This document shows, piece by piece, positions 1 through 32,458 of a stretch of DNA of 32,458 nucleotides. Within the stretch, counting starts at the first letter, position 1. Every line of letters starts with the position of its first letter. Both the position numbers and the translations under genes were made by a program. The notes below the pieces were generated by a model. That model was not told the DNA's origin and made no database searches. It was given only the letters and a program-made list of their open reading frames with translations. The stretch lies in contig JASLVU010000003.1 of the NCBI GenBank assembly GCA_030741225.1, positions 1-32,458 on the forward strand, in the 5' to 3' direction. The stretch is from Candidatus Poseidoniaceae archaeon. Its GTDB lineage: Archaea > Thermoplasmatota > Poseidoniia > Poseidoniales > Poseidoniaceae.

Positions 1-1
1 T

Positions 2-313
2 GAGGATTGGAATGACGCATGGCCAGACGCATGGCTTGATACTCAAATTGTTACTTTTGATATTGAAGGTCAAATATTCACTGTTGGTGGTTTAGCCGGC
101 CATGAAGATGTGCTCTCTCTTACTCAAGCAGCAGCGAATGAACTTGAGTTTGAATTCACTGCAGAGGAATCGGAGTTAGGGTGGTATGTCTCTTCGATAC
201 ACGATCATCAAGGGCAAGGATGGAACTACTTTGTTGATGGGAAAAAGGAAGTGGTTTCAGCAGACAAATCACCTACTGAATCGGCCACAAGAGTCCGTTG
301 GGTTCTGCTGTAA
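2..313 (+). CDS. C-terminal part of a DUF4430-like (transcobalamin C-terminal-like) protein, 5' truncated by the window edge
   Basis: An open frame runs from the first bases of the window to a TAA at 311-313; no start is visible, so the N-terminus lies upstream. The C-terminal third contains the pattern GWNYFVDGKK followed by an acidic/serine stretch and a final VRWVLL. This resembles the end of DUF4430 domains (GW-Y-VNG ... GD-V-W), the fold shared with the transcobalamin C-terminal domain, which in that family can bind corrinoid-like ligands. The gene directly downstream looks like an ECF-transporter substrate-binding membrane component. That pairing is familiar from bacterial vitamin B12-type ECF loci and strengthens the call. 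Whether the missing part contains a signal peptide or lipid anchor cannot be seen. The family call rests on a short motif, so it is moderate; cobalamin as ligand is inference. Confidence 0.5.
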   Translation, partial: EDWNDAWPDAWLDTQIVTFDIEGQIFTVGGLAGHEDVLSLTQAAANELEFEFTAEESELGWYVSSIHDHQGQGWNYFVDGKKEVVSADKSPTESATRVRWVLL

Positions 314-354
314 GTTAGGTAAGCCTCAAATCATCAGCCCTCTTGGGTCGGTGT

Positions 355-1014
355 ATGTTCCAAGCGATGGGTGTACACGGGCCCACTCTCTCTCCGGTTG
401 CGAGTATGTTCTTGGACGCTGGTTTGGTGGCAATTGCTTTTTTGTTGCTGGCTAAACCAAGCAAAAGGCCGATTGCCAATATGCTGTTCTTTGCAAGTTT
501 GATTTTATCCGTCTCTTTACTCCGTATTGTCATGCAACCTCTGCCGAATATCCAGCCAGTTACTGTAGCCGCTCTGCTGGTTGGAGCTCAACTTGGTGCG
601 CGGCGAGGTGCAGCATTCGCACTGCTCGTAACGATGATTTCTAATTTCTTCATTGGCAACGGTTGGTGGACGCTGTTTCAAGCCGCAGGTTGGGCGAGTA
701 TTGCCGTATTCGGCTCACGACTAAACCTCATTACATCAGAAGGTTTGAACATGCGACGTGCAATTCTTGCATCAGCTTTTGCCGCTCTGTGGTTTGACCT
801 GGTCGCCTCTCTTTCAATCCTTGATGGTACCATTGGCTTTGGTGAATTCCTCATCTATTTGGGTCATGGCCTTCCGTTTGACCTCCTTCACATGGTCGGT
901 AATTTGGCATTTGTTGTATGGCTTGGTGCTTGGTTTGTTGGTTTGCTTGAGCAAGAAACAACTCTTGACGAGGTTGAATTTGCGGTGGTGAACAGTCATG
1001 CCATCGACGGTTGA
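355..1014 (+). CDS. ECF-type transporter S component (probable cobalamin/vitamin uptake)
   Basis: An integral membrane protein of about 219 residues with roughly six hydrophobic segments. The central part reads LPNIQPVTVAALLVGAQLGA, followed by a Gly/Ala helix and a loop with NFFIGNGWWTLFQAAGW. This pattern (N-x-QP-V-T, then S/N-FF-G-G-WT-x-Q-x-x-W) is characteristic of ECF S components of the kind found next to DUF4430 genes, as in cobalamin-transporting CbrT-like proteins. S components bind the vitamin in the membrane and need an EcfT/EcfA1A2 energizing module, which is not in this window. The start is uncertain: ATG 355 is used here; TTG 343 and ATG 367 are in frame and none has a clear ribosome binding site. 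The 3' end overlaps the next gene by 17 bp, so the two are probably co-transcribed. The substrate is inferred from the DUF4430 neighbour only. Confidence 0.66.
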   Translation: MFQAMGVHGPTLSPVASMFLDAGLVAIAFLLLAKPSKRPIANMLFFASLILSVSLLRIVMQPLPNIQPVTVAALLVGAQLGARRGAAFALLVTMISNFFIGNGWWTLFQAAGWASIAVFGSRLNLITSEGLNMRRAILASAFAALWFDLVASLSILDGTIGFGEFLIYLGHGLPFDLLHMVGNLAFVVWLGAWFVGLLEQETTLDEVEFAVVNSHAIDG

Positions 1015-1366
1015 AGAACCATCAATGGTCCTTATCGCTCGAAAAGATTTGAAGATGTCAGCAGGAAAATTAGCCGTGCAATGCTCTCATGCCGCTGTGA
1101 CCTGCACTTTGAGTGCGAGAAAGAGCCATCCACGGTTGGTTGAGCGATGGATGAATGCAGGAGCAAGGAAAATATGCTTGAGTTCAGATGATTTAGAAAC
1201 CATACAGCGACTCATTGGACAGGCTCAAGCAGCAGGACTCGTAACGACTCTTGTCAAAGATGCCGGACATACAGAATTGCCGCCTGGCACCGTTACTGTA
1301 CTTGGTATTGGCCCATCTCCTCGCCGTTCAATCGATGCGCTTGTTTCCGATTTGAAACCGTATTAG
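998..1366 (+). CDS. pth2: Peptidyl-tRNA hydrolase, Pth2 type (copy 1)
   Basis: A 122-residue protein of the size usual for archaeal Pth2, which releases the peptide from peptidyl-tRNA that dropped off the ribosome. Family motifs are intact: VLIARKDLKMSAGKLAVQCSHA near the N-terminus holds the catalytic-region lysine, and the C-terminal half has VKDAGHTELPPGTVTVLGIGP with the Asp and Thr of the active site. The start at 998 is supported by GGTGGTGA at 984-991, six bases upstream and inside the end of the preceding gene. It is followed immediately by a second, diverged Pth2 gene. This copy is closer to the consensus (R-K-DL-KM, QCSHA) and is the better candidate for the housekeeping enzyme. Confidence 0.93.
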   Translation: MPSTVEEPSMVLIARKDLKMSAGKLAVQCSHAAVTCTLSARKSHPRLVERWMNAGARKICLSSDDLETIQRLIGQAQAAGLVTTLVKDAGHTELPPGTVTVLGIGPSPRRSIDALVSDLKPY

Positions 1367-1369
1367 GTG
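1365..1369 (+). promoter_or_regulatory. Ribosome binding site that fixes the start of the second pth2
   Basis: AGGTG overlaps the TAG stop of the upstream pth2 (1364-1366) and lies six bases before ATG 1376. A GTG at 1367 is also in frame but sits inside this element, so ATG 1376 is preferred. Confidence 0.6.
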
Positions 1370-1375
1370 TTCAGC

Positions 1376-1792
1376 ATGGGTTTCCGTTCCTTCTTACACA
1401 GAATTACCGCTCCGCACCCCAGTGGTCCATCTCCAAACGGTAATTGCAAGATGGTTTTTGTTGTTAATCATAATTTGAAGATGGGCAAAGGAAAAATCGC
1501 TGCCCAAGTCGGACATGGTGCCGTTCTTGCGACCATGAAGGCTGGTGAGAAAAAGCCCATGTATCTTGAAAAATGGTTAGCCTCAGGGCAAAAGAAAGTT
1601 TGCGTCAAAGGAACAGACGCCGCACATCTTCTTGATTTGCAAACCTCGGCAGAACGTGGTGGAATTTTGACGACACTTGTTCATGATGCTGGACACACTC
1701 AAATTCCGAGCGGCTCATTAACCGTGTTGGCGTTAGGTCCGCATGTAGACGATATTCTTGACGAAATTACTGGTGAATTGAAGTTACTTTGA
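1376..1792 (+). CDS. Second, divergent Pth2-type peptidyl-tRNA hydrolase
   Basis: A Pth2-family protein of 138 residues from ATG 1376. Compared with copy 1 it has an extra N-terminal stretch of about 25 basic/proline-rich residues before the fold begins at KMVFVVNHNLKMGKGKIAAQ. The GK lysine is kept, as is DAGHTQIPSGSLTVLALGP with the active-site Asp and Thr. Two positions differ from the usual signature: the conserved R-x-D-L is H-N-L, and QC(A/S)HA is QVGHG. It is translated nine bases after the stop of copy 1. Pth2 normally acts as a homodimer, so a linked diverged copy could form a heterodimer or have a specialised substrate; this is inference. The family assignment is firm and the exact role is not. 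Confidence 0.86.
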   Translation: MGFRSFLHRITAPHPSGPSPNGNCKMVFVVNHNLKMGKGKIAAQVGHGAVLATMKAGEKKPMYLEKWLASGQKKVCVKGTDAAHLLDLQTSAERGGILTTLVHDAGHTQIPSGSLTVLALGPHVDDILDEITGELKLL

Positions 1793-1832
1793 GTTCCATT
1801 GATTTGATGAATGGAGCCTTCTTCGCCTGTCC

Positions 1833-2873
1833 ATGCGTGATTACGATTCCGACCGTGTAGATTTGCGATCCGATACGGTCACTCAACCGACTCCATCGAT
1901 GCGCCAAGCCATGAATCTCGCTATTGTAGGCGATGATGTACTTGGAGATGACCCTACAGTGAAACTTCTTGAGCAGCGACTTGCCAAGATTTGCGGTAAA
2001 GAGGCTGGCCTGTTTGTACCCTCTGGAACCATGTCCAATGCCATTGCACTAAGGGCACATACCAGTCCAGGAGATGAGATTATCACTGCAAAAAACAGTC
2101 ATATCTATCTTTACGAAGGCGGAGGATATGCCGCTTTATGCGGTGCTTCAATCGCATTGGTTGATGTTCATGACGGCCTCATGCGGCCTGAAGATGTTGA
2201 GCGGGCCATTCGTAAGCAGGCGGGCTCCCTGTCGCATTATCCTGATGGTTCATTGGTTTGCGTTGAGAACACTTCGAATCGGGGCGGTGGAGCTTGTTAT
2301 CCTCAAGAAACTCTTGATTCAATAGTTGCTGTTGCCAAAGCAAACGATTGCGCCACACATATGGACGGTGCCCGAATTTTCAATGCTGCCATTGCAACCA
2401 ATACCTCGGTCGAGCGAATGCTTCGCGATTTTGACTCAGCCTCGATTTGTTTTTCCAAGGGCTTAGGTGCTCCAGTGGGCTCGGTCTTGGTCGGTTCTCA
2501 AGCCTTCATTGCTCGTGCTCACCGCTGGCGAAAGATGTTTGGGGGTGGCATGAGGCAAGCAGGAATTCTCGCAGCTGGTTGCCTTCATGCTTTGGACCAT
2601 CATGTCGAACGTTTGGTCGAAGACCACCAAAGAGCAAGAACATTAGCCAACGCAATAAACGAGTTGGATGATTTTGATGTCGCTCTCAATACGGTTGAGA
2701 CAAACATGGTGTACTTCCATTCGCATGTGCCTGCTGTTGAGGTGATGGAGAAACTAAAGTCTCGCGGCATCGATGTTATGGATATCCAACCTCATGCTTG
2801 TCGGATTGTGGTGCATCTTCACATTACTGACGAGGATGTTCAGCGAATAATTGACGCATTTTCCTCTTTCTAA
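1833..2873 (+). CDS. ltaE: Low-specificity L-threonine aldolase (PLP enzyme)
   Basis: A 346-residue fold-type I PLP enzyme that cleaves L-threonine/L-allo-threonine to glycine and acetaldehyde. The N-terminus has the signature DLRSDTVTQPT and then GDDVLGDDPTV. The cofactor pocket is seen as HMDGAR (Asp178, pairing with the pyridine nitrogen) and FSKGLGAPVGS, where Lys209 is the Schiff-base lysine. The length is normal for the family. There is no good Shine-Dalgarno sequence before ATG 1833. The gap to the upstream pth2 is only 40 bp, so it may be read through from that operon. It probably supplies glycine or degrades threonine in the cytoplasm. No abnormal residues were noticed. Confidence 0.93.
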   Translation: MRDYDSDRVDLRSDTVTQPTPSMRQAMNLAIVGDDVLGDDPTVKLLEQRLAKICGKEAGLFVPSGTMSNAIALRAHTSPGDEIITAKNSHIYLYEGGGYAALCGASIALVDVHDGLMRPEDVERAIRKQAGSLSHYPDGSLVCVENTSNRGGGACYPQETLDSIVAVAKANDCATHMDGARIFNAAIATNTSVERMLRDFDSASICFSKGLGAPVGSVLVGSQAFIARAHRWRKMFGGGMRQAGILAAGCLHALDHHVERLVEDHQRARTLANAINELDDFDVALNTVETNMVYFHSHVPAVEVMEKLKSRGIDVMDIQPHACRIVVHLHITDEDVQRIIDAFSSF

Positions 2874-2882
2874 GTTTAATAC

Positions 2883-5252
2883 ATGTCGCCAATTTTTTGG
2901 GGCATGAGGAATACAAGCAATGCATCGATTTGTTCGGTTTGTGAACATCCGTCATCATCCAGTACGTGTTTGCTGTGCGATTCAATCATCAATACGAACA
3001 AAACACAGCAATGGGGGTGTCAGGTGAGTCAAGGTTCGCATGATGAAGCAATCGAAATGCTTGGCGCCGAAAATAAATCCGCTCAAAAAAGATGGAAATC
3101 TATTGTCCAAAGCACATCACAATCCAAGGATGTTCAATGGGCACGATTGTCCGACATTTCGAAAGATCCCGTGCTTTGTTCACCATGCACCGATGAAGAA
3201 TTGGATGAAATAAAGATTCGAATTTCAAACGGGCAAAGGCTCTCAAATCTTCAAAAGCAACAATTACAGCGAGGGTTTCAACTTGTTGGGGACGTACATG
3301 TTTCTATTGCAGAAGGTAAGATGATGATTAATGGAAGTACTCTTCCCGCTCAAGTCCCTCTTCTTTCGGTTCTCAATTTGCTTTCTTCGAAGAAATCGAG
3401 AATTGGTTGGAATTTGGAAAAATTATTGATTGCTCTTGGGTCAATGAATACTGCCGCTATTTCGGCAACATTACCTCATCACATCCACAGACGGTTCATG
3501 CGACATAACCACATTTTAGAATCGAAACAAAAACCAGGTGCAGCAGCAGTTCTCTCTTGGGTTGAATGGGTATCTGAAAATCATTTATCTCCGCCTGAGG
3601 ATTGTTTGATTCATCCTTTAGGGGCATGGTCTCGGGATGTTCGTTCATGTTTGACCACACCGAACGGTTCAACCTTTGAAGCCAATTTGAAGGAGGCATT
3701 TGTCCATCACCCCCCGACTCTCGAGTGTCTTGTCCAGTTCCCTTGGATCCCCCGTTGGATGGTGTATACGTCTCCAATCCAAGTGAGCACAAATCGGCCA
3801 TGGCCGCTTCAGATTGTCAACGAAAAGCTGAAGTTGATTGTTCGGTCGAAAAACAACGCCTCACGAAAAACCTCGGTACCAGATAATCCTGCACTATGGG
3901 CTCTTCTGCTGTCCTACACCTATTCCCCGATGTCTTCAGAAGCTGGAAATTTACTGTATGCACTCCAGTACAACTGGACCAATACTGAGTCAACCGTCTC
4001 ATCGATTTCATCTCCAATCAAACGCTCGATACAGTTACTTCGTCAAGTCATTGACAGCAATTCGGACCGAATTTTCGTTCACGACCAATACATGCTTGTC
4101 ATAGGCCGTTTGGGACATTTCTTCGAGATTAAAGTTGGCCGCGGGGCTCATGGCGCTCCATTCATTATCAAGTCAATCGATTCTCTTGAACCTCGGTCAT
4201 CGACTCCGCTCTGCATTTACGACAGCTCATTCCACTCGTCGGTGCCGTTGGGTGATACCATTGTATCTGTGTTACTCGCACTTCTTGATGATGTGAAAAC
4301 CTCTACCGAAATTGACAGTCTTCAAAAATATCTTTGTCATTACCCTCCGCTAGGTTTCCCTCGTCTCCTTCATGAAGGACACTTACGATTGCTCAACACT
4401 TCGACCCTTGCTGAATTCAAGAAGATTGTCGATCAAAGTTTAGATTCCCGTATTCGATGGTTGAAGGAATCGCCTCGAGAGAATGGAAATGAATTTGAAC
4501 AAATTCAAGGACAGAACATGATGCATCTTTTCCGTAGAAACATTGCTTTCAATCGCAACAGGTGGCAATTCGATAATCACAGGAGAGCAAGAACATCACG
4601 ATGCGACACATTGGTCGAGCATGCTCTTGCTGCCGATTCTGCACTACCTCACCCCCAATTCATTGAATTGTGGCATGAATCACTTGAAAAAGGGGACGAG
4701 GAAGGCCATATGCACAACAATTACGTTCATCGCCGAATGCTCAGAGAAATAGTTCCTCCGCAGATTCCAATAGCGACGAATAATCGATTACCAACCGGAG
4801 ATATACGAAACGGAGAGCGCCGGTTTTGCGAGGTGTTTTCTCGTGTATGGGATGCGATGATGCACCATCCAATTGGCTCTACATTCCGCATGGGTGTTGT
4901 TGATGGTGGTGATTTGACTTTCGAACATTGTCACCTTGGTGTAACTCTTCGAAACCAACAAGAGAGGCGAATTGTCAGACGATTCGCAAATTTGCTCGGT
5001 TTTGTTGAAAATGGAACCTTTGGGCAGAGGATGGTGTTTGTCCGTCGAGACCATGCTCGAACGACTGCATTTAGAGACCTGTCGACCTTTCTAAATCGTA
5101 TACAAGACAACACATATGCAGTAAATACCTCGCCATGGCGTTGGCATTATATCCAAGTGGTAAAAACACCGACAGAAATACCAACTCTTCGATGGGAACT
5201 CGAGCAAGACTTGAGAGATACCAAGCGTAAAGGGGTTCCAAGAAATCGTTAG
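2883..5252 (+). CDS. Large protein of unknown function with N-terminal four-cysteine zinc motif
   Basis: A 789-residue soluble protein that I do not recognise. Near the N-terminus is a C-x2-C-x8-C-x2-C knuckle (Cys17, 20, 29, 32), suited to binding one zinc. A region of about 100 residues in the first half is polar and helical. The middle (around residues 405-470) contains IGRLGHFFEIKVGRG and, later, PLCIYDSS and PLGDTIVSVLLALLDD, which looks like a small beta-rich domain followed by a helix. The C-terminal 150 residues are rich in Arg and aromatic residues, suggesting nucleic-acid contact. There are no transmembrane segments, nuclease motifs or Walker motifs. ATG 2907, just before the zinc motif, is an alternative start. 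It begins 9 bp after the threonine aldolase gene and its stop overlaps the converging thioredoxin-like gene by 4 bp. Confidence 0.75.
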   Translation: MSPIFWGMRNTSNASICSVCEHPSSSSTCLLCDSIINTNKTQQWGCQVSQGSHDEAIEMLGAENKSAQKRWKSIVQSTSQSKDVQWARLSDISKDPVLCSPCTDEELDEIKIRISNGQRLSNLQKQQLQRGFQLVGDVHVSIAEGKMMINGSTLPAQVPLLSVLNLLSSKKSRIGWNLEKLLIALGSMNTAAISATLPHHIHRRFMRHNHILESKQKPGAAAVLSWVEWVSENHLSPPEDCLIHPLGAWSRDVRSCLTTPNGSTFEANLKEAFVHHPPTLECLVQFPWIPRWMVYTSPIQVSTNRPWPLQIVNEKLKLIVRSKNNASRKTSVPDNPALWALLLSYTYSPMSSEAGNLLYALQYNWTNTESTVSSISSPIKRSIQLLRQVIDSNSDRIFVHDQYMLVIGRLGHFFEIKVGRGAHGAPFIIKSIDSLEPRSSTPLCIYDSSFHSSVPLGDTIVSVLLALLDDVKTSTEIDSLQKYLCHYPPLGFPRLLHEGHLRLLNTSTLAEFKKIVDQSLDSRIRWLKESPRENGNEFEQIQGQNMMHLFRRNIAFNRNRWQFDNHRRARTSRCDTLVEHALAADSALPHPQFIELWHESLEKGDEEGHMHNNYVHRRMLREIVPPQIPIATNNRLPTGDIRNGERRFCEVFSRVWDAMMHHPIGSTFRMGVVDGGDLTFEHCHLGVTLRNQQERRIVRRFANLLGFVENGTFGQRMVFVRRDHARTTAFRDLSTFLNRIQDNTYAVNTSPWRWHYIQVVKTPTEIPTLRWELEQDLRDTKRKGVPRNR

Positions 5253-6202
5253 TCTTCTCTACGTGGATTACGTAACAAGGCAACTGCAGCGAGTATCCCC
5301 ACACTTGAAATCATTGAGATTCCAGGTAGTGACCCTTCATCTTCATCGCATCCCTCTGGAAGCATGCATTCTAATTCGTCAGAGGTTTGATTCTCTACGG
5401 GAGTATCTTCAACAGGGTAATTCAACTGGTAAAGTAGGTGAACAGAGAGATCGTTGCCGTCGTATGCAGGCGGAAGAGTGATGCTGGTATTACCTGACAT
5501 GGAAATCTGACTGCCATTAACTTCCAACAGCCCAAGTTCAAGGATTCCACGAACTACATGGGGGTAGTCCTCTAAGCCATTTGTTCCCTCTTCGAAGTTT
5601 GCCGACTTTTCAACAATCCATGCTTGGGCAACGATTGAACTTCCGTTCGGTGCTGTTAAACTCTCAATGTTCAAAGCCCATTCTACTGTCCCAGATGTGT
5701 TGGATGTGGGCGACCATACAAACAGAGAATCTCCTGCATGTTCAAGTGATTCTTGTGCGTGCTGGGTAAATTCAACCTCTAGAGATTCTGAACTCGTGAC
5801 GCTTCCTGGCTTGATGATTGTACCGTTAAATATCACCACAGGTGGTGCGAAAACACCGTACCTGTCGTGGAATCTTTGGTCAACTTCAATACTCCCAAGA
5901 GGGTCTTGGATTTCATTGATTGCCCGATGTATGTGGTACTGTTGAATGCCGGAATCATTTTCGATAGCATCAAGAGCATGCTCAACGTCAACACAGTTTG
6001 AGCACCATGTTGCAGTGTAGACCTCAACAACAGGTGGCAAATCACTCAAATTAAGCGTGGAGTTTCCAGTGCTGTTTGCATATGCCCATTGTCCCCCAAT
6101 AAGTAGGCCGACATCAGTTTGAGTTGCCGGAGCGGCCACGGTTGTGGCCGGCCCAACACTTGTCAAAATTAAGATCCCAATGAGGAGGATTGCTTTGCGC
6201 AT
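5249..6202 (-). CDS. Exported, membrane-anchored thioredoxin-fold protein (CSNC active site)
   Basis: A 317-residue protein starting with a signal peptide (MRKAILLIGILILTS, then an Ala-rich cleavage region near residue 24). After a short Asn/Ser/Thr linker comes a thioredoxin-like domain: VVEVYTATWCSNCVDVE with the redox pair Cys67/Cys70, and further on a YGVFAPPVVIFNG segment carrying the cis-proline-type PP. The second half is a beta-rich domain of about 130 residues. The end is an acidic linker, one short hydrophobic helix (ISMISSVGILAAVALL) and a basic tail, typical of archaeal surface proteins held by a C-terminal membrane anchor. It probably handles disulfides or reads redox state outside the cell. 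It overlaps the upstream TFB-like gene by 34 bp, so the two are likely co-transcribed. The fold call is good; the substrate is unknown. Confidence 0.8.
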   Translation of the reverse strand: MRKAILLIGILILTSVGPATTVAAPATQTDVGLLIGGQWAYANSTGNSTLNLSDLPPVVEVYTATWCSNCVDVEHALDAIENDSGIQQYHIHRAINEIQDPLGSIEVDQRFHDRYGVFAPPVVIFNGTIIKPGSVTSSESLEVEFTQHAQESLEHAGDSLFVWSPTSNTSGTVEWALNIESLTAPNGSSIVAQAWIVEKSANFEEGTNGLEDYPHVVRGILELGLLEVNGSQISMSGNTSITLPPAYDGNDLSVHLLYQLNYPVEDTPVENQTSDELECMLPEGCDEDEGSLPGISMISSVGILAAVALLRNPRRED

Positions 6203-7389
6203 ATCTTGGCGAGACGTTGTTTGGATATCAAAGCATTCTTTTTGTGAATCTCACTTGTTGGGTCGTAGCATGCATTTGAAGCATCAAATGCTCCGTTGTC
6301 GTGGAATGTTCCTGCTTCGGATTCCTTCACCAATGCGTCGTATCGGGAACGAATACCGCTGCTGGTTAAGCCAAAGACGTCTGCCAAAAGGTCGGCTGCT
6401 CCTGACTGCCAGCCGAAGTAATTCATGCTTGCATACATGGTGACGCAAACAATCATACGTGACTCGACATTGATTGAGAGAGCTTTGCTGGTGCCTTCAT
6501 TGAGTAGACTTAGACGGGCCTCAGTCTCGTAACTCAAGAGCTCCAATTCCTCGGCGCTGAAGTGGACTTCCAGTCCTTCGAGGATGTGCCAGATTGCTTG
6601 GTCAATGGCATCTTCTCTTCTGTCGTCGGCGTTTTTGCGCTTTGGCAATTTTTCCCACCCCATAGTGACTTTGGCCTTCCAGTGGCTAAGAATTCGAATG
6701 CGTGCATTCATGATTTGCTTTGGGCTAATGCCTGCTTGCTCCATGGTGGCACGTCGGTCAAATTTAGGCATAAGCCCCATTTCACCTGCAAGTTCAACGA
6801 TTGCTGCAGCAATGATGACTGCGTTTTGCTCTTCTGATGAACCCTTGATTCCTTTCTCCTTTCGACAGATGGATTGCTTTGGCATCCCGAGTCGCTTAGC
6901 CATAGACTTACTCTGCTTCTTTCGGATTGCTTCCTGTTCAGCAGTGAGGGGCTTGCATGACATCTCGACCAAGAATTCCAAGATGTGGAGGGCATGTCGA
7001 CCATACAGTTTCTCGATATTTCGCTTAACGCGCTTGGCGAATGGGTGAGGGTTTCGAACAGAACTACGGTCCATTTTCTCCAAAAGATAGTATTTGCTCG
7101 GATTGTTTACGCCGCGAGACCCGTAACGCATTTTAGGACCTGTTCCGCCCAAGTTTCTGTTTCGGTCTACATCGTTTCGAACAGCATGGTAGTGAGCTGC
7201 TTCACCAAACAAAACAGCCCCGTTGTCCTTGGCATCGGTTTCCTGGTTGTTGTGTACTAGGCCACAATCGTTGCACCACACTTCACCTTTTTGTGGGACT
7301 CGTTCTAGATTCTTGCTACCGCAATCATCGCATTCGTTTAACTCCTTTTTTGTTATCTTCATATCTTTACTCATTTTTTCCAACTCCAT
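6169..7389 (-). CDS. Non-canonical transcription factor B (TFIIB-like)
   Basis: A 406-residue protein with an N-terminal zinc ribbon C-x2-C-x15-C-x2-C (Cys20, 23, 39, 42; context ECDDCGSK and VWCNDCGLV), the spacing of TFIIB/TFB. Two cyclin-like helical repeats follow at about residues 115-250 and 270-375, including AAAIVELAGEMG in repeat one and YASMNYFGWQSGAADLLADVFGLT in repeat two. TFB recruits RNA polymerase to TBP-bound promoters. The B-reader/B-linker region that usually contains GPEWRAF is not recognisable; instead there is a basic GGTGPKMRYGSRG segment, so this is probably an alternative factor and not the general one. ATG 7374 is a possible later start. The gene diverges from the AddBA pair and shares a palindrome-rich control region with it. 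Confidence 0.85.
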   Translation of the reverse strand: MELEKMSKDMKITKKELNECDDCGSKNLERVPQKGEVWCNDCGLVHNNQETDAKDNGAVLFGEAAHYHAVRNDVDRNRNLGGTGPKMRYGSRGVNNPSKYYLLEKMDRSSVRNPHPFAKRVKRNIEKLYGRHALHILEFLVEMSCKPLTAEQEAIRKKQSKSMAKRLGMPKQSICRKEKGIKGSSEEQNAVIIAAAIVELAGEMGLMPKFDRRATMEQAGISPKQIMNARIRILSHWKAKVTMGWEKLPKRKNADDRREDAIDQAIWHILEGLEVHFSAEELELLSYETEARLSLLNEGTSKALSINVESRMIVCVTMYASMNYFGWQSGAADLLADVFGLTSSGIRSRYDALVKESEAGTFHDNGAFDASNACYDPTSEIHKKNALISKQRLAKICAKQSSSLGS

Positions 7390-7543
7390 TCTTGTTTGCT
7401 CATTGCGTGCCCAAAATTACCGTGTTCCTGTTCTGATTCGCCGAGGCAAATAGGCTGATGTGGGGTTTTTTCAGGCGGCCGCATTATGTAGTATGTGCGC
7501 CCTCCTATTTTAATTTAACCCACATCATGACCTAAATTTACAG

Positions 7544-7562
7544 AACATGAACCTTTCATGTT
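7544..7562. repeat. Perfect inverted repeat, 8-bp arms
   Basis: AACATGAA and TTCATGTT are separated by CCT. It lies about 30-50 bp upstream of the first rightward TATA box, a position suited to an activator or to a repressor of leftward transcription. Function is inference. Confidence 0.55.
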
Positions 7563-7592
7563 TAGACAAACAACGAATATTGGAATCGACAG

Positions 7593-7600
7593 TATATAAA
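7593..7600 (+). promoter_or_regulatory. TATA box 1 for addBA
   Basis: TATATAAA is a close match to the archaeal TATA element. With the usual spacing of about 26 bases it would start transcription near 7622, inside a GCGC-centred palindrome. Confidence 0.55.
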
Positions 7601-7619
7601 CGATTGAAGGAAAGAACGC

Positions 7620-7629
7620 TTTGCGCAAA
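7620..7629. promoter_or_regulatory. Palindrome TTTGCGCAAA at the predicted start site of promoter 1
   Basis: A perfect 10-bp palindrome whose centre is 28 bp from the centre of TATA box 1, so it would cover the transcription start site. A similar GCGC-centred palindrome lies at the same distance from TATA box 2. Confidence 0.45.
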
Positions 7630-7645
7630 TAGAAATGCCCTACCC

Positions 7646-7652
7646 TATATAA
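7646..7652 (+). promoter_or_regulatory. TATA box 2 for addBA
   Basis: TATATAA, again a good archaeal TATA match. The predicted start is near 7675, within the 14-bp palindrome at 7672-7685, giving a leader of roughly 85 bases before ATG 7762. Confidence 0.55.
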
Positions 7653-7671
7653 CCAACAATCAATCAATACC

Positions 7672-7685
7672 ATTGTGCGCACAAT
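7672..7685. promoter_or_regulatory. 14-bp perfect palindrome, candidate operator
   Basis: ATTGTGCGCACAAT is a perfect palindrome without spacer, centred about 29 bp downstream of TATA box 2. A dimeric repressor bound here would block initiation. Its core is shared with the shorter palindrome at 7620-7629. Confidence 0.55.
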
Positions 7686-7761
7686 ATCTTTCTCGATTCG
7701 GTGAAAACAGTTGAGAGCCTTCAAGAACAGTCGACATCTGTGCCCTTGTTGGGGGAACGTT

Positions 7762-10700
7762 ATGAACGGAAATAGTATGCCAGCGATAACTCTTGAAGCA
7801 GTTCCCTCGGGCCATAATATTCCTACATGGCTCCTCCAAAGCATATGTGATGGAGAGTGTGACAATCATCTTTTCTTGTATCCAAACGAAGGTAGCAGGA
7901 GTCAAGTCCTGCATCGATTAGCACAATTAAATGTTCCAATTGATACAACGCATCACCTTACACTGCGTCGGTTGATTTCTTTGATGATTCTCGATTCAGG
8001 ATTGCCACCTGTTCTTCAAGACAGTTCGGGATTGTTTCTATCTATCCACGCCCATGTCAAAAAGGCTGCTGAATCCGGCGATTTACCTCTGATGTATTCT
8101 CCTCAAAATCAAAGGCAATGGTCACCATATCAAACCGAACGTCTGCTTGCATTGCATCACTCGTTAAGTGAATTGAAGAATCCTTGGAATTGGGATAACG
8201 ACCCAGGTGCAAAGGAGTTTGATTCTATTTTGAGAAAGGTCTGTGAGCAATTGGGAGGGACTCACCCACATCATGCGCTTACAAGCTTGATCAAACATTT
8301 CAAAGAAAACGATTCAGTACCGTTTACACTCAACGATGTTCAAGGTCTATTTGTCTTAGATTCAGCCCCAGACTACACTGAGGTCGAACGAACTTTCCTT
8401 CAACAGATTGGATGTATGCGGCCAGTACACCAACTGTGTGTCCCCGGTTCCTTTCGACTTGGTTATCATGGGTCACATTTGCTTGAGGGTGATTGGGAAT
8501 ACGTGAATGAAGAAACCTTGCCTTCCTGGATTCCGAAACATCAAATTTGGGATTTTGACGACATAAATTCGTGGAGGTCTCCTGTTTCCCTTGAACGCAA
8601 GACCACGTATCATCGAATAACTGTCAACCGGAGAGCACATTGTATCGATGCCGCTTTTGAAATCCTTCATGAGTATCGTCAATCGATGAATGGGGAGGTT
8701 CTCATCATCGATGGCTCTGCAGAGAACAACAGAAGAATGTGGAATTCTAGGCTTCGTTCGCTTGGCTACCTTACTGGTTTTGAAAAACAATCTCTTGAAC
8801 AAATTCCGTCTCTTGCGAGTCTCGCTCATCTCATGAGGATTGGTGATGGTTTAGACGCTTGGTCGATTGATAAGTTAAAATCGTTATTTGAAAATCAAAG
8901 CCTTCCTCTTCCAAATGGAGGAGTAGGAGGTTTGCAGCACCCTACCAAAACAGATTGGACTCCTCGCCCCCATCCGCACATTTTGGAAAATATTGCTCGT
9001 ACCTTTCATGTCCGAGGTGGTTTAGGTGCACTTCATCGATGGCTTTCTACGCTTTCAAACGCAACTCCACAACTTGGAATTGAGCGAGAAAGGGCATTAC
9101 AAGAACTTGAGGAAACTCAATGGTGGCTTGGATGTATTGCTCAAACATGGCACCCGCTTCTCGACAAATTTTCTCAAGAGGTATTGAAGACTGAAATCAT
9201 CGGTTGTTCGTCTGGTGAAAAACTTCCAATGCCCCCACGTCCCAAAGACGGTTTGCAGTGGCTTGATACGTTGCTTTCGAAATTGGATTGGGATTCTCTG
9301 AAAGACCTAACGGTTGGCCACAATCGTTCTATCGCAGGATTACAACACCTTCGCGAATCACACAAAACCACTCAAAAAACGCTAAAAAAAGCGAACTTAG
9401 AAGTTCCGTCAACCGGCCAAGAATTTCTCAATTATATCGACCATTTAATTCAAAACACCACCGTTCCACGTACGCGAAACAGAGGAAATCAAATACAAAT
9501 TTTAACTCCTGAAGAGGCTCAAGGGATGGAGGCAGACCTCGTTCTTCTTGTTGGATTGGATGTTGGTTCATGGGCGATGAAGTCTCCAAGAGTTCCCTGG
9601 CTCGATGCGCAATCTAAACTCCGATTAGGCATGCTTCATTCTGATTTGACAATTCGCAAAGGCCGTCACCATCTGCGCCATTTGTTAAATTCTGCAACAT
9701 CCGTAATTGTGTTTGATAGCACAAAAGAAGAAGGGGGCGGCCCTAGCGCTCCCCTTGCGGAATGGTTCACTGAGTTACGCCAAAGTGGGGAGCTTTCATT
9801 GCTTCAAAACCCCCCGAGTTTTCTCCCTCAATCTTCCCATCAAACTGGAAATTTGAATCGAAGTTGGCATTGGACTACCGATGAACACGGTGAAGCATGG
9901 CTAACGCCAAGGCCGTTTACTGTGTCTGTTCAAGATGGAGTCATTTTTGCCGAGCGCGCAGGACATCGCCTTCGTGACCAACGGCAACGCCTCGGATTAG
10001 CATTGAGAGATGGCCTCCAACCCAGCGGTAATGTACTTTCAAAAAGTTCAGTGGCGATGGCACATGAGGTTTCCATTCAACTGGACCGATTTCATCGTCA
10101 GCCTAGCCACAAAAATTTAGAGAAGAACGAATATCTTCCGTGGCACCTTCGAAAGTATTTACTCAGTGTTGATGGGCTAAATTTGCGTCCGAAGAAAAGT
10201 CAAGTTTCAGTTGGTAGCAACCAACATGAATCATGGCCGAATCTTGGTATGAAAGGTTCGAGGAGTAACGGACCTGCAATAGATCCACGTCCATTACCTC
10301 CACAGAATATGAAGAGTGATATTCTCAATTCGGTGATGGGGTATTCCACTCCAATTGAAGTCGATGTTTGGTCTCCAAGCCGAATTCAGTCTTGGCTTGA
10401 ATGTCCGCGTTTAGCATGGATGAAAAACCATCTCAAAGCTCAAGCCCAAGAATCGCAGTCTGAAGATTTGGACCACAGGACTCGCGGTACTATTCTGCAC
10501 GATGCTGAAGCTTCCCTACTGCGTTTCCACGGTGTTCCTACGGCGGCACGACCGATAACTTCGCCTCTACCTCTCGATCGAACTCCTTTGGAACAACTTT
10601 GGCTTTCGATTCTCGATTTCCTCAGGGATGAGGTCTCTTGGCTCAAACGTGACGACGCTATTGCTGTTCATCGTTGTAGAGAAATGCTTGGTGTCACTCC

Positions 10701-11493
10701 AGATGTATGGCGAAATTATCTCGAAGGAGAGGGGCAAATTTCCTGTGGCGGCCGGATAGGAAGGATGCTCCTTTCGGATTATTCACTGAATCATGCTGCG
10801 CCGATAGCATGCGAATATGGTGTCGGACTTGACGGGAACTCAGCAATTACATTGGATGCTTGCGATGACAAAGGAAATCCTTCACCGTTCAAAATTCGTG
10901 GAAGAATTGATCGAGTTGACGAAATCGTTCTTGATGAGAAGCAAAGGAAGGAAGCAATTGCAGACGGCGTCCTTTCCGAAACCCTCGTATCAGAGCCGAT
11001 GCCCCTGGGGCCAGGCCTTCTCCCTCCGGCGAATCGCTTGGTTGTCATTCGGGATTTGAAGACAATCAATGGACCTAAAATCAATGAACAGGGGAATCGG
11101 CATCGACGTGGTTTATTTGATGAAGTACAACTCGCATTGTACGCAAGGGCATGGGAATTGTCGTTCCCCGGCGATCGCGTTGTAGGCATCGGAGTAACCG
11201 AAATAGGAGAATCTACAGTTCATTACCTTGAAATGGACCAGTCTGTAACCAAATATCTGCATGATGCAGAAATAGGAGAACGAACATATTACTCACAAAA
11301 ATTGCATCGATATCTCGAATCGCAATCGAGTGAGGATATTGGATTACGAGCGTTGATTGCAGAACGACTGAGAACCTCAAACCGTGCAATTTTAGCAGCA
11401 AAATCTGGTAATGTGAACTCAACTCCGGGGCGTCACTATTCGTTTAGTCCAATACGCCTTGTGTATCCAAGTAAATTTGGAGGGAATGCATGA
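7762..11493 (+). CDS. addB: AddB-like subunit of a two-nuclease helicase-nuclease
   Basis: A 1243-residue protein from ATG 7762, which has GGGGGA at 7751-7756; TTG 7711 and ATG 7777 are alternatives. The N-terminal half has an inactive-helicase look: where AddB has a Walker A motif, this protein reads YPNEGSRSQVLH without the GKT lysine. A later segment (ILTPEEAQGMEADLVLLVGLD, then RVPWLDAQSKLRLGM) matches the C-terminal helicase part of AddB/RecC-like proteins. The C-terminus holds a PD-(D/E)XK nuclease: SPSRIQSWLECPRLAW, Asp1050 in GRIDRVD, Asp1098-Leu-Lys1100 in IRDLKT, then a DEVQLALYA helix. The iron-sulfur cluster of bacterial AddB is not possible, because no cysteine follows the nuclease motif. 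It overlaps addA by 4 bp. The complex would resect double-strand breaks. Confidence 0.82.
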   Translation: MNGNSMPAITLEAVPSGHNIPTWLLQSICDGECDNHLFLYPNEGSRSQVLHRLAQLNVPIDTTHHLTLRRLISLMILDSGLPPVLQDSSGLFLSIHAHVKKAAESGDLPLMYSPQNQRQWSPYQTERLLALHHSLSELKNPWNWDNDPGAKEFDSILRKVCEQLGGTHPHHALTSLIKHFKENDSVPFTLNDVQGLFVLDSAPDYTEVERTFLQQIGCMRPVHQLCVPGSFRLGYHGSHLLEGDWEYVNEETLPSWIPKHQIWDFDDINSWRSPVSLERKTTYHRITVNRRAHCIDAAFEILHEYRQSMNGEVLIIDGSAENNRRMWNSRLRSLGYLTGFEKQSLEQIPSLASLAHLMRIGDGLDAWSIDKLKSLFENQSLPLPNGGVGGLQHPTKTDWTPRPHPHILENIARTFHVRGGLGALHRWLSTLSNATPQLGIERERALQELEETQWWLGCIAQTWHPLLDKFSQEVLKTEIIGCSSGEKLPMPPRPKDGLQWLDTLLSKLDWDSLKDLTVGHNRSIAGLQHLRESHKTTQKTLKKANLEVPSTGQEFLNYIDHLIQNTTVPRTRNRGNQIQILTPEEAQGMEADLVLLVGLDVGSWAMKSPRVPWLDAQSKLRLGMLHSDLTIRKGRHHLRHLLNSATSVIVFDSTKEEGGGPSAPLAEWFTELRQSGELSLLQNPPSFLPQSSHQTGNLNRSWHWTTDEHGEAWLTPRPFTVSVQDGVIFAERAGHRLRDQRQRLGLALRDGLQPSGNVLSKSSVAMAHEVSIQLDRFHRQPSHKNLEKNEYLPWHLRKYLLSVDGLNLRPKKSQVSVGSNQHESWPNLGMKGSRSNGPAIDPRPLPPQNMKSDILNSVMGYSTPIEVDVWSPSRIQSWLECPRLAWMKNHLKAQAQESQSEDLDHRTRGTILHDAEASLLRFHGVPTAARPITSPLPLDRTPLEQLWLSILDFLRDEVSWLKRDDAIAVHRCREMLGVTPDVWRNYLEGEGQISCGGRIGRMLLSDYSLNHAAPIACEYGVGLDGNSAITLDACDDKGNPSPFKIRGRIDRVDEIVLDEKQRKEAIADGVLSETLVSEPMPLGPGLLPPANRLVVIRDLKTINGPKINEQGNRHRRGLFDEVQLALYARAWELSFPGDRVVGIGVTEIGESTVHYLEMDQSVTKYLHDAEIGERTYYSQKLHRYLESQSSEDIGLRALIAERLRTSNRAILAAKSGNVNSTPGRHYSFSPIRLVYPSKFGGNA

Positions 11494-14400
11494 TGATTCG
11501 GTTTAATCGTAGTCAGCGCCTAGGTTTGGACTTGGACAAACATATAGCCCTTGACGCCGGAGCCGGAACTGGAAAAACCACGGTTATGGCAGAACGTTAT
11601 GTTCAACATCTTTTGTCTCATGAACAAAGAGCAACTTTGCTTCTACCCCCAGGCCCGCGAGAGCCATTGAACGGCCATGGCTCCTTACGTGCTCCGCCAA
11701 AACAGCGCACCAGTCAGAAGGAATGGAAAGCCTTACTTCCCAGTGAAACGGTTGCAATTACATTTACGAAAAAAGCAGCATCAGAATTGAAATCAAGAAT
11801 CCGTTCAAGAGTTGCACAAACACGTTCCAGCCCAATTCAATCAGGAGATGTCGATGGGATTTTCGACCCAAGAATTCGTGACCAAGCCGATGTTGAAATG
11901 CTTCTTTCATCGCTGGACGAGGCACCAATCTCTACAATTGACGCATTTCTTTCTCAACTTGTATCCCCTCATCTTGATTCTGTCGCAATTCATCCGAGCA
12001 GAGAACAGATTGCGGAAGAACGCTCGCCGTTGTTAACTCGCGAGGTTTTACAATCCGCATGGAGAATTCGAACAGTTTCAGATGCTCTCGAGGCAGGCGT
12101 ACGAGGCAATGTTGCGGAATTCATTTCTGCACGTAATCGGCTGGCGATTCTTCTTGGTGGTCAAGAACGAGCTGCCGTAGTTCTCAGTGGTATGCTCGGA
12201 AAATCATTGTTCGTTGAAGAATCTCACCGAGCAATGGTGTCGCGAGCAAAATCAATAGGCCATTTTTGGGATGGAAGAAGTTCATTGCCGAATGAAGTAC
12301 TCATGGATATGTTTTTGGAACCAGTTCGTGATATTGCCGTAGAATACACTCAGATTCTGCAAGGTCTACTTGTACAATGGACAGACCATTTCTTGGGATA
12401 TTCGACACATTATGTCGCACCATGTGAATTGGAAATCGAAACATCGCTTACACGGTTTAACCATCTAACAAATCTAGCTAGAGAGCCGTTGCCGGAGAAT
12501 CCAATTGAATGTATTCAGTGGGTTTGGCAAGTGGCGCTTGCCTCAACTTCAGCCAGTCAGTTGGAGTCAGAGGACGAACCAAACTTTTTCCCAAAAGGCG
12601 GCTTACCTCAAGCGAACCATTCAAATGGATGGCATCCGGGACTTTACGGAAAGTCTGCAGCAACCACATTGTCGAAAGGGGTTCGAGATACTCTCCATGC
12701 AGAAGCCGCGCTCTTGGCTGAAAGTCTACGTAGTCATCTCAATTCACGCCAAGGACGGCTTGTTCGCTTGCTTGGAAAATGTGCTTTTTTGTTTCAGCCA
12801 TTATCTGATATTCCATACATGCCAGATGATTGTGAACTTCGTCCACAACCCGTCGGTACTGAATTTGAAGATTTAGCTCCTTCAGGTAATCTCAGAATTT
12901 CCAGTGAGTTACAAACAAGTGTTCTCAGCGATTTGCTACTTGTCCATCGTGGATGTCAAGACATTCTAACTTTGATGAAAGCCCAAGAAGGGGTTCACGA
13001 CTATGACGACATTCAACGATTAGCGGCTGATTTAACCCTTGCCCGTTGCCCAGACATTGTCCGTCACATCTATCCCCATGAAGTGGTTCAAGCATTGGAT
13101 AGTTTCGATGATGAACCGTGGTCCGACCGTCATATCGCTCGAGCAATAAGGTTGGCGTCAGATGATCAACAATGTTTTGAAGATTTAAATCGCAGATTCG
13201 CTGTTTTGCAATCGATTCGACGCCAGTTTCGAGCTTTTATTATCGATGAATTTCAAGACACGAACCCTGCGCATTTCCGACTTCTCGCTCGGTTATGGGG
13301 TCATCGGAATGCAAATTTTGACGAGCCAAAAAAACCACTCGGACCATGGGATCCGACAATTTGTATAGTTGGGGATATGAAGCAGAGTATCTATCGTTTC
13401 CGTCAAGCAGAGGTAACAGTCATGCGAAGGACAGTATCCGCGATTAAGCTTGCCAATGAAACAGAGTTGCTGGACTCTCGATTAGACCATCTACGTAAGA
13501 ACGGCCATGGTCGTGACCCGAGGCCTGTTGGTGCTGGTGGTCAAACCGGTTCGTTCATTGTAGGTACAGAGGTCAAAGGTTCGTCAATACCCTCTCTACC
13601 TTGGGAGCATGTCAGTTTTGCATTTGACGACGATGAGAGCGCATTCAATGTTCTTGACGAGGAACATAAGCATCGGCGCTCGCTCGGACATGTTGACCTT
13701 ACATCGAATCACAGAACATTACCGAATCTAATGGATATGATGAACGGTATGTTCCAAGATGTATTTTCCCCACGACACCACCTTCTCCCTGGCGACTGGC
13801 ACGCAGAACATCAACATCTTCGGGCAGCACGTGTATTAGATAATTCAAACGAATCTAATTCCAGCATTATTTCGGTAAATAATGAGAGCAGTGATGCGAA
13901 ATCATCTCTCTCCAATTGCCACGGAAAATCCACTATCGACTCAAAACAGCAAGGGCAAGTTGAATGGCTTTTACCGCTTCAAATTGATGCTCAGAATCCG
14001 AGCCTAGAACTTGACGAGTACTTCGATACCTTCAGTGCACTTGAAGCTTCAAACCATCACCTCGAAAATGAGTTAATTGCAGCACGATTGCAGGCACTTC
14101 TCTCTCATCGGCCAACACAAGTTTGGAATTCGAAGACGGATTCTTACACCGAAATACCTCAAAATAATACCGAGGTGAAGCCCGAAGATGTCCTGGTGCT
14201 TGTTCATTCTCGAAAACATATTCCAGATTTGATGACTCGATTGCAATCGAGAGGAGTTCCGGTCATGGCCGACAGGCAGGGCGCTTTACTCTCACAACCA
14301 ATCGCGTTACCCTTACTTTCATGCCTCGAACTTCTTGCTAATCCAATGTCTCGTCATGCTGCACTAACACTTGCCCGCTCCCCAGTTTTCGGATTCAATG

Positions 14401-16580
14401 ACGCAGAATCTCACCGTTTAATGACTCAAGAGTTTGAAGGAAATTGGTGGCAAAAAATACAGCATTTTGCCCCGAATGATTCGATTCGTCAGCTTGCCCA
14501 TCATCTTGAACAACTTGTTCAGTGTGGTGCATTGCACGATGTGTTTGATGTAATTCTGGACCATTCTGACCTTTTGGTGGCTTATCCAGATGATACTTCT
14601 CGCCAAAATGCCGAGTCGATATGTGCTTTGATGGTCAATATAGGCAATGAGCTAGGTCACGAACCTTCTGCAATCTTTAATCGACTCACTGATCTTGAAG
14701 ACTTGGGCAATCAAGGTCCATCAGCTATTACGACACCTTCCGGCGGAGCAGTTCAAATCATGACCATTCATGGTGCTAAAGGGCTTCAAGCGCCGGTCGT
14801 CGTCGTAGCAGGATTATTCCACGCCGGGAAGTCTGATGCAGCCCTAGCAGCGAGAAACAATGTCCTTGTCACACCTCAAGTTATTGCCGGCAGAATAAAT
14901 CCATGGAGTTCTCGCGAACGACCCAAAGACGGTCTTTGGGAATTCACCAAGTGCATCGACCATGCTCAGCGCCAAGCAGAACGACGTCGAGAGTTCTATG
15001 TTGCTTTGACGAGGGTGGAGAATCATCTGATTTTATCCGGTTCTCCATCTCGAACCGCAGAAATAGATTCGAAAACCAAGAAATTGATGGTTCGAGTAAA
15101 ACCATCACTCAAAACTATGGGGGGGATGCTCTTGGATGGTTTACGCAGTCTTTCGCATCAAAACCGGATAGAGGATTCTCCGTGGCTATTGGAGGGAGAT
15201 GATTTCGCATCACCGCTCTCATCCTTTACCGAAACAATGCTGGAATTAGATCCGTTTGAATTATCCAATACTTCTCTGCTTGGAATCCCTACTCTGGGGG
15301 GGATAAACATCTATCATGGACCACAATGTTTCCCGAATTTACAGAACAAAACCCCTCTCCAACAATGGTACGCTGTTGAGCAGCGTATGAGCGGACTCTC
15401 CGATGGACACAAGACCGACAAGAAGGTTGTTCCAACAGTTCATCAAATTCTAAGGATGCCAGCACACAGTCTTGACTCAAGTTTCAACAATCCACGAACT
15501 CACTGGTTGACGGAGGTTCGAGGATGGATGCCGGAACCATTCCACTTCTTTTCAACCCAAGCAGGAGAGAGCATGAAACCCAAATCTCTCTATCCTGAGG
15601 CCACGGTATTTGGAACTCTCATGCACCGACTTATTGAAATCGGACTTCAAAACCCCGCATCTCAAAACGGTCCACCAGTTCTTGATTTACCTTCGGCATG
15701 GGTGTATGATGGAGAAGACAAACTCGATGATTATGAAACCATCAAACGCGTCATGGCAGAAGAAGGTCTTGGCGTTGACCAGTCAAGCGATGACGTAGCA
15801 CAAAGAACTGCAAAAAGGTTGGCTGAACTGGGCCGCTTGATACGAATCGGATTGCTTGGTAAGTATGCTGCTGGTGGTCAATATCATGGATATGTGGTGG
15901 AAGGACTAAGGACGGAATTACCGTTTTATTATGTTGACAAGGTGAATTTTTCTGATTTATTCAGAACGGGGTTCTCAGTCAATGGACCAGTACCTCTCTC
16001 TCAAATCAATCATGTGGATGTTGTGTTTGATGGTCGAGCAGACCTTGTACTCGCCTTACGAGATGACAACGGGAATGGATTTTTGCAAGTTGTTGACTTG
16101 AAAACCAAAGGATGCCGAGATGAATTCAACTCGGATGATTCCAGCCGAGGTAGTTCATTACAACGCTATGAAGGTGATCTCCTCGACCCTCATGCATCAA
16201 CCGGTGCAGAAGCCACAATTCTTGAGCAACATAAACTGCAACTTACGTTGTATTCCCTCGCATTAGAATCAATTGAGTTACAAAAGCCCGAATCAAAACG
16301 CCGAACAGTACTCCCGCCTTCGCTTCTCATAGGCGCATCTGGCAGGATTGTCCAAATGACACCAGAAGAATACTACGAATCCAAAAAGTTGTTTTCGAAG
16401 CATGTTCGTTGGATGGCTCAGTTGTCTGCAGCACCTGAAACAGTTCCGGAGCCGTTAACTGTTGAAGACTCCAATGGAGATGTTTTGGCGTTGTGCCCAT
16501 TTTCAAAGGGAGACATCCGATTGGGTCTTTCCGGAGACGATATTCTTGGGAACAATGAAGAAAGAGATTATGATTTGTAA
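11490..16580 (+). CDS. addA: AddA-like UvrD-family helicase with C-terminal PD-(D/E)XK nuclease
   Basis: A 1696-residue protein with all superfamily 1A helicase motifs in order: Walker A AGAGTGKT (23-30), motif Ia TFTKKAASEL (91-100), Walker B DEFQDT (586-591), motif III VGDMKQSIYRFR (from 627), motif IV region DLTSNHRTL, motif V TIHGAKGLQ (about 1092-1100) and motif VI FYVALTRVENHL (from 1169). The C-terminal RecB-type nuclease shows His1379/Glu1383 in TLMHRLIEIGL, Asp1518 in DGRADLVL, Asp1536-Leu-Lys1538 and a QLTLYSLALE helix. It is the 3'-5' motor and one of two nucleases of an AddAB-like break-resection complex. It is some 450 residues longer than typical bacterial AddA, with extra polar segments at about 50-80, 640-720 and 770-900. 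Translation is coupled to addB through ATGATGA. The 3' end overlaps the converging methyltransferase by 13 bp. Confidence 0.88.
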   Translation: MMIRFNRSQRLGLDLDKHIALDAGAGTGKTTVMAERYVQHLLSHEQRATLLLPPGPREPLNGHGSLRAPPKQRTSQKEWKALLPSETVAITFTKKAASELKSRIRSRVAQTRSSPIQSGDVDGIFDPRIRDQADVEMLLSSLDEAPISTIDAFLSQLVSPHLDSVAIHPSREQIAEERSPLLTREVLQSAWRIRTVSDALEAGVRGNVAEFISARNRLAILLGGQERAAVVLSGMLGKSLFVEESHRAMVSRAKSIGHFWDGRSSLPNEVLMDMFLEPVRDIAVEYTQILQGLLVQWTDHFLGYSTHYVAPCELEIETSLTRFNHLTNLAREPLPENPIECIQWVWQVALASTSASQLESEDEPNFFPKGGLPQANHSNGWHPGLYGKSAATTLSKGVRDTLHAEAALLAESLRSHLNSRQGRLVRLLGKCAFLFQPLSDIPYMPDDCELRPQPVGTEFEDLAPSGNLRISSELQTSVLSDLLLVHRGCQDILTLMKAQEGVHDYDDIQRLAADLTLARCPDIVRHIYPHEVVQALDSFDDEPWSDRHIARAIRLASDDQQCFEDLNRRFAVLQSIRRQFRAFIIDEFQDTNPAHFRLLARLWGHRNANFDEPKKPLGPWDPTICIVGDMKQSIYRFRQAEVTVMRRTVSAIKLANETELLDSRLDHLRKNGHGRDPRPVGAGGQTGSFIVGTEVKGSSIPSLPWEHVSFAFDDDESAFNVLDEEHKHRRSLGHVDLTSNHRTLPNLMDMMNGMFQDVFSPRHHLLPGDWHAEHQHLRAARVLDNSNESNSSIISVNNESSDAKSSLSNCHGKSTIDSKQQGQVEWLLPLQIDAQNPSLELDEYFDTFSALEASNHHLENELIAARLQALLSHRPTQVWNSKTDSYTEIPQNNTEVKPEDVLVLVHSRKHIPDLMTRLQSRGVPVMADRQGALLSQPIALPLLSCLELLANPMSRHAALTLARSPVFGFNDAESHRLMTQEFEGNWWQKIQHFAPNDSIRQLAHHLEQLVQCGALHDVFDVILDHSDLLVAYPDDTSRQNAESICALMVNIGNELGHEPSAIFNRLTDLEDLGNQGPSAITTPSGGAVQIMTIHGAKGLQAPVVVVAGLFHAGKSDAALAARNNVLVTPQVIAGRINPWSSRERPKDGLWEFTKCIDHAQRQAERRREFYVALTRVENHLILSGSPSRTAEIDSKTKKLMVRVKPSLKTMGGMLLDGLRSLSHQNRIEDSPWLLEGDDFASPLSSFTETMLELDPFELSNTSLLGIPTLGGINIYHGPQCFPNLQNKTPLQQWYAVEQRMSGLSDGHKTDKKVVPTVHQILRMPAHSLDSSFNNPRTHWLTEVRGWMPEPFHFFSTQAGESMKPKSLYPEATVFGTLMHRLIEIGLQNPASQNGPPVLDLPSAWVYDGEDKLDDYETIKRVMAEEGLGVDQSSDDVAQRTAKRLAELGRLIRIGLLGKYAAGGQYHGYVVEGLRTELPFYYVDKVNFSDLFRTGFSVNGPVPLSQINHVDVVFDGRADLVLALRDDNGNGFLQVVDLKTKGCRDEFNSDDSSRGSSLQRYEGDLLDPHASTGAEATILEQHKLQLTLYSLALESIELQKPESKRRTVLPPSLLIGASGRIVQMTPEEYYESKKLFSKHVRWMAQLSAAPETVPEPLTVEDSNGDVLALCPFSKGDIRLGLSGDDILGNNEERDYDL

Positions 16581-17185
16581 CCGACCATTGCTAATGTGCC
16601 AACAAACCCGTCTCTGACACCAACTCTATGGAGGGAAACATCGACAAATCCTGCATCCAGCATTGCTTTCTCCCACTGCTTTTCGCTTCGAGTTGACATG
16701 TGTACATTGAGAGCCTCCGCCCAGTCAAGACTGTCTTCATTTTCGAGGTAATGGTCGATACCAATGACAGCCATCCCACCGCTTTTGAGCCATATATCGT
16801 GGAATGCTTTGAGCATCTTTTCAGGTTCCTTAAGGTAGTACAGAAACTCCATACTGTGAATTAAGTCGAACGTAGTATCGGGCTTCCAATGAGGTAGTTT
16901 TGCGACGTAGTATTCGCCATCCGCATCTAAAGATTTGGCTTTTTCAACCATCTTTTGAGAACCATCAACTCCCACAATGCGTGAACAAAATTCATCCTCT
17001 CCAATCAGTCTGCAAACCCATCCATTCCCACATCCAACATCGATAGCTGTGAAGTTTGACTTCCTTGGCAAAGCGGCTATTTTTAGCATTTCATGTACCG
17101 AATTAGCATGGCCCTTTTCCATTCCCCGATCTTTGCCTTTGTCAGCCCATTCACCGAACAGGTCCGTCGCATCTCGAAGGCTCAT
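16568..17185 (-). CDS. Class I SAM-dependent methyltransferase
   Basis: A 205-residue cytoplasmic protein. Motif I is FTAIDVGCGNGWVCRLIG (residues about 45-62), followed by the acidic end of strand 2 in IVGVDGSQKMVEKAK, motif post-II FDLIHSMEFLYYLKEP and the late strand WLKSGGMAVIGIDHY. This is the methyltransferase-11/25 type. The start at 17185 has GAGGG five bases upstream (17191-17195). It is transcribed towards addA and diverges from the iminopeptidase. The substrate cannot be told from sequence; small-molecule, lipid-quinone or protein targets are all possible. Confidence 0.85.
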   Translation of the reverse strand: MSLRDATDLFGEWADKGKDRGMEKGHANSVHEMLKIAALPRKSNFTAIDVGCGNGWVCRLIGEDEFCSRIVGVDGSQKMVEKAKSLDADGEYYVAKLPHWKPDTTFDLIHSMEFLYYLKEPEKMLKAFHDIWLKSGGMAVIGIDHYLENEDSLDWAEALNVHMSTRSEKQWEKAMLDAGFVDVSLHRVGVRDGFVGTLAMVGYKS

Positions 17186-17219
17186 AATTTCCCTCGAACC
17201 GAGACATTACAAGAACGTG

Positions 17220-17241
17220 TTTATTGCGAAAAGAACTTTTC
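17220..17241 (+). promoter_or_regulatory. Possible promoter of the iminopeptidase gene with a small inverted repeat
   Basis: TTTATTG at 17220-17226 could act as a weak TATA box, giving a start near 17248 and a 15-base leader before ATG 17263. GAAAAG-AA-CTTTTC at 17228-17241 is a perfect 6-bp inverted repeat directly behind it. Low information content; could be chance. Confidence 0.3.
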
Positions 17242-17262
17242 CTACCGACTCTTGAAAGATTC

Positions 17263-18225
17263 ATGCTCGATGTATCCACTACCATTGAAGAAGTTCTCTA
17301 TCCTCCAATTGAACCGTACGAAACAGGCATGCTTCAAGTCTCTCAACTGCATACAATCGCTTGGGAGAAAAGTGGTAATCCTGAAGGAATGCCCGTTCTC
17401 GTAATTCATGGAGGTCCTGGCGGCGGAGGACAACCCAGTTATCGCCAATACTTCGATCCGAATGCTTACAACATTATTCAGTTTGATCAAAGAGGTTGTG
17501 GTAAATCAACTCCCCATGCTGAATTGAAAGACAACACCACTCAAGCATCAATCAATGACATTGAAATGTTACGAGAAAAGTTCGGAATTCAAACATGGCA
17601 TGTGTTTGGAGGTTCTTGGGGCTCAACGCTATCTCTCGTGTACGCACAGCAGTATCCAGAGTGTGTTCGGAGTCTCATGTTGCGCGGAATATTCATGTGT
17701 CGAAAAAGCGAACTGCATTGGTTCTATCAAGATGGCGCTAGTCATATTTTCCCAGATGCTTTTGACGCCTATCGAGAACACATTCCTGCAGATGAACAGG
17801 ATGATTTAATCCAAGCCTATTACGCGCGTCTCACAAGTTCAGAGGCTGAAGTTCGACGAGCTGCCGCAAAAGAATGGACCCGATGGGAAATGGCCACAAG
17901 CCGATTGTTCCCAGATGCCTCGTATCTTGAAAAGGCAGAGGATTTGGACTTCGCAGTTGCATTTGCTCGGATTGAATGTCACTATTTCATCAACGGTATC
18001 TTTCTTGAGGAAGCGCATATTCTTAACAACGTAGCTGCTGTTCAACACATCCCAATGCACATTGTACAAGGACGATATGATGTGGTTTGCCCCGTTCGAA
18101 GTGCTTGGGAATTGCACAAAGCAGTACCCAAAAGCAAGTTGATTATTGTTCCTGATGCGGGACATTCTATGGGTGAAGTTAGTATTGCGAGAGAACTTAT
18201 TGCAGTTACCGATTCGTACCGATAA
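17263..18225 (+). CDS. pip: Proline iminopeptidase (alpha/beta hydrolase, S33 family)
   Basis: A 320-residue enzyme that removes N-terminal proline from peptides. The oxyanion-hole motif HGGPGGGG lies near residue 50, FDQRGCGKSTPH follows, and the nucleophile elbow is GGSWGST with catalytic Ser118. The acid is in GRYDVVCPV and the histidine in PDAGHSMGE near the C-terminus. The N-terminal LYPPIEPYETGMLQVS is the family signature. ATG 17263 is chosen because it matches the usual family start; a TTG at 17224 would add 13 residues with no family counterpart. Length and motifs are normal. In a peptide-feeding marine archaeon it would finish the degradation of imported peptides. Confidence 0.93.
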   Translation: MLDVSTTIEEVLYPPIEPYETGMLQVSQLHTIAWEKSGNPEGMPVLVIHGGPGGGGQPSYRQYFDPNAYNIIQFDQRGCGKSTPHAELKDNTTQASINDIEMLREKFGIQTWHVFGGSWGSTLSLVYAQQYPECVRSLMLRGIFMCRKSELHWFYQDGASHIFPDAFDAYREHIPADEQDDLIQAYYARLTSSEAEVRRAAAKEWTRWEMATSRLFPDASYLEKAEDLDFAVAFARIECHYFINGIFLEEAHILNNVAAVQHIPMHIVQGRYDVVCPVRSAWELHKAVPKSKLIIVPDAGHSMGEVSIARELIAVTDSYR

Positions 18226-18300
18226 TACATGTCAAATCAAGGGTTTTGCTCTGTCCTTTCATGCGTCGGCTTGATAGGGTGGTGACGTGTGGGCGTTCAT

Positions 18301-18314
18301 GGAGGCTTACCTCC
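18301..18314 (+). promoter_or_regulatory. Short hairpin in the leader of the coiled-coil gene
   Basis: GGAGG-CTTA-CCTCC forms a perfect 5-bp stem directly before GGTGA (18316-18320) and ATG 18325. It could affect ribosome access, because GGAGG itself is a Shine-Dalgarno-like sequence held in the stem. If GTG 18289 were the real start this would be coding sequence. Confidence 0.3.
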
Positions 18315-18324
18315 GGGTGAAAAA

Positions 18325-19128
18325 ATGACCGAAGATGGAACCATTACACCAGAAGATTTTGAACCTGCAGTCAAGAAATTGTCACCGGACGAATACGAAG
18401 ACCAAATCAAGGTCCTTTACGAGGCGTTCACTTCTGCACAAGCTGATTTGGAGGATGCATTAGCGACCATTGAAGTTCTTGAAAAGGAAATAATTGAGCG
18501 AGAGATTGAGAAGGAAACTCAAGAGGCCCTTCTTTCTGAAAAGGAGGTTCGAATCAGAGAACTGGAACTTCGAGCGGTCAAGGCAACAAAAAAGGTCGAG
18601 CATCTTGAACCAGAATTGGAAAAGATGGAGGAAAAATACTCTCGTGAAAAGACTCGTGTAAGCACTGTTTTCAGCATTGCTGAAGAACTCGATAATGATT
18701 TGAAACATGCAGTTGTTGAGATGAAGGCTCGTGATGATTGGTATGTTGACCACATGCAGATTTTTGAAGACCTTAACAAAGCAATCAAGGTTCGATATGA
18801 AATGATCGAACGAGCAATAGAGGCTGAACGGAAGTCACAGCATATGGCACGAGCCTTCACCGAACGTATGGAAGACATGGTCGAAGCCCGAGCATCTGAC
18901 ATGGCAGAGGCTGAAGCAGAAGCAAAGGCTGCTGAGGAAAACAACGCCTCAGTGGAAACCGTCGAATCTGAAGAAAACGCCTCGTCCGAAGAGCCTTCTG
19001 AGGAAAGTGCAGACAAGCCTGATGAGCCATCTGACGAAGAACAGACTGAAGATACGCCAGAAGAAGCATCGACCACGACCACTGCCTCGGCTACATGGGC
19101 TGACGGCGATGACCCTTGGGCAGATTGA
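18325..19128 (+). CDS. Acidic coiled-coil protein of unknown function
   Basis: A 267-residue soluble protein from ATG 18325, which has GGTGA five bases upstream; an in-frame GTG at 18289 would add 12 residues. Residues about 30-200 form long Glu/Lys/Arg heptad-like helices (for example LEKEIIEREIEKETQEALLSEK is partly visible as alternating charges), so a coiled coil is likely. The last 70 residues are extremely acidic and Ser/Thr/Pro-rich and end in WADGDDPWAD, a disordered tail possibly used for protein contact. No enzymatic motif is seen. The stop codon lies within the ribosome binding site of the decarboxylase gene (GAGGTG, 19127-19132), so the two are translationally linked. A structural or division/membrane-scaffold role is possible but unproven. 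Confidence 0.78.
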   Translation: MTEDGTITPEDFEPAVKKLSPDEYEDQIKVLYEAFTSAQADLEDALATIEVLEKEIIEREIEKETQEALLSEKEVRIRELELRAVKATKKVEHLEPELEKMEEKYSREKTRVSTVFSIAEELDNDLKHAVVEMKARDDWYVDHMQIFEDLNKAIKVRYEMIERAIEAERKSQHMARAFTERMEDMVEARASDMAEAEAEAKAAEENNASVETVESEENASSEEPSEESADKPDEPSDEEQTEDTPEEASTTTTASATWADGDDPWAD

Positions 19129-19137
19129 GGTGGGTAA

Positions 19138-19995
19138 ATGGCTGGATTGGCCCATGGAGGGCACGGTCCGGTTTTGATTCCTTTTTTCATGGGTGGAAGC
19201 GCGCTCATTATCGGCGCCACCATTGATTCATTGTACGGACTCATTCCTTTATTTGCGATATTCTGTTTCATGTTCTCTGCTTTCTGCGCCAATTTCTGGC
19301 GTGATCCGGACCGCCCAATTCCTCGAGAGGATGGGATTCTTGTCAGTCCTGCAGATGGCCATGTAATGTTCGTACGAAGAGAGAGGGCAACAGGTCGTCG
19401 CCCCTCCAAAATTGAGGAAGAATCGGGCAATTGCCAATCGGACACGTTAACGGGTAAATGGTTTCCAGAACCATCATCAGACCCTCTTCTGTTTGAGACA
19501 GAGCAGCGTTTTCAATCTGTGCCGGAAGGCGAAGAGTCGCCCACGGATGTGTTTCGAATTGCAATTTTCATGTCTCCACTTGATGTTCATGTCAACCGTT
19601 CGCCATGTGCAGGAACTCTGCTTCGGATGGAACACCGTACCGGGAAGGGGATGCGACGAGGTCCTTTTCGTCCAGCCTACAAAAAAGAAAGCCAATACAA
19701 CGAACGTGTTCGAAGTGTTTTTTGCAGTGAATCCAATGTTATGATTGAAGTTACACAAATTTCTGGAATACTTGCTCGGACAATTGTTCCATGGCTTGGG
19801 ACAAATTCGAAAGTACGGCGTGGGCAACGCTATGGAATGATTCGTTTAGGTTCGCGAGTAGATATTCGTGCCCCTGCGATTCATTTTTCCCCGACTGTGA
19901 TTTCAGCCGAAGAGAAGAACCCCAGTCATCCAAAGGGTGAATTTGTCCAAGCCGGAACAACTGTTTTGTTTCGAGCTCGAAATCAAGTTGACTAA
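19138..19995 (+). CDS. Archaetidylserine/phosphatidylserine decarboxylase proenzyme
   Basis: A 285-residue pyruvoyl enzyme that converts serine head groups of membrane lipids to ethanolamine. Two hydrophobic segments lie within residues 10-50, then the family signature FWRDPDRPIP and VSPADGHV. Catalytic-region motifs are FMSPLDVHVNRSPCAG (His151), a QYNERV segment, and RYGMIRLGSRVD, where cleavage before Ser239 would create the pyruvoyl group. The short form with GSR matches archaeal and group-II enzymes. There is an insertion of about 45 polar residues (85-130) between the ADG motif and the rest. It is translated from a GAGGTG site on the previous stop codon. The lipid is assumed to be archaeal ether lipid because of the host; sequence alone does not decide this. 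Confidence 0.9.
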   Translation: MAGLAHGGHGPVLIPFFMGGSALIIGATIDSLYGLIPLFAIFCFMFSAFCANFWRDPDRPIPREDGILVSPADGHVMFVRRERATGRRPSKIEEESGNCQSDTLTGKWFPEPSSDPLLFETEQRFQSVPEGEESPTDVFRIAIFMSPLDVHVNRSPCAGTLLRMEHRTGKGMRRGPFRPAYKKESQYNERVRSVFCSESNVMIEVTQISGILARTIVPWLGTNSKVRRGQRYGMIRLGSRVDIRAPAIHFSPTVISAEEKNPSHPKGEFVQAGTTVLFRARNQVD

Positions 19996-20047
19996 ATCTC
20001 CGGTGGATTGAAACATGAACGGTTAGCCCGATGACCGGGGAGAGAGT

Positions 20048-21214
20048 ATGTCTGCGCCAAAAACGCTCACACTTCTTGGGGAAGGTAAGAAAGGTGCGCG
20101 TATCCATGATTTGGTGAAGGCTCCAGCGAATACTCCGTGGGCCCGTGCTCGTCAGCAATCATGGGACGCTAGTGAACCAGCGACAGTGTATTTCACTCCA
20201 GAAACTCTTGCCGATGGCACACCTTGCAGTGCAGTTACTGTTATTTTGCGAACCAAAGGTTGTCATTGGTGGTGGTCCAGTGGCTGTACCTTTTGTGGGT
20301 ACTTTAACGACACAAGAGATGATGTCACGAACGACGATCTTCACTCTCAATGGCAGTATGCATTGGAAAAGTTTGATGATTTCAAAGACCATGCAATGGT
20401 GAAGGTTTACACGAGCGGCTCGTTACTTGAAGACAGAGAAATACCTGTGGAATTTCAGCAAACCGTGTTATCAGATTGCCAGAGGCTTGGTAAAGAATTG
20501 ATTGTTGAAAGCCGATGTGAACAGTTGACAGATACAAAATTGGCATGGGCCAAGCAATTCAATCAAAGCTTTGCTGTTGCCATTGGGTTGGAAGCCTATG
20601 ACGATGAAGTACTCCGTTTTCACGTGAACAAGGGATTCTCAACCAAGGCATGGGATAGAGCGGTTGATAATCTCAAAAAACACGGTATTCGAATAAAGAC
20701 ATATCTTATGTTCAAACCACCGTTTATGAGTGAAGCAGATGCTTTGAACCACGGTGTAAAGTGGATTGAAGATGTTGCTCACAGAAGCGATGAAATTTCA
20801 GTCAATCCGATGAATATCCAACGGGGCACCATCATCGACCGATTGCACAGGAATAACGAATACCGGCCTCCATGGCTCTGGTCTTTGGTTGAAATGATTC
20901 GCCGAGCACACCCGACAATTCATCCCGATGGAGGAAAAAACGGAGATAAAGACCAAGTTTGTCGATTGATCATCCATCCTACTGCAGGAGGTAAAATTCG
21001 AGGCGCACATAATTGTGGCTCTTGCGACTCTGAAGTGGTTGCGGCGATTGAACGATATGCAGTTTCAGGTGATTTGGAAGAATTCACAGGCCTTTCCTGC
21101 TCCTGTGAAGCGGCCTGGAGGGAAGAATTGCTCCTTGAGCAAGCACTTCCCACCCCTCTTGGAATATCCAAACCTCGAAGAGGAAATACACTTGACAACC
21201 TTCGTTCTCTCTAG
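20048..21214 (+). CDS. Archaeosine biosynthesis radical SAM protein RaSEA
   Basis: A 388-residue radical SAM enzyme. The iron-sulfur motif is RTKGCHWWWSSGCTFCGYF (Cys72, 80, 83), followed by KVYTSGSLLEDREIP, the SRCEQLTD segment, AIGLEAYDDEVLRFHVNKGF and RIKTYLMFKPPFMSEADA, all typical of the Elp3-like family known as RaSEA. RaSEA works with ArcS to turn the lysine adduct of preQ0 at tRNA position 15 into archaeosine. The C-terminal half adds a cysteine cluster (HNCGSCDSE and LSCSCEAAW), possibly a second metal site. GGGGAGAG lies shortly before ATG 20048. ArcS is not in the window. Length is as expected. Confidence 0.88.
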   Translation: MSAPKTLTLLGEGKKGARIHDLVKAPANTPWARARQQSWDASEPATVYFTPETLADGTPCSAVTVILRTKGCHWWWSSGCTFCGYFNDTRDDVTNDDLHSQWQYALEKFDDFKDHAMVKVYTSGSLLEDREIPVEFQQTVLSDCQRLGKELIVESRCEQLTDTKLAWAKQFNQSFAVAIGLEAYDDEVLRFHVNKGFSTKAWDRAVDNLKKHGIRIKTYLMFKPPFMSEADALNHGVKWIEDVAHRSDEISVNPMNIQRGTIIDRLHRNNEYRPPWLWSLVEMIRRAHPTIHPDGGKNGDKDQVCRLIIHPTAGGKIRGAHNCGSCDSEVVAAIERYAVSGDLEEFTGLSCSCEAAWREELLLEQALPTPLGISKPRRGNTLDNLRSL

Positions 21215-21283
21215 CGTTTTTCAATCGAAGAAATCCTCTTTGGTTGGAGTGAATGTTTATCACCGCATTGCGAGTGGGAGGAT

Positions 21284-21300
21284 TGACCCCTACGGGGTCA
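21284..21300 (+). promoter_or_regulatory. Perfect 7-bp hairpin upstream of the membrane-protein pair
   Basis: TGACCCC-TAC-GGGGTCA is a perfect inverted repeat ending 5 bases before the GGGTGA ribosome binding site (21306-21311). A weak TATA-like GTTTATC near 21255 would place transcription start at its left edge. It could be an operator or a 5' leader hairpin. Confidence 0.45.
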
Positions 21301-21317
21301 TAAGTGGGTGAACGACT

Positions 21318-21590
21318 ATGACCAATGCTTCTACTTTACCTGATGTCACTGTTGGAACCGGAGAACCGTCTAGCAGTCGTGTCTTTTTGACACTTTTCAG
21401 TGTGACACTCCTCGGATTGCTTGCCTTATTCTCAAATGTTTTTGGATGGGATACAATTCCGTTGCTTGGAGAACTCGTACCCCTCATCGGAAATCTTGGT
21501 GGAAGTGGAATTTGGTATTACCTCATTGGAATTCTTATTGGTTTGGGCGCAATAGTCGCCTCTTTGCTTAGCGAGGTCATCGTCGATTAG
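21318..21590 (+). CDS. Small membrane protein, two helices, partner of the next gene
   Basis: A 90-residue protein with a 20-residue polar N-terminus and two hydrophobic helices (residues about 22-42 and 64-86) joined by a Gly-rich loop with WDTIPLLGELVPLIGNLGG. No family is recognised. GGGTGA at 21306-21311 is six bases before the ATG. Its TAG stop forms part of the very strong ribosome binding site AGGAGGTG (21589-21596) of the next gene, so the two products are likely made together and may form one membrane complex. Confidence 0.75.
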   Translation: MTNASTLPDVTVGTGEPSSSRVFLTLFSVTLLGLLALFSNVFGWDTIPLLGELVPLIGNLGGSGIWYYLIGILIGLGAIVASLLSEVIVD

Positions 21591-21602
21591 GAGGTGTGAT
21601 GA

Positions 21603-23570
21603 ATGGAAGTCGTGTTTATTTCTACTGCTCTAATGGTCGGCATACTGGCCCTTGTTTCAAATTACATGGTCAAAGGCATTGGCGGGATGGCAAGTCCATT
21701 GCGTCAAGTTGGTTTGTTTCTCCTGAATAAAGCACCTGCTGGACTTATTGATTTGTTCAAGGATAAAGCAGGCAGTGGAACCAAGACTTGGATGCGATAC
21801 GGTATGGCTTGGTTCTTTATGGCGGTGCTCGGTACTTTCCTCGGCATTTGGCATCGCTACGACCCGACTGCTCTCAACTCACTTTCGAGTGTAGGCTGGA
21901 GTTACGATGACGGTTCGATGCTTACCGATTACACTCGAATTTTCTTCTCAACTGCGATGAATTACCTCCTTGTTGGCGCAGCACTCGTTGCCGTCTCACG
22001 TTCTTCGAAGGGACGCCTCGCAAGTGAGGCCAGCGCATCCATGGTTGCAGCCCTGTTGACTGCATCCACAATTGCAGTTTTGCTTCTGCCTGCTGTATTT
22101 TCATTCCTAACAATTGAAAATGAGGCGGCAATTTTGGAAACACTGCAAAATATTTCCATGCTGCTGCTTTCTGCTATGCTCCACCTAGCACTTCTCATCA
22201 ATATCTTCATCACTCTCGGTGATCGTGAACACGATGATATTTCACCAACGACATGGTTCTTGGTCCTCGCTCTTGTTGCCAAAATAACCAGCATGTTGTT
22301 TATTTTCTTTGGAGAGATTGTCGATGCTTCCCAAATGGTCTGGATGGCCGAACGAGTCCTCAATGGCTGGGTCCCACTTGCGCTTATCTTTGCCGTGGCT
22401 TACCACATCATTCCTTTCACTGCCGGTAAACCCGTTTGGTCTGCATCAATGCAAAAAGCGAACATGCTGTTCCTCTTTGTCACCATTCCGCCTTTCTTTA
22501 TGTCGTCAGCAGATGCCGGTGAACTGCTGCAAAATGTCGGTGCAATTCTCATGGCATTGGGGCTACTACCGTTGTTTGCTGGTTCCGTAAATATGGTTGC
22601 AACCGCGGCTTCTAACCTTGAAAAGATTGTGAAAAACCCAGGAGCATTTGCTGCTACTGCAGCGATGATGATTCTTCCAATCTTTGCCGTTGGTGGATTC
22701 TTCACTGGTATGGATACTTTCGTGGGAATGGACAAACTTGGCAACATGGCTCATACTGTCGATTCAGGATTTATGTTCACAGTTGGAGGACTGATGATGC
22801 TCGCTGCAATATTTACCTCATATCCGCTGACTTCACAAAAGCAACTGGCCAAAGCCAGCAATGCGCAACTTGCGGTATGGTTTACAATCATTGGAGGCCT
22901 AGCAGCAACAATTTCAGCATTAATTGGTGACTTTACCCAATACGGGGTTTCAAATTCAGGAGTTGAAGATGCGGTTGCTTCAACTGGCGGCTTCTATCTT
23001 GTGTCCGCCGCATTGTTTTATCCAATAACAATCGGTGTAATTCTTGCTGCACTTTCCATGATACACACTGGCCGTCCGAACAACGCATCCCTTACTGAAG
23101 CAGTGACCTCTACAGACATTCACTCCTACACTTTGGTTGAAGGTTCGACGACCATTCGAACTTTACTTGGTCGTGGCGTCGGCATTGATACGAAATTGAA
23201 CATTGGCGAGGTTGAAGAAGATGAAGGTGGTTCTTCTCTCATTCGAGTATCTGCTCAACTGCATAACGATGAAATTGTAGAATATCCCATGCCTGAGGAA
23301 TTGGTTATGCTTGCTCAATACCTCAAGCAATCAAAGCAGACCATTTTCGAATTCTTCAGCTCGATTGATTTGGATGGTTCCGGAGAAATTGACGGTTATG
23401 AATTCAGAGAGGCCCTCGCCAAAGCGAACATTGCTGACCTTCCTCCATGGGAAATGGGGCGTTTGGTTTCAGCGGTAGACTTGGATGGGGACGGTCGTTT
23501 GAACCTCCCAGAATTGGACATCATGCTTGTCAAGATTCGGAATGAGATTCTCGATTCTGAAGAAGAGTAA
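21603..23570 (+). CDS. Polytopic membrane protein resembling heme-copper oxidase subunit I without metal ligands, with two C-terminal EF-hands
   Basis: A 655-residue protein with about 12 hydrophobic helices (residues 1-490) and a soluble tail. By eye its order of helices and loops follows cbb3/NO-reductase type subunit I: a DYTRIFFSTAMN segment (110-120) where the family has R-x-x-H-x-x-x-x-IF; VAYHIIPFTAGKPVWS (266-280) like YYFVPKQAERPVYS; IPPFFMSSA (295-303) where GPHHLHYTA is expected; and NMAHTVDSGFMFTVGG (381-396) near the HVHSG helix. The histidines for low-spin heme and copper are replaced by Tyr, Phe and others, so it cannot be a normal oxidase. The tail carries two canonical EF-hand loops, DLDGSGEIDGYE (589-600) and DLDGDGRLNLPE (626-637). 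A calcium-controlled membrane role is possible. The oxidase relation is my inference; the EF-hands are clear. Confidence 0.6.
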   Translation: MEVVFISTALMVGILALVSNYMVKGIGGMASPLRQVGLFLLNKAPAGLIDLFKDKAGSGTKTWMRYGMAWFFMAVLGTFLGIWHRYDPTALNSLSSVGWSYDDGSMLTDYTRIFFSTAMNYLLVGAALVAVSRSSKGRLASEASASMVAALLTASTIAVLLLPAVFSFLTIENEAAILETLQNISMLLLSAMLHLALLINIFITLGDREHDDISPTTWFLVLALVAKITSMLFIFFGEIVDASQMVWMAERVLNGWVPLALIFAVAYHIIPFTAGKPVWSASMQKANMLFLFVTIPPFFMSSADAGELLQNVGAILMALGLLPLFAGSVNMVATAASNLEKIVKNPGAFAATAAMMILPIFAVGGFFTGMDTFVGMDKLGNMAHTVDSGFMFTVGGLMMLAAIFTSYPLTSQKQLAKASNAQLAVWFTIIGGLAATISALIGDFTQYGVSNSGVEDAVASTGGFYLVSAALFYPITIGVILAALSMIHTGRPNNASLTEAVTSTDIHSYTLVEGSTTIRTLLGRGVGIDTKLNIGEVEEDEGGSSLIRVSAQLHNDEIVEYPMPEELVMLAQYLKQSKQTIFEFFSSIDLDGSGEIDGYEFREALAKANIADLPPWEMGRLVSAVDLDGDGRLNLPELDIMLVKIRNEILDSEEE

Positions 23571-23578
23571 CCACGCAC

Positions 23579-23585
23579 AAAGGTG
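23579..23585 (+). promoter_or_regulatory. Ribosome binding site favouring GTG 23594 for the YchF-like gene
   Basis: AAAGGTG lies eight bases before GTG 23594. A GTG at 23585 is in frame but overlaps the element itself, so the later start, three residues shorter, is preferred. Confidence 0.5.
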
Positions 23586-23593
23586 TGTTCACT

Positions 23594-24877
23594 GTGAAGA
23601 TTGGACTCGTTGGCAAACCGAATGTCGGCAAATCAACGTTTTTTAGTGCTGCTACCTTAGCAAAAGTCGACATTGCAAATTATCCTTTTTGTACGATAGA
23701 ACCGAACGTCGGGGTTGCATTCGTCGCCGCCCGCCTCCCATGCCCTTGCAAGGACCTCCGATTACGACTTGAATCTGAAGGCAGATTGGATCCAGTCGAT
23801 GCTGAAGACCCGCGTCAGGGAAGTTTGTGCGAACCAAGAACGGGAACATGTGTAGCGCATCGTCGGTTAGTCCCATGCTTTTTGGTTGACATTGCTGGTC
23901 TTGTTCCAGGGGCGAGTGAAGGCAAAGGAAGGGGGAATGCTTTCTTAGCTGATTTAGCGAATTGCGATGCTTTAATTCAGGTGGTCGATGCTGCTGGCAG
24001 CACCGATATTGAGGGTAATCCTCAAGGAAATCAACAATCCAAGGAGGTTGCACAACAACGAATACGTGATGAGGTTGAATTTTTGAGCAAGGAACTCGAT
24101 GCATGGATCTCGGGCCTGCTTAACGATGGTTGGACCCGCGGTGTTCGAAGAGTTCAAGCCGAAGGCGAGAAAGGACTTGTGATGTATCTTCAAGAGCAGT
24201 TAACAGGTTTGGGGGCAACTCAACACTCAATATCATTGGCTTTTGAATCGTTTAAGAAGCAGCATTCTGAGTTAGGTCGTCCTTGGGATTGGGAACACTC
24301 AGTTATCTCTTCCTTGGCTTTTGAAATACGACGGATACTATTCCCAATTCATATTGCTGCAAATAAATTCGACATTGCTCCATCAGGTGTTCTGGATGGA
24401 ATCGAAGTCAATGGCCGCCTCATTCCATGCATGGCAGACGTTGAACTGGCATTGAGGCGCGCGTCATCAGCAGACTTGATTCGATATATTCCCGGTGAAG
24501 ATAGCTTTCAATATTCATCCAAGAACTCACTTTCTGAAGCTCAAAATAAGGCCTTGGACCACATGCTTGAGAGGCTTTCAACCAACAAAGGAACCGGTGT
24601 TTCATCGATGATTGATTCGGTTTTGTTTGATGAATTGAATCATATTGTTGTTTATCCAGTCCAAGATGAAAATCATTGGACGGATGGAGAAGGTAAGGTC
24701 CTGCCAGACGCATTTGTTGTTCCTTCTGGAATTCAAGCCAAGAATCTCGCCTTTAAGGTCCACAGTGATCTTGGTGAAGGATTCATTCGTGGTGTTGACG
24801 GGAGAACACGTCGGGTCGTTGGTTCAGAACACGAACTTATCGACGGCGATGTATTGAAAATACACGCCAAATCTTAG
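23594..24877 (+). CDS. ychF: Archaeal YchF/OLA1-like GTPase with TGS domain
   Basis: A 427-residue TRAFAC GTPase. Starting right at the fold, it shows G1 GKPNVGKS (7-14), switch I NYPFCTIEPNVG, G3 DIAGLVPGASEGKGRGN, VVDAAGSTDIEGNPQ, and G4 AANKFD, ending in a TGS domain (PDAFVVPSGI ... HSDLGEGFIRG ... LIDGDVLKIHAK). The cysteine-bearing loop RLPCPCKDL ... GTCVAHRR before G3 is typical of the archaeal subgroup (MJ1332-like), here with about 15 extra residues. Such proteins associate with ribosomes. The start is GTG. The gene ends one base before the stop of a converging gene. Confidence 0.9.
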   Translation: MKIGLVGKPNVGKSTFFSAATLAKVDIANYPFCTIEPNVGVAFVAARLPCPCKDLRLRLESEGRLDPVDAEDPRQGSLCEPRTGTCVAHRRLVPCFLVDIAGLVPGASEGKGRGNAFLADLANCDALIQVVDAAGSTDIEGNPQGNQQSKEVAQQRIRDEVEFLSKELDAWISGLLNDGWTRGVRRVQAEGEKGLVMYLQEQLTGLGATQHSISLAFESFKKQHSELGRPWDWEHSVISSLAFEIRRILFPIHIAANKFDIAPSGVLDGIEVNGRLIPCMADVELALRRASSADLIRYIPGEDSFQYSSKNSLSEAQNKALDHMLERLSTNKGTGVSSMIDSVLFDELNHIVVYPVQDENHWTDGEGKVLPDAFVVPSGIQAKNLAFKVHSDLGEGFIRGVDGRTRRVVGSEHELIDGDVLKIHAKS

Positions 24878-25264
24878 TCAATGACCCTTAGGCCGGTCAT
24901 AGGCCGGAGTTAATCTTGCCATATCTCCCGAATATTGACCACCACGATAGATAAACCAAACCGGGGCGATGAGGGTCAAGATGACCAGCAATGCGAGCAC
25001 ATACAATCCCCAAGGTCGGACATCGCTGAGAACGATGATCCAAAGTGTCCATAGCAATGGAATATACATGAAAATACTGTACCTTCGAGCCATTATCTGC
25101 AGTCGAGCACTTCGAAGCGAATCGTCGAACATGTTTGCAGCTTCTTCTTCGGTAACGAGACCTTTTTCTACACCACAACGAACACAAACCTGTGCTCTTG
25201 GTCCATTTCCGTGAATGAATTGCTCCCGGGAATAGGTGCTTGAGCAGTATCTGCATGTTGGCAT
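24878..25264 (-). CDS. Small zinc-ribbon membrane protein
   Basis: A 128-residue protein. Its N-terminus has two CxxC pairs (MPTCRYCSS and VCVRCGVE; Cys4, 7, 27, 30), which would bind one zinc ion. Residues about 60-105 form two hydrophobic helices (SIFMYIPLLWTLWIIVL and LYVLALLVILTLIAPVWFIY), and the tail is basic. GAGGGA lies six bases before ATG 25264. It is 37 bp behind pabBA and probably the last gene of that transcript. No specific family is recognised; a membrane-tethered zinc ribbon could act in protein contact. An overlapping frame on the same strand starting at 25277 lacks such features. Confidence 0.72.
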   Translation of the reverse strand: MPTCRYCSSTYSREQFIHGNGPRAQVCVRCGVEKGLVTEEEAANMFDDSLRSARLQIMARRYSIFMYIPLLWTLWIIVLSDVRPWGLYVLALLVILTLIAPVWFIYRGGQYSGDMARLTPAYDRPKGH

Positions 25265-25301
25265 AGATGTCCCTCAAATTTACCGAAACACTCCCGATTC
25301 T

Positions 25302-27533
25302 TCAAGCATCCGCTTCAAACTGTAGGAAATTATCCAGTAGTTTCAATCCATCTTTTGAACCGACTGATTCTGGATGAAATTGAACACCACATATCGGTAG
25401 TGATTTGTGTTCTAAAGCCATAATTTCATTGGTAGATTCTTCATATGTGATATCAAATATTCCAGTATCTTTGACATTTGAAACACTCAATGAATTGTAT
25501 CGAGTGAACATTGATGGAGATCGAATTCCTGAAAAAACTCCACTATCGGAATGTAGGCATGAACGAGGCACACCATGAACGGGGCCGTGAACGGAACGAG
25601 CAACGGTCATGCCGGCTGCAAGTCCAATGGCTTGATGACCGAGACAAATTCCCATTACAGGTTGCGGAATTAGCGATTGAAGAGAGGCTTTTGCGATTGC
25701 TAAGGTAAGTGGTGAATCCTCGGGCTTTCCAGGACCAGGACCCAGAATCACATGGCTCGGTTTGAGTCGGTTTACCAGTTTGGCGGCAGAATCAGCGTTC
25801 CATGGTTTTCCGGAAAGGTAATCTCTGGCTTTGAGAATAGATACATCATGCCCTAATCCAGCAACAGCGTGAGCAATATTCAGTGTAAATGAGTCGAGAT
25901 TGTCGATGAGAAGGATGCCATTGATTGTCGGAATCGATTCGTGAACAAACTGAACAGAACCATGTGCTGATGTAATTGGTGCTTCTTCGATTTCTAACGG
26001 GTGATTTGTGAGTTTGCGGGTAGGCAATGCTGAGTCGTTGTTTTCAATCCACCCGCATGCACGACGTAGAGCAGCTGCTTTCCATTTTGCTTCGTTGACT
26101 TCGGCCCGTGGAATCGACCCGATCGTGATACCTCCTCCAGCGGCAATACTTCCACTCCATCCGTATCTCGTTTTCTTTGCAATGAGTGTTCGAATCATGA
26201 TGTTCAATGCACATGAACCAGAATGAACATCAATCCATCCAAGTGAACCGGTCCAAAAGGAGCGCGGTCGTTTTTCAACTTCGTCTATTGCTGCACAAAC
26301 GACAGTTCTTGGACACCCTGTGATACTCCCTCCAGGAAATACATTTTGAATCGCATCGATACCATTCATTTTATCTTCAAATTTGCCGGAGAGATGGGAG
26401 ACGAGGTGCTGAACTTGAGCGTAGGCTTCAACATCAAACCGTTTGATAGCAATACTTCCGACTTTAGAGACATGAGCAATATCGTTTCGCATCAAATCTA
26501 CAAGCATTCTGTGTTCGGAACGTTCCTTTTCGTCTTCAACCATTTCATTGCGTAAAAGAAGTTCTTCTGCATCTGTTGTGCCACGTGGACGGGTTCCCTT
26601 AATCGGTGAAGTGAAGACATTTTCTTCATCGCATTTGAGAAGGCTTTCAGGTGATGAACAGACGATTGAAATATTCAAATCAGGTGCTTCAATGTATGCT
26701 GAAAAAGGTGCAGGATTGGAGATTGTAAGACGCTGAAAGATTCTTCGAGGATGTTCGTTTAATTCTCCATCCCACCACCTTCCTACATTGACTTGATACA
26801 TCTGTCCAGAACGAATACTTTCACGAATATCATCGATTATTCTCTCATGCTGCGTATCTGTCATTGAACTGGAGTCTTGGGTAAATACAGGTTCTTCAAG
26901 CTCCGGCAAGGGATGATTCTTGTTTACATAATCGAGAATTTGAGCAGACCAAGAATCGTCAATGAGGGAATGAACAGTCATTGTCTCGGTTTTTCGGTCT
27001 TGAACAATCATTTTTTCAATGAGCCAAAGTACAGTCAGAAGTTCTTCTTCATCTGGAGGATGTTGGAGATAAATTGGCTGTGTCCACTGAACCATATCAT
27101 ACGACAACGCACCGGCCCAAAACGGTCGCTGAGGAAGTGAACTGTCCGGTTGGTTTTCAAACAGCGCATCGGGGGTGAGAGTACGTAATTTGTTGAGCAT
27201 CTCATCTATTGATTGGGCAAAAATGGAGGTTGAGTGATACCAGCAACCGTGTTTCCATTCCTCGACGATTGCAGTGAATTTCTTTTTGTTCGGATTTACT
27301 TGGATTTCACCATTCAGCGGACTGTGTGAATTGGGAATGACGATATCTTTTGGCTGTACAATTTTCACTCGCCATTTTGGCGGACCGCACAATATCGAGA
27401 ACTGGGCTAAATGTGAATAAGGTCCGCTTGAACAGAAAAGGATTTCATCAGGACCTCCATATTTTACTGCATTTTGTCCAAGCAAACCTTCGTCTCGAAG
27501 GTGATTTTGGAGCCCGAGCAATTCAAGACTCAT
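25302..27533 (-). CDS. Fused aminodeoxychorismate synthase PabB-PabA
   Basis: A 743-residue protein joining a chorismate-binding domain (about 80-495) to a class I glutamine amidotransferase (about 538-740). It makes 4-amino-4-deoxychorismate from chorismate and glutamine. PIKGTRPRG contains Lys312, the residue that marks PabB; TrpE has PIAGT. FPGGSITGCPR is also PabB-like and not TrpE-like. The amidotransferase shows nucleophile Cys630 in GICLGHQAIG and the His720/Glu722 pair in GVQFHPES. Start ATG 27533 has GAGG seven bases upstream; ATG 27539 is possible. It overlaps pabC by 11 bp. The order PabB then PabA in one chain is the reverse of plant/fungal PabA-PabB fusions. pABA is needed for folates and methanopterin-like cofactors. 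Confidence 0.9.
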   Translation of the reverse strand: MSLELLGLQNHLRDEGLLGQNAVKYGGPDEILFCSSGPYSHLAQFSILCGPPKWRVKIVQPKDIVIPNSHSPLNGEIQVNPNKKKFTAIVEEWKHGCWYHSTSIFAQSIDEMLNKLRTLTPDALFENQPDSSLPQRPFWAGALSYDMVQWTQPIYLQHPPDEEELLTVLWLIEKMIVQDRKTETMTVHSLIDDSWSAQILDYVNKNHPLPELEEPVFTQDSSSMTDTQHERIIDDIRESIRSGQMYQVNVGRWWDGELNEHPRRIFQRLTISNPAPFSAYIEAPDLNISIVCSSPESLLKCDEENVFTSPIKGTRPRGTTDAEELLLRNEMVEDEKERSEHRMLVDLMRNDIAHVSKVGSIAIKRFDVEAYAQVQHLVSHLSGKFEDKMNGIDAIQNVFPGGSITGCPRTVVCAAIDEVEKRPRSFWTGSLGWIDVHSGSCALNIMIRTLIAKKTRYGWSGSIAAGGGITIGSIPRAEVNEAKWKAAALRRACGWIENNDSALPTRKLTNHPLEIEEAPITSAHGSVQFVHESIPTINGILLIDNLDSFTLNIAHAVAGLGHDVSILKARDYLSGKPWNADSAAKLVNRLKPSHVILGPGPGKPEDSPLTLAIAKASLQSLIPQPVMGICLGHQAIGLAAGMTVARSVHGPVHGVPRSCLHSDSGVFSGIRSPSMFTRYNSLSVSNVKDTGIFDITYEESTNEIMALEHKSLPICGVQFHPESVGSKDGLKLLDNFLQFEADA

Positions 27534-28317
27534 CGCCATGCCTCACATCGAACCAAGTTGTTTCTTTTTGATAATGTTCCTTTAGTATTGATTGACAATG
27601 GTTGGTAAGAGTCTGGCTGTCGCTAAACTCTTCACTGTCGAGTGAAAGTATTCTGCAAGCTCCCAAGCCACTGCCAATGACCACGATTTCGACAGCTCTG
27701 GCCACCAACCTTTCGTTTAATCTCCCGGATTGTACAAGAATACCTGATTTCTGCAATCCCTGGGATATATGATTGAAAGTGATGCTTTCAACACCACCTT
27801 GGTCCTTGGCAGCGACCCAAACAATTCCATCTTCATCCATAACTAAGGGCATTGCTCTATCGGCATCAATAATGGCGAAGTCATGGACAAGAAACGCAAT
27901 GTCGCAACCAAGTTCTTGTGCGGATTCTCGTGCTTTGATGTACGGAGACCAGCAACCATGTTTTGTTCCGTTTATTCTTTTGGACCATTTTGGTGCTGCA
28001 ATTGTCGTTGCATCCAATTCTTCATCACGCAATTCAACATCCCTCGTTTCAAGAGTTAATGTTCCGTTTTGAGACAACTCAATTCGAAGAAGTTTACCAA
28101 GAGAAATTTCTCCTTCGACTGTCTCGACATCGACCATTTTACGAATCTGATTCTCAAGAAGATGATTCATGTTTTGTGGGAAAGGTATGCGTAGATTTTC
28201 AGCATGCTTTGCCATTCTTTCACTATGCAGCGGCCAGTCGGCAATTTTGAATTTGCCATCCCACAACGCAGTTGTAAACACCGCGTTTCGTGGGTTTGGC
28301 AGAATGCCTATGCTCAT
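27523..28317 (-). CDS. pabC: Aminodeoxychorismate lyase-like class IV aminotransferase
   Basis: A 264-residue fold-type IV PLP protein. The N-terminus has NPRNAVFTTALWDGKFKIADWPLHSERMA, the class IV pattern of a substrate loop followed by L/H-x-x-R. GTKHGCWSPYIKARESAQELGCD contains the likely PLP lysine (Lys119 within GTKH), and IIDADRAMPLVMDEDG corresponds to the G-x-(V/I)-x-E-x-x-x-x-N segment. There the usual Glu and Asn are not conserved, a divergence worth noting. Being directly upstream of and overlapping pabBA, it most likely releases pyruvate from aminodeoxychorismate to give p-aminobenzoate. ATG 28317 follows GAGGGG by five bases; a GTG at 28323 is in frame but lies within that element. 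Confidence 0.82.
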   Translation of the reverse strand: MSIGILPNPRNAVFTTALWDGKFKIADWPLHSERMAKHAENLRIPFPQNMNHLLENQIRKMVDVETVEGEISLGKLLRIELSQNGTLTLETRDVELRDEELDATTIAAPKWSKRINGTKHGCWSPYIKARESAQELGCDIAFLVHDFAIIDADRAMPLVMDEDGIVWVAAKDQGGVESITFNHISQGLQKSGILVQSGRLNERLVARAVEIVVIGSGLGACRILSLDSEEFSDSQTLTNHCQSILKEHYQKETTWFDVRHGDES

Positions 28318-28322
28318 TGACA

Positions 28323-28328
28323 CCCCTC
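28323..28328 (-). promoter_or_regulatory. Ribosome binding site of pabC overlapping the upstream stop codon
   Basis: GAGGGG on the minus strand overlaps the TGA (28329-28327) that ends the giant surface protein gene and sits five bases before ATG 28317. It ties pabC translation to the preceding gene and decides between ATG 28317 and GTG 28323. Confidence 0.6.
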
Positions 28329-31300
28329 AAAGCAAGTCATCCAAGAAGGATGTATCAATACTCGCTTGTGGGAGTTGCGGCGAATTGGGTTCAGCGAGAT
28401 CATTCATAAGTGCGTTGTTTTGAACTGGGCGCATTACAGGTTGCGGTGCCTGGTATGCAGGACGCCCGTACAAGTCTTGATTTTCAATTCGCTGTGCGGC
28501 AGCGTAGATATCATTCGCTTGATTTACAGGAACTGCAGGCACTGGCTTTGATGGCATTGGAGGTGCAGTTGAGTCACCAAAAGAATCCCAAGTGTCATCT
28601 TGAATGCCCCATGTGGCTTCTTGCAATTCAAGAGTACGGTCCCTCTTTCTTTGACCGCCACGTGACCGAACAATAGCAAGCAAGAGTATCAACGCAGTGA
28701 CAAGAAGGCCGGCAGCAAGCAAGTTCGGTGTTGTCAGAAGTGTTGAGAAATCGTTCTGGTTATTGGAGTCTTCACCAGAGCCAGCATTGTTTGCGTCTTT
28801 GCCGTACACATCAAGCATCACAGCGTTGACTTCTTCTCGTTCAAAGAGGTCGTCAAATGGTGTGACTGCAACGTACCATGCCGAAGTATTGGTTAACGCT
28901 TGGTAATTGCTCGGCGTGATTAAGAAAGTGTTCGATGCTTTCACTTCAGCCACAAAGTCTGCATCTGAAACAGAGGTAAAGTCTGTTCCAGAGATATACA
29001 ATCTGTAACCGCGAACACTTGAATCAGCAGAATGAGTCCACTCGACAAAGATATTTGATTCGGAATTCCATGACAGAGAGATGTCTTCGATTTCATCAAG
29101 GTATCCTCCCAAATCGTCAACATCATTGTCTATCGATTTGTTCGAAACAGTCTGGAGGTTAATTTCCTGAGCATTTCCAGCAGTATCTCGGACAACGACA
29201 GCGACCCATATTTCGAGTCCTTCTACCACTGGCGTATCTCCGGCAACAACTTCGATAGTGAGTGGAAGTTGAGGTAGTCGGGGAAGAGTTGCAATTGGTG
29301 TTGCAGGCCCTGAACTTCCGAGCCCTACTGCATCAAAAGACCATGTGGCGCCGTAGACATCATACCCAGCAACATCGCTTTCATTACTCAACTCAAATTC
29401 CAGCAGAAGGGCACTTCCATCATCGAGAGGCCGGTCGTAAAGATTGAGTGAGGAAATCACTTCAGGTGCAGTAATATCTTGAACGTTGTTTATTGGAATA
29501 ACCGAGGCTTGAGGTAGTTGGGTGAGATGGACATTTCCTGCTAAGTCATGCACGGTAACGACAACGAAGAGTTCTATATCTGGCTTGATGATTTGTGGGG
29601 TTGCATCCACGATTGAATCGCCACCGTAAAGCGCTGTAGAGATTGAAAGTTCAATTGGATTCAAGTCTTCATCAATCCATTGCTTGTTAATTTTCAAACA
29701 AGCGCACACAGCAGGGTCGTCACCAAACGCAGCCCAAGCTACGGACAAATCGGACAACGGCTTATCAGCAGCCCACACAATGTAATGTGAGAAATCATCA
29801 GCATCGGAAATAGACCAAATGACATCGATTGCAGTTCCATCGTCATCTGGATGGTCAAATGCGTTGACTGAGCCGACTCTATCCGGAGTTGTACCGCTGC
29901 CTGCAGTATTGCGAAGGGGTGTAACTTTCATCACATCAACATCATTGAGATTGGCATTAAGCCAATCGTCGTAAGCGACAACACCAACATAGTAGGCTTG
30001 ACCATCTTGGAGACCAACACCGTCAATATTGGTGACAGTTGTCGAATTCTCGGAACAGTCATCGATTATTTTCGCTTGGGAATATTGGTCGCTTGCAACA
30101 GATGTAGATGGGATTGTTTCAGCGTCAGTCCCTCCTGATGACAAACGAATAAAGATTGCATAAAATGTACAATCTTCGGCAGTATTGACGTCCCATGAAA
30201 CAGTAATTCGGCCACCATCATCGTCTGGAGTATCAATTGCAGCCACATTTTCCATCTTTGGAGGAGCAGTGTTGTCATTGAGTCCGCCAGTAGGCACCAC
30301 AGGACCAATGATTGTTGGGTTCATGAGGTCCTCTTGCCCGGATTCATCGGCACATGTAAGAGCAAGCCAGTAGGGCTGTCCAGCATCAAGCGAAACAACA
30401 GTGGTGTTGCCTTCGGTTTTGTTCACTTCAGCCACAGGTGTCAATCCCAGAGCATCTGTGATTGAAGTGGTTGAAGCATAGATCATGGTTCCAACCAAAT
30501 CTAGAGAAGTACATCGAGCCCATTCCACTTCTAAATCGCCATCATCTCCACCATCGTGGGGCCCAGCACTTGCCCAAACTGGAGAAAGCGGGACTTCGTT
30601 GGATGCAGAGGCGGGCCCGAGTACCGGAGACGGTATACCTAGGTGTCCATCGTCATATTCAACGACGACAACAGCGTAATACTCGTTTCCATCAACAATT
30701 GGTACACCGTTTGCAGTTGTCACTTCGCTTGAAAGTCGGCTGTGCAGAGAGATTGCTTTGTCAACAGTTCTTCCAACAAGGTCGTCTGCCGTTAGTGGCA
30801 AACCAGAATCGGTCGTAAACGGCCCTTCGTTAACATAGATAAGATAGCGAGCGAAATTTTCGTCATGGACAAGTGTCCAGTTTGCAAGAAGGGCTCCACC
30901 GCCATCATCGGGCCTGTCAATGAGGTCGGTCATTGAAACAGGAGTTTCTGTACGTACATAGTCGTAAATCAGTCGAGCATGAAGCGAGCCGTTGGATGGG
31001 GAGCGAAGCGTCAAAGTCACAAATTGAGTTCCGTTGATTATTACTCCATTTGAAACAGCAAGTTGCAGCGATGTCTCAAAGTCTGGATTGTTGTTTAGTT
31101 CAATAGTTGCGTTGTACTTCAAACTCTTTGAGTGGGCCCAAGTTGCAGCATTCTTAACAGGTGAAGTGAATGCAAGTGGTACGGTTTGGAACATGATGCC
31201 ATTGGTGCCTGCAACTCCCAAACTACTGTCAAGAGATACGGTAGAGTTGAGGTCAGCAAGAACGATATTCATCCCTGGATGGGTCATTTCCGAGATATCT

Positions 31301-32458
31301 TGAGCGGCAAGGTTGAAGCCAACATTGAGCGGATCTGCATAACGAACTGAGACTCTTTCGACTTCGGTATACTGTGCATTGTTTTCAAATCCAAACAGTC
31401 CTTCTCCATCGGTAGTTAGCCAGATATAATTGGCAGAAAGTGTACCACCAGTGAGATCAGGCATAGCAATCATTTTCTTGTTTTGGTGCGAGTTTGTACG
31501 CGCCTCAACAATCGATACGCCATTGTTTCCAAAGACCAACAAATCGTCGCCATCGCTGACCATTTTTTGGACCGGCCAACCAAATATTTGGAAAGAAGGA
31601 ATGCCGTTTTCGAAGAATCCTGAGGAACTGTTCCAGTGCGTCATCGGTCCAATATCGGTCGCGATATGAATCCCCCAGAAATCACTGGCCAAAGCATCAA
31701 CATTGTTTGAAGGCAATTGATCGAATTCATGGCCAGTAATCGCACCAGAAGTCAATCCTATTGTGGTAACAGCAGGACGTTCATTGCCTGCTCCATCGTG
31801 TCCGATGAACAGCATGTTTTCGGTCACACCAGTTGGCGAATATGAGGTAAGAGATTTCGTTGAGGTACCCATGAGGCCAGAGGCTGAGTTGTAGAGGGTT
31901 GTAGCATTCGTTGTAAGGTTCATTTCAACCAAACCAGCAGGTGTAGCCATCCATAGAGAATTGCCTTCAACAAGAACATCTTCAACGATATTTGTAGGCA
32001 ATCCATCGGAGGTTGTAAGTGGATTAATCCAGTCGGCCTGAGTATAATCCCAACGACCAACACCACCGTTTGTAGCAATGTACAGTATGTCTGATGTAGC
32101 AGCGAAATTGTTCACTGCATTTGACGGTAATCCGCCAAGCAACTTACCGTTGCCATAGCCGGTTTGAATGTCATAGAGTTGTACGCCTGGTGCAGAGCCG
32201 CCACTGCCCATCAGTCCGAGAACAAGGGTTGTGCCATCGAGAACCATTCCATCAAGATAGCTATGCAATCCCCCGTTTAGACGTGTGACAATACCGGTCA
32301 GCGTGTCCAACTTGTACAAACCAGTAGGTGTAGATGAGATGTACAAATCGGTTCCAATTAATTCGGTATCTTGCGCTTTACTGTTTGCAGCCATTGTCCA
32401 ACCGTTTTGCCACAATATTGAGCCGTCAGCTTGCCATTCACCTTGAAGTAATCCTGCC
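28327..32458 (-). CDS. Giant cell-surface protein: beta-propeller plus fibronectin-III-like repeats, one C-terminal transmembrane helix (N-terminus off window)
   Basis: The frame is open to the right edge of the window (at least 1376 residues), so signal peptide and start are not visible. The first 400 visible residues hold two-component-regulator-type propeller blades, for example LPSNAVNNFAATSDILYIAT and GLPTNIVEDVLVEGNSLWMAT. After a lectin-like beta region come about six fibronectin-III-like modules marked by D-x-P-D-D-G-G then V-x-W and a Y-x-I/V-Y element, such as DTPDDDGGRITVSWD and DHPDDDGTAIDVIWS. Near the C-terminus LLAAGLLVTALILLLAIV is a single membrane helix followed by RSRGGQRKRDR, giving an outside/inside orientation with a cytoplasmic tail of about 110 Pro/Gln/Asn-rich residues. 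It is probably an adhesion or substrate-binding surface protein. Its exact role is unknown. Confidence 0.82.
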   Translation of the reverse strand, partial: AGLLQGEWQADGSILWQNGWTMAANSKAQDTELIGTDLYISSTPTGLYKLDTLTGIVTRLNGGLHSYLDGMVLDGTTLVLGLMGSGGSAPGVQLYDIQTGYGNGKLLGGLPSNAVNNFAATSDILYIATNGGVGRWDYTQADWINPLTTSDGLPTNIVEDVLVEGNSLWMATPAGLVEMNLTTNATTLYNSASGLMGTSTKSLTSYSPTGVTENMLFIGHDGAGNERPAVTTIGLTSGAITGHEFDQLPSNNVDALASDFWGIHIATDIGPMTHWNSSSGFFENGIPSFQIFGWPVQKMVSDGDDLLVFGNNGVSIVEARTNSHQNKKMIAMPDLTGGTLSANYIWLTTDGEGLFGFENNAQYTEVERVSVRYADPLNVGFNLAAQDISEMTHPGMNIVLADLNSTVSLDSSLGVAGTNGIMFQTVPLAFTSPVKNAATWAHSKSLKYNATIELNNNPDFETSLQLAVSNGVIINGTQFVTLTLRSPSNGSLHARLIYDYVRTETPVSMTDLIDRPDDGGGALLANWTLVHDENFARYLIYVNEGPFTTDSGLPLTADDLVGRTVDKAISLHSRLSSEVTTANGVPIVDGNEYYAVVVVEYDDGHLGIPSPVLGPASASNEVPLSPVWASAGPHDGGDDGDLEVEWARCTSLDLVGTMIYASTTSITDALGLTPVAEVNKTEGNTTVVSLDAGQPYWLALTCADESGQEDLMNPTIIGPVVPTGGLNDNTAPPKMENVAAIDTPDDDGGRITVSWDVNTAEDCTFYAIFIRLSSGGTDAETIPSTSVASDQYSQAKIIDDCSENSTTVTNIDGVGLQDGQAYYVGVVAYDDWLNANLNDVDVMKVTPLRNTAGSGTTPDRVGSVNAFDHPDDDGTAIDVIWSISDADDFSHYIVWAADKPLSDLSVAWAAFGDDPAVCACLKINKQWIDEDLNPIELSISTALYGGDSIVDATPQIIKPDIELFVVVTVHDLAGNVHLTQLPQASVIPINNVQDITAPEVISSLNLYDRPLDDGSALLLEFELSNESDVAGYDVYGATWSFDAVGLGSSGPATPIATLPRLPQLPLTIEVVAGDTPVVEGLEIWVAVVVRDTAGNAQEINLQTVSNKSIDNDVDDLGGYLDEIEDISLSWNSESNIFVEWTHSADSSVRGYRLYISGTDFTSVSDADFVAEVKASNTFLITPSNYQALTNTSAWYVAVTPFDDLFEREEVNAVMLDVYGKDANNAGSGEDSNNQNDFSTLLTTPNLLAAGLLVTALILLLAIVRSRGGQRKRDRTLELQEATWGIQDDTWDSFGDSTAPPMPSKPVPAVPVNQANDIYAAAQRIENQDLYGRPAYQAPQPVMRPVQNNALMNDLAEPNSPQLPQASIDTSFLDDLL

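Follow-up and report, generated by a model that had tools for sequence, protein, structure and literature searches.

What would a pair of genes resembling the bacterial helicase-nuclease AddAB do in an archaeal genome? RecBCD/AddAB is the bacterial solution to the processing of DNA breaks and HerA-NurA with Mre11-Rad50 the archaeal one (PMC12977600, PMC9960219). In the open-access literature we found no paper linking AddAB with Poseidoniales, noting a loss of Mre11-Rad50 there or describing recombination repair in the order, and of the repair genes only photolyase is named in the searched passages of the paper on the Marine Group II genome. We examined a 32,458-nucleotide stretch of a Candidatus Poseidoniaceae contig (hereafter the window) that carries such a pair, together with the corresponding loci of its relatives.

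Anatomy and family identity of the gene pair

The pair consists of an addB-like gene (7762..11493, plus strand, as are all features of the pair given below; 1243 aa, ATG start, with an in-frame TTG at 7711 as a possible alternative start), recognized by family matches and by a profile-profile match to haloarchaeal AddB, and an addA-like gene (11490..16580; 1696 aa). The two meet at the junction GCATGATGATTC in a 4-base ATGA overlap, and both reading frames are intact. The sequence-only reading had described them as an AddAB-like pair in an archaeal genome, open to the objection that the contig might be bacterial or chimeric. The description holds: the contig encodes a TFB-like protein, the archaeosine synthase RaSEA, archaetidylserine decarboxylase and arch_pth2, the same locus occurs on independently assembled contigs, one of them titled Candidatus Poseidoniales, the named relatives are Poseidoniales/Euryarchaeota genomes, and the conserved synteny, together with these observations, rules out contamination or a chimera. 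The window also encodes the archaeal peptidyl-tRNA hydrolase Pth2 twice in tandem (998-1366 and 1367-1792) and a TFIIB-type zinc-ribbon protein (6169-7389, minus strand) that is divergent from addB and is its neighbour in only some members of the window's genus.

AddA comprises a UvrD helicase, UvrD_C and a C-terminal PDDEXK_1 nuclease, and its best matches are AddA models (TIGR02785 addA_Gpos, E=7.7e-47) and, in the PDB, B. subtilis AddA (3u44_A, E=1.1e-38). AddB matches PDDEXK_1 (E=9e-11) and, weakly, TIGR02786 addB_alphas (E=2.3e-9). Both proteins score below the NCBIfam equivalog cut-offs (159.8 against 707.65 bits for AddA and 36 against 486.5 bits for AddB), which are naming thresholds and not mechanistic features. 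The SF1A motifs of AddA, among them Walker A (DAGAGTGKT, 11553..11579), Walker B/motif II (DEFQD, 13245..13259) and motif VI (14979..15029), are intact and conserved across ~60 orthologs, as are the nuclease motifs of both subunits. The complete PD-(D/E)XK motifs of AddA (His1379, D1518, DLK 1536-1538, Q1584/Y1588; 15624..16253) and AddB (GxxxH 909-913, D1050, DLK 1098-1100, QxxxY 1123-1127; 10486..11142) bear out the two nuclease domains seen at first.

Two peculiarities noted in the window proved to be traits of the whole order. The Walker A lysine is missing from AddB in every ortholog (~60-66 aligned), and the degenerate P-loop region (HLFLYPNEGSRSQVLHRL, 7867..7920; consensus over ~66 orthologs) reads YPNEGSRSQ in the window. 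AddA is unusually long throughout the order (~1,550-1,725 aa), its extra length consisting of scattered insertions relative to 3u44_A. One low-complexity insertion of ~35 aa (residues 783-818, 13836..13943) is found in the window alone and is absent from a relative that is 95% identical (L038).

Relatives of AddB had to be sought with profiles, because the window protein, searched as a single sequence, matched no plasmid protein even at E=0.01. The Poseidoniales AddB profile aligns with haloarchaeal AddB at 99.1% probability (E=1.7e-18), co-linearly over 935 columns and nearly the full length, and the haloarchaeal profile matches S. suis RexB (99.2%) and Sphingomonas AddB (98.1%; shuffled control 0.1%). 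Compared directly, the Poseidoniales profile reaches 2% with RexB and 37% with Sphingomonas AddB; the profile comparisons thus tie Poseidoniales AddB to bona fide AddB/RexB only via its haloarchaeal relatives. The sole relevant match of AddB in a PDB profile search is Cas4, and it is weak (E=0.04). AlphaFold models built with 5-6 similar sequences, one of AddB residues 1-1200 and one of the nuclease part of AddA from a relative (L041), had mean pLDDT values of 34 and 33 and gave no usable fold.

In the AddA tree, which was rebuilt without RecB and Sphingomonas AddA because long branches met, a branch of 2.7 parts AddA from UvrD/Rep, which speaks against the objection that the helicase might cluster with plain UvrD families. 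Poseidoniales AddA forms one clade on a long stem (100/100, length 2.4). With a bacterial sampling of plasmid records and E. coli, and with long branches, this clade joins the Deinococcus/Thermus/Picosynechococcus plasmid pairs (94/94) and not Firmicutes AddA, and its grouping with the haloarchaeal clade is borderline rejected (p-AU 0.051). The sequence-only reading had offered an old transfer that has drifted, or a distinct archaeal branch. The pair is best read as an old acquisition on the Poseidoniales stem, with a well-supported branch of its own; loss of the Fe-S cysteines is not a feature of the system as a whole.

The pair resembles bacterial AddAB/RexAB (B. subtilis AddAB, PDB 3U44, and alphaproteobacterial members) in the SF1A helicase and C-terminal RecB-type nuclease of AddA, in a scaffold-like AddB with its own nuclease, in its adjacent, overlapping genes and in the Fe-S-type cysteines that most AddB members possess. 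It differs in its archaeal host, its scores below the family cut-offs, an AddA that is 300-450 aa longer, an AddB without a P-loop in all orthologs and, in most orthologs, an additional set of four cysteines in the nuclease of AddA. Actinobacterial AdnAB likewise has two motor-nuclease-like subunits with a nuclease in each, but in known AdnAB motor domains are present in both subunits and the Fe-S cluster only in AdnA, the AddB-like one; no Poseidoniales AddB ortholog has the Walker A lysine of a motor P-loop.

Haloarchaeal plasmids also carry AddB-AddA pairs (L135-L139, L146, L253, L254), annotated by domain names only (PD-(D/E)XK nuclease and UvrD-helicase in WP_284063817/818 and WP_008414113/114), so AddAB among archaea is not unique to Poseidoniales. 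These pairs share the gene order and the four-cysteine AddB, but they are plasmid-borne, often in defence-like neighbourhoods (several adjoin BREX, Argonaute or restriction genes), and their AddA is ~1,250 aa long and lacks a cysteine set; the Poseidoniales AddAB, in contrast, is chromosomal and universal. The Deinococcus and Picosynechococcus plasmid pairs resemble the Poseidoniales pair in having C-terminal cysteine sets in both subunits, but together with those of Thermus they encode much shorter proteins, on accessory replicons and with no conserved housekeeping position. On Deinococcus deserti plasmid 2 (L252, 4555-7839), the annotation splits the AddA-like gene into three successive parts, so that it is probably broken in this strain.

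Distribution of AddAB and the archaeal resection proteins

To assess the distribution of the pair, a survey that the sequence-only reading had proposed for Poseidoniia, we searched 147 genomes, 40 from Poseidoniales and 107 from other Thermoplasmatota, including a sister family of the same class (f3). A profile built from 25 orthologs detected AddB in 38 of the 40 Poseidoniales and in none of the 107 others, in agreement with a single-sequence search, and AddA is present in 37/40 relatives and in 13/13 of those that are ≥90% complete. AddAB is accordingly found in practically all Poseidoniales genomes of adequate completeness and nowhere else in the sample.

The most informative point, absent from the sequence-only reading, is that genomes with AddAB lack Mre11-Rad50 and NurA. 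In HMM searches of the same 147 genomes, an Mre11/SbcD-type protein was found in 104/107 genomes outside the order and in 0/40 within it, with two weak, partial SbcD-like matches in a separate search of 37 Poseidoniales genomes. Rad50 gave only weak matches in the order (~31 bits or less), and the 68 genomes of the phylum sample with Rad50 at E≤1e-12 all lie outside Poseidoniales. NurA was detected in 39/107 genomes outside the order and in none of the 40 within it, and another search gave 0/89 (HMM searches); its absence carries less weight than the absence of Mre11-Rad50, since NurA is patchy outside the order. These absences rest on HMM searches of incomplete MAGs, and a highly divergent Mre11 or other resection enzyme could be present in the order. 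A HerA-like DUF87 ATPase of ~837 aa with apparent membrane segments persists in family f1 (G000:C238:5318-6163; orthologs L154-L159), and the genomes of this family that encode it have no NurA.

Fisher tests give p ~1e-33 for AddB and for Mre11, values that overstate the anti-correlation because phylogenetically they reflect one acquisition and one loss; the strength of the evidence lies in the complementarity of AddB and Mre11, not in the p value. From the mirror-image distribution of Mre11 and the absence of Rad50 and NurA, we infer that on the Poseidoniales stem AddAB took the place of Mre11-Rad50, and perhaps of NurA as well, in end resection.

The locus itself is fixed. Wherever both genes were read, addB and addA are neighbouring, co-oriented and in the same order, and the gene order threonine aldolase - g5249 - addB - addA - g18289 - RaSEA recurs, apart from local differences, in the two Poseidoniales families, which speaks for vertical descent from the stem onward. 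For addA and addB, a comparison of the window with the relative nearest to it gives a dN/dS of 0.06-0.07, indicating purifying selection. The proteins that flank the pair throughout the order (g5249 at 5249-6202, minus strand, and g18289 at 18289-19128, plus strand, in the window) have no informative family matches, one of them being a coiled coil, and are possible functional partners of AddAB.

Cysteine sets in the two nucleases

The sequence-only reading had stated that AddB lacks an iron-sulfur cluster, which is accurate for the window, where three of the four cysteines are gone, but does not extend to the system. Alignments of all loci show the AddB pattern CPR...C-x2-C-x5-C intact in nearly all orthologs. 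The first ligand of the family, Cys881 (WSPSRIQSWLECPR, 10402..10404), is invariant and kept in the window, and the last three cysteines, now Tyr1226, Ser1229 and Tyr1235 (11437..11466), have been lost only in the window's own genome and its five sisters (L038=L129, L039-L042), where the replacements are Tyr, Ser/Gly/Asn and Tyr. The tree places this recent loss as a single event on a branch with 100% support. Both tyrosines, at positions 1 and 3, survive across the six genomes despite a synonymous divergence >1, which suggests a selected replacement of Cys by Tyr and not decay. Sphingomonas AddB and S. suis RexB also lack the four-cysteine set, and its loss in the window therefore does not disqualify the protein as an AddB.

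In addition to the AddB set, most AddA orthologs have a set of their own, made up of C-x-R-R-x-W ahead of the nuclease and a C-terminal C-x2-C-P-x8-C, which is intact in 43 of the 62 scored rows and is not found in haloarchaeal, alphaproteobacterial or Firmicutes AddA or in E. coli RecB. The window retains Cys1669 (16494..16496) as a remnant of the C-terminal motif, the other three ligands being lost. At least 10 changes of the AddA state are required on the tree, pointing to repeated erosion, and within the window's clade the AddB set went first, as two members (L039 and L041) still have the AddA set while that of AddB is gone. By analogy with the known AddB/Cas4 pattern, the cysteine sets probably bind Fe-S clusters. 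Two adjacent Cas4/RecB-like PD-(D/E)XK proteins with Fe-S-type Cys motifs (587 and 532 aa) are encoded directly downstream of an ABC ATPase in G000:C230 (~8.4-11.4 kb; L002, L003, L005, L007).

A proposed role in end resection and its alternatives

Collectively, we consider it probable that the pair is an AddAB-type helicase-nuclease serving as the standing double-strand-break end-resection enzyme of Poseidoniales, acquired on the stem of the order, with Mre11-Rad50 lost thereafter. As the order has AddAB and is without the usual archaeal break-processing proteins, AddAB probably took over break processing; the inferred cellular job would be that of Mre11-Rad50 and HerA-NurA, to which the pair is unrelated and of which Mre11, Rad50 and NurA were not found in the order. 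By analogy with AddAB, the heterodimer would bind a broken end, unwind it and trim both strands, with AddA as the 3'-5' SF1A motor whose C-terminal nuclease cuts the 3'-ended strand, and AddB as a motor-dead scaffold and guide whose nuclease cuts the 5'-ended strand. The remaining 3' tail would pass to RadA. The history would comprise a single acquisition on the Poseidoniales stem, a later loss of Mre11-Rad50 and also of NurA, provided that it was present in the stem lineage, and, in the window's clade, a change of the AddB set to Tyr/Ser/Tyr followed by erosion of the AddA set without relaxed selection. The fuller scenario, an order-wide swap of Mre11-Rad50 (and NurA) for an AddAB that feeds RadA, with an ancestral Fe-S cluster in each nuclease that was repeatedly discarded, seems to us evenly poised between true and false.

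The suggestion that the enzyme has its own recognition sequence found no backing: no Chi-like non-palindromic octamer stands out in 1.6 of the 2.06 Mb of a single-contig relative (G053), in a scan that had no positive control. AddAB Chi sites can be short and need not be over-represented. A palindrome, TCTATAGA (tending to YTCTATAGAR), is ~12-fold over-represented on the same contig (G053:C1; loci L172-L251). Its 22 copies in the 1.6 Mb examined are all confined to a single 576-kb segment (558,209-1,134,401), a clustering that ranks first of 15,014 octamers with similar copy number. The palindrome, 17/22 copies of which fall inside ORFs and which is not in the window, is reminiscent of sites that organise a macrodomain or the terminus, for example matS.

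A role in phage defence, which the sequence-only reading had also raised, would have the pair degrading invading linear DNA, with breaks repaired by another, unrecognised enzyme. The haloarchaeal and bacterial plasmid pairs lend this some appeal, as they adjoin BREX, Argonaute, restriction and DUF499/DUF1156 genes, and the AddA tree weakly joins Poseidoniales to the Deinococcus/Thermus/cyanobacterial plasmid pairs (94/94). The Poseidoniales locus, however, is universal and occupies a fixed housekeeping position, the searches for Mre11, Rad50 and NurA leave no known resection machinery for repair, and PADLOC returns no match for AddB, only generic UvrD/GajB matches for AddA and no single system covering both genes. 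We therefore consider defence unlikely as the role of the pair.

It is less likely still that a UvrD-type helicase and a Cas4-like nuclease are chance neighbours that form no AddAB complex. This would fit the scores far below the AddA and AddB equivalog cut-offs and the weak Cas4 match as the sole relevant PDB match of the AddB profile, but it sits poorly with the helicase and C-terminal nuclease layout of AddA and its best matches to AddA, with the co-linearity of AddB and other archaeal AddB over nearly the full length, with the invariable adjacency and order of the genes and with the long branch between AddA and UvrD/Rep. Most improbable is that the Fe-S-less version of the window's clade is decaying and non-functional, even though each subunit has lost three ligands in the window and divergence is faster at the C-terminal end of AddA (dN 0.2-0.4 over the final 5%). 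The catalytic motifs are intact and both genes have a dN/dS of ~0.07, a value that also holds for the final 5% of AddB, which rules out a pseudogene; the two tyrosines are kept across the clade, and alphaproteobacterial AddB and RexB are likewise without the cysteine set.

If end resection by AddAB, the preferred reading, is true, break repair in archaea that are among the most abundant of the surface ocean would run with a swapped first step. Whether AddAB can feed a RadA-type recombinase would then become testable, and so would the role of the AddAB Fe-S cluster, for which closely related natural variants exist that have both cysteine sets, a single one or neither.
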